From Chloroflexota bacterium (lineage in GTDB: Bacteria; Chloroflexota; Anaerolineae; Anaerolineales; E44-bin32): DNA of 64,000 bases. The notes under the pieces were generated by a model. It was not told the DNA's origin and did no database searches. It was given only the letters and a program-made list of their open reading frames with translations. A program made the translations under genes and the position numbers. Location of the stretch: contig JADFRQ010000001.1 in the NCBI GenBank assembly GCA_022561215.1, positions 1 to 64,000 on the forward strand. Reading direction: 5' to 3'. Positions 1 through 64,000 of this stretch are shown here, piece after piece; position 1 is the stretch's first letter, and every line of letters begins with the position of its first letter.

Positions 1-523
1 TTCTTAGGTTTAGCTGATGCACCGCTATCAGCCAGATCGACGATAACAATGAAATTAGCAACACAAATCCCGCCCAAGCCAGGGGAGGGACGGTGTCCAG
101 CAGACTTTCAACAATTGTCGTTGCCAATCCCCCTACAAAACCCAGCCATTCAAACCACTCCATTGCGTCGCGGATAACCTCGAACAGGAGATCTTCAGGA
201 GAAAGAATGTATAGTAAAGCCTGCAGGGCAAGGGGGAGAAAAAGAAAAGCAGCGCCCACCGATAACAGGCCAAGTAGAATGGACGTCTGCTTCTTATGTC
301 GGGCCAGCTGCTGATTATCAAACCTCATCCGCCAGCGCTTCGCAAAACCATCCACGGGCTGGAGGATTTCCACTTCAGCCAGTTGCTTTTCAACTGCCAA
401 CCAGCTATCAGACAATAGGCGGCAGGCTTCACATGCCGCCAAGTGTTGCTCAAGTTCAACCTGCTGAGGCGCATCGAGTTCATCTCGTATAACTATCCAG
501 GATTCAAATGGCTGATGACTCAT
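1..523 (-). CDS. putative zf-HC2 type anti-sigma factor / membrane protein (C-terminus truncated by window edge)
   Basis: Own reverse translation from ATG at 523: MSHQPFESWIVIRDELDAPQQVELEQHLAACEACRLLSDSW...; HxxxCxxC zinc-binding pattern followed by hydrophobic segments; overlaps the 3' end of the ECF sigma gene; absent from ORF track because it has no stop inside the window. Confidence 0.7.
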   Translation of the reverse strand, partial: MSHQPFESWIVIRDELDAPQQVELEQHLAACEACRLLSDSWLAVEKQLAEVEILQPVDGFAKRWRMRFDNQQLARHKKQTSILLGLLSVGAAFLFLPLALQALLYILSPEDLLFEVIRDAMEWFEWLGFVGGLATTIVESLLDTVPPLAWAGFVLLISLLSSIWLIAVHQLNLR

Positions 524-1112
524 CTTGCCTCCTGTTTGCTAACTCCAGCTGCATGTTGCTTTTGCTCCATAACACTGCGAGTTCCTTCTTTGATCTATGC
601 AAGCGACTTTTTACGGCGCTTTCTGAAATCGAAAGCGCAGCGGCGATTTCCTCGTAGGACATGTCAGACCAATATTTCAGCACTATTACCGCGCGGTCGC
701 GCGGGCCCAGCTGAATCAGTAGCTCTTGCACTTCGTTTTGCCTGTCCCTTAATACCAATGCCCTTTCAGGCCCCGCTGCTTTATCCCGAGCAGCATCCGT
801 AAGCGGCAGTTTGTCCAAGGAAACCAGGGTAAGCCGGCGTTTTCGCAATTTATCAACACAATAATTCGATGCAATGGTCAACATCCAATTAACAAACTTC
901 CTCCTAGAATCGTAGGTAGATAGCTTGCGATAGGCTCGGATAAACGCTTCCTGTGAAGCATCTTCTGCGTCTCCTGAATTCCCCAACAAGCGATAACATA
1001 GGTTGAAAACAGGTGCTTGGTATCGCTCGACCAACTCGCCGAATGCCTGGGCATCACCTTCTCTTGCCTTCTCAAGCAAATACTTGTCTTTGGCTTCGAT
1101 TAATTTTGACAT
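504..1112 (-). CDS. RNA polymerase ECF sigma factor (sigma-70 family)
   Basis: Region 2 (YRLLGNSGDAEDASQEAFIRAYRKLSTYDSRRKFVNWMLTIASNYCVDKLRKRR) and region 4 (IVLKYWSDMSYEEIAAALSISESAVKSRLHRSKKEL) motifs. Confidence 0.93.
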   Translation of the reverse strand: MSKLIEAKDKYLLEKAREGDAQAFGELVERYQAPVFNLCYRLLGNSGDAEDASQEAFIRAYRKLSTYDSRRKFVNWMLTIASNYCVDKLRKRRLTLVSLDKLPLTDAARDKAAGPERALVLRDRQNEVQELLIQLGPRDRAVIVLKYWSDMSYEEIAAALSISESAVKSRLHRSKKELAVLWSKSNMQLELANRRQDESSAI

Positions 1113-1361
1113 TGGATCCGTATGATTTCAGTCATGAACCTATACGTCATTACAGAGTAAAAGTTGCATGCCAAGTCAGATCAACGCACAACCCTCCCGC
1201 TGATCAGCTGCTAGGCATTGCGTAGAGTAAATTAAGATTCGAGCTCGGATGGAAATTGAAAGGGATTCTTATGGACTAGGTCGTAATAGCGATTGATGAT
1301 GTAGGATTTTTGCTGAGTGCTCAGCTTTCCCTGAGACATGCTATTGATGATCGGAACTAAA

Positions 1362-3302
1362 CTACGACGGCATCACAAGACTCTTAAACTGTGTTTCGAA
1401 AAGACGTGCGTACAATCCCTGAGCAGCTAACAATTCCTCATGCCGACCTTGTTCGACAACTTTTCCGTGATCCATGACGAGTATTCGATCGGCGTGAACA
1501 ATCGTGCTTAACCGATGTGCAATAACGAGCGATGTGCGTCCTTGCATCACAACCTTCATCGCCTCCTGGATCAGGGATTCGGATTCAGAATCGAGGTGGC
1601 TGGTCGCTTCATCGAGGATCAAAACTTTCGGATCCTTAAGAATTACGCGTGCTATGGCCACACGCTGCTTCTCGCCCCCTGAAAGCCGATAACCTCTTTC
1701 GCCCACAACCGTCTCATAACCCTCGGATAATCCCGCAATAAAATCATGAATATTGGCCGCCCGGCATGCCGCCTCGATTTCTTCCTGCGATGCATCACTT
1801 TTTGCATAAAGCATATTGTTCAGCAAGGTGTCATGAAACAAATAGGTTTCCTGGGTAACCATCCCAATATAGCTTGATAAGGCATCAAGCCTTAGATCTC
1901 GAAGGTCGTACCCATCCAATAATATTCGTCCATGAGTAGGATCATATAGCCGCGGTAGAAGATAGGTGATGGTGGTCTTTCCCGCTCCACTCGGGCCAAC
2001 GAGTGCCGCGATTTCTCCCGCGGCAATTTCGAAGGACACTTCTTCGACCGCCCAACGCTTTTCTCTTTTCGTGCTGCGCAGATTGTCGGAATTTGCTTTT
2101 TCCTTTGATTCAGTCTTTTTCCGCGGGGCGATCATACCACCTCTCCACGAAAAGCGTCTTATTTCTTCCAGTCCCAGTGGTTTTTTATCAGTGTAGCTAA
2201 AAGAAACATTTTCAAAGCGCACATGCCCCTTCAAGTCTTTGATCGCAATGGCATCGCGCGTGTCCTTAATGTCATGCGGTAAATCCAACACTTCAAATAC
2301 ACGTTCAAAACTAACCATGGAGGTAGCGAACTCCACTCTTGCATTGGTCATTGCCATTAATGGGCCGTACAGGTCCCTGAGATATGCGCTGAAGGCGACA
2401 ATCGTACCGATTGTGAAAATATCCTGGAGAACAAAATGGCCGCCCAGCCAAAACACCACCGCTGTGCCAAGCGCACCAACAAGACTCAGTGCAAGAAAAA
2501 ACCATCTCCCGACCACTGCTTGCCGCACACCTACATCGCGAACCTGCGCGGCATCAACCGTAAATCGTTCTTCATCGGTTTTCTGACGGCCAAATATTTT
2601 GGATAGTAAAGCCCCACTAATGTTCAACGTTTCATTCATCAACGCATTCATACGCGCATTTGATTCCATTGACTCCCGTGCCAACCCTCGAAGAACTCTG
2701 CCCACGCGCCTTGCCGGTATCACGAATAAGGGCAAGATGGCCACGCCAATCAAGGTTAATCTCCACTCCAATGACAACATAATAATAAAAGTTGCCACCA
2801 ACGATATAGAATTGCTTACAAGGGTCACCACGGTGCCCGTTATGGCTCTCTGCGCGCCGACGACATCATTGTTCAAACGCGACATCAGTTCTCCCACCTG
2901 CGTATGAGTAAAAAACCTAAGGCTCATTTTCTGCAGATGAATGTAAAGGCCTTTACGCAGGTCATAGATCAGACCTTCGCCGATCTTTGAACTCAAATAG
3001 CGTTGGGCAACCCCTAACAACCCATTGACCAAGGGAACTGTGATCATCGCCAAGGCAAGAATATTGATCCGACTGGGGTCTTTATTCGGGATTGCGTTGT
3101 CAATCAGGTCACGAATTATCAGCGGTGGGATAAGGCTGAGCAAAGAGATCCCCAGTATGGTAATCAGCATAATGACCACACTCTTCCAATAGGGCCGCGC
3201 GTATTGGGCAACCCTTTTCAAAAGATCTGCGCTTACTTCTGGGCGATCTTGCTCCTCATCGTAGCGAATAAACGAATACCAATTCCCACCATGAAATCCC
3301 AT
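1362..3302 (-). CDS. ABC exporter, fused permease/ATP-binding protein
   Basis: Walker A GPSGAGKTT, signature LSGGEKQR, Walker B VLILDEATSHLD, N-terminal TM domain. Confidence 0.95.
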   Translation of the reverse strand: MGFHGGNWYSFIRYDEEQDRPEVSADLLKRVAQYARPYWKSVVIMLITILGISLLSLIPPLIIRDLIDNAIPNKDPSRINILALAMITVPLVNGLLGVAQRYLSSKIGEGLIYDLRKGLYIHLQKMSLRFFTHTQVGELMSRLNNDVVGAQRAITGTVVTLVSNSISLVATFIIMLSLEWRLTLIGVAILPLFVIPARRVGRVLRGLARESMESNARMNALMNETLNISGALLSKIFGRQKTDEERFTVDAAQVRDVGVRQAVVGRWFFLALSLVGALGTAVVFWLGGHFVLQDIFTIGTIVAFSAYLRDLYGPLMAMTNARVEFATSMVSFERVFEVLDLPHDIKDTRDAIAIKDLKGHVRFENVSFSYTDKKPLGLEEIRRFSWRGGMIAPRKKTESKEKANSDNLRSTKREKRWAVEEVSFEIAAGEIAALVGPSGAGKTTITYLLPRLYDPTHGRILLDGYDLRDLRLDALSSYIGMVTQETYLFHDTLLNNMLYAKSDASQEEIEAACRAANIHDFIAGLSEGYETVVGERGYRLSGGEKQRVAIARVILKDPKVLILDEATSHLDSESESLIQEAMKVVMQGRTSLVIAHRLSTIVHADRILVMDHGKVVEQGRHEELLAAQGLYARLFETQFKSLVMPS

Positions 3303-3488
3303 ATGCTTAATCCCTTATTCGATGTCTACACCGATTATATCGCAGCGTTATGGTTGATATTCTTGTGCGGGTTCCGGAGCAGGATGCAGTCCTCCATCCA
3401 TTGATTGCGCCACGCCGATTTGGTGCTCAAAGTCAAGTGTTATACTGCATTCTGGCTATTCTCGAGATAGCGAAAGGTTTCAATTCTG

Positions 3489-4223
3489 GTGCAGGGAAAT
3501 GTCCTCGCGGTCGATCTTGCCTCCCGAAAGTATAAAGATGTTGGAATTGCACTTCTTCGGGCTGACGCTGTGGAAGTAAAATTCCTAAAGGCCGAGGATC
3601 TTGGTCTGAGCGGCAAACCCTTGGCTTCAGATATGGCCCCAGCGCTTAATCGATTTTGCTGCGATCAAGACGTAACGGTTCTGATTCTTGATGGCCCCCA
3701 GGGTTGGAAATCCCCCCATACTGGCATTAACCATATGCGCATTGCTGAACGCGTGCTTAATACCCCCGCTAAAACAGGTGTGATCGGCCATGTGAAACCA
3801 GGTTCGGCGCTGCGCTATGTGGCATTTTCGATCAGCCTTTTCCATGGCTTGCGCGTCAATTTTGGCTGGAGTCTGCTTATCAGCAATTGGCAAACAGCGA
3901 AGAGGGAACGTTGGGTTGTAGAAGGATTTCCCACATCAGCCTGGAAAACGCTTGGGTTGTCGAGCCTGCCCGCCAAATCCCGAACACAGCGTGAAGAACT
4001 TATTCATTGGGCCAAAGAGTACGAGATCGTATCCGGGTACCACATAGGATCGACTTTTACCCACGACGGTCTGCAAGCAGCAGTATTGCTTCCCGCGGCG
4101 ATGGCAATTCAGTCCCAAAATGTCAACGGAGTGGTTCTCTCAGGTATGAATCCGCGCTATACAAGGGCTGGCGATGTGCTGGAGGGATGGATTGTAAATC
4201 CACGTGTAAATGATGATTTTTGA
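3489..4223 (+). CDS. DUF429-like hypothetical protein (predicted nuclease-like fold)
   Basis: N-terminal AVDLASRKYKDVGIALL and TGVIGHVKPGSALRYVAFSISLF; family assignment from memory of DUF429-type proteins. Confidence 0.5.
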   Translation: MQGNVLAVDLASRKYKDVGIALLRADAVEVKFLKAEDLGLSGKPLASDMAPALNRFCCDQDVTVLILDGPQGWKSPHTGINHMRIAERVLNTPAKTGVIGHVKPGSALRYVAFSISLFHGLRVNFGWSLLISNWQTAKRERWVVEGFPTSAWKTLGLSSLPAKSRTQREELIHWAKEYEIVSGYHIGSTFTHDGLQAAVLLPAAMAIQSQNVNGVVLSGMNPRYTRAGDVLEGWIVNPRVNDDF

Positions 4224-4312
4224 TGTGATGAGTAGAGTAGATATCTCATCTTGCTATTTGTGAAGCCCTGCTGCGATCCATTTTTGGTCATGGGCGGGGT
4301 TTTCCCGCCCAC

Positions 4313-4486
4313 GGGGCTGTCCCAAAAGGTCAATACTTTCGATAGTAGGATAGAAAACCGAATTCATTCAATTAGCCGCGGTCCGATCACAGATGTAAGG
4401 GCGATGCGAATTAAAGTTCGGGCCAGACGCCCCTACGGCTGGTTTTTGATAAGGCCATTGCAAAATCGTATTTTTGGGACAGCCCC
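4313..4486. mobile_element. MITE-like element, ~174 bp with 15-bp perfect terminal inverted repeats
   Basis: GGGGCTGTCCCAAAA (4313-4327) and TTTTGGGACAGCCCC (4472-4486); no transposase inside; target duplication not resolved. Confidence 0.6.
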
Positions 4487-4585
4487 CTACAAATTATCCC
4501 AAAAACTCCCTCAATAGCGCTAGACAATTGTTGCGAACAGGGGTGAGAAAACGCAATTTCTCACTCCTATACGGAAGGAGAATAA

Positions 4586-5482
4586 ATGACGATGCCTAGT
4601 TTCGGATGGGTGATCACAGCGGCAGCAAAGAACGCCGAGGATGCAGGCAATTTGCCCCGGGATAATCAACGCTTTATTGAAAAACTAAGCGGCAAATTCG
4701 AAATGATCTGGGTGGAGGATCACTTGCAGTGGGATGATAGGCCTGTACTTGAATGCTGGACGGCTCTTGTCTTTTTGGCTTCCAGGTACCCCGAATTTAA
4801 ATTCGGTCCCTTGGTTTTTGGGCAATCCTATCGAAATCCAGCATTGACTGCAAAAATGTTTGCTACATTGTATTGGTTAACCGAGGGCCGTATGGTGGCC
4901 GGAATCGGCGCGGGCTGGAAAGAGGACGAATACGTCTCCTATGGCTGGCCTTATCCTGCCGCAGAAACTCGTATTGGGGAATTGGAAGATGCCGTACAAA
5001 TAATTCGCAAGTTGTGGACCGAGTCCCCTGCAACCTTTAAGGGCAAGTATTTTCAAATCGAGGAGGCTTACTGCGAACCAATGCCCAGTCCGCCTCCTCC
5101 ACTGCTTATCGCTGGTGGAGGCGAACAGCTTACGCTTAAACTCGTGGCGAAATTTGGCGATTGGATGAACGTCGGATTCTGCAAATCAGAGGTATATGCC
5201 CAGAAACTCGAAGCTCTGCGCGGGCATTGCACGGCTATCGGGCGCGACTACGATGAAATCAAGAAAACATATTTCGCCTTCGTTTCCCTTAACGAGGATG
5301 AATTCGAACCTCCCGGCAGGAGCCAGCCTCACCTTGTGATGGGCAATGCCCAGGAAGTGACCAAGGAGTTTAAGCAGTTCATCGATCTAGGTGTCGAGCA
5401 TTTTATGATCCGTTTTGTCGATTTCCCCTCCACCAAAGGCCTTGACCTCTTCTTGGAAAAAGTGATGCCGCAATTAAGCTAG
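4586..5482 (+). CDS. LLM class (luciferase-like) flavin/F420-dependent oxidoreductase
   Basis: WVEDHLQWDD...ECWTALVFLASRYPEFKFGPLV...LTEGRMVAGIGAGWKEDEYVSYGWPYP; RBS-like ggaggag/gaaggag upstream. Confidence 0.9.
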   Translation: MTMPSFGWVITAAAKNAEDAGNLPRDNQRFIEKLSGKFEMIWVEDHLQWDDRPVLECWTALVFLASRYPEFKFGPLVFGQSYRNPALTAKMFATLYWLTEGRMVAGIGAGWKEDEYVSYGWPYPAAETRIGELEDAVQIIRKLWTESPATFKGKYFQIEEAYCEPMPSPPPPLLIAGGGEQLTLKLVAKFGDWMNVGFCKSEVYAQKLEALRGHCTAIGRDYDEIKKTYFAFVSLNEDEFEPPGRSQPHLVMGNAQEVTKEFKQFIDLGVEHFMIRFVDFPSTKGLDLFLEKVMPQLS

Positions 5483-5529
5483 GCGGCAGCACGCCAAGAG
5501 GGAAATATCGATGCTTAACAAGCTGTCAG

Positions 5530-5605
5530 ATATCAAGGGATGGGTAATCAGTTAATTAGTTAATCAGTGATCAGTTGATAGGTAATCAGTCGAACAGTAA
5601 TCAGA
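5530..5605. repeat. degenerate 7-8 nt AATCAGT/TTAATCAG repeat tract
   Basis: taatcagttaattagttaatcagtgatcagttgataggtaatcagtcgaacagtaatcag read directly. Confidence 0.6.
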
Positions 5606-5816
5606 AACGGCATGAGGGAGATGATGCATGTTTTTTTCGAGGATTATTCGATAATGAATATCAAATCTCTAGTGAAAAATTACAATTGGTGGATAACACA
5701 GTTTTACCCAATTTCCTAATTTCTGATATCTGTTACCAACTTGCGATTACGTGTTTCCTGTTCATTAATTACTGCTCCATGCTCTCAGCCCCAAATTCCT
5801 GTTACCCGCTCCCGGC

Positions 5817-7415
5817 TTACAATCTCTTCAGCATGTAATTTTCGCCCAGTGCATAGCCCAGACGGGCATAGTAGCCGCGTGTTCCCACTGCGGCGATTAC
5901 GGCCATTCGCGAATAATTTTTCCGCCGGCCAATTTTTTCAGCACGCTCCATCAAACGGCTCCCCAGGCCCTGGTGCTGCGCGGCTCCCATCTGTTCTTCG
6001 CCGATCGACAACGATTGACCATACACATGCACTTCGCGAATTAGCGCTGCGTCATCTAAATCAACTAGCTTCAGCTCGGGAGTGTTTCCATTGGGCAGGG
6101 AAAGACGAAGATAGCCTGCTAAGTAGTCCTCCGGTGTATCAAAAGCCAAGAAATGTTCAGTGGATCTGGCGGAGGTGTACACATGTTCATGCAGCTCTAG
6201 TTTCCCTGGATCGATGGAACGACCGCGTACCTCACGACAGCGAATACACTCGCAATGCAGCCCGCGTCGCGATAATTCATGCTGAATATCTTGACGCAAA
6301 CTCGTGCGTTTATTACCTTCAACGACGTTGGTAGAGGGAATATCGCGCACAATACGATTAACTCTACAGTAGCGTGGAATATGAATCTTTATATCCGCGA
6401 TGAGATCGATTAATTCCTCCGTCGTGTAAGGGATATACTCCCCTCTTTTCCAATAATCGTACAATTCCGCATTGCTCAGCAATTGGCATGGATAAATCTT
6501 GATCTCATCAGGGAGCAAATGGGGATCGGTCCAGAGATGTTTAAAGTCCTCGCGATCAGACTCCAAAGTTGCGCCAAGCAAGTTTGGCATCCAGTGCATT
6601 ACAATCTTAAATCCAGCCGCTCGCAGCAATGCCGTCGCGTGACGCGTCTCGGCGACGAGATGCCCCCTGTTATTTTGTTCCAGGATTGCGTCATTCAAAC
6701 TCTGCACACCAAGCTGAATTTTAGTCACCCCCAGCATCCGTAACCGGCGCACTTCATCGGGGGTCACCCAGTCCGGGCGCGTTTCAATCACCAGACCTAC
6801 ATTTTTATGCCGCGCATCTCCGTTCTTCCCTTGCGCTTCCTGGAGCGTACGCGCTTCAAAACCGTTCATGGCATCGAAGCAGCGCTTTAAAAACCACTCC
6901 TGATAGTCCTTCTTGTATGAACTCCAAGTACCACCAAGAACTAGAAGTTCAATTTTTTCGGTTGGGTGACCGATGGCATAAAGCGCTTCGATCCTTGCCG
7001 AGGTTTGCAAAAAAGGGTCGAAATCATGATGCAGTGCGCGCATCGCACCGGGCTCATCCGGCAGGTAGGATTTTGGCATGCGGGCATCGGTTGGACAGAA
7101 AATGCACTTTCCCGGGCATGGATAAGGTTTGGTGAGTACGGTGACTGTTGTTACGCCTGATAACGTGCGCGAGGGTTTCATTCGAATCTTGCGCAGGAAA
7201 GTTGGATCGAATGTCCATACGCCATTGTTGGTAAGCTGGCGGTACACATGCACAAGCAGAGGCTTGCCAATGAATCCCCCCTCAGGCTGGGGATGTGCGC
7301 GTGTAGCCTGATCTAGTTTTACACCCTCCCTTACATCTTCGAGGATTTCCCTCGCCAGCTGCAGTTGGAAAGTTTTGTAATCACGCGCTTTAAGCCATAC
7401 TTCCCGCGTAGGCAT
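5817..7415 (-). CDS. elp3: Elp3 family protein: radical SAM + GNAT acetyltransferase (tRNA uridine-34 modification)
   Basis: TVLTKPYPCPGKCIFCPTD radical SAM cysteines, ELLVLGGTWSSYKKDYQEWFLKRCFDAMNGF, GVTKIQLGVQSLNDAILEQNNRGH, RIVRDIPSTNVVEGNKRTSLRQDIQHEL, CECIRCREVRG, C-terminal GNAT RGYYARLGY. Confidence 0.93.
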   Translation of the reverse strand: MPTREVWLKARDYKTFQLQLAREILEDVREGVKLDQATRAHPQPEGGFIGKPLLVHVYRQLTNNGVWTFDPTFLRKIRMKPSRTLSGVTTVTVLTKPYPCPGKCIFCPTDARMPKSYLPDEPGAMRALHHDFDPFLQTSARIEALYAIGHPTEKIELLVLGGTWSSYKKDYQEWFLKRCFDAMNGFEARTLQEAQGKNGDARHKNVGLVIETRPDWVTPDEVRRLRMLGVTKIQLGVQSLNDAILEQNNRGHLVAETRHATALLRAAGFKIVMHWMPNLLGATLESDREDFKHLWTDPHLLPDEIKIYPCQLLSNAELYDYWKRGEYIPYTTEELIDLIADIKIHIPRYCRVNRIVRDIPSTNVVEGNKRTSLRQDIQHELSRRGLHCECIRCREVRGRSIDPGKLELHEHVYTSARSTEHFLAFDTPEDYLAGYLRLSLPNGNTPELKLVDLDDAALIREVHVYGQSLSIGEEQMGAAQHQGLGSRLMERAEKIGRRKNYSRMAVIAAVGTRGYYARLGYALGENYMLKRL

Positions 7416-7432
7416 ACGTATATAATCTCCCT

Positions 7433-8164
7433 ATGCGCCAAGACATCCTTCAGCGCCTGCTCGACCTCAATCATGAATTCTACCAAACCTTTGCCCAGCC
7501 ATTCTCGGAGACCCGCCAAAGGTTACAACCCGGCGTACTCCAGGCTATCGTGGATTTAGCACCGGGAACTTCAGTGCTCGATTTAGGATGTGGCAACGGA
7601 ATGTTGGCCAAAACACTGTATGAAGCTGGGCATCGCGGCACTTATGTAGGCCTCGACTCAAGCAAAGCACTTCTTGGCGAAGCGCTGGTGGATAATCCGC
7701 AATCCAATGCGACATTTCTTGAGATCGATCTTGCGCGTGATAACTGGGCCTCCAGCCTTCCAGGATCATTTGACCGAATTTTTGCGTTTGCCGTGTTGCA
7801 TCATATTCCTAGAGCACAGCTAAGAATAAAAATCGTCAAAACGATCGCTTCATTAATGGCCGAAAATGGACTTTTTATCTTTTCAGTCTGGAATTTTCTT
7901 GCCAACCCTCGATTTCAGAATCGTATCCTTCCGTGGAAAAAAATCGATCTGCAGGAGGATGATCTCGAGTCTGGAGATTATCTTCTTGATTGGAAGCGCG
8001 GTGGATATGGATTACGTTATGTGCACTCCTTTGAAGCACAAGAACTGCAAATACTGGCTCGCGAGTCTGCTTTTGAGCCCGTTCGACGTTATAAATCTGA
8101 CGGAAAAGACGGAAAAAGTGCTGAATATCATATCTGGAAACTCACATCCGACCCGCAGCTTTAA
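7433..8164 (+). CDS. class I SAM-dependent methyltransferase, Trm9-like
   Basis: VLDLGCGNG SAM motif I; FSETR near N-terminus, AVLHHIP, LFIFSVWNF, LPWKK, LRYVHSFEAQELQ, which resemble the Trm9 layout (FSQTR, AVVHHWS, ALIYCWAL, YYHLYREGEL); divergent to elp3. Confidence 0.75.
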   Translation: MRQDILQRLLDLNHEFYQTFAQPFSETRQRLQPGVLQAIVDLAPGTSVLDLGCGNGMLAKTLYEAGHRGTYVGLDSSKALLGEALVDNPQSNATFLEIDLARDNWASSLPGSFDRIFAFAVLHHIPRAQLRIKIVKTIASLMAENGLFIFSVWNFLANPRFQNRILPWKKIDLQEDDLESGDYLLDWKRGGYGLRYVHSFEAQELQILARESAFEPVRRYKSDGKDGKSAEYHIWKLTSDPQL

Positions 8165-8183
8165 CTCGACACTGTCTCTTAGG

Positions 8184-8219
8184 GTGCTGTAAATTGTGGG
8201 TTTCCACAATTTACAGCAC
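8184..8219. other. perfect 16-bp stem hairpin (possible terminator/RNA structural element)
   Basis: GTGCTGTAAATTGTGG-GTTT-CCACAATTTACAGCAC. Confidence 0.7.
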
Positions 8220-8236
8220 ATCCTGAGTCGTGATCT

Positions 8237-8265
8237 TTGACTCGCCTTGCGGCGCATGGTAGAAT
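8237..8265 (+). promoter_or_regulatory. sigma-70-type promoter for tRNA cluster
   Basis: TTGACT - 17 nt - TAGAAT, 33 nt upstream of the first tRNA. Confidence 0.6.
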
Positions 8266-8297
8266 GCCTGCGCTCGAGAAGAGAAGCCTTTTAACCC

Positions 8298-8385
<88 letters not shown>

Positions 8386-8459
8386 TTGCAACCGGGTCAT
8401 GCTCGGCCCGCATGGAAAGAAGATGGGGTATCCAGGAGTTTGCGGGAAACTCGCTCTTG

Positions 8460-8550
8460 GGGGAGGTGCCAGAGTGGTTGATCGGGGGCGCCTGCTAAGC
8501 GCTTGTAGGGGCTTAAACCTCTACCGTGGGTTCGAATCCCACCCTCCCCG
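8460..8550 (+). tRNA. tRNA-Ser(GCU)
   Basis: Acceptor GGGGAGG/CCTCCCC, anticodon loop CTGCTAA, long variable arm, GTGGG-TTCGAAT-CCCAC T-arm. Confidence 0.95.
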
Positions 8551-8625
8551 CTTAAGACTTTTCGGAGCGTGTTCAAGGAATGGCAACGGGAGTCAGATGG
8601 CTACGTTGCCGCAGGAGTTCGAATT

Positions 8626-8698
8626 GCCCTCGTAGCTCAGCGGATAGAGCACTTGCTTGCGGAGTAAGGGGTCAGGGGTTCAAGTCCCTTCGAGGGCG
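8626..8698 (+). tRNA. tRNA-Arg(GCG)
   Basis: Acceptor GCCCTCG/CGAGGGC, D-arm GCTC/GAGC, anticodon stem CTTGC/GTAAG with loop TTGCGGA (anticodon GCG), T-arm AGGGG-TTCAAGT-CCCTT. Confidence 0.88.
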
Positions 8699-8703
8699 CT
8701 ACG

Positions 8704-8732
8704 AAGCCGTTCGCGAAAGCGGACGGCTTTTT
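8704..8732 (+). terminator. intrinsic terminator of tRNA cluster
   Basis: AGCCGTTCGC-GAAA-GCGGACGGCT followed by T-tract. Confidence 0.8.
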
Positions 8733-8914
8733 GCATTTGCCAGGGGAGCTCAAGCCGGAGCCAGATCCTCGGCACTCCAGATCCATTTATATTTGCCTCT
8801 GGATTACAGAAGTTCGTATAGAGAATCGAGTTAATGGGTTTCGAGATAACACGTAGGATGTGAACTGAAAAAGAAGTCGCAATTTTATTACACTCTTCTT
8901 TACATCGATGCACC

Positions 8915-9535
8915 TCAAAAATCCGGCCATGGCTGGTAAAAATCCTGGGGCAGCACTGCGCTTTGGGGATCAAGGTAGCCGGCATCAAAAATCTCTTTCG
9001 CCAGCGGCAAACCAACATAGCGCAGATGCCAGGGCTCCCAACGGTATTCGGTAACCACCGCGCTCCAGCGATTGTTGTAGGGCCATTCGCGGATTGCCTT
9101 CAATGGGAACGAAATCACAAAACCGAACTCATGCGCCCTGGCTTCCAAAGCGGACCACAATTTTCGATTTCGAGAATCATTGTATTCGATCGGCAATCCG
9201 GCCCATGCCACGTCAAAAACTGTGCCCAATTGGTGTTCAGAATGCCCGGGTCTCGCAATCACTTCGTCGGCCCGTTCTTCACCCTCATCGGACATCAAAC
9301 GAACAAAAGCCTCCGCCTGACTGCTGTACGAGCGATAATCGCTCATCACCTCGACGGGTAAGTTGATCTCCTTAATCAAGAAGTCCAGAGCATTACGGGC
9401 ATCCGTGTGGTTTCCCGGAGCGTACCACAATGGCACCCTATGCTCCTTATTCACAAGGGTATTAAGAGGTGCGCCGAGTAGCAGGTGTAGCACGACATAT
9501 AGCTGCAGCAGTCCTGGAATTTCATCCCCTCCCAT
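8915..9535 (-). CDS. D-alanyl-D-alanine carboxypeptidase, VanY-like
   Basis: DYRSYSSQAEAFVRL...ARPGHSEHQLGTVFDVA...WEPWHLRYVG motifs. Confidence 0.92.
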   Translation of the reverse strand: MGGDEIPGLLQLYVVLHLLLGAPLNTLVNKEHRVPLWYAPGNHTDARNALDFLIKEINLPVEVMSDYRSYSSQAEAFVRLMSDEGEERADEVIARPGHSEHQLGTVFDVAWAGLPIEYNDSRNRKLWSALEARAHEFGFVISFPLKAIREWPYNNRWSAVVTEYRWEPWHLRYVGLPLAKEIFDAGYLDPQSAVLPQDFYQPWPDF

Positions 9536-9572
9536 AGCTTAGTGCCAGATCATAGTGGATACGATGGGTTGG

Positions 9573-9620
9573 CGTTCTGAGTCGAAGCGCAGCGCAGGTG
9601 AAGAATCTCGCTGCGCCTGG
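9573..9620. repeat. dispersed repeat fragment of the (T)TCTGAG...GAAGAATCTCG type
   Basis: gttctgagtcgaagcgcagcgcaggtgaagaatctcgctgcgcc. Confidence 0.5.
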
Positions 9621-9854
9621 AGAAGAACTTTTACATTTGAAATCAATATTCATCGTCTTATGGAACGCCTTCGCTCCTCAGAAAACCATCGCTCCATCAC
9701 GATTATCTTTGCTCAATACTAGCTGCTCTACTCAGTGGTCAAAGGATCGCTGGAGAATCTACTGTTGCTTGCGCCTTTTTCTGCATGGTGAGCTGGATCG
9801 TTTTCCCATCCTAAGAAGTTTCTTTTTTTTGATTTATCTGATTAATAATTAACG

Positions 9855-11027
9855 TTAAGGGAGGAAATTCCAGGGATTGACGCGTCCATAAATATCATTC
9901 AGCATCTCAAAATGAAGGTGTGGCCCCGAGGAACGTCCCGAGCTGCCCATGGCGCCTATGGAAGTTCCTTGAAAGACTCCGGTTCCGCAACCAGCAAAAA
10001 CTGAGTCCAAATGCGCATACAATGTTTGCCAACCGTTGCCATGATCGAGGACGATAACATTGCCATACCCCCCATTATGCCAACCGGAATACACAACGAC
10101 TGCTGCATCCACCGCGAAGATCCCGTACCCAAAATCCCCACCAATATCAAGACCATAGTGGTTTGTGGATGGTGAATAATCATATCCCGAGATGTATTGC
10201 GAACTTGTTGGCCAAACGAAAGTACCGAAGCCTATGGGGCCATCGAAAATTGTCCCGCATGCTCCTGGCCCATAAATACTTGCCACACTGGGGTTCGAAC
10301 GCGGGATCTTTGGTAGCGCCCAGGAAACGAATTCACGCTTTCCACCGGGAATAATAATCATGGTTTCTGGTGGAATGTCGGTTTCTTCCAAATCAATATC
10401 TGGGGTGAGATTATTCCCTGGCCAATCGATAATTTCGCGCGCGGCCACTTCGAAAAATTCGGCGATCCCAATTAAGCTTTCCCCCTGTGACCACAAATGG
10501 ATGGTTCCATCGACCGGTGCGATATTCAATATTTGGCCTGGTTGTAAACTGTGAGGATCATCCTGCAGGACGTCAAAATTTCCCCACAATATGGTTTCCG
10601 GTTTCAGACCAAACTTATCCGCAATACCAAATAAAGAATCTCCTGTTTGCACCTCGTAGAATACGATATCCAAGCGCGGCCGGCTGGGGATAATGGTATG
10701 CACGTCAAGCTTGCGATTAATCTGAGCAGCTGCAATTGGCTCACCTTCAAAACGAAGCAAATCGCGTAAATCAACGCTTTGGTATTCAGGCCGGACAGCC
10801 GACTCCTCGAGCAATGGGTCCGATGTTGGTTTTGATTGCAATCCAAGCTTGGCAATCCACCCACCCAATACGATGATGCTGAGCAAGAACAAGTGGCTCA
10901 GGTAGCGTCTCCAGGGCGAGAATATCTCCCGATTCATGATCCCCTGAGCTAACCGGCGAAGGATGAATTCGCCTTCCTGCTTTTCATCTGGCGTTTCATT
11001 TTCAGGGGCATCATCGTTATTTAACAT
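9855..11027 (-). CDS. LysM domain M23 family metallopeptidase
   Basis: LysM-like YEVQTGDSLFGIADKFGLKPETILWGN; M23 NHYGLDIGGDFGYGIFA...VIVLDHGNGWQTLYAHLD...GPHLHFEM. Confidence 0.93.
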   Translation of the reverse strand: MLNNDDAPENETPDEKQEGEFILRRLAQGIMNREIFSPWRRYLSHLFLLSIIVLGGWIAKLGLQSKPTSDPLLEESAVRPEYQSVDLRDLLRFEGEPIAAAQINRKLDVHTIIPSRPRLDIVFYEVQTGDSLFGIADKFGLKPETILWGNFDVLQDDPHSLQPGQILNIAPVDGTIHLWSQGESLIGIAEFFEVAAREIIDWPGNNLTPDIDLEETDIPPETMIIIPGGKREFVSWALPKIPRSNPSVASIYGPGACGTIFDGPIGFGTFVWPTSSQYISGYDYSPSTNHYGLDIGGDFGYGIFAVDAAVVVYSGWHNGGYGNVIVLDHGNGWQTLYAHLDSVFAGCGTGVFQGTSIGAMGSSGRSSGPHLHFEMLNDIYGRVNPWNFLP

Positions 11028-11796
11028 AAACCTTCTCAGTCAGTCTCTCGAACCAACCCCAAAAGTCACTTCGAGCATATTTGAAAATTAATGACGGGGC
11101 GCTGAGTGGAATTAACCGTCCCAAGATAGCATACGTCATCTCAAATAAGCCAATGTGGGCCACCTCGATTGAGCGTGTAGCTGCTTAATTCTACCTGCTG
11201 CACATGCATGGGCTCTGTCCACATTCGACCTTGGCCGACTCAGATACGCATAATGGCTTTGCCGATCATTTCCACGATCGATCACCGCCGCCTGGCCGTA
11301 TTCCCCAAGTCAATACACCCGGCGTATCCTACCACACCATTATCTTCAGCCGTGAGCCCAGCCCCTCTCGTTCCACCGAAGTCAATCGCGCCATGAAGGC
11401 CGGGGCAAAATGATTTGGCCGGGCCGTCAATGTTTGATTAACTGCTCCATTTGCCGCGGACGCGCTTTCCTATTTTTGGTTGTATTTGAGAATCAGGCGC
11501 GCGCAATTCTGGAGGTTAAAGCACACCCACAATAAGCGTAGCCGTTCACAGGTCAAGCTTGCGCTTGCATACACCAGCGGCACCTCGAAAGGCATCTTCT
11601 TCTAACTTTGAGCTGTCCAATTTGGGGGATTCTTGTCCGCGAAGGAAGGTATTTCTTCGACGCGATTAATAGGGCAAGAGCAGATTAATGGCTGCTACTA
11701 GCGTCAAGTTTCCTGCTCTCCCGGAGTAATCGATACATCTTAATGAATCTTATGTCCTATTGAAATTTTTGAAAAACGCAAGCAAATTCTCCGTAC

Positions 11797-13071
11797 TTAT
11801 TCTTCCGAGAGTGACTGGAGAAAATCGAGATTGTTCTCCGAATGCGCAAGCCTTTTCAAGATGGCTTCCGTGGCTGACGCTAGATCCATTCCGGCGCCAT
11901 TCGGCGGCGAGGCGATCATATGCGAATACATTCTGCGCATCAGCCATACTCGAGGGGTTAGATCCGGACCAAGCAAAAGTTCCTCCCGCCGAGTCGAAGA
12001 GCGATGGATATCGTACGCGGGGAAAATTCTGCTCTCCTGCAATTTTCGTGATAAATGAAGTTCCATGTTCCCGGTGCCTTTGAACTCCTCATACACCACA
12101 TCATCCATGCGCGAGCCGGTGTCCACCAGACAAGTGGCGATAATTGTCAACGAAGTACCTTCCTCCAGGTTGCGCGCCGCCCCAAAAAAGCGTTTGGGAG
12201 GATACAATGCCGCTGGATCGAGCCCACCGGAGAGCGTTCTTCCAGAGGGAGCGACCATTAAGTTATAGGCGCGCGCTAAACGAGTGATCGAATCCATTAA
12301 TATCACGACATCACGATTACTTTCCACCAACCTTTTTGCCCTTGCAAGCGCCATTTCTGCAACTTTCACGTGAGAGGTTACTGGCTCATCAAAGGTAGAA
12401 GATATTACTTCGGCATCAACAGAGCGATCCATGTCGGTTACTTCTTCGGGGCGTTCGCCAATCAATACAACCATGAGATGGATTTCAGGATAATTCTGAG
12501 AGATCGCATTAGCGATATCTTTTAGCACGGTCGTCTTGCCTGCCTTGGGGGGTGAAACAATGAGGCCACGCTGACCTTTTCCAATTGGCGCGATGAGGTT
12601 GAGCAAGCGGGTCGAATACGCGTAACGATCGGTCTCAAGATCAAAGCGCTCCTCGGGGAATATTGGCGTGAGAGATTCAAATCTTGGCCGATCTTTGCTT
12701 TCTTCAGGATCGAGGCCATTTATCGATTCGACTCGTAAAAGACCGTAATATTTCTCCGATTCCTTGGGTGGACGAATCTGACCGATGACCATATCCCCTG
12801 TGCGCAGACCGAATCTCCGGATCTGAGATTGGGAAACATAGATGTCATTCTGGCCCGGCAGGTAATGATCCGCACGCAAGAAACCCATCCCCTCGTTCAT
12901 CACTTCAAGCACACCACCGCGCAGTTCTAAGCCTCGACGTTCAGCTTCGGATTGCATGATGCGTAAAACGAGATCTTCTTTTTTCATACGCGTGGCGCCC
13001 TGGATGGTTAAATCCTTCGACATCGAACGCAAATCGTTAAGCGTCATCGCTTCTAATTGAGCAATATTCAT
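11797..13071 (-). CDS. rho: transcription termination factor Rho
   Basis: PIGKGQRGLIVSPPKAGKT, LIGERPEEVTDM, VILMDSITRLARAYN, SGRTLSGGLDPAALYPPKRFFGAARN, RRMYSHM. Confidence 0.97.
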   Translation of the reverse strand: MNIAQLEAMTLNDLRSMSKDLTIQGATRMKKEDLVLRIMQSEAERRGLELRGGVLEVMNEGMGFLRADHYLPGQNDIYVSQSQIRRFGLRTGDMVIGQIRPPKESEKYYGLLRVESINGLDPEESKDRPRFESLTPIFPEERFDLETDRYAYSTRLLNLIAPIGKGQRGLIVSPPKAGKTTVLKDIANAISQNYPEIHLMVVLIGERPEEVTDMDRSVDAEVISSTFDEPVTSHVKVAEMALARAKRLVESNRDVVILMDSITRLARAYNLMVAPSGRTLSGGLDPAALYPPKRFFGAARNLEEGTSLTIIATCLVDTGSRMDDVVYEEFKGTGNMELHLSRKLQESRIFPAYDIHRSSTRREELLLGPDLTPRVWLMRRMYSHMIASPPNGAGMDLASATEAILKRLAHSENNLDFLQSLSEE

Positions 13072-13332
13072 GGGGAACTCCAGTAAGTGTTATTTCTTGA
13101 CGTCCAGTATGTAGGAAGCCATAATTTCTTGTGATCGATTGGTTAACCGCGATTAATTAGCGTGGATTGCACAGAAATTTCAAGCCTTCGTTCAACGTTG
13201 GGGAATGTGCGCCAGAATATTGAGCTCTACCAATCGTTAATTTTCTGGATGGAGGAATTATATCACGGGGCAAAATACCCCGCAAGCAATCCACGAACCC
13301 AAGCGCAAATGTGTACAAATCGACGTCCCCAA

Positions 13333-14193
13333 TCACGGTAACCTTTCGTATTTCTCACTCAAATTCGTTCCCACAACATAAACGGATAATTGCGCGATTG
13401 CCAAACCGGAGAAAATCGACATTAAAAAGGCGGTAAGCACCCAGATCCTTGTTGAAATCTTAGTGGAGAAGTCCTCAAATTGTCCTGCAAGGCCCTCAAG
13501 CGCGTTGCCGCGCTTTTCCAGCTCTTGCGCAACTGTCGAGGCATTCCGAGAAAATGCATCCAGGTCATCCACGATACGCGAAAATTGGGGGCGTAAATCA
13601 TCCAGGCTTAAAGCGGAGGAATTCATTTCTTCATGGACATCCCGCAATGCGCCGGGGAGTGGGTTAAGGCTGAGCGCTACCTCTTGCAGACTTGCACTGA
13701 GTGAATTTTCGGGATCATAGGAGACCTTCGTGAGAAATTCAATTACCGACAGGGCACGCAATGTAGAATCAATCGCCTTAGCTCCTTCGCGGGCAGCTCC
13801 CAATGCATCCTGGGTCGATTCAATTGTATCGGGGGCTTTCTCGCCAAGAAGTACGCCAAGAGTTTGCAGCAAGCCAACACTATCTTCGATGAACACATTG
13901 GTTGTAGAAAATACCCCACTTGCGTCACGCATCGTGCTCGCTGTTTGATTAAGGGCCTTTGCACTTAGATCGAGTGTCTGTGCAAGTTCCTCAATCTGCT
14001 CTGCTGTGGAAGAAGCCGCATCCTCGAGCTTGCGAATAAGTGTCGGTGTAACCAGCGGAAGTGCAAGCACCGCAAGCAGACTTAATGTGGCGCCGATGGC
14101 CCCACCGGCACGAAGCATGACCGAAAACCACTGGGGCCACGTGTGAATATTGCTAGCGTTACGACTTGTTCCTTGCGCATCAGGGGAGGTCAT
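13333..14193 (-). CDS. hypothetical membrane protein with central coiled-coil-like region and two terminal TM segments
   Basis: Long ORF; hydrophobic segments near both ends; heptad-like middle. Confidence 0.65.
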   Translation of the reverse strand: MTSPDAQGTSRNASNIHTWPQWFSVMLRAGGAIGATLSLLAVLALPLVTPTLIRKLEDAASSTAEQIEELAQTLDLSAKALNQTASTMRDASGVFSTTNVFIEDSVGLLQTLGVLLGEKAPDTIESTQDALGAAREGAKAIDSTLRALSVIEFLTKVSYDPENSLSASLQEVALSLNPLPGALRDVHEEMNSSALSLDDLRPQFSRIVDDLDAFSRNASTVAQELEKRGNALEGLAGQFEDFSTKISTRIWVLTAFLMSIFSGLAIAQLSVYVVGTNLSEKYERLP

Positions 14194-14695
14194 TAGAATG
14201 TTAAGAATTAAGGCTCTCTATGAAATTAGTTTTAACACGGTTGGTTTAATCAAATTCAGTAAAAGGTGATAATAAAATGTACAGGCCAAATATGATCGGC
14301 GCAAGGGGGAAGAGGATGCCAACTTCCACCGGGCGGGATCACACCTATTCCTGCTAAACCTTATCAAATTTTCCCATGATGGGGAGAACATATTTCACGG
14401 ATTGTCCCAGAGCGAGCACGCATATTAACCTGCATGAATGCGTTCCTATGCCAAAATACTCAACACACTTAAGCAGTCCGCTAACCGTGATCCCTATGGG
14501 GGCGAAGGATGGCTACCCATGCTCTCGATCGCGATCGAAATAAGCCGCAAAACATCGATGGCAGCTTGATCCCCGGCATACATCCTGCGCGTCCAATGCG
14601 ACGTAAGCCGACTCCCCCTCGGCAACGCAAACGAAATCGTGCCCGAGCCTGGGCGAAGGATTTTCGCTGATATGGGATTCCTTCGCGGATGATAT

Positions 14696-15514
14696 CTAAA
14701 GTTGGAAGAGGGATACAACATAAAATCCCAGGACCCCGGCCCACAGCCATGAATCGATGCGATCGAGTACACCCCCATGACCCAGAAACAACTTACCCGT
14801 ATTTTTCGTCTGAAATTCACGCTTGAACATGCTTATTCCCAGATCACCAAACAGCGCAAATATGCTGATCACGGCTCCGATAATGAATCCTCGCAAGCCG
14901 CTCAATGTCGCCGCATTCGGTGTCAATTCCATCAGGATCAATGCTGCTGCCATCCCTGAAAGCGATCCGAAGAGAATTCCCCCAAGATAGCCCTCCCAAG
15001 TTTTTCCGGGGCTCAAGCGCGGCACCAATTTGCGTTTTCCGATCCAATTTCCGGTAAAATAAGCGGCCGAATCTGCGATCCATATTGAAGACAGCGCAAT
15101 GAACATCCACTGCATGCCATCTTGAAGCTCGCGTAGTGAAATCAAATACGCACCTATCCATCCGAGATAAACTATCCCCGCAAGTGTAATCGCGAAATCA
15201 GTCCCAGATTTTGTCGCCCCTTTTTCATAGTCGGCAATATGCCATAGGATTGCAATTAAACTAATCATCGCGAGCGCGGTTGCTGAATGACCTGGATTGC
15301 CGGAAAAGCGAAGCAAATCTATGATGAAAACAGCAAGTACCAGAATGGGAACCGCAGGCCGCAAGGTATTGTTCCTAAAGAGGATGCCATATTCATAAGC
15401 GGCTGCAGCCGAGAGGATGGCAACCGCAAAGGCGAAAGCCCATCCGCCAGTTGTAATCAGCCATGCCGATAAAATAAGACCAAACAAAGAAACGGCAACG
15501 CGCTCTCGAAGCAT
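14696..15514 (-). CDS. cdsA: phosphatidate cytidylyltransferase
   Basis: WIADSAAYFTGNWIGKRKLVPRLSPGKTWEGYLGG and C-terminal FGDLGISMFKREFQTKNTGKLFLGHGGVLDRIDS. Confidence 0.96.
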   Translation of the reverse strand: MLRERVAVSLFGLILSAWLITTGGWAFAFAVAILSAAAAYEYGILFRNNTLRPAVPILVLAVFIIDLLRFSGNPGHSATALAMISLIAILWHIADYEKGATKSGTDFAITLAGIVYLGWIGAYLISLRELQDGMQWMFIALSSIWIADSAAYFTGNWIGKRKLVPRLSPGKTWEGYLGGILFGSLSGMAAALILMELTPNAATLSGLRGFIIGAVISIFALFGDLGISMFKREFQTKNTGKLFLGHGGVLDRIDSWLWAGVLGFYVVSLFQL

Positions 15515-15519
15515 ATTAA

Positions 15520-16254
15520 TTAGTGAGAGGAAACAGGTTCACTAACTCTTCCGAACCTTCTCTCTCTTTCAGCATACTCGATGAGTGCTTCCAGAAGTTC
15601 TTCACGCCCAAAATCCGGCCAGTATTTCGGGGTTACGATCCATTCTGCATAGGCGCCCTGCCAGATGAGAAAATTGCTTACACGTTGTTCCCCTGAAGTT
15701 CGAATAATCAAGTCAGGATCAGGCATTTCGGAGGTGTACAGGTGGCGGCTAATTAATTCTTCCGTAATAGCCTCGGCGTCAAAACCGGCGGCAGCAATTT
15801 TCTCCACAGCCTGCACAATTTCATCGCGTCCGCCATAGTTCCATGCAATACTCAGGTGGAGACGATTATTATTCTTCGTTAATTCCACAGCTTTACGTAC
15901 CTTCGCCTGTAGTCCTTCGCTAAGCCCATCAAGCCTTCCAAGATGACGCAACTGCACTCCGCGTTCATTCATTACATCGAGCTCAGTATCAATTACGCCT
16001 TCTAGAATATTAATTAATCCGCGGACTTCATCTTTTGGTCGTTCCCAATTTTCTGTGGAGAAAGCAAAAATCGTCAGGTATTTAATCCCAAATTCGCCAC
16101 AGGCTTCAAGCACCCGACGCAAATTCTTAACGCCTTGTCGATGGCCTGCAAGCCGCGGCAAGTTTCTTTCTCTTGCCCAGCGCCCATTGCCATCCATGAT
16201 GATGGCGACATGCTGGGGTATTTTCTCGGGAATCTGTGTCATCACTACAATCAT
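15520..16254 (-). CDS. uppS: isoprenyl transferase (undecaprenyl diphosphate synthase family)
   Basis: HVAIIMDGNGRWA, GHRQGVKNLRRVLEACGEFGIKYLTIFAFSTENW, DLIIRTSGEQRVSNFLIWQGAYAEW. Confidence 0.96.
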   Translation of the reverse strand: MIVVMTQIPEKIPQHVAIIMDGNGRWARERNLPRLAGHRQGVKNLRRVLEACGEFGIKYLTIFAFSTENWERPKDEVRGLINILEGVIDTELDVMNERGVQLRHLGRLDGLSEGLQAKVRKAVELTKNNNRLHLSIAWNYGGRDEIVQAVEKIAAAGFDAEAITEELISRHLYTSEMPDPDLIIRTSGEQRVSNFLIWQGAYAEWIVTPKYWPDFGREELLEALIEYAERERRFGRVSEPVSSH

Positions 16255-16275
16255 CCTGAAGCGAAATCATTCATT

Positions 16276-16833
16276 CTAGACTTCGAGAACTTCAACTTCC
16301 TTCCGTTCTCCGGTCACCTGAATTAGATCGATATAATGGTCGGTGATTTTCTGCAGCTCATTTTCGCCACGTTCGAGCTCATCTTCAGATATGAGTTTCT
16401 CCCGCTCAAACTCCCTGATATTGTTTTGTGCGTCTCGACGTACATTGCGCACAGAGATGCGCGCTTCCTCCACGCGTTTCTTAACCACGCGTACCAATTC
16501 ATGACGCCTTTCTTCGGTCAGAGCAGGGATATTCAAACGAATCATCTTTCCATCATTATTTGGAGTAAGTCCCAAATCGGAGGCAAGAATCGCTCGTTCA
16601 ATTTCTTTGATGCTGGCAGGATCAAATGGCCTCACGCTTAACAGCCTGGGTTCAGGAGCGGAAATAGTTGCCAGTTGGATGAGCGCAGTCTGTGTCCCGT
16701 AATAATCAACGTTAAGCTTCTCAATTAAAGCGGGCGAGGCGCGACCCGTTCGAATGGCAGCAAGCTCTTCCTCCAGTGCCCGGATAGCGCCCTTCATTCG
16801 CGACTCGCCTTCCGAAAGCGCTTCACTAATCAT
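16276..16833 (-). CDS. frr: ribosome recycling factor (start refined)
   Basis: EALSEGESRMKGAIRALEEELAAIRTGRASPALIEKLNVDYYGT... PALTEERRHELVRVVKK. Confidence 0.95.
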   Translation of the reverse strand: MISEALSEGESRMKGAIRALEEELAAIRTGRASPALIEKLNVDYYGTQTALIQLATISAPEPRLLSVRPFDPASIKEIERAILASDLGLTPNNDGKMIRLNIPALTEERRHELVRVVKKRVEEARISVRNVRRDAQNNIREFEREKLISEDELERGENELQKITDHYIDLIQVTGERKEVEVLEV

Positions 16834-16945
16834 GATGTTACTCCTGAGAACTAGGCAAGTTAACTGGAAATGCTGCACATAGGATAATGCAAAATAAGAA
16901 AATTTGCGATCTTGAATCGAATGACGAGACAGTTAGCGAACGAGT

Positions 16946-17659
16946 TCAGGAAATAATTGTGCCAACTTCTTTCCCCTGGACTGCTAATACGAGGCTTTCT
17001 GGCTCCCACATCGGAATGACAAGAATAGGAAGCTGGTTATCCATACAAAGTGAAATTGCCGTGCTGTCCATAACTTCAAGACGTCGGCTCAACGCCTCGA
17101 GATAGGTTAGGCGGTCAAATCGTTTTGCATCGGCATTGTGAACGGGATCGCGGTCATAGACGCCATCCACTTTTGTCGCCTTTATCATAATATCGGCTTC
17201 GATTTCCATCGCTCGCAACGCGGCAGCAGTATCGGTTGAAAAATAAGGATTCCCGGTGCCCCCACCAAGGATGATAACTCTCCCTTTTTCCAGGTGGCGT
17301 AAGGCCCTGCGCCGAATATAGGGTTCCGCAACGGCTCGCATTTCAATAGACGACATTACACGCGTGACAATTCCTAATCGCTCATGGGCATCCATTAAGG
17401 CAAGTGAATTCATCACCGTCCCCAGCATCCCCATGTAATCGGCGGTGGCACGATCCATTCCACGATCCATGCCATCTTCTCCGCGCCACAAATTGCCAGC
17501 GCCAGGAACAATGGCGACTTCAACACCTAATTCGCTCACGCTCTGAACGTAGCTCGCGACTTGCTCTGCGCGTTGAGGATCAATTCCAACTCCACTAGGG
17601 CCTGCAAACGCCTCACCGCCAAGTTTCAATAAAATGCGACGATATTTTGGTTTCGACAT
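16946..17659 (-). CDS. pyrH: UMP kinase
   Basis: [72 protein letters not shown]. Confidence 0.96.
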
Positions 17660-17696
17660 ACTTTCCTCAGTGATCTTCTATACTGATCGCCCCCTC

Positions 17697-17724
17697 AAAA
17701 AAAGAGCCAACCGATGGTTGGCTC
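17697..17724 (-). terminator. intrinsic terminator downstream of tsf
   Basis: Minus strand GAGCCAACC-ATC-GGTTGGCTC followed by T7. Confidence 0.85.
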
Positions 17725-17730
17725 GCTCTC

Positions 17731-18333
17731 TCAATCCGAATATTCACCTACTCCCCATCGCATGAACCGGCGGATAGTTATATTTTCGCCGACGGTGCCG
17801 ACGAGCTCTTTTTTAAGCTGATCAACCGTCTTCGAATCATCCCGAATGTACGGCTGCACAAGCAAACATTTTTCTTTGTAGAATTTTTGAATGCGGTCTT
17901 CCACGATTTTATCGATGGCTTTTTCTGGCGTTCCCTCTTGAAGTGCCCAATTTCGGGCAAGCTCATTTTCTTCTGCAATCCGTTCTTGTGGTACATCGTC
18001 CTTGTCAACATACTGCGGTGAGTTTGCTGCGATCTGAAGGGCAATTTCATGCGCAAATTTCCTAAATTCTTCCGTGCGCGCAACAAAATCCGTTTCACAA
18101 TTTACTTCCACCATCACACCAATTCGGCCGTCTCCATGACTGTAAAGATCCAATACACCTACGTTTGTCTCACGGCCAACTCGTATTGCAGCTGAATCCA
18201 ATCCTTTCTCTTTCAAATAGGCAATGGCTTGTTCCAGATCACCGTTGCTGGCCTCGAGCGCTTGGCGACAATTGAGGAACCCCGCACCTGTTTCTTCGCG
18301 TAATTCCTTAATCTGCGCTGTCGGGATCCTCAT
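17731..18333 (-). CDS. tsf: elongation factor Ts (short form)
   Basis: [48 protein letters not shown]. Confidence 0.96.
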
Positions 18334-19538
18334 TCCTCGTCTTGCTCCGCCTTATTATCATCCACTTCAGATTCATCTTTCGAATCTTGCTCAACGGTTG
18401 CCTCGTTGGGTTCAGAGGCAGCTGATTGTGCCTGCTCTGCTTTAACTTCATCCGCATCTGCCACAGTACCTTCAGCAATTTCCGCGACGCCATCGGATTC
18501 AGTTTTACGATCGGTAGGGCTATCTTCCTCCTCAGCGGCTTGATCCGAATCAGGTTCTTTCTCAGCATCCGGTTCATCTTCCCCGGCTTGCGCTTCAGCT
18601 TCGTCGCCGGCTTCAGCTTGTTCATCTTCCCCGGCTTGCACTTCAGCTTCGTCGGCAGGTGTAGCGGCCTCTTCCTCAACAGTCTCAACTTTGTCTTTTT
18701 CGGTTTCAGGGAGCGCGCGCTTTTCGTCATACTCGCCGGTCTGCAATTTTGCCAGAGTTGCGTCTCCCAAGAGTTCTTCATCCGTCAGTTCAACTTCTGG
18801 ATCGGCGGCGGGCTGCGGACTGGCGGCCGCTTCCTCTTCTACATCTACATCTTTGCGTAGCGCTTTGCCCTCGAGAACGGCATCAGCCATTTTGGTCGTC
18901 AATAACTTGATCGCGCGAATGGCATCATCATTCGATGGAATGACATAGTCAACGCCGCTGGGATCACAATTTGTATCGACCAGCGCGATAACGGGGATAT
19001 CGAGCAAATTGGCTTCATGAATGGCTGTTTCCTCACGGCGCACGTCGACAACGAAGATTAATTCAGGGACACCTTTCATATTACGTATTCCCCCTAAACG
19101 TTCTTCGAGTTTATCGATTTTCCGAGTCTTATTCAGCGCTTCCTTTTTCGTTAGGAATTCGAATTCTCCTTCATCTCTACGATGTTCCAAATTTTCGAGT
19201 TCCGTAATGCGGCTGCGAATTGTATTCCAGTTTGTAAGCGTGCCGCCCAGCCAACGCGAATTCACATAGGGCATTCCGCAGCGTTTGGCTTCCAATTCAA
19301 TGGATTCCTGGCCCTGACGCTTCGTTCCAATAAATAATATGTTCTTACCATCGGCAATTGAATCACGCACCAAGACGTATACATTTTCGAGTGCTTCCAA
19401 TGTCTGTTGCAAATCAATGATGTGAATTCCATTGCGTTCAGTGAAGATGTATCTCTTCATACGGGGATTCCACTTGCGTGTTCGGTGCCCAAAGTGGACT
19501 CCTGTTTCCAGGAGTGCTTTCATCGATATGACGGCCAT
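18330..19538 (-). CDS. rpsB: 30S ribosomal protein S2 with long acidic C-terminal extension (start refined; ATGA overlap with tsf)
   Basis: [41 protein letters not shown]...[34 protein letters not shown]; then E/D/A-rich tail. Confidence 0.95.
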
Positions 19539-19594
19539 GGGGTACTTCCTCCTACGCGTTATTCCTCCGCCATTATCATTCCTGCCTGAAACCG

Positions 19595-19680
19595 GGCGGC
19601 CACCCGGCACGCTCAAGCAAGTCTAATGGCGTGCGTGATTGCCCTCCAGGGGCAGAAATATTCCCGCCATTCCTGGCGGG
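19595..19680 (-). promoter_or_regulatory. candidate structured leader upstream of rpsB
   Basis: CCCGCCA-TTCC-TGGCGGG (19663-19680), a second small hairpin around TGCCC/GGGCA (~19639-19654) and a G/C-rich stem around 19595-19615. Confidence 0.35.
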
Positions 19681-19889
19681 AACCGACGTTGAGTATACCA
19701 CCCAGCCTTAGCCTCGTCAAAGCAAAGGTGCCCTTGGGCCGGTCGGCAATTGAAATCGGGCGCGTCCTGCGATTACGCGAGGATGTGCAACCCCGACCAT
19801 TTTTTGCGGCGAATTGAGTCATTCGACAACGTGCTGATCCACCTCGCCCAGCTTTCCGAGGCGGAAATTATGCACTTCGCCGCCCAACT

Positions 19890-20285
19890 TTAGCCGTCTG
19901 TTTTCGCGATATCATTCTTCCCTGTGATAGCAATTGCCACGGCGACGGCATGAAAGTTTGTGTGGCTCAGACTTATTGACCAGGATTGAATACCGAGTTC
20001 CGCAGCACGTGAACGCGCCCGGCCATAGAGCTGAAGCTTAGGTTCACGATTTGCTCCCGCCCTTATTTCGATATCTCGCCAACCGACGACCCCAATACCA
20101 GTTCCCAGGGCCTTGGCAACAGCTTCTTTTGCAGCAAAGCGCGCTGCCAAAGCAGGAGTTCTGCCGGCCGAATCAATTAGTTCTTGCGGTGTGTAGAAAC
20201 GTTCAAAAAATCGTTGGCCGTGACGTAAGATTGCGTTATCAATGCGGTCGACTTCGATAATATCTACACCTGAACGAATCATCAT
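19890..20285 (-). CDS. acpS: holo-[acyl-carrier-protein] synthase
   Basis: GVDIIEVDRIDNAILRHGQRFFERFYTPQEL, ARFAAKEAVAKALGTGI, SISLSHTNFHAVA. Confidence 0.95.
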   Translation of the reverse strand: MMIRSGVDIIEVDRIDNAILRHGQRFFERFYTPQELIDSAGRTPALAARFAAKEAVAKALGTGIGVVGWRDIEIRAGANREPKLQLYGRARSRAAELGIQSWSISLSHTNFHAVAVAIAITGKNDIAKTDG

Positions 20286-20300
20286 CTTTTCTCCGCTGAA

Positions 20301-21596
20301 TTAGGGGCCTGCAATTCCAATGGCAAGATTTTCGGTGTCAAGGAACTTATTGGCAATCGTGTGAATTTGATCGCGGGTGATCTCTGCGACTAGCCCTGGG
20401 TAGCGACGATAATAATCCAACCCCAGGCCATAACGTTCGATATGCACAATTGCACCTGCAACTCCTTCGTTTGATTCGAGCTGCCTCGGCAGACTCCCAA
20501 TAAAGTTGGCCTGATTATCGGTTATCTCTTCCTCGGTCACCCCGTTCTCGAGGAACTCACGAATTTCAGTGATGATCAAATCGATTGCTTTCTCGACATT
20601 TTCCGGATTAACCCCCGCTACCACTCGCCATGCGCCCGGTCCCGGGCCACCGGCCAAAGAACTCGCCGCATAATAGGCCAGGCCGGATTTAACACGCACA
20701 CTATCCCCGATTCGCCCCATCATTCCAAAACGGCCAAGGATGTTATTGCCCAGAACGGCAGCGAGGTAGTCTGGCTCATAACGACTGGGACCCGGAACAC
20801 CCAACACAACATCACTCTGGCTCTTGCCCTCTAATTTAATTTCGTGTCTCTGGATGCCTTCGAGTGGGCTCAGACTTGGCAGTGGATTGATTACGGCCTG
20901 CTCCGCGTTTTGCCAATCCGCAAATATACTTTCTACAAGATCAAGAACGACGTCGACGGAAACCCCTCCCACCACGACAATTACCATGCCTTGCGGGCCA
21001 ATCAGCTTTTGATGAATTGCCCGCAAATCTTTCACAGCAAGTTCCCGTATGGTCTCGGGAAAGCCGTCCCCCGGTTGGCCATAAGGATGACCGTCATAGG
21101 CAAGTTCGTTAAACGCGAGATGCGCTCTCGCCCCTGTATTTTGATCCCTAATGGCGAGCGACGTCAGCTTTTCTGCCATTAATCGATCAAACTGATCCTC
21201 CGGAAATGCGGGGTTTCGCAAGACGTCGGACAAGAGTTGGAGAATCAAATCGAGATCCTCCGCCAAACTTTTTCCAAAATATGCAGAACTGTGCTTTCCC
21301 GATCCAATACTTAGTGTGGCCCCAATGGATTCGATCGATTCGTAAATCTCTTGGAATGAGCGCGTCTTCGTGCCTCGCATGAGCGCCGATACCATAAATT
21401 CAGAAAGGCCAGCTTTCTCTGCAGGTTCCTCGAGTGATCCACCCATAATATATCCGGAGACCACCACGGACGGGCTGGAGAAATTTTCCCGAACGAGAAT
21501 GGTGATTCCGTTCTTCAATTCCACGCGACGGATCGTATCCGGGCCCGGAAGGGTTTTTAATTCTAATGTAGGAAGTGCTAGGTTTTTCTTAACCAC
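20301..21596 (-). CDS. M16 family metallopeptidase (non-catalytic-looking partner; start refined to internal GTG)
   Basis: M16 fold sequence (LKNGITILVRENFSSPSVVVSGYIMGGSLEEPAEKAGLSEFMVSALMRGT) without HxxEH. Confidence 0.85.
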   Translation of the reverse strand: MVKKNLALPTLELKTLPGPDTIRRVELKNGITILVRENFSSPSVVVSGYIMGGSLEEPAEKAGLSEFMVSALMRGTKTRSFQEIYESIESIGATLSIGSGKHSSAYFGKSLAEDLDLILQLLSDVLRNPAFPEDQFDRLMAEKLTSLAIRDQNTGARAHLAFNELAYDGHPYGQPGDGFPETIRELAVKDLRAIHQKLIGPQGMVIVVVGGVSVDVVLDLVESIFADWQNAEQAVINPLPSLSPLEGIQRHEIKLEGKSQSDVVLGVPGPSRYEPDYLAAVLGNNILGRFGMMGRIGDSVRVKSGLAYYAASSLAGGPGPGAWRVVAGVNPENVEKAIDLIITEIREFLENGVTEEEITDNQANFIGSLPRQLESNEGVAGAIVHIERYGLGLDYYRRYPGLVAEITRDQIHTIANKFLDTENLAIGIAGP

Positions 21597-22887
21597 TTGA
21601 ATTTCCTTCCGTCGGTCGGTATATTCCCAATACCCTGTTGGAAGGTTGCAGATATTTCCGTGCAATTTCCATAACTTGCTCTGAATTTACTTCGGCAACT
21701 CGTTCTAGGTAGGTTTCAAACCACTCGTACGTGGCAAACATTTCTGAAAAACCGAGCCATAAAGCTACATTTGTTGTGCTCTCGCTTCCGTACGCGAAAA
21801 GAGCGCGGGCTTGTTTTATGGCTTTCGCAATTTCCGAAGAGTCAACTTTCGTCTGCAAGAGTCGATCAATCTCCTCATCCAAGATTCTTTGCACCTTGTC
21901 AGGGTCACCATCCCCACGAACCGTCGCGCGAATGGAATATACAAAAGGATCGATCGTCGCCGCAAGGCTTCCGGAGACTGCCGCCGCCAATTCGCCCTCC
22001 ACTAACCTGCGATACAATCGCGAAGTTTTATTTGAAATTCCCCCTCCAGACAGTCCGACGCTTGAAGCTCCGCTCAACACGCTATCCAACACCGAAAGAA
22101 CCATAAAATCTGGATGATCGCCTGGTGGCGCATGATAGACAACCTCCACAAAAGGCGTTGTGCCAGGCCCCTCCAGGGTTACGCGGCGTTCTCCTTTCTG
22201 CTGGGGCTCTTCTCGTGACTTAAAATCAGGCTTGGGACTGCTGGCAATTTCCCCAAAATAATCTTGAATTTTTTCAAGAACCGTTTCGGTATCAAAATCA
22301 CCTGCGATCGCGAGCAGGGCATTGCTGGGCGTGTAATATTCGCGGTAATGGTTGTATAAATCATCGCGGCTGATCGTTTCCAGATCGACCATGTCGCCAA
22401 TCACCCCGTGATGATAGGAATGAACGCGAAATGACATGGCTTGAATTTCTTCCCCTAAACGATTGGTCGGTTCATTTTCATGTCCTTGGCGTTCGGAAAT
22501 AATGACGGTTCTTTCGGATTCAACGTCATCGGGGTCGAACACACTATTCACCATACGGTCCGCTTCCAGCTTCAGTGCGAGGTCGAGTCGATCAGAAGGG
22601 AGGGTTTCATAATAGGCTGTCCAATCCACCCAGGTCATTGCATTCCAAACCCCACCATCGCGGGCAATAGCGCGATCAAGCATTCCACCAGGATAAGTTG
22701 GCGTGCCTTTGAATTGCATGTGTTCGACCCAATGCGATATTCCGGTTGTACCTGGTTTTTCGTTCCGCGAACCGACGCGATACCAGATCCAACTACTGAT
22801 TAACGGTGTGGTTCGGATTTCCTTTAATCGTATGGTCAGACCGTTCGCGAGAGTCTTTTTAACAATCCCATTTTCAGCTTCGGTCAT
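21589..22887 (-). CDS. M16 family metallopeptidase (catalytic-type partner)
   Basis: [15 protein letters not shown] motif (HxxEH), [26 protein letters not shown]. Confidence 0.93.
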
Positions 22888-24236
22888 CGGCCCGTAATCC
22901 TTTCCAAGGCTTCTCCCTGGGCTGCGAGCTGCGTTCGGCCGTAGCCTCTCCCCATTCCCCGGTAACGAAATCCTAGTTGCCTCATCTGATCCGGATCGTA
23001 AATATTGCGACCATCAACCACAATCGGCTGCTTTAGTGTATCGCGTAAACGCTCTAGATCGAGCTGCTTAAATTCATTCCATTCCGTACATACAATGATG
23101 GCATCACAGCCCTCTGCAAGCTGATAAGGATCATCTGCCATAATAATGTCGGGCATAAGCTCGCTGGCACGCGGCATGGCAACTGGATCGTAGGCGCGCA
23201 CCTTCGCACCACGATCAATTAGTCGTTGGGCAATCTCTAGCGCAGGTGCATCGCGCAAATCATCCGTATTGGGTTTAAAAGTTAACCCCAAAAGACCAAT
23301 AACTTTTCCCTTTAGTCCCCCCAGGAGCTGATCCGTTTTCTCAATAATTTGCAGGCGCTGACCCGTATTGATATCCAATACCGCTTGTAGAAGTTGAGAA
23401 TCGCGACCTTGCTCTTCCGCCATAAATGCCAAGGCCATGACATCCTTTGGAAAGCATGATCCTCCGAACCCCAGCCCGGCATCGAGGAAAGAATGCCCAA
23501 TGCGCGGGTCATATCCCATGCCTGCCGCTACCTCTTTTACATCTGCGCCAAGGGCTTCACAAATATTTGCGATTTCATTAATGAAGGAGATTTTGGTCGC
23601 TAAAAGTGCATTCGAAGCATATTTGATCATTTCTGCCGTGCGCAAGTCACAAATTACGATTGGCGAACGCAGGGAAAAGTGCAGTTGGGCAACCCTATCC
23701 GCTGCCTCGCGATCTAACGATCCCAACACAATACGCGAGGGGTTCATGAAGTCGCCAATGGCCGCGCCTTCGCGGAGGAACTCAGGGTTGGAAACCACGG
23801 AAAAATCGATCGGTTTTGGTTGATGTGAACGAATGATTTCTGCCACCCAATCGCCGGTACCAACGGGAACCGTTGATTTGTTGATAACAATCACGGGTTT
23901 GGTCATCGCTTTCGCAATGGAAATAGCCGCGGATCGGACATGCTGCAAATCAGCCTCTCCATCAACACCTGACGGCGTGCCTACCGCGATAAAAACAAAA
24001 TCCGCGACCGCCAAGGCCTCAGGGTAGGATGTAGTGAAGCTCAATCGATTTGCTACTACATTCCTCGCAACCAATTCCTCCAATCCAGGTTCATAGATGG
24101 GAAGTTTGCCGTCTATTAACCCGGAAATCCTGTCTGCGTCGATATCGAGTGCGACAACTCGATTACCAAGATCGGAAAAACAAGCGCTGGTGACCAATCC
24201 GACGTAACCAACACCAATCACAGAAATTTGCTTCAT
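22884..24236 (-). CDS. ugd: UDP-glucose 6-dehydrogenase
   Basis: [75 protein letters not shown]. Confidence 0.96.
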
Positions 24237-24438
24237 TCATCCTCCTCGAGTACCCCGAGCCAGAGATGGGGAAATAATACCATGCCCTTCCCAGTGGAGA
24301 AATCACGCGCTTGTTAAAAGTCATGCAAGGTGAGTGACACTGCTCACTTGTTTTCAAGCACTCGTTCAAAGTATTCTACAGACAATGTAGATAAAGTTTA
24401 TCCCTGTACTTTGGCACGTTCCAAATGAAGGAGAAATC

Positions 24439-24840
24439 ATGCAAATTACGAAACAAGCTGATTACGCTGTCCGGGCCGTCATGTATTTATCGGCCCATGG
24501 GCGTCGTCATCGGATGGCAACCAACAAAATCGCTATGGATCAGAAAATCCCCCTGTCATTTCTGGCCAAGATAATCTCTCAACTCTCCATTGCTGGTGTC
24601 GTGCACACCATGCGTGGTGCAAAAGGTGGCGTGACGCTGTCACGCCCCGCGAGTGAGATATCGCTCCTGGATGTCGTCGAAGCCATTGATGGACCGATCA
24701 CGTTGAACGAATGCGTGCTTGATGCCAGCGTTTGCCCATTTGGGGAGAACTGCAAGGTGCACGAAGTTTGGTGCGAGGCGCACACCGACCTGATGAATAA
24801 ACTTGGGGCGACAGATTTTCAGACACTCGTCTCTGGTTGA
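24439..24840 (+). CDS. Rrf2 family transcriptional regulator with probable Fe-S cysteines
   Basis: MQITKQADYAVRAVMYLSAHG; helix-turn-helix; CPFGENCKVHEVWC cysteine pattern. Confidence 0.92.
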   Translation: MQITKQADYAVRAVMYLSAHGRRHRMATNKIAMDQKIPLSFLAKIISQLSIAGVVHTMRGAKGGVTLSRPASEISLLDVVEAIDGPITLNECVLDASVCPFGENCKVHEVWCEAHTDLMNKLGATDFQTLVSG

Positions 24841-24920
24841 TCCGTTCCACCTTCAGTATTTAGCTGTCAACCCATTCTGCTCTTGGTTTTGGTGCAAAGT
24901 GGGTCTTTTCGTCCCGCTGG

Positions 24921-24947
24921 GAAGGGCGCCGGTACGACGCCCCTACG
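24921..24947. repeat. short GGGCG...CGCCCCTACG dispersed palindromic repeat
   Basis: gaagggcgccggtacgacgcccctacg; related to a copy inside the MITE-like element at 4395-4436. Confidence 0.4.
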
Positions 24948-25071
24948 ACCTGATACTGTGTGTGCGATAGTGCCTTGGGATAGGGCTCTGTCTTCCGGCC
25001 TGATCCCCCCAGGTAAATTCTTCCCGCACTTGAACGCTGGCCGCAGCGCCGGGGTTCCCTTGCCCCAACAC

Positions 25072-25135
25072 GCCATTCTGAGGCGGAGCTGTGTGCAGGC
25101 GAAGGTTCTCGTTTTCCGAGGATTGAAGGCCTGGC
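25072..25135. repeat. diverged copy of the CATTCTGAG...TCTCGTTTTCC dispersed repeat
   Basis: cattctgaggcggag...gcgaaggttctcgttttccgagg. Confidence 0.4.
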
Positions 25136-25489
25136 TGATGGAAAGTTATGACCCCGCCCATCCGTTCCGCAAGAGTTACTGCTCAGGATGGCATTCCGCG
25201 TATAAAGGTGCAATGTATTTCTATCGTATATTACATCTGAGAATTCCACCAAACGCATGCAGGCGGTTTTTTTTTCGGAAAAGTATGTCTCCCCCCGTCT
25301 CCTTCATTGGGTACTATGATTCTAAGTCCTCTACCGCAGTGTCATAAGGCTCAAGTCGCTCCCATCCATCGGCTTCATGATTGATGTGCCGAAGGGAGAG
25401 AAAACGACCCCGTGATCGAGTGATCCCAGGCAAACGTGGGATAATGAGGGGGGTTGAAGGCTGAATTCATGCGGAAAGGGGACCATACC

Positions 25490-26002
25490 ATGCAAGTTTT
25501 TGAGGCCATTCGAATGAAACGTGCGGTGCGGAAATTCAGTGACCGGCAGTTATCCGAGGAAGATAGGCTCACCATTCTGAATGCCGGGCGCCGAGCGCAA
25601 TCTTCGAAGAATACGCAACCCTGGCATTTCCTCGCCATAAAGGCCAGGCCACAATTGGAGGCTTTATCCAGCCTGGGAACATATGCCGGCCATGTTGCCG
25701 GCGCAGCATTTGCGGTGGCCATACTGACACCGGATCCCGATCAGAATTGGTCAATTGTCTTCGATGTTGGGCAAGCTGCAGCATACATGCAGCTCGCAGC
25801 ATGGGAACGCGGCATTGGATCGTGCCTGGCAACGATCTATGACCATAACAAAGCAAAAGACGTATTGGGATTACCAGAGGACATCCATATTCGTATTGCG
25901 ATCTCCTTTGGATACCCATTAAAACCTGGCGATATGACCGCGGCCCCGCGGCGTGACGGCAGGAAAGAATTACGTGAAATCACCCATTATGAGGTCTGGT
26001 GA
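25490..26002 (+). CDS. nitroreductase family protein (start refined)
   Basis: AIRMKRAVRKFSDRQLSEEDRLTILNAGRRAQSSKNTQPWHFLAI. Confidence 0.93.
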   Translation: MQVFEAIRMKRAVRKFSDRQLSEEDRLTILNAGRRAQSSKNTQPWHFLAIKARPQLEALSSLGTYAGHVAGAAFAVAILTPDPDQNWSIVFDVGQAAAYMQLAAWERGIGSCLATIYDHNKAKDVLGLPEDIHIRIAISFGYPLKPGDMTAAPRRDGRKELREITHYEVW

Positions 26003-26078
26003 TCTTGTGTTGGCAAACGCATTCGAACTGCGTGACATCCCCTGACAATTGCTTAAAGACAGGAAAAAATTGGGTACC

Positions 26079-27356
26079 ATGCGCGCCGATCTGATTATCC
26101 ATTCTTCCCCACAACTGCTTACGATAAAAGGCGGCAGGCAGCGCGGTGAGTCATTTGGTGAATTAAATATCATCGAGGATGGCGCGCTGGCAATTGGCGG
26201 GGAAAACATAATCGGTGTTGGAAAATCCCAGCTCATTCGCCAGCAATTTAAGGCGCAGCACGAAATAAACGCTCGCGGAAAGATCCTGATGCCGGGTTTT
26301 GTGGACCCGCATACTCATCTGGTGTGGGTGGGTGACCGTGCAGCGGAGTTTGAACAACGCATTGCCGGGGCATCCTATATGCAAATTATGAAAGCTGGTG
26401 GAGGCATCATGGGCACCGTGATGAAAACACGCGCGGCCTCGATCGAGGAAATGATCGCTAGCGCGCAACCCCGGATGGATCGCATGCTGCGTTACGGAAC
26501 CACCACGGCCGAAGCAAAATCGGGCTACGGATTGGATACAACCAGTGAACTAAAGATCCTGGAGACAATCATGCGCCTGCAGAATGAATCTGCACTTGAG
26601 TTAACGCCTACCTTTCTGGGCGCACATGCAATCCCCAGCGAATTTTCTGACGATCCACAAGCCTATGCCGATCTGGTCAGCCAGGAAATGTTGCCTGCAG
26701 TACACGCCTGGTGGTTGCAAAACTTCCCGGAGGAGGCGTTGCCCTTCAACGATGTTTTCTGCGAAGAGGGGGCTTTCACCCTCGCACAATCGAAGCAAAT
26801 CATGGATGCGGCAATGCATTTAGGTTTTCCGCTCAAGATCCATGCCGATGAGTTTGCCGCGTTAGGTGGCACTCGGTTAGCAGTTGATCTCGCAGCGGTT
26901 TCCGCTGACCACTTGGTGAGCACTCCAGCGGATGAGATCCGGGCCCTTGGGAAATCGGGGACAATTGCTGTTTCACTACCGTGCACCCCGTTTGGATTGT
27001 CTGCGGAGGCTTACACGCCGGCGAGCGCGATCCTGGAGGCTGGAGGTTGTCTTGCAATCGCCACCGACCTGAATCCGGGAACTGCATGGTGCGAAAGTAT
27101 GCAATTCTCTATTGCATTGGCTTGCCGCTACCTCAGAATTACGCCTGCCCAAGCCATTGTTGCCGCGACCATTAATGCTGCTGCCGCGATCTCACACGAC
27201 GATAGAATTGGAAGTATGGAAGAGGGAAAACAGGCCGATGTATTGATCTTAGATATTGACGATTATAGACATCTGGGCTATCGCTTCGGAACCAATCTTG
27301 TAACTACGGTAATAAAAAAAGGAAAAGTCGTAATCAGCGATGATGAACATCATTGA
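26079..27356 (+). CDS. hutI: imidazolonepropionase (start refined)
   Basis: MPGFVDPHTHLVWVGDRAAEFEQRIAGASYMQI, KSGYGLDTTSELKILETI, LGAHAIPSEF, KIHADEFAALGG, ATDLNPGTAW. Confidence 0.96.
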   Translation: MRADLIIHSSPQLLTIKGGRQRGESFGELNIIEDGALAIGGENIIGVGKSQLIRQQFKAQHEINARGKILMPGFVDPHTHLVWVGDRAAEFEQRIAGASYMQIMKAGGGIMGTVMKTRAASIEEMIASAQPRMDRMLRYGTTTAEAKSGYGLDTTSELKILETIMRLQNESALELTPTFLGAHAIPSEFSDDPQAYADLVSQEMLPAVHAWWLQNFPEEALPFNDVFCEEGAFTLAQSKQIMDAAMHLGFPLKIHADEFAALGGTRLAVDLAAVSADHLVSTPADEIRALGKSGTIAVSLPCTPFGLSAEAYTPASAILEAGGCLAIATDLNPGTAWCESMQFSIALACRYLRITPAQAIVAATINAAAAISHDDRIGSMEEGKQADVLILDIDDYRHLGYRFGTNLVTTVIKKGKVVISDDEHH

Positions 27357-27404
27357 AAATGATCATTTGTGAAGATGTTCTTCTACAAAGAATAAGGAGA
27401 AGCG

Positions 27405-27572
27405 ATGAACCTTGAGGGAATATACAACCTTTTCTTGGTACTTGTAGTAGTCGCAATTGGTTGGACAATCGTCAGGACTGTTTTCAAACTCACGATGCGC
27501 TTGTTTTCAATCGGCTGTTTCGCGATCGTGGTTCTCATCGGCATCGGTTGGATTCTTGGCTTGGTTGGATAA
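27405..27572 (+). CDS. small hydrophobic membrane protein, 55 aa
   Basis: MNLEGIYNLFLVLVVVAIGWTIVRTVFKLTMRLFSIGCFAIVVLIGIGWILGLVG read from sequence; aaggag RBS upstream; below ORF-track size cutoff. Confidence 0.6.
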   Translation: MNLEGIYNLFLVLVVVAIGWTIVRTVFKLTMRLFSIGCFAIVVLIGIGWILGLVG

Positions 27573-27585
27573 GACGCAGATGATC

Positions 27586-27780
27586 TTATCGCCTGGGAAC
27601 GACGATCCAAAAAAGGAGATAAGCCCCCAATCCAGGTATTCCGCCCGGAATCAGCGCTAGAAGAAATGCCAATCGAAACCAATTTGCGCTCAAACCGAAA
27701 AATTCTCCTAATCCACCACAGACTCCGGCGATCATGCGTCGATCACGCGACCGTCTCAGTTTAGCAGGATTTGCCATCAA
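27586..27780 (-). CDS. PspC domain protein
   Basis: LRRSRDRRMIAGVCGGLGEFFGLSANWFRLAFLLALIPGGIPGLGAYLLFWIVVP. Confidence 0.92.
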   Translation of the reverse strand: MMANPAKLRRSRDRRMIAGVCGGLGEFFGLSANWFRLAFLLALIPGGIPGLGAYLLFWIVVPRR

Positions 27781-27865
27781 TTGCCTCCATGTCTATGAAG
27801 AGTATTCAATATTCTGGCACAAGAATCCGCTTGCACAGGACAAGCAACTGACTTTCTACAGAAAT

Positions 27866-27900
27866 AAAACCAGCCCATGTCAAATTATGGGCTGGTTTTT
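27866..27900. terminator. intrinsic terminator (potentially bidirectional) downstream of groEL
   Basis: AAAACCAGCCCAT-GTCAAATT-ATGGGCTGGTTTTT. Confidence 0.8.
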
Positions 27901-27926
27901 GTCCTGCTAGCGATTTTATCTCCCGT

Positions 27927-29561
27927 TTAATAATCCGGCATTGGGGGTGCAGCTGGCATCGGAGTATCTTCTGGGACATCCGTAATCAATGCCTCAGTCG
28001 TCAGGATCATCGCGGCGATGGATGCTGCATTCTCAAGAGCGCCCTTCGTCACCTTTGCAGGGTCAATAATCCCCTCCTTCACCATATCCACATACTCACT
28101 TTTGATTACGTCAAAGCCGATTTGGTTATTTTTCTTATCCGCTTGCTGTCGACGTATTTCTTGTTCGACGACAGCGCCATCTTGGCCAGCATTTTCGGCA
28201 ATACCACGCATGGGAGCATCGAGAGATTTGCGCACGATGTTGATGCCGGTATTTACATCTTCTTCATCCGCGGAAAGGTCAGTAATCGCGGCAAGCGCAT
28301 TGACAAGTGCGACGCCACCACCGGGCACTATTCCCTCTTCAACGGCTGCACGCGTAGCGGAAAGTGCGTCCTCAACCCGGTGTTTCTTTTCCTTGAGTTC
28401 GGTCTCGGTCGCTGCGCCTACACGGATTACAGCCACGCCACCGGAGAGTTTTGCAAGCCTTTCCTGAAGTTTTTCGCTGTCATAGTCACTTGTAGAACGA
28501 TCAATTTCGACTTTGATTTCTTCGATACGGCCTTTGATCTTGTCCGAATCTCCAGCGCCGCCGACCACGGTAGTATCATCCTTATTGGCGACAACTTTTT
28601 GAGCTTTTCCGAGATCATTGATGGTCACTGTCTCTAACTTGCGACCTAATTCCTCCGTGATCACCGTGCCGCCCGTCAGCGTAGCGATATCTTGAAGCGT
28701 GGCCTTGCGGCGGTCACCAAAACCAGGTGCCTTGACTGCAAGGACGTTGAGCATGCCGCGCAACTTGTTCAGCACCAGGGTTGCCAGCGCTTCGCCGTCG
28801 ATATCCTCGGCGATAACAACCAGCTCGCGCTTTCCAATTTGAACGAGCTTCTCGAGCAAGGGGACAATGTCCGAGGCTGCAGAAATCTTTTTGTCGTGGA
28901 TGAGAATATACGGATCTTCGATTACCGATTCCATATTTTCAGGGTCGGTAACAAAATAAGGCGAAATGTAACCCCGATCAAACTGCATACCCTCGACGTA
29001 TTCCGTCTCAAATTCCAAACCTTTGGAATCTTCAACAGTTATTACGCCATCTTTACCCACTTTATCCATTACTTCCGCGATTAAATCGCCAATTTCCTGG
29101 TCCTGCGCGGAGATGGCGGCTACCGAGGCGATTTCCTCTTTTGTCGTGACATCTATCGCCATTTTAGAAATCTTATCGGCGACTTCCTTGGCCGCTAATT
29201 CAATTCCCCTCTTGAGCATCATGGGGTTTGAGCCTGCGGATAAATTCTTAAGCCCTGCGGTGACCATGGCATGCGCAAGCACAGTCGATGTTGTGGTGCC
29301 GTCGCCCGCTATATCATTGGTCTTCGTGGCGGCTTCCTTGATCAGCTGCACACCCATATTCTCGAACGGATCCTCAAGCTCAATTTCTTTGGCCACGGTC
29401 ACACCGTCATGCGTGATAGTGGGAGATCCGAACTTTCGATCCAAAGCTACATTTCTGCCCTTGGGACCGAGTGTTGTCGCCACCGCCTTCGCAAGTATGT
29501 CTACCCCATCCTTTAATCTTCGCCGGGCGTCCTCTGAGAACGCCAGTTGCTTTGCTGCCAT
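27927..29561 (-). CDS. groEL: 60 kDa chaperonin GroEL
   Basis: [56 protein letters not shown]; full-length. Confidence 0.98.
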
Positions 29562-29614
29562 TTCTTTCTATCTCCTCTATGTCTGATTATGTGTTAGAAA
29601 TTGATTTGTCAATT

Positions 29615-29911
29615 TTACTCTTCGACTAGTGCCAAAATATCGCTTTCTCGAAGGATTAATAATTTGTCGCCTTCGACTTTTATCTCTGTGCCGCCATATT
29701 TCGCGTAAAGCACCATGTCGCCGACAGAAACATCCATCTCCACCCGATTTCCATCATCATTGCGGGAGCCAGGTCCGACAGCAAGAACTTCGCCCTTCTG
29801 TGGTTTTTCTTTTGCCGTTTCGGGAAGTACTATTCCACCAGGTGTAATTTCCTCTTCCTCGTGGGGCTTGACGACCAAACGATCGCCCAGCGGCTTGAGC
29901 TTTAATGACAT
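29615..29911 (-). CDS. groES: 10 kDa chaperonin GroES
   Basis: [44 protein letters not shown]...[12 protein letters not shown]. Confidence 0.98.
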
Positions 29912-29963
29912 GCGTTCCTCCTATTTAAGTTATTTCATTCTCTGTAGAAACAAGTTTCGCAAG

Positions 29964-29990
29964 TTAGCACTCGACATGTAAGAGTGCCAA
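29964..29990 (-). promoter_or_regulatory. CIRCE operator (HrcA binding site)
   Basis: TTAGCACTC-N9-GAGTGCCAA, one mismatch from consensus TTAGCACTC-N9-GAGTGCTAA. Confidence 0.93.
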
Positions 29991-30002
29991 CTTGCAGGGG
30001 TT

Positions 30003-30031
30003 AGTTTAATCAACTTCCAGAAGCGTGTCAA
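30003..30031 (-). promoter_or_regulatory. sigma-70 promoter of groES-groEL
   Basis: Minus strand TTGACA - 17 nt - TAAACT directly upstream of CIRCE. Confidence 0.75.
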
Positions 30032-30033
30032 GG

Positions 30034-31473
30034 TTAGGGCATCGTTGTGGCCGTGGGTTCTGCTTGTGGGGTGCCTCCATCCACTCCAATATTGGCGCAG
30101 ATCGCACGATTTTCATCCACGATTGCGCTGACGATCGAATCGAGTGCAAAGAGGCCCAACAGTTTCTGATGGAGAATATCTGCTTCGGCACAACCGTTCG
30201 GCGCGACGTCTGTACCGGAATAAAAAGCAAGTGCTGAGGCGTACGTATAATAATATTCAACGCTGCTGTTCGCCAACTCGAGGCCCAGAACGTTCCTACC
30301 CGTCATTAAACCTGACGTGACCTGCAGATCACAATCGCTATACCCTAGATCGCATAAAATCGCCGTACTTTCAGCTTCGCTGCATCCTTCTACCGCACAA
30401 CGCAGCACCGGGATCGCGCTTTCGTAATTCCGAGCTTTGTAATACACAATCCCCAACCTTCCATACAAATCAGGATCGGACGGATTGATCGCTACGGCAC
30501 GCGACATGTTCAGGGCTGCTGCAAAAAATTCTCCTTGTTGTGAATACGTTTTTCCAATAGCGATATAGGGAACAGGATCTTGCTCTTGCAGCTCCGAATT
30601 AATTTGCTCATTAATTCGGGCAGCCAAGGTGAAAAACTCTAATGCTTTTTCGTATTCAAACAATTCGCGATAATTGACCCCGATTCTCAGGTAAAGGAAC
30701 GTGAGATTCGGCGTAATCGAAACCGCTTTCTCATATTCCTCAATTGCTCGTCGGTAAAGGCCCACGCTTTCAAGGACCGTCCCGTAGACGCGGTAAACAT
30801 CCATCTTCAGATCACCGAGGGATTCACCCTGAAGCTCGATTTGCAATGCGGCCTGCTCCGCCAAATCAAGCGCCTGAGCCCATTCTTGTTGATCGGTCAA
30901 AATTTCAGCTCTGTAAGCCAAAACCAGGGGATCATTGGGTGATAATTCACTGGCTTGAAACGCCGCTATTTCTGCTTCGTTCAGGTATTTATTTCTTTCG
31001 TCCGCGGTTTCCTGTGCAAGCGCAGCCCAATCGTAAACGAAGGCACGAATTGCATAGCCAAAGCCATCTTCCGGGGCTAGTATGATCAGGCGATCAACGG
31101 ATGCGATCGCATCATCCAATTTTTGGCGCCTGCGTTCATAATTGGTTTCCAGTTCGCTCGAATAGGTTTGAATGCGTGCTAGCTCGGCCCAAAGGCGGCC
31201 ATTCGCCGGATCCACCGCAACCGCACTCTCATAAGCTTCAATCGCTGCGCCCATATCGCCCGCTGAGAAAAATGCCTTGCCTTGCTCTGCAAATGACTTT
31301 GCCGTTCGCGTTGGAAGCGGGGTTGGGCTCAGGGGCCTTTTCACTCGCCCCGTCTCGACCAAGCGCGTAAGACCAATCCCTGACGCGATCAAAAGGATAT
31401 ACAGCAGCATCCTCCAAGGATTGGATCGCCTACCTGCCGGGCGAAGAGGTAGTTTTTCTCCAGTTAATCGCAT
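30034..31473 (-). CDS. membrane-anchored TPR protein
   Basis: RRSNPWRMLLYILLIAS N-terminal anchor and multiple TPR repeats. Confidence 0.85.
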   Translation of the reverse strand: MRLTGEKLPLRPAGRRSNPWRMLLYILLIASGIGLTRLVETGRVKRPLSPTPLPTRTAKSFAEQGKAFFSAGDMGAAIEAYESAVAVDPANGRLWAELARIQTYSSELETNYERRRQKLDDAIASVDRLIILAPEDGFGYAIRAFVYDWAALAQETADERNKYLNEAEIAAFQASELSPNDPLVLAYRAEILTDQQEWAQALDLAEQAALQIELQGESLGDLKMDVYRVYGTVLESVGLYRRAIEEYEKAVSITPNLTFLYLRIGVNYRELFEYEKALEFFTLAARINEQINSELQEQDPVPYIAIGKTYSQQGEFFAAALNMSRAVAINPSDPDLYGRLGIVYYKARNYESAIPVLRCAVEGCSEAESTAILCDLGYSDCDLQVTSGLMTGRNVLGLELANSSVEYYYTYASALAFYSGTDVAPNGCAEADILHQKLLGLFALDSIVSAIVDENRAICANIGVDGGTPQAEPTATTMP

Positions 31474-31489
31474 GGTTCTATCAGTTCAT

Positions 31490-32728
31490 TCATGAGGAGG
31501 GGGTCGCATTTGGATCCGGCGTCGGTGTAGGTTCAATCTCGCCGCAGATGACGAGTCCTTCTTGTGCGTTGGCCACCACAATCTCATCTTCGGGAAGAAC
31601 GCGCAACAATAACGCAAAAATCTGACCCGCTAAATCGCATTGCCCATCGATAGCCAAGGCAAGACCGTATGTGTAATAAAATTCATTTACCCTCGTATCG
31701 CCAATCGGCAGTCCATTTACCGTGACACCATCATCCGTTATGCCACCCTGCACGGCCAGGCGAAGCTCCTCAATTGCTTTTAAATTTTCGTTATTCTTAA
31801 AATACGTGCGACCTAAATTGCCATGCAGACGTGGATTGTCGGGATCCTTATCCACAGCGTCGGCGGCATATTGGCTTGCGATGCCATAATTTCCTATGCG
31901 TGCATAGGCGAGAGCGATCCGGTTTAGTGGATCGGAATTGGTGGGGTCCAGGGCGACCGCTCGAAGATAACTATCTACGGCGGAATCCACATCTTCTAAT
32001 GCTTGGTACATATTTCCGATGGAAATATACAGCATCGGCAAACTACTTTGAATCCGCAGAGCGGTTTGGTAGGCGGCCAACGCACGATCATAGGTTCCGG
32101 TGGACTCCCAGATATACCCAAGTGCTCGATGTGATTCCATTAAGTTGGGGTCCAATTGCACAGCACGCTGCGCTGCCTCCAGCGCATCATCGTAACGTTC
32201 AATGTCATAATCCACGAGGACCTCAGCATAATAGGCTTGAATTAGCGCCGAATTTGGATCCAATTCTAGTGCACTTTCCAACTTTTCTATCGCTTGATTG
32301 AGCAGCTCTATCTTACGATCGGCATCCTTTTCTTCAAAGGCGCGAAAATCCAAAACCCATCCAAAAACTGCGTTGGCAAGTGCCAAATTCGGTTCTATAA
32401 GTACGGCGTTACTGGCGCTTTCCTCGGCTTGCTCGTATTTTCCTGCAAATACTTGAATCCTGGCGAGATTGATAAAATAATTCGGCTCCAATGGGTCGAC
32501 TTCAATTGCCTCTTGATAGGCTGCTTCTGCTTGGGCTAATTTCCCAGCTTCGTAAAATGATTCCGCTTCCACAATGAACGACGCCGGGCTACGAGTGGGA
32601 GTCGTGGTGGGAATAAATGGAGCTGGGATCGTAGGGACGACGACTCTTTCAAAATAAAGAGCCGCAGCAACCAGCAGGATCAGGAAAAGCACCCTCCATG
32701 GGTTGCTCCTGCGCCTTTTTTTGCGCAT
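31490..32728 (-). CDS. membrane-anchored TPR protein, paralog of neighbour (start refined)
   Basis: MRKKRRRSNPWRVLFLILLVAAALYF anchor; TPR repeats; PTPTPDPNATPSS tail. Confidence 0.85.
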   Translation of the reverse strand: MRKKRRRSNPWRVLFLILLVAAALYFERVVVPTIPAPFIPTTTPTRSPASFIVEAESFYEAGKLAQAEAAYQEAIEVDPLEPNYFINLARIQVFAGKYEQAEESASNAVLIEPNLALANAVFGWVLDFRAFEEKDADRKIELLNQAIEKLESALELDPNSALIQAYYAEVLVDYDIERYDDALEAAQRAVQLDPNLMESHRALGYIWESTGTYDRALAAYQTALRIQSSLPMLYISIGNMYQALEDVDSAVDSYLRAVALDPTNSDPLNRIALAYARIGNYGIASQYAADAVDKDPDNPRLHGNLGRTYFKNNENLKAIEELRLAVQGGITDDGVTVNGLPIGDTRVNEFYYTYGLALAIDGQCDLAGQIFALLLRVLPEDEIVVANAQEGLVICGEIEPTPTPDPNATPSS

Positions 32729-32854
32729 ATTCCATTTGCTTCCGCTCAGGTACATAAATTTTTTCGATAATCCTCCATTTTCTCCAACAGCAATGCATAG
32801 TACCACCCCGCCGATTGGACCGTCAAGGAAGGGCTTTTTCCCCAAATCATTCGA

Positions 32855-33982
32855 TTGCCACCCGCCTCTGGGGGATGGGGTATAATGCGCCTCATGCAGT
32901 CAGGCATGACCCCCAACAGCGAAAAAAATGCAAATAATTCAGTTGGGGACTTCGAAGAAGATTCAGGCCCTCGAAGCGCAAATACGCCAATGCTTGCCCC
33001 CAAAAACTCAGGACGACGCATTCTCATTGTAGTTGGGGCAGTCCTTCTAGGCGTGATTGCTACTTCTGCCGCAGGTTATGCGGTTGGAAGATCCCAAGGG
33101 AGGACGCGCCGCCAAGAAGTTGTCAGCCAAATAACCGAGGAACAATTTTTATTGGCAGTCGAAGACCTTGATGCAGGTCGTTTCGAAATCGCGCGCCAAC
33201 GGCTAGAGTATGTAAGTCGACTCGACCCCTCCTATCCTAACATCGCAGAACGATTAGGCGAAGCTCTTCTGGCACTAAATGCCCCGACCGCTACTCCTGT
33301 GCAGCGATTAACACCCACTCCTAACCTGGCTCCCGTAGGGGCACTTTTCGATCATTCCCTAGCTGCATTCGAGGCTGAAGATTGGGATTTATCCCTAGAT
33401 CTCTTGCTCGCATTACGCGCAAAAGACGCGGAGTTCAAATCGCTTGAAGTTGACCGTCTAATGTTTGGTGCACTTCGAAACCGAGGAGTGAACCGTATTT
33501 CAGTCGAAGGGCGATTGGAGGAAGGCATTTACGACCTGAGCCGCGCGCAGCGCTTCGGTCCTTTAGATCGCGAGGCGGATAACTGGAAAAGCTGGGCCCA
33601 GCTCTATTTGCTGGCGAACAGCTATATGGGCCTGGATTGGTCACAAGCGGCGTTTTATTACGGGCAACTCTATCTCATCGCACCCTATTTGAAAAATGAT
33701 ACCTACTTGAAATACGCAAATTCAGCGCAGGCTTATGGCGATCAACTTTATGCCGAGAAAGATTCCTGTGCAGCGCAAGAACAGTATCAGCAGTCCTTGT
33801 CTGCATGGGAAAACCCGCAGCTGATTCCAACGGCGACGAAAGCTGCCGATGCCTGTCGTACTGCGACTGCCCCGGCCCCTCTCCCTGCGCCAAGCGACGA
33901 AACGCCAGAGGGGACTCCCTCCATCGATGAATCGGGAACGCCTACGCCGATCCCTCCAGAACCGTCGGCGTCTTCAGGCTAA
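32855..33982 (+). CDS. membrane-anchored TPR-like hypothetical protein, divergent to TPR pair (start uncertain: 32855, 32885 or 32894)
   Basis: RRILIVVGAVLLGVIATSAAGYAVG TM; repetitive helical region; TPTPIPPEPSASSG tail. Confidence 0.75.
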   Translation: MPPASGGWGIMRLMQSGMTPNSEKNANNSVGDFEEDSGPRSANTPMLAPKNSGRRILIVVGAVLLGVIATSAAGYAVGRSQGRTRRQEVVSQITEEQFLLAVEDLDAGRFEIARQRLEYVSRLDPSYPNIAERLGEALLALNAPTATPVQRLTPTPNLAPVGALFDHSLAAFEAEDWDLSLDLLLALRAKDAEFKSLEVDRLMFGALRNRGVNRISVEGRLEEGIYDLSRAQRFGPLDREADNWKSWAQLYLLANSYMGLDWSQAAFYYGQLYLIAPYLKNDTYLKYANSAQAYGDQLYAEKDSCAAQEQYQQSLSAWENPQLIPTATKAADACRTATAPAPLPAPSDETPEGTPSIDESGTPTPIPPEPSASSG

Positions 33983-33998
33983 ATTTGAAGGAGGATAA

Positions 33999-34496
33999 TT
34001 GATGATTCTCACGCTTGCTTTTTGGATCCACATGGCGGCGACAGTTGTTTGGATCGGAGGTCTTTTTTTTCAGGCAGCGATTTTGCCTGCAGCTGCAGGC
34101 AAAATATTATCGATTTCCCAGCAGGCTGCCTTGATGGAATCTATCCGCCGGCGATTTAATCCGCTGGCAGCACTTAGCCTTGCGTTATTGGTCGCGACAG
34201 GTCTGGTACAGATGACAGCAAACGTCAACTACAATGGTTTGCTCACTATAGACAACACCTGGGGTCTATCCATAGTTGCCAAACATGTGGCTATTGGCTT
34301 TATGGTGCTGGTGGGCATTGTGCAAACCTGGTGGCTGCAGCCTAGCCTTACCCGAGCCGTTTTCCTTCAATCCGTATCGCCCACCGATGAACACAGCCTG
34401 CAATCCTTGTTAAAGCGCAATCAGCTGCTTACACGAGTCAATTTTTCCGTTGCACTTTTGGTGCTCTTGCTTACCTCGGTCGCAAGAACTGCCTAG
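33999..34496 (+). CDS. CopD-family-like integral membrane protein
   Basis: FWIHMAATVVWIGGLFFQAAILPAA... four hydrophobic segments. Confidence 0.75.
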   Translation: MMILTLAFWIHMAATVVWIGGLFFQAAILPAAAGKILSISQQAALMESIRRRFNPLAALSLALLVATGLVQMTANVNYNGLLTIDNTWGLSIVAKHVAIGFMVLVGIVQTWWLQPSLTRAVFLQSVSPTDEHSLQSLLKRNQLLTRVNFSVALLVLLLTSVARTA

Positions 34497-34779
34497 GCGC
34501 GAGTCCGGCCCGGTTGCTGCTGTCCATTCCAGACAAAATCGTGATGTGACCTACCCCACTTTGCCATTCCGAAATGAGGTAAAAGCCCGCAAGAGGTAAT
34601 CCAATGATTTTTCACCAGGCTGGTCGCCTCGTCGAAGGGAGTCCTCCTTCAGCGTGCGCTTCCTTCGAGATGACATATCTGGGCAAGGGGGATTTACGAC
34701 CATTTCAATCCTGAGCAGAATCCCTTCAGGAAATGAAGGGCAGGAATTCGTTTTCCATTCGCCTGGGTCCTCCATCACA

Positions 34780-34942
34780 GAAAACGAGATTCTTCACACC
34801 TTCGATGTTCAGCGTACATTCCCATTAATGTCATCCTGAGGCAATCTGTTTTGCCGAAGGATCCCGTTTACCAAAAGGTGGTCTCTCGACATTCGGAAAA
34901 CGAGATTCTTCACCCGCGCCATGCTCCGGCTCAGAATGACAT
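34780..34942. repeat. dispersed inverted-repeat element (ATGTCATCCTGAG...CTCAGAATGACAT) plus adjacent partial copy
   Basis: IR at 34828-34840 and 34930-34942; direct repeat GAAAACGAGATTCTTCAC at 34780-34797 and 34896-34913. Confidence 0.65.
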
Positions 34943-35047
34943 CAAGGCAAGATAATTTACAGAGTGCAGCAAGAAGATTTACTTTCATTTCGCTCAAGCG
35001 ATTAGGTGTACAATTGGGCCTCCGCCAAACTTTCAGGGAATTCATTG

Positions 35048-35995
35048 CTTGAACTCATTTTTCTCGGAACTTCCGCTTCAGCACCTTCCGTCCGCCGCGG
35101 TCTTTCCGCGCAGATGGTCTCCCACCGAGATTATCGTTTCTTGGTTGATTGTGGCGAAGGCACACAACGTCAAATACTTCGCTCAGGTATCGGATTCCGA
35201 CGCTTAAATAAAATTCTAATCACCCATGGGCACTTGGACCATATCTTAGGTCTTGCGGGCTTGTTATCGACCTTTTCTCGCTGGGAAACCATTGATCATT
35301 TGGAAATCTGGGCTGGAGAATGGGCTTTGGATCGCATTCGCGATTTGCTCTTCAAAGTCGTCCTGCGCGGCGCAAAATCCTCGATTGAACTCGAATTACA
35401 TCCCATTCAGGCCGGTCAAATTTTTGAAGCGGATGGTTTTCAGGTATCCGCATTTCCCGTGATCCACCGCGGGCCAGGATGTTTTGGGTTCATTTTTGAG
35501 GAACCCGCTCGCCGACCATTCCTCCCTGAAAAGGCAGATAAGCTTGGAGTCCCGGCCGGCCCTATGCGTGGTCAATTGGTTCGAGGCGAGCCAGTAACCC
35601 TCTCCAGCGGGGTCCAGATTTTTCCGGATAATGTTCTTGGTTCGGTCCGTTCAGGAACACGACATATTCATATCGGGGATAGCGCGAAAATTGAAAATTT
35701 GGTCGATATCTGCAACCAAGCGGATAGTCTTGTTATCGAGGCAACCTACTTGGAAGGTGAAAGCGAGCTCGCGCGAAATTTTGGACACCTCACAGCTGCC
35801 CAAGCCGCAGGATTGGCCGTCAAAGCGAATGTTGGTCATCTCTTTCTTACCCATATTTCCCGGCGCTATCGAGAATCTCAAATACTCGAGGAAGCAAAAG
35901 CAATCTTCCCGCAATCCACAGTTGTGCGTGATTTTGATCATTTCCAGGTTCGGCGCGATGAAGTAAACCAAATAATGAAATATCGGCGATCATGA
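35048..35995 (+). CDS. rnz: ribonuclease Z (start refined, TTG-type)
   Basis: LIFLGTSASAPSVRRGLSAQ, FLVDCGEGTQRQ, LITHGHLDHILGLAGLLSTF, HLTAAQAAGLAVKANVGHLFLTHIS. Confidence 0.95.
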   Translation, partial: LELIFLGTSASAPSVRRGLSAQMVSHRDYRFLVDCGEGTQRQILRSGIGFRRLNKILITHGHLDHILGLAGLLSTFSRWETIDHLEIWAGEWALDRIRDLLFKVVLRGAKSSIELELHPIQAGQIFEADGFQVSAFPVIHRGPGCFGFIFEEPARRPFLPEKADKLGVPAGPMRGQLVRGEPVTLSSGVQIFPDNVLGSVRSGTRHIHIGDSAKIENLVDICNQADSLVIEATYLEGESELARNFGHLTAAQAAGLAVKANVGHLFLTHISRRYRESQILEEAKAIFPQSTVVRDFDHFQVRRDEVNQIMKYRRS

Positions 35996-36032
35996 TGGAG
36001 GGCTGCCATATACAAGCAGATCCTTATGCAAA

Positions 36033-36362
36033 TCAAGATCCCCAAGGACGAACTTCAAAGGAAATTAATTCGCTATCGAGAATTTCCCAGTGCCGCAATA
36101 CGTTTTTAACCCGCGCCCCATGGGGACCATGCTCACACCAGGCGGCAATTATCTCGACTGCCGATTGATCGCCCTGGAAGACCGCTTCCACTCTTCCGTC
36201 TCTCAAATTACGAACCCATCCAACGAGGCCCAAACGTGTGGCCTCCTGGCGCATATAGTAGCGAAAACTTACTCCCTGGACTCTACCTTCAATTAATACA
36301 TGCGCCTGAACAAAATTTCCTTCATTCAAATCGTTTCTCTCCGCGCTTGCAATTGAATATAC
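36033..36362 (-). CDS. acylphosphatase (start uncertain)
   Basis: AHVLIEGRVQGVSFRYYMRQEATRLGLVGWVRNLRDGRVEAVFQGD. Confidence 0.92.
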   Translation of the reverse strand, partial: VYSIASAERNDLNEGNFVQAHVLIEGRVQGVSFRYYMRQEATRLGLVGWVRNLRDGRVEAVFQGDQSAVEIIAAWCEHGPHGARVKNVLRHWEILDSELISFEVRPWGS

Positions 36363-36718
36363 ACTCCTTTTGAGGAAATTCTTCGCCACAGTGCATTTTA
36401 TTCGATCTCTCTGTCTTCTAAGGGTTGTAGCGCAATTTGAGGCGAGTTGTGTAAGGGTGAAGCATGTGCCCAAAGTTTGCATTATCCAATTCCTATCCCC
36501 AGACGCTTCGCCCGCACAATTACGAGGGCATATTTTTATTTGAGGGATGAACCTTTCGAATAACAAGGCCGTAAGTTACCGTAAAAGGTGCAACGCACAT
36601 CGACCGTATTGGGTGCTGGACGCTTTAATGACGGCTACTTCGAGGTCGGAATCGGGGAAATGGCAATGTTTTCTAAGGTGTCGGGTACACATTCTCCGTC
36701 GTACTTATCTCCAGAGAA

Positions 36719-36790
36719 GATTCTGGAGTGCGCAACCTGAGCATAGCTCAGGCCTATGCTTGCGCGGCCGAGGCAGAGCTTCGGCACTCT
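36719..36790. repeat. decayed GC-rich palindromic repeat of TTCTGGAGTGCGCAA type
   Basis: gattctggagtgcgcaacctgagcatagctcaggcctatgcttgcgcggccgaggcagagcttcggcactct. Confidence 0.35.
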
Positions 36791-36926
36791 GTAAGGCTAT
36801 TTTTTTAAATCGCCATTATACAAAGGGGGATTGCGTTGTGGACCAGGCCCCGACAAGCGCGCTTCTCCCGCTTGTTTTAGAGATTGTCTTTGACAATCTT
36901 ATGGACATGAAACAATCCGCATTTCC

Positions 36927-38381
36927 CTACGGCACCAATCCAAATAGCCCGGTCCTACTTGCAAGATTCAGCAATGGTCCTGGAAAGATACCCAGCAGGA
37001 ACGTCCCTAGCGCTGTCAACCAGAGGGTAGCATTCAGCCATCGCTCAGAGCGCACCTGAGGATCTCCCGAGCGCATATACATAACGACGACGACGCGCAG
37101 GTAATAGTAAGCTGAAATCAAGGACGTAATTACGCCTACAAGCGCCAATCCGATCATGTTGGCATCTAATACCACCCGAAAGAGAAAGAACTTTCCAATA
37201 AATCCGGCCGTTGGCGGGACGCCAATCAATGAAAGCATAAATAAAGCCATGGCCAAAGCCAAGCCGGGATTCCTTTCGCCTAAGCCGGCATAATCGTCAA
37301 TGCTCAACCCGCCTCCATCGGCCCTTTCTAATGCCAGGATGACGCCCCAAGCCCCTAAATTGCTGACGGCATAAACAAAAAGGTAGAAGAGGGCTGCACT
37401 AATCGCATCAGGAGCAATATCAGAATCCACAATTGCCGGGAGCATCATAAAGATATAACCCGCATGCGAAATACTCGAATAGGCCATCATGCGCTTAATA
37501 TTTTGTTGAGCGATTGCGGCTATATTTCCCCAGATCAATGTCAAAGCGGCAACCCCAACAAGGATTGGCGCTAAGTTAGCGGCGATTTCGGGAAATCCAG
37601 CCAGGAATAGTCGCAATAGGGCAGCAAAGCCCCCTGCTTTTGCCCCCACAGACATTAACGCGGTAACCGAAGATGGTGCTCCGTCGTAAACATCCGGCGT
37701 CCACATATGGAACGGCACTACCGCAACTTTAAAACCCAAGCCCACAAGAATTAATACTGCGCCCACAGTAAGCAGCCCCAGATTGGAGACGCCACTAATC
37801 AGAACATTGTGGATCGCCTCAATCTCTGTTGTGCCTGTCGCCCCATACACCAACGCGATACCGTAAACAATAAAACCCGAGGCAAAGGCGCCCAGTAGAA
37901 AATATTTCATCGCAGCTTCTTCTGATTCTGGATTGGACTTTGCAGCAAACCCTGAAAGAACATAGAGCGGGACCGAAAGCAGCTCAAGCGCAAGAAACAC
38001 AATGATCAGGTCTCCCGCTTGCGCCATTAAGACCATTCCACTTACTGAAAAGAGAAGAAGTGTATAGTACTCTCCCTTAACAATCTTCCGACGCTGCAAG
38101 TAGTCATATGCCAGTGCAACGGAGATTACTCCCACGCCCAACAATAGAAGCTGCAAAAACGAGGAAAAACCATCTTGCACGATCATTCCGTTGAATGCGC
38201 GGTTACTTTCTTCGAAGCGCAGCAGGACCGGAATTGAGGCGAAACCCATTCCAGCAACAGCCAATAAGGCCGTCAGACCTTTTCGATCTGCGGGAATAAA
38301 GAGGTCTATCACCAACAGGATGCAAGCCCATGCGGCGACGATTATGAAAGGAAGCGCGACATTGAGATCCGCTGTAGTCAT
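36927..38381 (-). CDS. nuoN: NADH-quinone oxidoreductase subunit N
   Basis: KYFLLGAFASGFIVYGIALVYGATGTT, AVVPFHMWTPDVYDGAPSSVTALMSVGAKAGGFAALLR, GVPPTAGFIGKF; last gene of nuo operon. Confidence 0.97.
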   Translation of the reverse strand: MTTADLNVALPFIIVAAWACILLVIDLFIPADRKGLTALLAVAGMGFASIPVLLRFEESNRAFNGMIVQDGFSSFLQLLLLGVGVISVALAYDYLQRRKIVKGEYYTLLLFSVSGMVLMAQAGDLIIVFLALELLSVPLYVLSGFAAKSNPESEEAAMKYFLLGAFASGFIVYGIALVYGATGTTEIEAIHNVLISGVSNLGLLTVGAVLILVGLGFKVAVVPFHMWTPDVYDGAPSSVTALMSVGAKAGGFAALLRLFLAGFPEIAANLAPILVGVAALTLIWGNIAAIAQQNIKRMMAYSSISHAGYIFMMLPAIVDSDIAPDAISAALFYLFVYAVSNLGAWGVILALERADGGGLSIDDYAGLGERNPGLALAMALFMLSLIGVPPTAGFIGKFFLFRVVLDANMIGLALVGVITSLISAYYYLRVVVVMYMRSGDPQVRSERWLNATLWLTALGTFLLGIFPGPLLNLASRTGLFGLVP

Positions 38382-38384
38382 AGG

Positions 38385-39887
38385 TTAGCGCACCGCAATC
38401 GTTGCAGTTTGGATGACGGCCAAAACCTTTTCTACGGAAGGCGCCATCAAATTGAAAAATGGTTTCGGATAAAGACCAATCCAGAATATGAGCATCAGAA
38501 TTGGAACCAAAGTGATAATTTCTCTCACATTGAGATCCAAGAGGGCTTTATTTTCATCTTTATCGATCCGCCCCAGAAACATTTTCTGAAACATATTAAG
38601 CATATAGACCGCGGCCAAGATGACACCGAGCGTTGCAAATCCGGCGAACCAGGCCGAATTAATTGCCGGCGAGCCAAATGCACCAAGAAGAATTGCAAAT
38701 TCACCTACAAATCCATTCAATCCTGGAAGGCCCATGGAGGACAAGGTCACTATCAGGGTGATCACTGCATAAATAGGCATGACCTTCCACAGGCCCCCGA
38801 AAGCGTCCAATTCGCGGGTGTGTCGCCGCTCGTAAATCATTCCGACGATGAGGAAAAGCGCGCCAGTGCTCAATCCATGATTAACCATCTGCAGAATTCC
38901 ACCCTGAATTCCTTGCGCGTTAAGCGCGAAGAGCCCCAATACGACAAAGCCCAGATGGCTGACCGAAGAATAGGCGACAAGTTTTTTCGCGTCCTTCTGA
39001 GCGTACGACACCGCCGCTCCGTATAATATTCCAATCACGGCGAACAGCGCCATCCAGGGTGCAAAACGCACAGCTGCATTGGGAAATAGGGGAATATTGA
39101 AGCGTAAAAAGCCGTAGGTGCCCATTTTGAGCATAACACCGGCTAGAATGACGGAAGCTGCAGTGGGCGCTTCCACATGTGCATCGGGCAGCCAGGAATG
39201 CAGCGGCCACATGGGAACCTTAATCGCAAAAGCTGCGGCGAATGCCAGAAAAAGCCAGGTTTGGATATTCTCCGGGATCCCACCTTGCGCGATCAATTCT
39301 GGAACGGAGAATGTACCACCTTGCAACGCCAACCAAATAATCGCCAAGAGCATTAAGACAGATCCGGCCATCGTGTAAAGGAAAAATTTAATCGCCGCAT
39401 ACATTCTCCGGGATCCACCCCATATGCCGATTAAGAAATACATCGGCACAAGCGTAAATTCCCAAAAGATGTAAAAGAGGAAAAGATCCTGAGCGAGGAA
39501 TACACCAATCATGCCCACTTCGAGCAATAGGAAAAACACCATAAATTCCTTCACTCTTTCCTCGATCGCGGCCCATGATGAAAGAATGGCGATGGGGGTT
39601 AGAAACGTGGTCAGAAGAACAAGCAAAAGACTAAGGCCATCGACACCGAGATGATATTCGATGGTCCATTCGGCAATACGGATCCAGGGAAGTCGGATCA
39701 CCAGTTGCAAATCGGGATCATTGGGATCAAATAATGAGAGCAGCAGCAAGGAGATGGCAAAAGTAACAATTGAGGTCAGCAGTGCCGTCCAACGGATCGC
39801 CTTGATGCGCTTTCCAGGCAAGAATATCAGTATCAGGGTGCCCAGAATGGGTGAAAAGGTCACGAGTGTCAGAATAGTTGAGTCCAT
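38385..39887 (-). CDS. nuoM: NADH-quinone oxidoreductase subunit M
   Basis: FWEFTLVPMYFLIGIWGG, KVPMWPLHSWLPDAHVEAPTAASVILAGVMLKMGTYG. Confidence 0.97.
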   Translation of the reverse strand: MDSTILTLVTFSPILGTLILIFLPGKRIKAIRWTALLTSIVTFAISLLLLSLFDPNDPDLQLVIRLPWIRIAEWTIEYHLGVDGLSLLLVLLTTFLTPIAILSSWAAIEERVKEFMVFFLLLEVGMIGVFLAQDLFLFYIFWEFTLVPMYFLIGIWGGSRRMYAAIKFFLYTMAGSVLMLLAIIWLALQGGTFSVPELIAQGGIPENIQTWLFLAFAAAFAIKVPMWPLHSWLPDAHVEAPTAASVILAGVMLKMGTYGFLRFNIPLFPNAAVRFAPWMALFAVIGILYGAAVSYAQKDAKKLVAYSSVSHLGFVVLGLFALNAQGIQGGILQMVNHGLSTGALFLIVGMIYERRHTRELDAFGGLWKVMPIYAVITLIVTLSSMGLPGLNGFVGEFAILLGAFGSPAINSAWFAGFATLGVILAAVYMLNMFQKMFLGRIDKDENKALLDLNVREIITLVPILMLIFWIGLYPKPFFNLMAPSVEKVLAVIQTATIAVR

Positions 39888-39897
39888 ATTTTTGCCT

Positions 39898-41946
39898 CTA
39901 GGAGGAGAATTGAATCAGGATGTAGCTCATTAAAATGAGCAGGCCAAAAAAAATGGATAATGCATAGTTGCGCACATAGCCCGTCTGCAGAGTACGGAGA
40001 CGAGAGGCGATCCCCTGGATCAATCGCGCAAGATTATTCGCCGCGCCGTCGATCACCTGAAGATCAAACCCTTCTGCGAGCCATCGGGTGCTGCGTTGAA
40101 ACGTGCGCGCCAACAAAGTATCGTGAACCCAATCGTGCAAAAAGCGCCAGTCCACAATTTCGGCGAGCGTAAACGCAAGGGCTTTGTACCTTTTGATAAA
40201 AAGCCAATCGTAGAATTCATCCACTCGATACTTGTTTTCCCAAAGGTCAAACAGCGGCCCCAAAAATCTGCGCATCGGATCTGCCGCATCACGTTGGCTG
40301 CCATAGACGCGCCAGGCAACAGCAAGCCCGGCCAGGGCAAATACGAATGAGAGCAGCGCGACGAGAACATTGAATTCGGTATGTTGGACTTGCTCCAACG
40401 TTAACTGCAACCATTTGCTCAACGACTGCAGTGTGGGCAGATTCAATATCCCGCCAAATGCAGCCAACACGGCAAGTGCGAGGAGGGGAACCGTCATGAT
40501 GGGTGGATTTTCCTTGGCATGCGCCGCGGCCTCCGATTTTGGCTCACCAAAGAAAACCATGAAAATTTGACGGCCAATGTAAAAAGCGGTCAAAATCGCC
40601 GCCAGCGTAAGCAAAATATAAATTAAAGTGCTATTTTCGCTGGCATCAGCAAGAATTTCGTCTTTGGAAAAGAAGCCAGCCAATGGAGGAATGCCGGCCA
40701 ACGCCAGCCCACCAATTAAATAAACCCAGAAAGTAATCTTCATTCGAGATCGCAGCCCACCCATGTTGCGCATATCTTGAGGGTCGAATGTCTCATGATT
40801 GGTTTGGCCAGAATCATGCAGCCCGCGTTCGACTCCCTGAATCACAGATCCCGATGAGAGAAAAAGGAGTGCCTTGAAAAAGGCATGCGCGATTAAATGA
40901 AAAATCCCCGCAACATAGGCGCCGAGACCCACGGCGGCTACCATGAACCCAAGCTGGCTGATGGTGGAATAGGCAAGGACACGTTTGATATCAAATTGCG
41001 CGACGGCGATGGAAGCTGCCAGAAGCGCCGTAACAGCGCCTATCAGGGCGACCAGATTCGAGGTGGCGGGCGCGAGCGCAAAAAGAACACTGCTGCGCAC
41101 GATGAGATAAATCCCCGCGGTAACCATCGTGGCGGCATGAATTAGCGCCGAGACCGGTGTGGGGCCCGCCATCGCATCCGGGAGCCATACAAAAAGCGGG
41201 ATTTGGGCTGATTTCCCGGTAACACCAAGCAATAGGAAAAGGGTGATCAGCGTAAGAACTGTAGTTCCTGCCCCCTCCGCTGATTGGAATACCTCATCAA
41301 ACTGCAGGCTTCCGAACGTCCAAAATATCAGGAACATGGCGATTAAAAAGCCAAAATCTCCGATGCGGTTGGTGATGAATGCTTTTTTCCCGGCAATTGC
41401 ATTTCCAATCCCATCTTTACCTTTTTCGTACCAAAATCCAATTAAGAGATAGGAACAAAGACCCACGCCCTCCCAACCCACAAACATCATCAAGTAATTA
41501 TCCGCGGTAATGAGGATCATCATTGCGGCGACGAATAAATTGAAGTAAATAAAGAATCTTGTAAAACGTCCCGGATCCCCTTGCAGGCGGACGTCTTCAT
41601 GCATATATCCGATGGCGTAAATATGGATAAGCGTACTTACGCCAGCGACCATTAATGACATTGCCACTGACAGGCTGTCAATTTTAAGTGCCCAGGATAT
41701 GTTCAGCGTTCCGATTGATATCCAATCGGCCACCATCACACGTATTCCATCCGGAGTGTTCTGCAAAGCGGCAAATTGGAGCAGCGCGGTGACAAACGAA
41801 AGGCCCACTGCTGCGCTGGCAATCGTCCCTACCCAACGTTCGCTAAGCCTCCTTCCAATAAATAGATTAATCACCAATCCCATAATAGGGAAGGCAATGA
41901 TTAAGGGTGCCAGTGCAAATAGATCACGCGTTGCAGCTCCGTTCAA
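39898..41946 (-). CDS. nuoL: NADH-quinone oxidoreductase subunit L
   Basis: GWEGVGLCSYLLIGFWYE, GKSAQIPLFVWLPDAMAGPTPVSALIHAATMVTAGIYLI. Confidence 0.97.
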   Translation of the reverse strand: MNGAATRDLFALAPLIIAFPIMGLVINLFIGRRLSERWVGTIASAAVGLSFVTALLQFAALQNTPDGIRVMVADWISIGTLNISWALKIDSLSVAMSLMVAGVSTLIHIYAIGYMHEDVRLQGDPGRFTRFFIYFNLFVAAMMILITADNYLMMFVGWEGVGLCSYLLIGFWYEKGKDGIGNAIAGKKAFITNRIGDFGFLIAMFLIFWTFGSLQFDEVFQSAEGAGTTVLTLITLFLLLGVTGKSAQIPLFVWLPDAMAGPTPVSALIHAATMVTAGIYLIVRSSVLFALAPATSNLVALIGAVTALLAASIAVAQFDIKRVLAYSTISQLGFMVAAVGLGAYVAGIFHLIAHAFFKALLFLSSGSVIQGVERGLHDSGQTNHETFDPQDMRNMGGLRSRMKITFWVYLIGGLALAGIPPLAGFFSKDEILADASENSTLIYILLTLAAILTAFYIGRQIFMVFFGEPKSEAAAHAKENPPIMTVPLLALAVLAAFGGILNLPTLQSLSKWLQLTLEQVQHTEFNVLVALLSFVFALAGLAVAWRVYGSQRDAADPMRRFLGPLFDLWENKYRVDEFYDWLFIKRYKALAFTLAEIVDWRFLHDWVHDTLLARTFQRSTRWLAEGFDLQVIDGAANNLARLIQGIASRLRTLQTGYVRNYALSIFFGLLILMSYILIQFSS

Positions 41947-41972
41947 AGATCAATGCTCCTTATGCCAAAACT

Positions 41973-42278
41973 TCAGCCTTTTAGTTGGCTGATTTGGTCG
42001 ATATCTATATTGCCTCTTGATCGATAGATCGACACGATCATGGACAGCCCAATGGCGACCTCTGCCGCGCCGACAGCGATCACGAAGAAGACGAGTACTT
42101 GTCCTGTATGTGCCTCGAAGGCACGCGCAAACGCAATAAATGCCAGGTTCGCCGAATTAAGCATGAGCTCGATGGACATTAAAATAACAATTGAATTCCT
42201 GCGAATCAAGACGCCAAGCACCCCAAGAATAAAGAGGACCCCGGAGAGAGCGAGAAAATAATTGGTTGGGATGGTCAT
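41973..42278 (-). CDS. nuoK: NADH-quinone oxidoreductase subunit K
   Basis: GVLGVLIRRNSIVILMSIELMLNSANLAFIAFAR. Confidence 0.97.
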   Translation of the reverse strand: MTIPTNYFLALSGVLFILGVLGVLIRRNSIVILMSIELMLNSANLAFIAFARAFEAHTGQVLVFFVIAVGAAEVAIGLSMIVSIYRSRGNIDIDQISQLKG

Positions 42279-42784
42279 CCGGTTTCTCTTTGAGCAAGGA
42301 TAATTGCCCCGACCATGGCTACCAGCAAGAGCACAGAAGTTACCTCAAATGGCAGCAGATAGAAATTAAAAAGTAGTTTTCCAATGGATTGCGGGCTTCC
42401 AAAGGCTGCAGATATAGCTTCGATCTGGGGAAGAACGTCTTGTTGAGCAAAAAAAAGGATGAAGGCAAATTCAAGGATTAACGCACCACTTAAGAGAATT
42501 GCGATAGGTGGTTGCCAGGGCATACTTATTCCTTCTGCGGCCATATCAGTACCCAGCAACATGATGACAAACAGAAAAAGCACCATTATTGCCCCCGCAT
42601 AAATCGTCACCTGCACCATCGCAATAAATGGTGCATTGAGAAGCAAAAACAGAACAGCGATTGTGACGAAATTCAACACCAAAAACATTGCCGAATAAAC
42701 CGAATTTTTGCTCACCAGCATGCCGATCGCAGAAAGTATGGCAATGACTGCCAGGATGAAAAAAAGAATTAATTGCGTTGACAT
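42275..42784 (-). CDS. nuoJ: NADH-quinone oxidoreductase subunit J
   Basis: NSVYSAMFLVLNFVTIAVLFLLLNAPFIAMVQVTIYAGAIMVLFLFVIMLL. Confidence 0.96.
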   Translation of the reverse strand: MSTQLILFFILAVIAILSAIGMLVSKNSVYSAMFLVLNFVTIAVLFLLLNAPFIAMVQVTIYAGAIMVLFLFVIMLLGTDMAAEGISMPWQPPIAILLSGALILEFAFILFFAQQDVLPQIEAISAAFGSPQSIGKLLFNFYLLPFEVTSVLLLVAMVGAIILAQRETG

Positions 42785-43049
42785 AAATTCCCATTCGTTA
42801 ATACGTCGATCAGTAAATGCGTTAATGGGTTCATAAGCAACCGAGTGACGCGTGAATCAGTAGATCTGGTCATTTATGGTTCAACTTTTATACTTCATCG
42901 TCAAAATGTAAGGGTGTTAATGAGTTTATGAGTAAACGAGTGATCACTTTTTATCTCTTAACTTTTCAACTTTTTCACTTCTTCCCAGCTTTCCAAATAC
43001 CTGATTTTCCGATTACGCTTTATCTCTTTCCCCTTCTTCCTATCGACGC
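42785..43049. repeat. operon-internal spacer rich in degenerate ~7-nt AT-rich repeats
   Basis: Coding-strand motifs AAAAAGTTGAAAAGTTAAGAG and TTACTCATAAACTCATTAAC; no ORF continuing nuoI or nuoJ. Confidence 0.55.
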
Positions 43050-43553
43050 TCATTTGGGATCTTCCATCTCCGGGATGGCCCGATCGAACTGGCCGGCCTC
43101 GACTTTCATCGGCGTGGGCTGACCCGCGATTGACACAGGGTTGATAAGCATATCTTTTGTGTAAATCGCATCGCGGCGGTTCGTAAATGAAAGTTCGTAA
43201 TTATGACCAAGCACAATCGCTTCGGTTGGGCAAGCATCTTCGCAATAACCACAAAATATACAACGCAGCATATTGATCTCATAGGTGCTTGCGTAACGTT
43301 CTCCCGGTGAGTAGCGGTTTTCATCCGTATTTTCCGATGACTCAACGAAGATTGCATCCGCAGGGCAAGCTACGGCGCATAGGGAACAACCAATACATTT
43401 TTCAAGACCGTTATCGTAGCGCTGCAAATAATGGCGGCCTTTATAACGATCTCGTACGGGACGTTTCACCTCAGGGTATTGGTAAGTAACGGGAGGCTCA
43501 AACATACTACGTAATGTCGTCCAGAGTCCTTTTAGCAACGCCGCTAGCATCAA
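43050..43553 (-). CDS. nuoI: NADH-quinone oxidoreductase subunit I
   Basis: Two CxxCxxCxxxCP ferredoxin motifs: CIGCSLCAVACP and CIFCGYCEDACP. Confidence 0.97.
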   Translation of the reverse strand: MMLAALLKGLWTTLRSMFEPPVTYQYPEVKRPVRDRYKGRHYLQRYDNGLEKCIGCSLCAVACPADAIFVESSENTDENRYSPGERYASTYEINMLRCIFCGYCEDACPTEAIVLGHNYELSFTNRRDAIYTKDMLINPVSIAGQPTPMKVEAGQFDRAIPEMEDPK

Positions 43554-44560
43554 TAACCTCCAACCAATATGACAAGAATTGCCGTGATGATGATATTAAG
43601 CAGGCCAATCGGCAGAAGCACCTTCCATCCTAGCGCCATGAGGCGATCATAACGAATACGCGGCCATGTTGCCCTCACCCAAATCATAAAGAAAAGAATG
43701 AGCGTGACCTTGACCAACAAATAAATCGGACCCAACAAGGGGAGTTTATCGACGAACGGACCAAGATAACCACCCAAGAATAAACTTGCAGTAATAAAAC
43801 TAACCACAATCATTTTGCCGTATTCGGCCATAAAAAAAAGAGCAAATTTCATTCCCGAATATTCCACGTGGTAACCGGCTGTCAATTCTTGTTCCGCCTC
43901 TGGCATATCAAAGGGTGCGCGATTCACTTCAGCGATGGAAGCCACAAGAAAGAGCAAAAAGCCGATCGGTTGCAAGACGATGAACCACACCCTGCTCTGC
44001 GCTTGAATAATATCTTTCAAGCTCATCGAATTAGCGAGCAAGATCGGCCCAATAAATGCCAAACCAAGCACGAGTTCGTAACTGATCATTTGAGCTGCCG
44101 AACGCAGACCGCCTAAGAGGGCATACTTATTATTGGAAGACCAGCCCGCAAGCACAATTCCATACACAGATATGGAAGCAACTGCCAACAAGTAAAGAAC
44201 TCCAACATTCACATCCCCGGCCAAACTTAATGAATAGGAGCGGCCAAGGATCGAAATCTCAGGTCCGAGGGGAATCACGGCTAGAAGTACGAACGCGGGA
44301 ATAACCGTAAGCACAGGTGCCAATATAAATATGACTTTATCGGCCTTATCCGGGATTACCTCTTCCTTAAAAAGGAGCTTTATTCCATCGGCGAGAGGTT
44401 GCAAAAGGCCCAACGGACCGGCCCGATTTGGACCGATACGCACTTGAATACGAGCCAATACCCGTCTCTCAAAGAGGGTAAGGTAGGCAAATCCGGTGAG
44501 AATCAGAAAAATGATAACCCCTGATTTAACCAGCCACTCAACCAGCAATGCAGGGTCCAC
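43550..44560 (-). CDS. nuoH: NADH-quinone oxidoreductase subunit H
   Basis: FERRVLARIQVRIGPNRAGPLGLLQPLADGIKLLFKE, NRAPFDMPEAEQELTAGYHVEYSGMKFALFF. Confidence 0.97.
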   Translation of the reverse strand: MDPALLVEWLVKSGVIIFLILTGFAYLTLFERRVLARIQVRIGPNRAGPLGLLQPLADGIKLLFKEEVIPDKADKVIFILAPVLTVIPAFVLLAVIPLGPEISILGRSYSLSLAGDVNVGVLYLLAVASISVYGIVLAGWSSNNKYALLGGLRSAAQMISYELVLGLAFIGPILLANSMSLKDIIQAQSRVWFIVLQPIGFLLFLVASIAEVNRAPFDMPEAEQELTAGYHVEYSGMKFALFFMAEYGKMIVVSFITASLFLGGYLGPFVDKLPLLGPIYLLVKVTLILFFMIWVRATWPRIRYDRLMALGWKVLLPIGLLNIIITAILVILVGGY

Positions 44561-47094
44561 TATTCACCTTTTTCCTTACTCGTTGGCTTAACTGGCGTGA
44601 GATTGCATGCCATGGGCATCTCCAATCCCAATTGGCGATTGCGTGGGAGGAGGACAATTCCCTCTGGAATATCGTTATCGATGGCGACAGGAAACTGATG
44701 AGCCGTTCCATTCCACTGCACTTCGACCTGCGCGCCGTTTTGCAACAAGAGTCGATCGGCATCCTCCTGTCCAATGACCAATTCCGGCTGTCCGATGCGT
44801 TGGGCCAGTAATAATGAAGGAAGCACAGTAGTTCCTTGATCATAAAGTTTCACGATCGGCACTATGCGGATTCCTTCGCCCTTCGGTTTTTTCGGAGATT
44901 CCTTCCATACAGGCTCGTAGGCCTCCCCGCGTTGCGCGCGAGAGGAGAGCCGGATGCCAATCCCCTGGCTGTTTTCATATGCCGTCCCTCCAAAATAGAT
45001 TTGTTTACCGCCTACCGGAGGCCACTGATCTTCTCTATTCATTAATTCACGATAATGAATTTCTCCATAATCTTCAATGTCTTCCGCGATTCTGTTCATC
45101 ACACCTGCAGCGGATGTAGATTCCATTGCCACTCCCAGCAGCGCTCCAATCCGGGCGAGAATCTTCCAATCGGGAAGGCTTTCCCCATGCGGGCTGACAG
45201 CGGGATAGAAGAGCTGCACCACCCGCTCCCCGGAGGTTAGTGTGCCATCCCTTTCAATAAAGGATTGTGCCGGGAATACAACATCGGCGCGATCCACGCT
45301 AGGTGTGTGAAAAAGTTCCTGGACTATCACAAATGCATCCTGCGGAAGCTCCTGAAGCATCTCCGGATTGTCTCCAAAAGGATCACACGCCATTAGGTAA
45401 AGCGCCGTGCGATCTCTGAACTCTTCGGCCAAATGTTTTTCTGGGGGTGTGAGTCCCATATCCCATGCGCCCTGGGTATTATTCTTGAGCCATACGGGGA
45501 TTAGGCCATTATTCGCTTTGCCAATGTGTTCAGTAGCCGCCAGCAAGCTTCCACACGCCTGCACGAGCCGTTTGCTACTCTCCGAATCAGAGCCTTCGGA
45601 TCCCATGAATAACACGGCATTGGTCGCTTCTTTAATAATGCGAGCGCTCTCTTCCTGGCCATCCACCTTCGCATACTTATTCAACGACGAATCGCCAGTC
45701 ACGTAATGCAGCATGCCGAGAACTGTTTCCGGGGCGTCACCAAATGAATAACGGACCGTATGTGCGGAATACTTCTCCAATTTTGTGAACCGTGCGTTGG
45801 CCACAATTAACTTCGCGCCGCGTTCCGCCGCTTGTTTTACACGCAGCCACCAAATGGGCGCCTCTTCCAACAAATCCGAAGCAATTACCACTATCGCGTC
45901 GCCGACGCCAAGATCGCCGAGATTGGATCCAGGTCCAAGCCCGATCTGTTGATTTTGTTTGCCACCGGCCATAAAGTCGTTGAGCATGCTCACCCCATCG
46001 AGACCCTGGATGAGCTGCTTAAAATTGTAAAGATCTTCGTTGGACGCTCGGCCACCTGCGAGGCCGAGAAGATTCGCCCCACTCTGCTTAAGACCTTCTG
46101 CAGCAACTTTCAGCGCATTATCCCAAGACGTTTCCTCGAGCTCGCCACCTACACGGATCATTGGCTGGGATAATCTCTCGGAATCCATGGCATACGAATA
46201 GGCAAATCGTCCTTTGTCGCAGATCCAAATTTCGTTAATCATTTCATTCTGTCTGGGCAGTACGCGTTTGACAATTTCGCTGCCGCCCATTTTTACCTCG
46301 CGTCTTGTATTCAGAATAATATTGCAGCCGACGGGACAGTGTGGACATATCGACGCAGCCGCGTTCAATTCCCAAGGTCGAGACCCAAAGCGAAAATCGG
46401 AAGTTGTTAATGCCCCAACAGGGCAAATGTCCGTTGTATTGCCTGAGAAGTAAGAATCGAATCCCGGTTCTGAAAAGGTGACGATTTCAAGGCTGCGCCC
46501 ACGATTTGAAAATTCGATCACCGGATCGTCAACAATTTCCTCCTGAAATCGAATGCAACGTGCACATTGGATGCAGCGTTCACGATCCAGAATAATTAAT
46601 TCACCGAGGGCGACACGTTTGAGAGAATTCATTTTGTCATGAAAGGAAAAGCGCGAGATTCCTGGTCCGTGCAGCATTGTCAGATCTTGAAGTGGGCATT
46701 CACCGCCCTTGTCACAAACCGGACAATCAAGAGGGTGACTGGTCAAAAGAAATTCGACAATTTGCTTCTGACCTTCAAGCGCGCGCTCGGAATTAATATA
46801 AACCACCCAGCCTTCATCGATTCTCGTTGTGCAGGCCGTCTCCAGGTTTGGTCCAAAGTTTATGATGGGTTGATCATTTTCGTCGAGCAAAAATTCGCCC
46901 GATTGGCGATCCCGTGAAGGTCGACCGATCTCCACCAGACACATGCGGCACATACCGACAGGTTCCATTTTGGGGTGATAACAAAACACCGGGACATCGA
47001 TGCCTGCTCTTAATGCTGCATCAACAAGCAACATTCCGCGGGGGGCTTCTAGCGTGTTTCCGTCGATCATGAGCTTAACTTGGGAGCTACTCAT
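44560..47094 (-). CDS. nuoG: NADH-quinone oxidoreductase subunit G
   Basis: CRMCLVEIG, HPLDCPVCDKGGECPLQDLT, ERCIQCARCIRFQEEI, CPHCPVGCN...CDKGRF (N7-type cysteines). Confidence 0.96.
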   Translation of the reverse strand: MSSSQVKLMIDGNTLEAPRGMLLVDAALRAGIDVPVFCYHPKMEPVGMCRMCLVEIGRPSRDRQSGEFLLDENDQPIINFGPNLETACTTRIDEGWVVYINSERALEGQKQIVEFLLTSHPLDCPVCDKGGECPLQDLTMLHGPGISRFSFHDKMNSLKRVALGELIILDRERCIQCARCIRFQEEIVDDPVIEFSNRGRSLEIVTFSEPGFDSYFSGNTTDICPVGALTTSDFRFGSRPWELNAAASICPHCPVGCNIILNTRREVKMGGSEIVKRVLPRQNEMINEIWICDKGRFAYSYAMDSERLSQPMIRVGGELEETSWDNALKVAAEGLKQSGANLLGLAGGRASNEDLYNFKQLIQGLDGVSMLNDFMAGGKQNQQIGLGPGSNLGDLGVGDAIVVIASDLLEEAPIWWLRVKQAAERGAKLIVANARFTKLEKYSAHTVRYSFGDAPETVLGMLHYVTGDSSLNKYAKVDGQEESARIIKEATNAVLFMGSEGSDSESSKRLVQACGSLLAATEHIGKANNGLIPVWLKNNTQGAWDMGLTPPEKHLAEEFRDRTALYLMACDPFGDNPEMLQELPQDAFVIVQELFHTPSVDRADVVFPAQSFIERDGTLTSGERVVQLFYPAVSPHGESLPDWKILARIGALLGVAMESTSAAGVMNRIAEDIEDYGEIHYRELMNREDQWPPVGGKQIYFGGTAYENSQGIGIRLSSRAQRGEAYEPVWKESPKKPKGEGIRIVPIVKLYDQGTTVLPSLLLAQRIGQPELVIGQEDADRLLLQNGAQVEVQWNGTAHQFPVAIDNDIPEGIVLLPRNRQLGLEMPMACNLTPVKPTSKEKGE

Positions 47095-48353
47095 ACTTTT
47101 TCCCGAAGGTGTGCATTAAAATCTTCTTGGAAATACTCGATTCCAGAGGTCAGCGCCATAGTAGAAAAATCACCCAAGGCACATAAGCATTTCCCCACGA
47201 TCGACTCCGCAACCGAGTTGAGTGTGGCTAGGTCGTCGAAGGTCCCTTCTCCGTTTTTGATATGCTGCATCACATTGAACATCCAGTACGTGCCTTCCCG
47301 ACATGGAGTGCATTTCCCGCAAGATTCATGATTAAAAAATTTGGTCGTCTTGTAAGCCACCCATGAGATATCGACTGTCTCATCCATGACGATGATGGAT
47401 GCAGAGCCCAGCTGTGAGCCAGCTTTGCTTACAGATTCATAATCCATGCCTGTATCCAGGATTTCCTCGGAAGCTGGCAGGAGAGGCGCCGAGGCACCCG
47501 CTGGTAGAATCGCTTTAATCGCATTTCCATTGGGAATTCCATTTCCGTTATCGTAGATTAGCTCGCGGAAGCTTGTCCCCAACGGAAGTTCATAATTTCC
47601 AGGTTTTGCGATATGCCCAGAGAGGGAAAATATCTTTGTTCCACTCGATTTTTCGGTACCAATGGAGCGGAACCAATCTGCACCACGCGTGATGATGGGA
47701 GGTAAATTCGCAAGTGTTTCAACATTGTTAACGACGGTGGGCTTAGCAAACAAACCTTCCGCAGCCGGAAAAGGCGGCCGCAAACGAGGCATACCCAATT
47801 TTCCTTCAAGCGATTCGAGAAGTGCTGTTTCCTCACCACAGATATAAGCTCCCGCACCAACATGAATATAAATCTCAAGATCAAATTTCTCTCCAAATAG
47901 TTTCTTGCCGAGAAAACCCCTGTCCTTCAGTTCTGCAATCTTCTCATCGAGCTCTTTCGCCAGATCCCAGAATTCGCCCCGGCAATAGATATAGGCGGTC
48001 TGAGCTTGTGCCGCGTAACAACAAATGGCAATTCCTTCCAATAGCTGGTAGGGGTTGCGCTCCATAATTTCCCGATCTTTGAATGCGCCCGGCTCCGATT
48101 CATCAGCGTTAATCACAACATAGCGTGGAAAAACATCTGGAGTAAGAAAACTCCATTTCACACCTGTTGGAAAGCCAGCTCCTCCGCGCCCTCTCAGACC
48201 GGATGCTTTAACGATGTCGACGACCTCTTGCGGCGATTTCTTGCCGACAATCTCCCGCAAACCCTTGAAGCCTCCGTTCGCCAGGTAAACATCAAGATCA
48301 TTAATATCGGGAATATCCAAGTGGCGGAATAAGATTAATTCACTCATTCGCAT
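47091..48353 (-). CDS. nuoF: NADH-quinone oxidoreductase subunit F
   Basis: GLRGRGGAGFPTGVKWSF, GAGAYICGEETALLESLEG, ESCGKCTPCREGTYWM. Confidence 0.97.
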   Translation of the reverse strand: MRMSELILFRHLDIPDINDLDVYLANGGFKGLREIVGKKSPQEVVDIVKASGLRGRGGAGFPTGVKWSFLTPDVFPRYVVINADESEPGAFKDREIMERNPYQLLEGIAICCYAAQAQTAYIYCRGEFWDLAKELDEKIAELKDRGFLGKKLFGEKFDLEIYIHVGAGAYICGEETALLESLEGKLGMPRLRPPFPAAEGLFAKPTVVNNVETLANLPPIITRGADWFRSIGTEKSSGTKIFSLSGHIAKPGNYELPLGTSFRELIYDNGNGIPNGNAIKAILPAGASAPLLPASEEILDTGMDYESVSKAGSQLGSASIIVMDETVDISWVAYKTTKFFNHESCGKCTPCREGTYWMFNVMQHIKNGEGTFDDLATLNSVAESIVGKCLCALGDFSTMALTSGIEYFQEDFNAHLREKV

Positions 48354-48840
48354 CCTGCTCTCGGATAGATTCGATAAAAGCAGTGGTTGATTCCAAGGTC
48401 ATATTCTCGTGATACTGAATTCCACCTTTGCCCTGCACTTGAAATAAGGGGGCCCGATCGCAGGCCGCAAGGCACATTACTTCTTCCAATGTAAAAAAAC
48501 CATCCTCCGTTGTCTCGCCAACCTGAATATTCAGCATTTCACATACTTCATGACTGAATTTTTCTGCACCACGCAGGGCGCATGGTAGATCCGTACAGAT
48601 TTGGATCCTGTATTTACCCCCCGGTTTGTCATAGAACAATGTGTAATACCCAATCAGCGATCCCACATCAGTAGGATCCAGATCGAGTAAACCAGCAATC
48701 TCATTGATGGCATCCCTCGAAATGAAACCAACTTCGCGTTGCGCAAGAAACAGCAGGGGCATCACTGCCGCGCGCTTGCTCGCTTGCGGGTATCTCTCCA
48801 GAATCTGAGCGATTTCAGTCGCGTGATTATCCTGCAACAA
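48340..48840 (-). CDS. nuoE: NADH-quinone oxidoreductase subunit E
   Basis: IQICTDLPCALRGAEK... FTLEEVMCLAACDRAP [2Fe-2S] cysteines. Confidence 0.96.
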   Translation of the reverse strand: MLQDNHATEIAQILERYPQASKRAAVMPLLFLAQREVGFISRDAINEIAGLLDLDPTDVGSLIGYYTLFYDKPGGKYRIQICTDLPCALRGAEKFSHEVCEMLNIQVGETTEDGFFTLEEVMCLAACDRAPLFQVQGKGGIQYHENMTLESTTAFIESIREQDANE

Positions 48841-48915
48841 GAGAAAACTCCTGGGTCAATGAACGAATAAGATTATGCCTACTTGCAACAAAGATTACCC
48901 GGTATTCGTAGAGCA

Positions 48916-50166
48916 TTAGCGATCGACATCCCCCAGGACCGGATCCAAGCTACTAATAATGGCTATAAGATCCGCAACCAAATGACCGCGCGAAATGAAG
49001 GGAAGAATTTGCATGCTGGCAAAACTGGGGGTGCGAAAATGGACGCGGTAGGGCTTTGGCCCTCCGTCCCCCACCAGGTAACAGCCGAGAATCCCTCTGG
49101 GCGACTCAACTTGAACAAACACATCTCCTTTTGGAGCCGGAAATCCTTCCGTCCAGAGTTTAAAGTGATGGATAACGGCTTCCATACTATGCCCAAGCTC
49201 GGAACGCGGCGGGGGAACGAACTTTCTGTTGTTGCTTCGAAAAGGTCCCTCGGGCAAACGCTCCAATCCTTGTTGAATGATCTTTAGTGATTGGTACATT
49301 TCCTCAATGCGCACGATATAGCGGTCATAGACATCACTGTTGCTACCCAAGGGAACGTCAAATTCGTACTGCTCGTATCCTGTGTAGGGTGTGGCCTTGC
49401 GCGCATCAAAGTCAATACCTGCGGCGCGCAAGGAGGGCCCGGTCACTCCCCAACTCAATGCCTTATCCTTTGGAATAACGCCAATTCCTTTCGTCCTATC
49501 GAGATAAAGTGGATTGTTGGTTAGTAGATCCTCATATTGTCGAATTCGATCGGGAAAACTACGCAAAAACTGCTTCATTGCGTCTTCGAATTCGGCCGGG
49601 ACATCGCGCCACACCCCTCCCGGGCGAAAATAGGAGGTCATCATTCGCTGTCCCGAACACATCTCCAGAATGTCTAAAATCACTTCTCGTTCGCGGAAGC
49701 AGTAAAGAAAGACTGACATCGCCGCGAGATCCAGGGCGTGTGTTGCTAAGAATACAAGATGCGATGCAATGCGCTGTAGCTCCGTTAGGATGACACGTAT
49801 GACTTGAGCTCTTGGGGGCACATCCAGTTCAACCAGCTTTTCAACCGCCAGACAATAAACCAGATTGTTTCCGAGGTTATTCAAGTAGTCCATGCGATCC
49901 GTCATGACAAGAGCTTTTTCATAAGATTTAGCTTCCATGTTTTTTTCAATTCCAGTATGCAGGAAGCCAATATCAGGAACGCAATTAATAATTTTCTCGC
50001 CATCCAGCTCGAGGAGAAGCCTGAGCACGCCATGTGTGCTGGGATGCTGGGGCCCTAAATTGAGCACCATCGTCTCGCCTTTAATAGCACGATCCGAGAC
50101 GAGATGCCTCAATTCATCGACAGAAAGTTCCATTTCAGGCTGCAGCATCACAATTTTTCTTTCCAA
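48916..50166 (-). CDS. nuoD: NADH-quinone oxidoreductase subunit D
   Basis: LNLGPQHPSTHGVLRLLLELDGE, GFLHTGIEKNMEAKSYEKALVMTDRMDYLN, DPVLGDVDR. Confidence 0.97.
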   Translation of the reverse strand: MERKIVMLQPEMELSVDELRHLVSDRAIKGETMVLNLGPQHPSTHGVLRLLLELDGEKIINCVPDIGFLHTGIEKNMEAKSYEKALVMTDRMDYLNNLGNNLVYCLAVEKLVELDVPPRAQVIRVILTELQRIASHLVFLATHALDLAAMSVFLYCFREREVILDILEMCSGQRMMTSYFRPGGVWRDVPAEFEDAMKQFLRSFPDRIRQYEDLLTNNPLYLDRTKGIGVIPKDKALSWGVTGPSLRAAGIDFDARKATPYTGYEQYEFDVPLGSNSDVYDRYIVRIEEMYQSLKIIQQGLERLPEGPFRSNNRKFVPPPRSELGHSMEAVIHHFKLWTEGFPAPKGDVFVQVESPRGILGCYLVGDGGPKPYRVHFRTPSFASMQILPFISRGHLVADLIAIISSLDPVLGDVDR

Positions 50167-50181
50167 TTTTGGGCTGAAGTA

Positions 50182-50718
50182 TTAATCACTGGCATAACGT
50201 TTGCGGCGGTCGATCTCATCAAAGTTGAAACTAAATTGAACTTCCTCATCCCCAAGTGGATAATCTTTGCGCAATGGGTGGCCTTCCCAATCATGCGGCA
50301 TGATTATCCTTCGTAGATCTGAATGGCCGTCGAATACAACACCAAACATGTCATAAACTTCACGCTCATGCCAATTTGCATTGGGATAAACATTTTCAAT
50401 GCTGGGCACATTTGGATCCTCATCCATAAGGCGTACTTCCAGGCCAAGTGATTGGTTTGTAGAGGTGCTGAAGAATTGGTACACCACCCGGAATCGCGGA
50501 TCATTCGGCCAATCATCGACCGCGGTGAGCGCTGCCAGCAGGTCGTATTTCAAATCATCTCGCAGCAATTGGCAAGCCTGCAAGACCATATCCCGATCGA
50601 GGATGACTCTTGTTTCACCGCGAAATTCCTCAATCACAACACGGTCTTTATTCAACTTATTCCGCAGAAAGTTTGCGTCTTTATCGCTACTCGTCATCGT
50701 AGACATGCCAACCTTCAT
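50182..50718 (-). CDS. nuoC: NADH-quinone oxidoreductase subunit C (start refined; ORF extends to 50736)
   Basis: YPNANWHEREVYDMFGVVFDGHSDLRRIIMPHDWEGHPLRKDYPLG. Confidence 0.96.
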   Translation of the reverse strand: MKVGMSTMTSSDKDANFLRNKLNKDRVVIEEFRGETRVILDRDMVLQACQLLRDDLKYDLLAALTAVDDWPNDPRFRVVYQFFSTSTNQSLGLEVRLMDEDPNVPSIENVYPNANWHEREVYDMFGVVFDGHSDLRRIIMPHDWEGHPLRKDYPLGDEEVQFSFNFDEIDRRKRYASD

Positions 50719-50720
50719 AA

Positions 50721-50752
50721 GACCAGCAGTATCCAAATGGATACTGCTGGTC
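50721..50752. other. perfect 14-bp stem hairpin between nuoB and nuoC
   Basis: GACCAGCAGTATCC-AAAT-GGATACTGCTGGTC. Confidence 0.75.
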
Positions 50753-50767
50753 CTTCCCTGATTTGGA

Positions 50768-51250
50768 TCAAGACCAAGTTTTGAACTTTTCCTTGGCTAC
50801 TTTCTCGTGGAGGGTTAAGATGCCGTGGATCAGGCCTTCAGGTCTCGGTGGACAGCCAGCAATATAAACATCAACCGGCATGATCTCATCCACTCCCTGT
50901 ACGATTGCATAATTGTTGAATATCCCTCCGCAAGAACAGCAATCCCCCATGGCCACAACCCATTTTGGATCGGGCATTTGATCGTACAATCTGCGCAGCA
51001 CTGGCGCCATTTTCCGAGAGACGCGGCCGGCAACAATCAATAGGTCACTCTGACGGGGGCTGGGCCGCATTAGCTCCATCCCAAATCTGCTCATATCGTA
51101 ATCGGATGCTTGGGAAGCCATCATTTCAATCGCGCAACAAGCCAAACCGGTTAAGAGAGGCCACATAGCTCTGGTGCGCCCCCAGTTGACAGCCCTTTCA
51201 AGGGTAGTGGTCAAAACGCCAAGATTACCGATTTTTTGTTCTAATCCCAC
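50768..51250 (-). CDS. nuoB: NADH-quinone oxidoreductase subunit B
   Basis: [10 protein letters not shown]...[60 protein letters not shown]. Confidence 0.98.
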
Positions 51251-51597
51251 TCAAGGGCTCCTTTCTTCCAGGCATAAACGAAACCGATCAATAAAATTGC
51301 CACAAAGAGACCCATTTCGATGAGGCCGAAAATTCCCAGATCTCTCAGGACAACTGCCCAGGGGAGAATGAAGATGATTTCAACATCGAAGAGGATAAAT
51401 AGGACGGCAATAAGGTAATAATGGATCGGAACTCGGCGCTGGCCTTTACCGTAGGGCCTCATTCCCGACTCATAGGGGGAGCCTTTCCGAGGATTAGGTC
51501 GTCGCGGACCAAAAATTTGTCCAAGCAATAGTATAGTAAATGACAGGCCCGTGGCCAAAATGATCAAAACTGCAATGGGCAAGAAATCTTCCGGCAT
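51241..51597 (-). CDS. nuoA: NADH-quinone oxidoreductase subunit A (start refined)
   Basis: [51 protein letters not shown]. Confidence 0.96.
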
Positions 51598-51872
51598 CCA
51601 TGTCTCCCGGCATTCGTACCTTCCGGCGAAATAACTTTGATAAATTGGTTTTCTACACTGGGGATTGGTGGAAATGATGAACAAGAAACACTCGAAAATA
51701 CCTGCTCAACGATACGTTCGGATCCTTGCTCTGGCAACATTGAGGATCATAAATTGAGCAATTTAGCCCCATATGTAATATTTTTCACTTTTGATTTAAA
51801 GAGAATTATACGTGATTTTCCCCTCATTTAAGAAGTAAAATTGAGGGTCTCTGAAGGCTGGGGGCCCGGGGG

Positions 51873-53462
51873 CTAGGATAAGTAATCGCGCAGGTGTCTG
51901 CTGCGGGTTGGATGGCGAAGTTTGCGCAGGGCTTTCGCTTCGATTTGACGAATTCGTTCACGCGTTACATTAAAATATCGGCCAACTTCTTCCAGCGTAT
52001 AGTCCTTCCCATTGAGCAAGCCAAAGCGCATTTCAAGGACCTGGCGCTCGCGCTCGGTAAGTACAGCGAGTGCATTCTGGACCTGATCCTTAAGCAATAC
52101 ACGAGCGGCGGCATCGGCAGGCTCGGGCATCGACTCATCTTCAATAAAATCGGCCAGGCTGCTGGAATCTTCTGGCCCTACTGGTGACTCGAGTGAGATC
52201 GGTTCCTGAGCAATGCGAATAATCCTGGTCACTCTTCCCGCGGCGCGTTGCCATCTGCGCTCAAGTGCAGGATCAAGGGGTAAATCATCCCATTTGGCAA
52301 TCTGGATGGCAGCAATGTCTTCAGGCTCCAATAACTCCATCTCAATGGCAAGCTCTTCGTAGGTTGCTTCACGTCCGAGTTCCTGGATCAATTTTCGCTG
52401 AGCCCGGCCCAGACGGTTGATGGTCTCCACCATATGCACGGGGATACGAATCGTGCGCGCCTGGTCGGCGATTGCTCGGCTGATTGCCTGCCTTATCCAC
52501 CATGTCGCATAGGTACTGAATTTATAGCCTTTGGCCGGGTCGAATTTTTCTACTCCGCGAAGCAAGCCGATATTTCCCTCTTGTATGAGATCGAGAAAAG
52601 CAATTCCACCTCTGCCCATATAACGTTTGGCTACACTTACAACCAGGCGCAAGTTCGCCCGGATTAGTGCATTCTGAGCTTCTTCAGCCAGCAGTGCAAT
52701 CTTCTGGAATTCGATCCTTAATTCGGAGGTATCCGGGATCCAACGATGGTATGTACGATTAATGGGCAATCCTTTGCCATCTGCCAACCGGTTCGATAAA
52801 CGAAGCGCGACGCTTTCGGGCATGAGATATAGGGATGCGAAGGTGATAAGTGCTTTTCTGGCAACCTCTTCCCAAGCCTTATCATTTCCCCAGAGGCCAT
52901 TGTTGAGCCAAGCCCGCAAATAGGATGGGCTATCATCTTGCCATCTCAGATGAAGCTCGCGCGCTTCTTCGAGAATTAAGTGTAAATCTGGTTTGGGTAA
53001 CTTTAATTTTTTCGCTTCGTCGCGCACATATTTCCAGCTTTTACGAAGATCATCATACAGAGCGCGTTGGATGGCAGTCTCAATCGAAATACCAGCTTGG
53101 CTCTTGGCAGGATTTGCTTTTAATCTCTCCAGTATCTTGCGAGCTTCCATGCGCACGGCGAGCCACATTTCCTGATCCGCTTGCAACAATTTGACCTGAC
53201 CAATTTCCTTAAGATAGAGACGAACAGGATCATCGCTCGGTTCCAGCTCGATCGGAAATTCTTCGATCTCCGCGATATCCTCCTCTACGGAAAGGTTATT
53301 AGGGTCGCTGCCAAATTGATCACTTGTAGGATCAATCGACTTAGGCTCAGAATTCTTCGCGCCATCATCAATTTTCTTGAGTGCCTCCGAATCGAAGATT
53401 TCCTCGATCGATTCAAGATGACCCTCTTTCTTTGGTAAATGATTATTTGAATCTTTTGTCAT
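51873..53462 (-). CDS. rpoD: primary RNA polymerase sigma factor
   Basis: [129 protein letters not shown]. Confidence 0.97.
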
Positions 53463-53467
53463 TTATG

Positions 53468-55417
53468 TTACCGAAATTGTGCCGAGAGAGCGTTTGGTAA
53501 GGAGCCTTGCCGATGAGCAAGCGCTTGCTCCAATTTAGCCTTTTGGACAGCGTGCTGTTGAATTTGGGTCTTATATCCTTCAAGATCAACTTCAGATCTA
53601 CTATCCATAGGTCCATCGCCTTCCTCAGCCGAGCGCAGTATGAATTGCAGTTTGCTTAGGTCTTCTTCCAGACTTCGTTTCCTGAGCTGAAGAAAGCGAG
53701 CCGTAATTTCGTCCGCTACCTTGGGCTGCTCGAGCTCTAGTCCGACAAATTCAGCTAACTGGTTAAGATCCGCGCTCATGGTCTCCGCCGCGTCCAAGAG
53801 CGCGCTATCCAGTGTTTTCGTCCAATACTCTTTGGGTTCTTCTTTATCTTGGGCCAGCGACTTCTGAAGCGTCGCAAAGATGATTTGATGCTCCGTACCG
53901 CTGAAATCTCTGGCGCCAAGTCTCTCCATTTGCAAGGCTTGAAACTGCCGATCGATGCGGTACAAGAGTTCCGGATTCTGCATAAGCAACGCCAAACAAA
54001 AACGCTGCAGGGGTTTCTGCGAGTGTAGGTTTATATTTTCTATGGGTCGTGTTTGTTCTGCAGGCGAATCACGTTTCCAACTCTTGGGTCTCCAATTCAT
54101 TAGCGCGCGTTCGTCCACGCGCAGACGCCGAGCCAGCTGCTGGCGGTAGGCCTCACGTTCCACAGAATTACCAACATCTCCAATTAATGGCAATATTTGG
54201 GAGGCGATTTCTGCTTTTACTTTCGCATCATCGAGATCCCGATTCTCTGCCATGACGTCAAACACATAATTCACGATCGGTTTGGCTGCACCAATTAGCG
54301 TTTTCCAGTGCTCTGGATCAAGGCCAACAACTTCATCTGGATCCTTTCCGGATGGAAGCGAAACAATACGAATATCGGCATCAAGTCGACCCTCATGCCG
54401 CAGCAATCCGCGCGCATTAAAAACAGGATCTGGCTGGCGATCAAGAGCATCCCGGGCTACATTTAGCCCACGCATAGTCGCGCGATCTCCAGCAACATCG
54501 CCGTCAAGGGCCATGACAATGTTCCGAGAATACTTCTTCAGCATTCTCAGTTGATGTTCTGTCAGCGCAGTTCCCATCGGAGATATGGCATTCCTGAAAC
54601 CGGCCTGATGCAAGGCGATGACATCCATATAGCCCTCAACAATTACCGACTGGTTCGAGCTTCGGATGGTTTTACGCGCTTTATCCAACCCGTATAACAA
54701 ACGTCCTTTATCAAAAATAATACTTTGCGGGGAATTCAGAAACTTTGGTTCATCTTGCTTATCGACTACTCGCGCCCCAAAACCACACATGCGTCCCCGT
54801 GAGTCGCGAATGGGAATGATGATGCGATGGCGAAATCGATCGAAGGTTCCCCCGTCCTCGCGCGATGAAACAATTCCTGCGTCTAGCATATTTTTCTCGG
54901 AGAACCCACGCTCAATCAGATAACTTCGTGTACCTTCCCAAGCAGACTTTGCATAGCCAATTTCGAAGGCTTCCAACGTCTCATCTGCAATATCGCGCTG
55001 ATGCAGATAGTCTAAAACACTTTTACCTTGCTGCGAGCTGAGTAGATTATGCCGAAAGTAGGTTACCGCAGCCTCGAGCAAGTCACGCAAATGCGCATTT
55101 ATCTCCTCGTTTTCTTTTTGGGCTGCGGATAAGGGTTTAAGCTCAACTCCTGTTCGCTCGGCTAGATAGCTTAATGTTTCCGGAAAATCCCAGCCTTCTT
55201 TTTTCATCAAGAATCCGAAAACATCCCCGCCTTCATTGCAGGCCCCAAAACACCTCCATGTGTTTGTTTCTGGAAATACCACGAATGCCGGAGTGCGCGT
55301 ATTCGCATGAAAAGGGCAGAAACCTGTGTAATTCTTGCCAGATTTCTTTAATTTTACCGATTCAGAAATGATTTCACTAATATCGATACGATCTTTGATA
55401 TCGTCAACTGCACTCAT
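53468..55417 (-). CDS. dnaG: DNA primase (start refined)
   Basis: FCPFHANTRTPAFVVFPETNTWRCFGACNEGGDVFGF zinc finger; YGLDKARKTIRSSNQSVIVEGYMDVIALHQAGFRNAISPMGTALTEHQ Toprim. Confidence 0.96.
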   Translation of the reverse strand: MSAVDDIKDRIDISEIISESVKLKKSGKNYTGFCPFHANTRTPAFVVFPETNTWRCFGACNEGGDVFGFLMKKEGWDFPETLSYLAERTGVELKPLSAAQKENEEINAHLRDLLEAAVTYFRHNLLSSQQGKSVLDYLHQRDIADETLEAFEIGYAKSAWEGTRSYLIERGFSEKNMLDAGIVSSREDGGTFDRFRHRIIIPIRDSRGRMCGFGARVVDKQDEPKFLNSPQSIIFDKGRLLYGLDKARKTIRSSNQSVIVEGYMDVIALHQAGFRNAISPMGTALTEHQLRMLKKYSRNIVMALDGDVAGDRATMRGLNVARDALDRQPDPVFNARGLLRHEGRLDADIRIVSLPSGKDPDEVVGLDPEHWKTLIGAAKPIVNYVFDVMAENRDLDDAKVKAEIASQILPLIGDVGNSVEREAYRQQLARRLRVDERALMNWRPKSWKRDSPAEQTRPIENINLHSQKPLQRFCLALLMQNPELLYRIDRQFQALQMERLGARDFSGTEHQIIFATLQKSLAQDKEEPKEYWTKTLDSALLDAAETMSADLNQLAEFVGLELEQPKVADEITARFLQLRKRSLEEDLSKLQFILRSAEEGDGPMDSRSEVDLEGYKTQIQQHAVQKAKLEQALAHRQGSLPNALSAQFR

Positions 55418-55670
55418 CAAAAATGCCATCCCCAAACAGGAGTTACCAAAACCGTGACCTTCGCAATCGCCCCCCGAATAAGATCGTTCAAACACATCAA
55501 TATAGCGTGGATCAAATCATTAACATAATTAAATTACGAATCGAAAACATGACTCGCGCCGGTAGATTGAACTGGCTCCCACTTCCACAGATGGGCTGGC
55601 AATTATATCCGCCCCATGGGACGCGCGCCAATTGGAAAAGAGAAAATGGATGGACAGCTGATGCGAAGAG

Positions 55671-58667
55671 CTAAAATCCTTCCAACAACGAAAAGTCGGC
55701 CACTGTATGCGTAAGCTCAACGATGCGCTGCAAAATCGCCAAACGATTTAATCGAAGATCTTCCTCCTCCGCCATCACAAGAACCTCATTAAAAAATTCT
55801 GTGATAGCAGGGACCATGGGCTCGAATATGTCGATAAAACGAACTACCGACCCATCGATGCGCTTCTTATTGCGCCCTTTTTCAAGCACTTCGAGGAGCC
55901 GAATTTCAGCCGCCTCCTTCAGAATTTCTTCATTAACAACGTGCTGCTTCAATTCTCCCCGGGTAATCCTCGCACAACGCGCGTACGCCTGCAAAATTGC
56001 ATCCCAGTTATCCTTGGCCACCACCTTAGTAAGCTCATCAACAGCCCGCGATGCTTGGGCAGGATTATGGTTTTGTTCAGCCAAGACGGCGGCAACAATG
56101 TCGTGCCGTTTTCCTTCGGCAAGAAGCAATGCTTGTTGGCGGGAGGTGATAAAAACCATACAATCCTCCACCGTGTGGTCATCCAAAGCGATGGGCAAAT
56201 ATTCTGCGGCCTTCGTTAGCCCCATTCGAATGTCAAAACTCAAATCATGGGAGATAAGCAGGTGGACCAATCCAATTGCCGTGCGGCGTAGGGCGAAGGG
56301 ATCCCGCGCACCCGATGGTCGTAGCCCCGCGGCGAAAAGGCCAATTAATGAGTCGAAACGATCAGCCATTCCAACGATTAATCCAGGATGGCTTGGTGGA
56401 ATTTGATCCCCGGAAAATCGCGGCAAATAATGTTCGTAAATGGCATTTGCTACAGCTTCCTTTTCCCCTGATGCAAGCGCGTACACGCGGCCCATCTCCC
56501 CTTGGAGCGAAGTTATTTCAATCACCATTTGAGTTGCCAGATCGGCTTTGCTCAAATGCGCCGCGCGCTCGGCTGTTTGTAGAATATCTTTGTCAAAATC
56601 GACCATTCTAACAAGGTCTGGGACGAGCTTCTCAATGCGCTCAACTTTATCGAGAACGGATCCTAGCTGCTCCTGAAAAGTAAGTGTGTCAAGCTTGGCA
56701 CGATAGAATTCGAGTGGATTTTCCGAATCCCTTGAAAAAAAGTAGGCTGCATCCGCGAAACGCGCCCGAATTACTTGTTCATTCCCTTCCCTGACGCCAT
56801 CAATATTTTTCTCATCACCATTCCTGACAGCGACAAAATAAGGTAAAAGTTTTCCCTCTTTCTCCAGGGGAAAATAGCGCTGGTGATGTTTCATAACCGT
56901 GATTAAAACCTGCCTTGGAAGGTCCAGGTCTTTGTCAGCAAAATGACCTAACAATGCTGTCGGTCGTTCGACCAAATTTGCAACCTCATTCTCTAATGCC
57001 TCATCCTCAGGAATTGTGGCATGCACTTCTCCAGCGAGCTTTTTAATCTGATCTGAGATATTCTGCTTGCGCTCGGCTGGGTCGAGAATTATGCCCGCAT
57101 TTTTCATCTGGCGTAGATACATCTGAACGTCTTCAATCTCGATCCATTGCGGGTCATGGAAGCGCAGAAGTTTCGTGAATCTACGTGCCTTCAGCCCGGC
57201 AATCGAAAACGGAATGGAACGATTGCCATGCAGCCCCAGAAGCCAGCGGATGGGCCGTGAAAAGGCAACGCCACTATCATTCCAGCGCATCGTTTTTGCA
57301 AAACGCAATTTCAAGAATAACGATGGAATTTCTTGCTGAAGCACTTCTTCCGCCGGAATTCCTTGCTCGCGCACCTGAGCCACAACATAACTCCCGCCAT
57401 CAATCTCTTGAATTTGAAGCGCTTCTACCTCCATATGGTTGCTCCTGGCAAAACCCACTGCCGCGGGCGTTGGCTGGCCCTGATCATCGAAAGCCCTCGC
57501 CGCCGGCGGCCCCTTCAATATGGTTATTTGCTCTGATTGCATGGGTGCTAAATCTTGCACCAATATCACCAAACGACGAGGTGTACCCATAATCTGAATG
57601 GGTCCATGCTCCAGTCGAAATTTTGACAGCATCGGCGCGACCGTGTCTTCAAGTTGTGCGATCGCCGCGCTCAAATCGCTCGAAGGAAGCTCTTCTGTTC
57701 CGACTTCTATGAGCAATGTATTGGCTTTGTCAGTAGGTAGATTTTTTTCTACGGGCGGATTGGGAAAGGAAACCGAATAAGTTGGGTGATTTGCCTTCCA
57801 GGGATAACCTGCTTCCTTACGTTGGTTGAGATATACATCTGCAATGTCACGCGCAAGATCGCGCATGCGTGCGAAAAGCGCCGCCCGTTCTGCAACCCCA
57901 ATGGCGCCTCGGGCATCAAGAATATTGAACGTATGCGAACATTTCAGGACATAATCGTGGGCGGGATTCACGAGACCATACCCGATGGATGATCTCGCCT
58001 CCGCTTCAAACTCATCGTATAGCTGCCTTAAACGTTCAACATTGGCAGTCTCGAAATTGTAGCGATTGAATTGCACTTCACTATCCAGTGCAATTTCCCC
58101 ATAGGTGTGATTCTCATTCCAATGTATATCGAGAAAACTATCCACACCCTGCAAGATCATCACGATGCGTTCCATTCCGTACGTGATTTCAACCGAAACG
58201 GGATCCAGAACTTGCCCTCCCGACTGTTGAAAGTAAGTAAACTGGGTAATCTCCTGCCCATCCAACCAAACTTCCCAACCGAGTCCCCATGCCCCCAACG
58301 CCGGGGCTTCCCAGTTATCCTCGACAAATCGAATGTCATGCAGTTCGGGGTCGATTCCTAATTCCAGAAGTGAGCGCAAGAACAGCTCCTGAGGATCCCC
58401 AGGATCGGGTTTCAGGATCACTTGAAATTGATAATAATGCTGCCAACGGCTGGGGTTTTCACCATAGCGGCCATCTGATGGTCGAATTGTGGGTTCGACG
58501 TAGGCTACCCACCAAGGCTCCGGACCCAGCACGCGCAAAAAGGTCGCCGGATTCATGGTTCCGGCGCCGACTTCAGTGTGGTAAGGCTGCCAAATGATGC
58601 AGCCTTGATCTGCCCAGAATTGCTGCAATTTGAGAATCGCGGACTGGAAAGTTAACATTGAAAGCAT
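55671..58667 (-). CDS. glyQS: glycyl-tRNA synthetase, fused alpha-beta subunits (start refined)
   Basis: Alpha: [46 protein letters not shown]; beta begins [15 protein letters not shown]; one continuous ORF of about 1000 aa. Confidence 0.96.
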
Positions 58668-58756
58668 TCTCTGTTTTTCGGTTTGCGTTTGATCGTGTCG
58701 CCATGGAAAAGCCCCAGTGATCAACTACCAGGCAATCATCCTATGATTATCCAATT

Positions 58757-59539
58757 TTAGACACGCCATTTTTCGAGACGTTGGACACGCCGTAGAAATA
58801 CGGGGCTATTTAATCGTCCTTCAAGAATGTGACTAAGATAACTTTCCATAAGCCTGCCGACTTCATCTGCAATCTTGCTTTCGATACGCGGTTGCGCTGC
58901 CGTTTCATAACGATTGCGTTGATAAAAACGCAAAACCTTCAAAGCTAATAAGCTGAGGGAAACTGAATCTATCTGGCTTTGCCTTCCCCGAGGACAAACC
59001 ACTCCGCCCAATTGAAAAGAAAAATATTGATCGAGCGCTTCGATTTTTTCCGCGCAATGAACACATTCAAAAAATTCGGGACGGTAGCCTGCAAATTCCA
59101 ATAGCCGCAATTCAAAAAAGAGGGTCACTGCCCAAGGCTTTTCTTCGGCAGAAGACAATCGATCGAGAGAGGAAAGCAGCAAATTGTATAGTTCTTGATT
59201 ATCCTCACGTTCCTCGACGGAGAAGCGATCCAAAAGCTCTACGATATAGGAGGCATGCCCAAGGGTAATTAAGTCAGAGAGTATGTTGGGATACGTTTCA
59301 ATTGATTCAGCCTGGGTGATGATATCCAAGTTCCGCCCGCGGGCGATCAACAATTTAACCCGTGTAAATGGCTCGAGATGGCCGGATTTACGCGAGCGAG
59401 GTTTGCGTACACCTTTGGCGACAAGCCTTAATTTTCCCAAATTTTTTGTATAAATTGTGGTCAGCCGATCCGCCTCACCAAAATCCCGTCGCCTCAGGAC
59501 CACACCCTCCGCCCGATAAACCCTCTCCAGATTGGACAT
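58757..59539 (-). CDS. recO: DNA repair protein RecO
   Basis: RAEGVVLRRRDFGEADRLTTIYTKNLGKLRLVAKGVRKPRSRKSGHLEPFTRVKLLIARGRNLDIITQAE. Confidence 0.94.
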   Translation of the reverse strand: MSNLERVYRAEGVVLRRRDFGEADRLTTIYTKNLGKLRLVAKGVRKPRSRKSGHLEPFTRVKLLIARGRNLDIITQAESIETYPNILSDLITLGHASYIVELLDRFSVEEREDNQELYNLLLSSLDRLSSAEEKPWAVTLFFELRLLEFAGYRPEFFECVHCAEKIEALDQYFSFQLGGVVCPRGRQSQIDSVSLSLLALKVLRFYQRNRYETAAQPRIESKIADEVGRLMESYLSHILEGRLNSPVFLRRVQRLEKWRV

Positions 59540-59737
59540 AGGTGCGATTATACCAGCGGCCCTTTGTCATCGGTGATCAGGGGAAGGTAAAAAGTGGAAC
59601 GCTCGGCTTGGGTTGGCGAGGGTGGCTCGGATGCTCAATAGGCCATTGCTGTACATTTCCGCACATGTTTATGGGCTGCGTAAGTTGGAGCGCGTTGCCG
59701 GTTGCCCTTAGGATTGAATGCGCCTTAAATAGAGCGC

Positions 59738-59855
59738 CATTCTGGAGTCCGAACATTTGCACTTTGTGTGCAGGCTCAGCCGGCAGGGCTTCTATCCGAA
59801 TAAGTCGGGAGCTGCACTCCCGCGCAAAAGCAAAGCTCTTGCACCCTCCAGAGTG
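59738..59855. repeat. decayed inverted repeat, CATTCTGGAG...CTCCAGAGTG
   Basis: 59738-59747 pairs with 59846-59855 (9/10); similar to 36719 element. Confidence 0.35.
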
Positions 59856-60003
59856 ATCAATTGTAGCCATGACGGTGTACTCTTGATGCACGAATCCCGG
59901 CATAGGCGCCCAGAAGAAGCGCATGCCCAAACAAATCGGCAGTCGCCGTTATGTATGGTTTTTGTAGAGGGAAGATTACCAAATCGCTCTGTTGAGACGG
60001 TTC

Positions 60004-60435
60004 CTACCCATGCGTATCTGATTCTAATTCCTTGCCAAGATCTTCCGGACCAAAGGAATGCGGCAGCAAATCAGCCAGGGTTGTTTCATGCAGGATCTCC
60101 CCGGAATCGTTGGCGACAATAATAATCGCCTCCTGGGAAAATTCCGACAAAACCTGGCGGCACGCTCCGCATGGATAACCTGCCTTCTGTGTGACGACAG
60201 CCAGCGCTTGCATACTGCGCTCTCCATCAGACACGGCCTTAAATATCGCCGCGCGCTCGGCACACATCGTCGTCGGGTAAGCAGCGTTTTCGACATTGGC
60301 GCCATCGTAGATTTCGCCGTTGTCGGCGAGCACAGCCGCGCCGACCGCAAAGTTGGAATACGGCGCGTAGGCATTTAATCTCACTTTAATTGCTTGGGCG
60401 ACCAGTATTTTCTTCTGCTCTTGACTAAGATTCAT
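60004..60435 (-). CDS. cdd: cytidine deaminase (start refined)
   Basis: AYAPYSNFAVGAAVLADNGEIYDGANVENAAYPTTMCAERAAIFKAVSDG...GYPCGACRQVLSEF. Confidence 0.97.
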   Translation of the reverse strand: MNLSQEQKKILVAQAIKVRLNAYAPYSNFAVGAAVLADNGEIYDGANVENAAYPTTMCAERAAIFKAVSDGERSMQALAVVTQKAGYPCGACRQVLSEFSQEAIIIVANDSGEILHETTLADLLPHSFGPEDLGKELESDTHG

Positions 60436-61717
60436 CCGATGGATTCTCCGACATGGAGATTTTCTTTCGGCTGGCACGCACTTTGCGAATGCGCTTTCCC
60501 GTAACCTGCTCCACGACCAAGTGCAACCCACCTGCATCGACAAATTCGCCCGGGAGAGGGACTCGTCCCAGCTGACTATAAATAAACCCTCCCAACGTTT
60601 CACTCGTGTCTTTGGGCAATTCAGAACCGACAAGAAGATTTACATCATCCAAATCTATCCCCCCGCTAAAGAGATATTCGCCCTCCATTAGCTGTTGATA
60701 TGATGCTTCTTCAGCAACGTCATATTCATCGCGTATCTCACCCACGATTTCTTCGACGACATCTTCGATTGTTACCAGACCCGCAGTGCCCCCATACTCA
60801 TCTACCACGAGAGCCATATGAATGCGCTTCGCCTGCATTTCAGCCAAAAGATCATCCAACTTTATGCCTTCAGGAATAAAAAATGCTTCGCGAATGAATT
60901 TTGAGATCGGTTCAATTTGGCGGTTTTCCTTCCAGGCCCGCAATAAATCTTTGATATAGATTAAGCCAACTACGTTGTCGATCGACTGATCAAAAACAGG
61001 AGCGCGCGAGTGACCCGTACGCAAAAGGGTATCCAGCGCGGCCATAAGAAGTGTGCTGCCTTCCAGCGCATGGATATCGATACGCGGCGTCATCACTTCC
61101 CTCGCCAAGGTATTGCCAAATTGGAAGATAGAGTAGATCATCGCTTTCTCTTCCTCTTCGATCGCCCCACCTTCTTCTCCCTTATCAACGAGAGTCATGA
61201 TTTCTTCTTCGGTCACAAGCACCCGCTCACGACCTCCTTTTGAACCCAATAGATATCCATCCAGTATTCGTACAACTCTGCGCACAGGTTTTGTGAAAAA
61301 GATCGTCGCCCTGGCTAAAAACGTAAGACGCAGTGCCCATCGATTGGGCGATCGAAGCACTCCTTCCTCTGCGAGAAATTCAATCAGTCCTACAAGAGTG
61401 CCAATTCCGAGGAGAACAAGGAGTAAACGGCCAAGTTGAATTTCGTTTTCCACCTGGTAAAGTTGGCGAAGAATAAAAAGAGCAAAACCGATCGTGAGCA
61501 CGCGGAAAAGCCCCCGGAAGATACGCATGGACAAGATTAATTTTGTAGCGCTGCGAACGACATCGATCGTCTCTTGAGCAACAATGCTGCCGGAATCTTT
61601 AAGTTCTTCGAGGCGCGAGGGATGGCTGTTAACGAAGGCACTCCTCGTCGCCGCCAATAACGCGTCAAAGAAAACCATGATCAGAAGATAAATTGGGATT
61701 GAAAGGCTGTCAATCAC
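60425..61717 (-). CDS. CNNM/CorC-type hemolysin family protein with CBS domains
   Basis: REVMTPRIDIHALEGSTLLMAALDTLLRTGHSRAPVFDQSIDNVVGLIYIKDLL; MALVVDEYGGTAGLVTIEDVVEEIVGEIRDEYD. Confidence 0.95.
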   Translation of the reverse strand: MIDSLSIPIYLLIMVFFDALLAATRSAFVNSHPSRLEELKDSGSIVAQETIDVVRSATKLILSMRIFRGLFRVLTIGFALFILRQLYQVENEIQLGRLLLVLLGIGTLVGLIEFLAEEGVLRSPNRWALRLTFLARATIFFTKPVRRVVRILDGYLLGSKGGRERVLVTEEEIMTLVDKGEEGGAIEEEEKAMIYSIFQFGNTLAREVMTPRIDIHALEGSTLLMAALDTLLRTGHSRAPVFDQSIDNVVGLIYIKDLLRAWKENRQIEPISKFIREAFFIPEGIKLDDLLAEMQAKRIHMALVVDEYGGTAGLVTIEDVVEEIVGEIRDEYDVAEEASYQQLMEGEYLFSGGIDLDDVNLLVGSELPKDTSETLGGFIYSQLGRVPLPGEFVDAGGLHLVVEQVTGKRIRKVRASRKKISMSENPSDES

Positions 61718-63062
61718 GCTGCTCTAATTTCCTTATTGCCCGGGCAGGTACACCGGCGACGAGCGTATGATCGGCCACATCACGTGTTACCACGGATCCT
61801 GCACCTGTGCGTGAGCCATCGCCGAGTTGAATAGGAGCGACAAGCATCGTGGCACTTCCAATAAAAACTTGCTCACCAATTATGGTTTTGTTTTTTTTCT
61901 TTCCATCATAATTACACGTCACGGTACCTGCGCCAATGTTTGAATTTTCACCAATCGTTGTATCGCCAATGTAGGAAAAATGCCCCATTTTTACCCCAGG
62001 CCCAAGAACGCTCTCCTTTACCTCTCCAAAGTTGCCCATGTGTACGCCACGCTGGAGATGGGCGCCTCGCCGCAGATGAGCGAATGGCCCAATGTCGACA
62101 TCATCCTCCAGAATAGCTTCTCGTACCACCGACATCAGGATCTCACAACGGTCACCAATTGTAGTGTCTCGAATAATGGTGTTAGGACCAACGACACAAT
62201 CTTCGCCAATGGTCGTCGCCCCCTGGAGATGTGTATTCGGCAAAATTGTCGTATCGATGCCAATATTGACATGCGGGCCGATATAAACCGACGCTGAATC
62301 GGTAATGCTGACACCGGAAAGCATCCATTTGCGGTTCACGCGGCGCTGTAAAGCTGCCTGCGCTTCCGCTAGATGATGGCGATTGTTAACTCCGATAATT
62401 TCATCTTCGTCTTCGACTTCTGTCCATGCCACTTGATTTCCCTCCTCAACCGCTAATTGGACCATGTCGGTGAGATAGTACTCTCCTTTGGGCGATAGCG
62501 GAAGCTGACTGAGATGACCCCATAACCATTCTGCCGAGAAGCAATATATGCCAACATTTAGTTCCTTAATGGTCATTTGCTCCTCGGAGGCATGCGCCTC
62601 TTCTATGATGCCTTCGATGGCCCCCGACTCATTCCTCAGAATCCTGCCAAATCCTCTTGGTTGGGATGTTGTTGCGGTGAGGATCGTTAACGGTCCCGCG
62701 TTTCGCCTCTGCATCTTAATTACCGCGCGAAGCGTGCCTGCAGTAAGCAGGGGCATATCGGCATAGAGCACCAAAACAAGCTGTGACTTGTCCTGTAGCT
62801 CTTGCGCAGCCTGCATCACTGCATCGCCAGTACCAAGCCTATCGATCTGATTGACCAAATGGATATCTTTGGGAATAGAATCTTCGAGCAACGACCTTTC
62901 GGGGCCGACCACCACATACGGAGGGCGCCCGGTCGCTTGGCGAGCTGCATCAATAGACCACATCAGCATCGGGATTCCACCAAGAGGGTGCAGAACTTTC
63001 GGCGTTTTCGACTTCATCCTCGTACCTAAACCAGCAGCGAGAATCAGTGCATCACAATTCAT
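61710..63062 (-). CDS. glmU: bifunctional UDP-N-acetylglucosamine diphosphorylase / glucosamine-1-phosphate N-acetyltransferase
   Basis: LILAAGLGTRMKSKTPKVLHPLGGIPML; LVLYADMPLL; LbH repeats; SNIGAGTVTCNYDGKKKNKTIIGEQVFIGS. Confidence 0.97.
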   Translation of the reverse strand: MNCDALILAAGLGTRMKSKTPKVLHPLGGIPMLMWSIDAARQATGRPPYVVVGPERSLLEDSIPKDIHLVNQIDRLGTGDAVMQAAQELQDKSQLVLVLYADMPLLTAGTLRAVIKMQRRNAGPLTILTATTSQPRGFGRILRNESGAIEGIIEEAHASEEQMTIKELNVGIYCFSAEWLWGHLSQLPLSPKGEYYLTDMVQLAVEEGNQVAWTEVEDEDEIIGVNNRHHLAEAQAALQRRVNRKWMLSGVSITDSASVYIGPHVNIGIDTTILPNTHLQGATTIGEDCVVGPNTIIRDTTIGDRCEILMSVVREAILEDDVDIGPFAHLRRGAHLQRGVHMGNFGEVKESVLGPGVKMGHFSYIGDTTIGENSNIGAGTVTCNYDGKKKNKTIIGEQVFIGSATMLVAPIQLGDGSRTGAGSVVTRDVADHTLVAGVPARAIRKLEQRD

Positions 63063-63191
63063 CGGTTACTCCAACTTGAATCCAATCCTGTGCACCTGTG
63101 TGCATGCCTTTGATTCATGAATAATGTATTCAGGGGGGAGAAAAAAGATGTGGGAAAAGGTACGTCAGTGGAATTCAAAATATGTTCAAGG

Positions 63192-63262
63192 CTGGGGCGC
63201 CAGGATTCGAACCTAGATTAACGGATTCAAAGTCCGCTGTGCTGCCGTTACACCACGCCCCA
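63192..63262 (-). tRNA. tRNA-Gln(UUG)
   Basis: Minus TGGGGCG TG GTGTAACGGCAGCAC...GGACTTTGAATCC (anticodon TTG), GGTTCGAATCC T-arm, CGCCCCA acceptor. Confidence 0.94.
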
Positions 63263-63322
63263 CTTGTACCGGCATTTAAATCGAATGCCCCGAATTGTAA
63301 CACAAGCGATAATCGACGAGAC

Positions 63323-64000
63323 TTACTTTTTCTCAGAATCTTCGCTGGCGAGATCGTCGGAAACAAGGCCAAGTTTTTGGGCCTGTTCGTACGTTAGGGC
63401 CTCACCATCAATCTGTGTTTGCGCCCCGGATTCGGACACTGCCTCCTCCCAAAATTCATTGGCGTCTACCTTATCATCCTCCAAAGCGATGGATTCGATA
63501 TCAATTTCTGGTTCCCCGTCGTCTGCGCTGTCCTCCCAATCTTCGCTCCGATCCGCCATACGGGAAGGCATTGCCGCGCCCATCATAGACAGATAATCAA
63601 GTAAATCGCCCACTGCACGACGTCCGTAGTGCACAACAGTTCCCATTTGTCCGGGCGCCTGCTTTCCACGATAAATAATCAGCAAACCGTAATACGCACC
63701 CACATTCGTGAGATAAATGTCATGGGTATCGCCATCGAAGTATTGAAAATTTGTAGGCAAAAGGGATTCGAGCAAAGCACTGACCTTGAGCCCTGATCGA
63801 AACGCCGTCATCAGAGCAGGCAATGCAGCTTCTAAATTGAGATCGATTCCCTGATCACTCCGGGCGATGATATTGCCCCTATCGTCGAGCAGCATGATCG
63901 CTTCTGCCCCAAGATCGGCCTGCATTCTTGTGAGGCGGCCGATCATGCGATGCATCAATTCGTCAAATATTTTAACGGGAGAAGAAGGAATTTCAGAGAG
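63323..64000 (-). CDS. roadblock/LC7-like domain protein, N-terminus truncated by window edge
   Basis: In-frame coding continues upstream of the track ATG (…LSEIPSSPVKIFDELMHRMIGRLTRMQADLGAEAIMLLDDRGNIIARS); roadblock-like dimer fold signature. Confidence 0.55.
   Translation of the reverse strand, partial: LSEIPSSPVKIFDELMHRMIGRLTRMQADLGAEAIMLLDDRGNIIARSDQGIDLNLEAALPALMTAFRSGLKVSALLESLLPTNFQYFDGDTHDIYLTNVGAYYGLLIIYRGKQAPGQMGTVVHYGRRAVGDLLDYLSMMGAAMPSRMADRSEDWEDSADDGEPEIDIESIALEDDKVDANEFWEEAVSESGAQTQIDGEALTYEQAQKLGLVSDDLASEDSEKK

Follow-up and report, generated by a model that had tools for sequence, protein, structure and literature searches.

Two divergent genes lie head to head in the window, that is, the whole 64,000-nucleotide stretch of Chloroflexota DNA analyzed here. 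One encodes a complete Elp3 and the other a Trm9-like class I SAM methyltransferase (Table 1). Both open reading frames (ORFs) are located as described in an earlier sequence-only reading, which had also proposed that they form a two-gene pathway leading from cm5U to an mcm5U-like nucleoside. A consensus promoter scan of the spacer between the two start codons returned no match, the scores being no better than those of shuffled sequences. As for the surroundings of the pair, tRNA genes Ser-TGA, Ser-GCT, and Arg-GCG (8298-8699) are found directly downstream of the methyltransferase gene. Two ordinary cell-wall genes, coding for a VanY-type carboxypeptidase (8915-9535) and a LysM/M23 peptidase (9855-11027), are present on the minus strand, and a 244-aa ORF with a GTG start (3489-4223) gave no Pfam match.

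Table 1 Features of the elp3-methyltransferase locus, in window positions
Feature	Position	Strand	Remarks
elp3	5817..7415	-	ATG at 7415; 532 aa; radical SAM and GNAT; tRNA U34 carboxymethyl enzyme by family
CPGKCIFC codons, radical-SAM motif of Elp3	7095..7118	-	C100, C104, C107; aligned to D. mccartyi Elp3 C23/C27/C30
Spacer separating the ATG codons of the divergent genes	7416..7432		17 bp
Trm9-like class I SAM methyltransferase	7433..8164	+	ATG at 7433; 243 aa; Pfam, family profile, trees, AlphaFold2
FSETR motif of the methyltransferase	7502..7516	+	Residues 24-28; R28 = ScTrm9 R29
HH of AVLHHIP in the methyltransferase	7799..7804	+	= ScTrm9 H115/H116 (alignment)
W153 of the methyltransferase	7889..7891	+	= ScTrm9 W145 (alignment)
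Two predicted beta strands and RYVH, where Trm9 has its lid	7976..8026	+	Residues 182-187, 193-198; R195 = ScTrm9 R241; AlphaFold2, alignment

Archaeal Elp3 is known to form cm5U34 in vitro. With TIGR01211 (cut-off 350), the window Elp3 scored 513 bits, and Pfam placed radical SAM and GNAT domains over its full length. A PDB search matched archaeal, bacterial, and eukaryotic Elp3 structures with E-values down to 7e-120, the closest solved relatives being the archaeal and Dehalococcoides mccartyi enzymes. The radical SAM cysteines are all kept, as are the three linker cysteines (388, 390, and 393), and residues K77, K193, E386, and Y441 of D. mccartyi Elp3 correspond to K154, K270, E461, and Y515. 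The prediction of a full Elp3 carrying CPGKCIFC and a GNAT domain was thus borne out, with catalytic residues intact; none of the acetyl-CoA-site residues listed in PMC6367351 is missing. One difference from D. mccartyi Elp3 (5L7J), which is also bacterial and from the Chloroflexota, is an N-terminal extension of ~80 aa that the latter lacks. Elp3 has long been discussed as a protein acetyltransferase, and PDB entries still say histone acetyltransferase, so that bacterial Elp3 could be imagined to act mainly on proteins, the methyltransferase being part of an unrelated regulatory pair. We consider this highly improbable, as tRNA, and not peptides, elicits a response from bacterial, archaeal, and eukaryotic Elp3 (PMC6367351), and the mutual exclusion of Elp3 and MnmG described below fits a tRNA role.

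The domain models gave the methyltransferase only generic labels. Pfam returned Methyltransf_23/12/31/25/11, that is, class I families only, and the NCBIfam labels were likewise generic, with scores below every specific cut-off. The alternative of a COG2226/UbiE-type enzyme was examined on this basis, and the scores for UbiE (19.8 bits vs 216), UbiG (36.6 bits vs 102.95), and BioC (31.5 bits vs 184.95) were all below the curated cut-offs. When the window methyltransferase alone was compared with the PDB, Trm9 appeared far down (E 0.0014). A family profile was then built from 24 Chloroflexota sequences and searched against 177,635 PDB sequences; its best match was the Y. lipolytica Trm9 (5cm2_Z, 5.6e-14). 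This alignment spans profile positions 25-223 and runs into the C-terminal block, while the other matches listed end at ~130-170. Indeed, the likeness to Trm9 that had been claimed through the C-terminal block extends beyond the SAM domain.

The structural comparison was less specific. An AlphaFold2 model of the window methyltransferase (pLDDT 95.6) placed two strands where Trm9 has its lid, a region described in PMC5372719. In a Foldseek search of the PDB with this model, Trm9 5cm2 ranked 7th by E-value, with several small-molecule methyltransferases above it, and had the highest target-normalised TM-score (0.79) and the highest identity (21%) among the 50 matches listed. Foldseek was weakly informative here and alone does not single out Trm9. 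In two trees, yeast Trm9s and the methyltransferases linked to bacterial Elp3 formed a group separate from 13 outgroups (support 97/91 and 98/89). A position of Trm9 immediately outside the clade of bacterial enzymes was not rejected by an AU test (p 0.45), and nested and sister placements are both compatible with the data. The yeast Trm9 query sequence matches 5cm2 at 4e-71, and its numbering fits the published mutants. Both profile and tree place the window methyltransferase nearer to Trm9 than to the other methyltransferases.

Five residues of yeast Trm9, namely R29, H115, R241, Y243, and N271, strongly affect activity when mutated (PMC5372719). By alignment, the equivalents of the first three are kept in the window methyltransferase, and Y243 and N271 are not, being V and A instead. 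The motifs quoted in the sequence-only reading are all present: FSETR (24-28), AVLHHIP (120-126), LPWKK, and LRYVHSFEAQELQ. Among the aligned bacterial family members, R29 is conserved in 43/43 (compared with 2/13 outgroups), H115 in 38/43, and R241 in 40/43, and the equivalent of W145 is invariant (43/43) and absent in the 13 outgroups. Positions 243 and 271 are variable across the subfamily of the window protein, and all five activity residues are found in the seven Dehalococcoidia members aligned (7/7). Because Y243 and N271 are replaced, we filed the window protein as a Trm9-like relative and not as Trm9 itself; it is a member of the Trm9 family and not a demonstrated Trm9 orthologue.

These two changes leave room for a related product. 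The methyltransferase could act on U34 in the Elp3 pathway and yield something other than plain mcm5U, for example by methylating another cm5U-derived side chain or a 2-thio form to give a related ester. Both differing positions belong to the predicted substrate pocket and vary within the subfamily, and a Haloferax nucleoside was suggested in 2008 to be similar, not identical, to mcm5s2U (PMC2584109). However, conservation extends to R29, H115, R241, and the putative lid region, and the Dehalococcoidia members have lost none of the five Trm9 residues, which makes such a product unlikely in our view.

The pairing of the two genes extends far beyond the genome of the window. The methyltransferase is encoded in 51 of the 52 Elp3-positive Chloroflexota genomes, and it is adjacent and divergent to elp3 in 47 of the 52, Dehalococcoidia included. 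All 25 sampled genomes of the order to which the window belongs encode it, as do three more of its class; in 24 of these 28 genomes the gene is divergent to elp3 and no more than 2 kb away, and in 4 it is unlinked. A 29th match, in genome G159, was weak and proved to be an unrelated methyltransferase that was not counted. A single-sequence search had left the Dehalococcoidia Elp3 without a partner. This was overturned when the Elp3 flanks were read with the family profile: a divergent Trm9-like neighbor, as in the window, was present in 23/23 genomes with a Dehalococcoidia-type Elp3, usually within ~20-140 bp. The sole partnerless Elp3-positive Chloroflexota genome is G192 (locus L194, G192:C7:11000-18940), where no Trm9-like partner was found near elp3 or in a genome-wide protein search; its contig ends soon after the elp3 locus.

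When bacterial and archaeal genomes were scanned with Trm9 as the seed, full-length matches came mainly from Patescibacteria and Chloroflexota, and the pair was also found in one Ignavibacteriales and one 'Deltaproteobacteria' genome. In this same scan, Elp3 was nearby in 34/44 loci of the methyltransferase family, as opposed to 0/17 loci of generic methyltransferases. When Elp3, instead of the methyltransferase, was used to sample Patescibacteria loci, a methyltransferase gene of this family was found within 1.5 kb in 20 of the best 30 Elp3 loci. Six other neighbors in the window were followed across 41 loci of the pair: five never reappear and the sixth, an ABC transporter, does so once, so there is no general synteny around the pair. 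The pairing is not chance, because it recurs throughout the Elp3-positive Chloroflexota and in other phyla and the other neighbors do not. The methyltransferase of the Ignavibacteriales metagenome-assembled genome (G303, locus L078) groups with a Komeilibacteria sequence; this pair may result from transfer or from a mis-binned contig.

These data also bear on the alternative of a generic class I methyltransferase, with a small molecule or a protein as its substrate and an incidental or regulatory adjacency to elp3. The generic or sub-cut-off Pfam and NCBIfam results would agree with this, as would the small-molecule enzymes that give the best Foldseek E-values. We nevertheless rejected this explanation as very unlikely, given the linkage, the co-inheritance with Elp3 across Chloroflexota and other phyla, the failure of other window neighbors to recur save for that one transporter match, and the conservation of Trm9-specific residues.

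In textbooks, bacteria modify U34 through MnmE/MnmG, which makes cmnm5U/mnm5U34 and targets the same position, C5 of U34, with enzymes and chemistry unrelated to those of the pair. Among 301 Chloroflexota genomes, 52 have Elp3 and 122 have MnmG; none has both, where 21 would be expected (P ~5e-14), and at the family level (18 families with Elp3, 31 with MnmG) there was again no overlap (P ~5e-5), these P values being guides only since the genomes are related. The MnmE N-domain was detected in none of the 30 Elp3-positive Chloroflexota genomes checked, and TrmE_N was present in exactly the 6 MnmG-positive genomes among 46. The genome of the window is ~91% complete, and its own lack of MnmE/MnmG therefore rests mainly on its relatives. 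By the models used, both Elp3 and MnmG are missing from ~127 of the 301 genomes, including several near-complete ones (for example, G037, G208, and G283). Among the 34 genomes reached through the Trm9-seeded scan, MnmG was found only in the Ignavibacteriales one, G303, which encodes a full MnmG alongside the pair. Of 287 Patescibacteria genomes, 107 encode Elp3 and 6 encode MnmG, none having both; as MnmG is rare there, this test is weak.

The sequence-only reading had noted that no Trm112-like partner is visible in the window. This is correct as far as linkage to the pair is concerned, but an 83-aa Trm112-like ORF is present elsewhere in the genome (25.9 bits, cut-off 22). A Trm112 match was obtained in 27/28 Chloroflexota genomes with the pair, some of them weak, and in 2/17 of the Patescibacteria-like pair genomes searched, one of them weak. 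Trm112 dependence looks unlikely in Patescibacteria, because most of the pair genomes searched there gave no match.

We propose that the two genes are probably a conserved bacterial wobble-uridine module that converts cm5U to mcm5U in place of MnmE/MnmG. Elp3 would use acetyl-CoA and radical SAM chemistry to place a carboxymethyl group on C5 of U34 (cm5U), and its Trm9-family neighbor would then use SAM to methylate the cm5U carboxylate, giving an mcm5U-type U34. The pair would take the place of MnmE/MnmG, missing from the sampled host genomes. The substrate pocket in the subfamily of the window departs from its yeast Trm9 counterpart at two positions, and Trm112 may be dispensable. The gene-level evidence for this pathway (the genes, their family relationships, linkage, co-occurrence, and exclusion of MnmG) is strong, and from it we infer the chemistry, namely the substrates, the order of the reactions, and the mcm5U product. 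The two-gene pathway of the sequence-only reading therefore stands as regards the Trm9 family, the linkage, and the exclusion of MnmG, and is weakened by the two replaced residues as regards its product; a Trm9 signal and conservation of the pairing in other genomes, the two points on which it could be challenged computationally, were both found. We also lean toward a broader proposal, held with less assurance: several phyla would possess a complete stand-alone Elp3 to Trm9-like mcm5U34 pathway replacing MnmE/MnmG, probably without Trm112 in Patescibacteria, and the eukaryotic Trm9 lineage would be akin to, or descend from, the bacterial enzymes linked to Elp3.

Eukaryotes employ both enzyme families, in the order proposed here, as Elongator (Elp1-6) with Trm9-Trm112 or ALKBH8-TRMT112. 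The Elp3 catalytic residues and the Trm9 residues R29, H115, and R241 are shared with that mcm5U34 pathway, and strands of the lid type are predicted in the window methyltransferase. In contrast, the bacterial Elp3 stands alone, the genes are adjacent and divergent, Y243 and N271 are replaced in the window protein, and the Trm112-like ORF is unlinked in the window genome, with most pair-bearing Patescibacteria searched giving no match. Archaeal homologues of Elp3 and Trm9 were reported in 2008, clustered in Sulfolobus solfataricus, and homologues are known in Haloferax volcanii (PMC2584109, PMC5372719). These clusters, likened here from literature descriptions, combine the same Elp3 and Trm9 homologue, whereas the present module is bacterial, occurs in several phyla, and stands in for MnmE/MnmG. 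No bacterial relatives of Trm9 were reported in a 2017 review (PMC5372719), and a limited literature search found nothing linking bacterial Elp3, that of D. mccartyi included, to a Trm9-like partner.

A eukaryote-type U34 route in large bacterial groups without MnmE/MnmG would provide these bacteria with a means of modifying the wobble base, and mcm5U-type nucleosides are accordingly predicted for bacterial tRNA. The pair also points to a likely functional partner for the structurally studied Dehalococcoides-type Elp3, would offer a two-protein system for the study of cm5U methylation without Elongator, and bears on the origin of eukaryotic Trm9. Within the window itself, the tRNA-Gln(TTG) gene at 63190-63262 encodes a potential U34 substrate.
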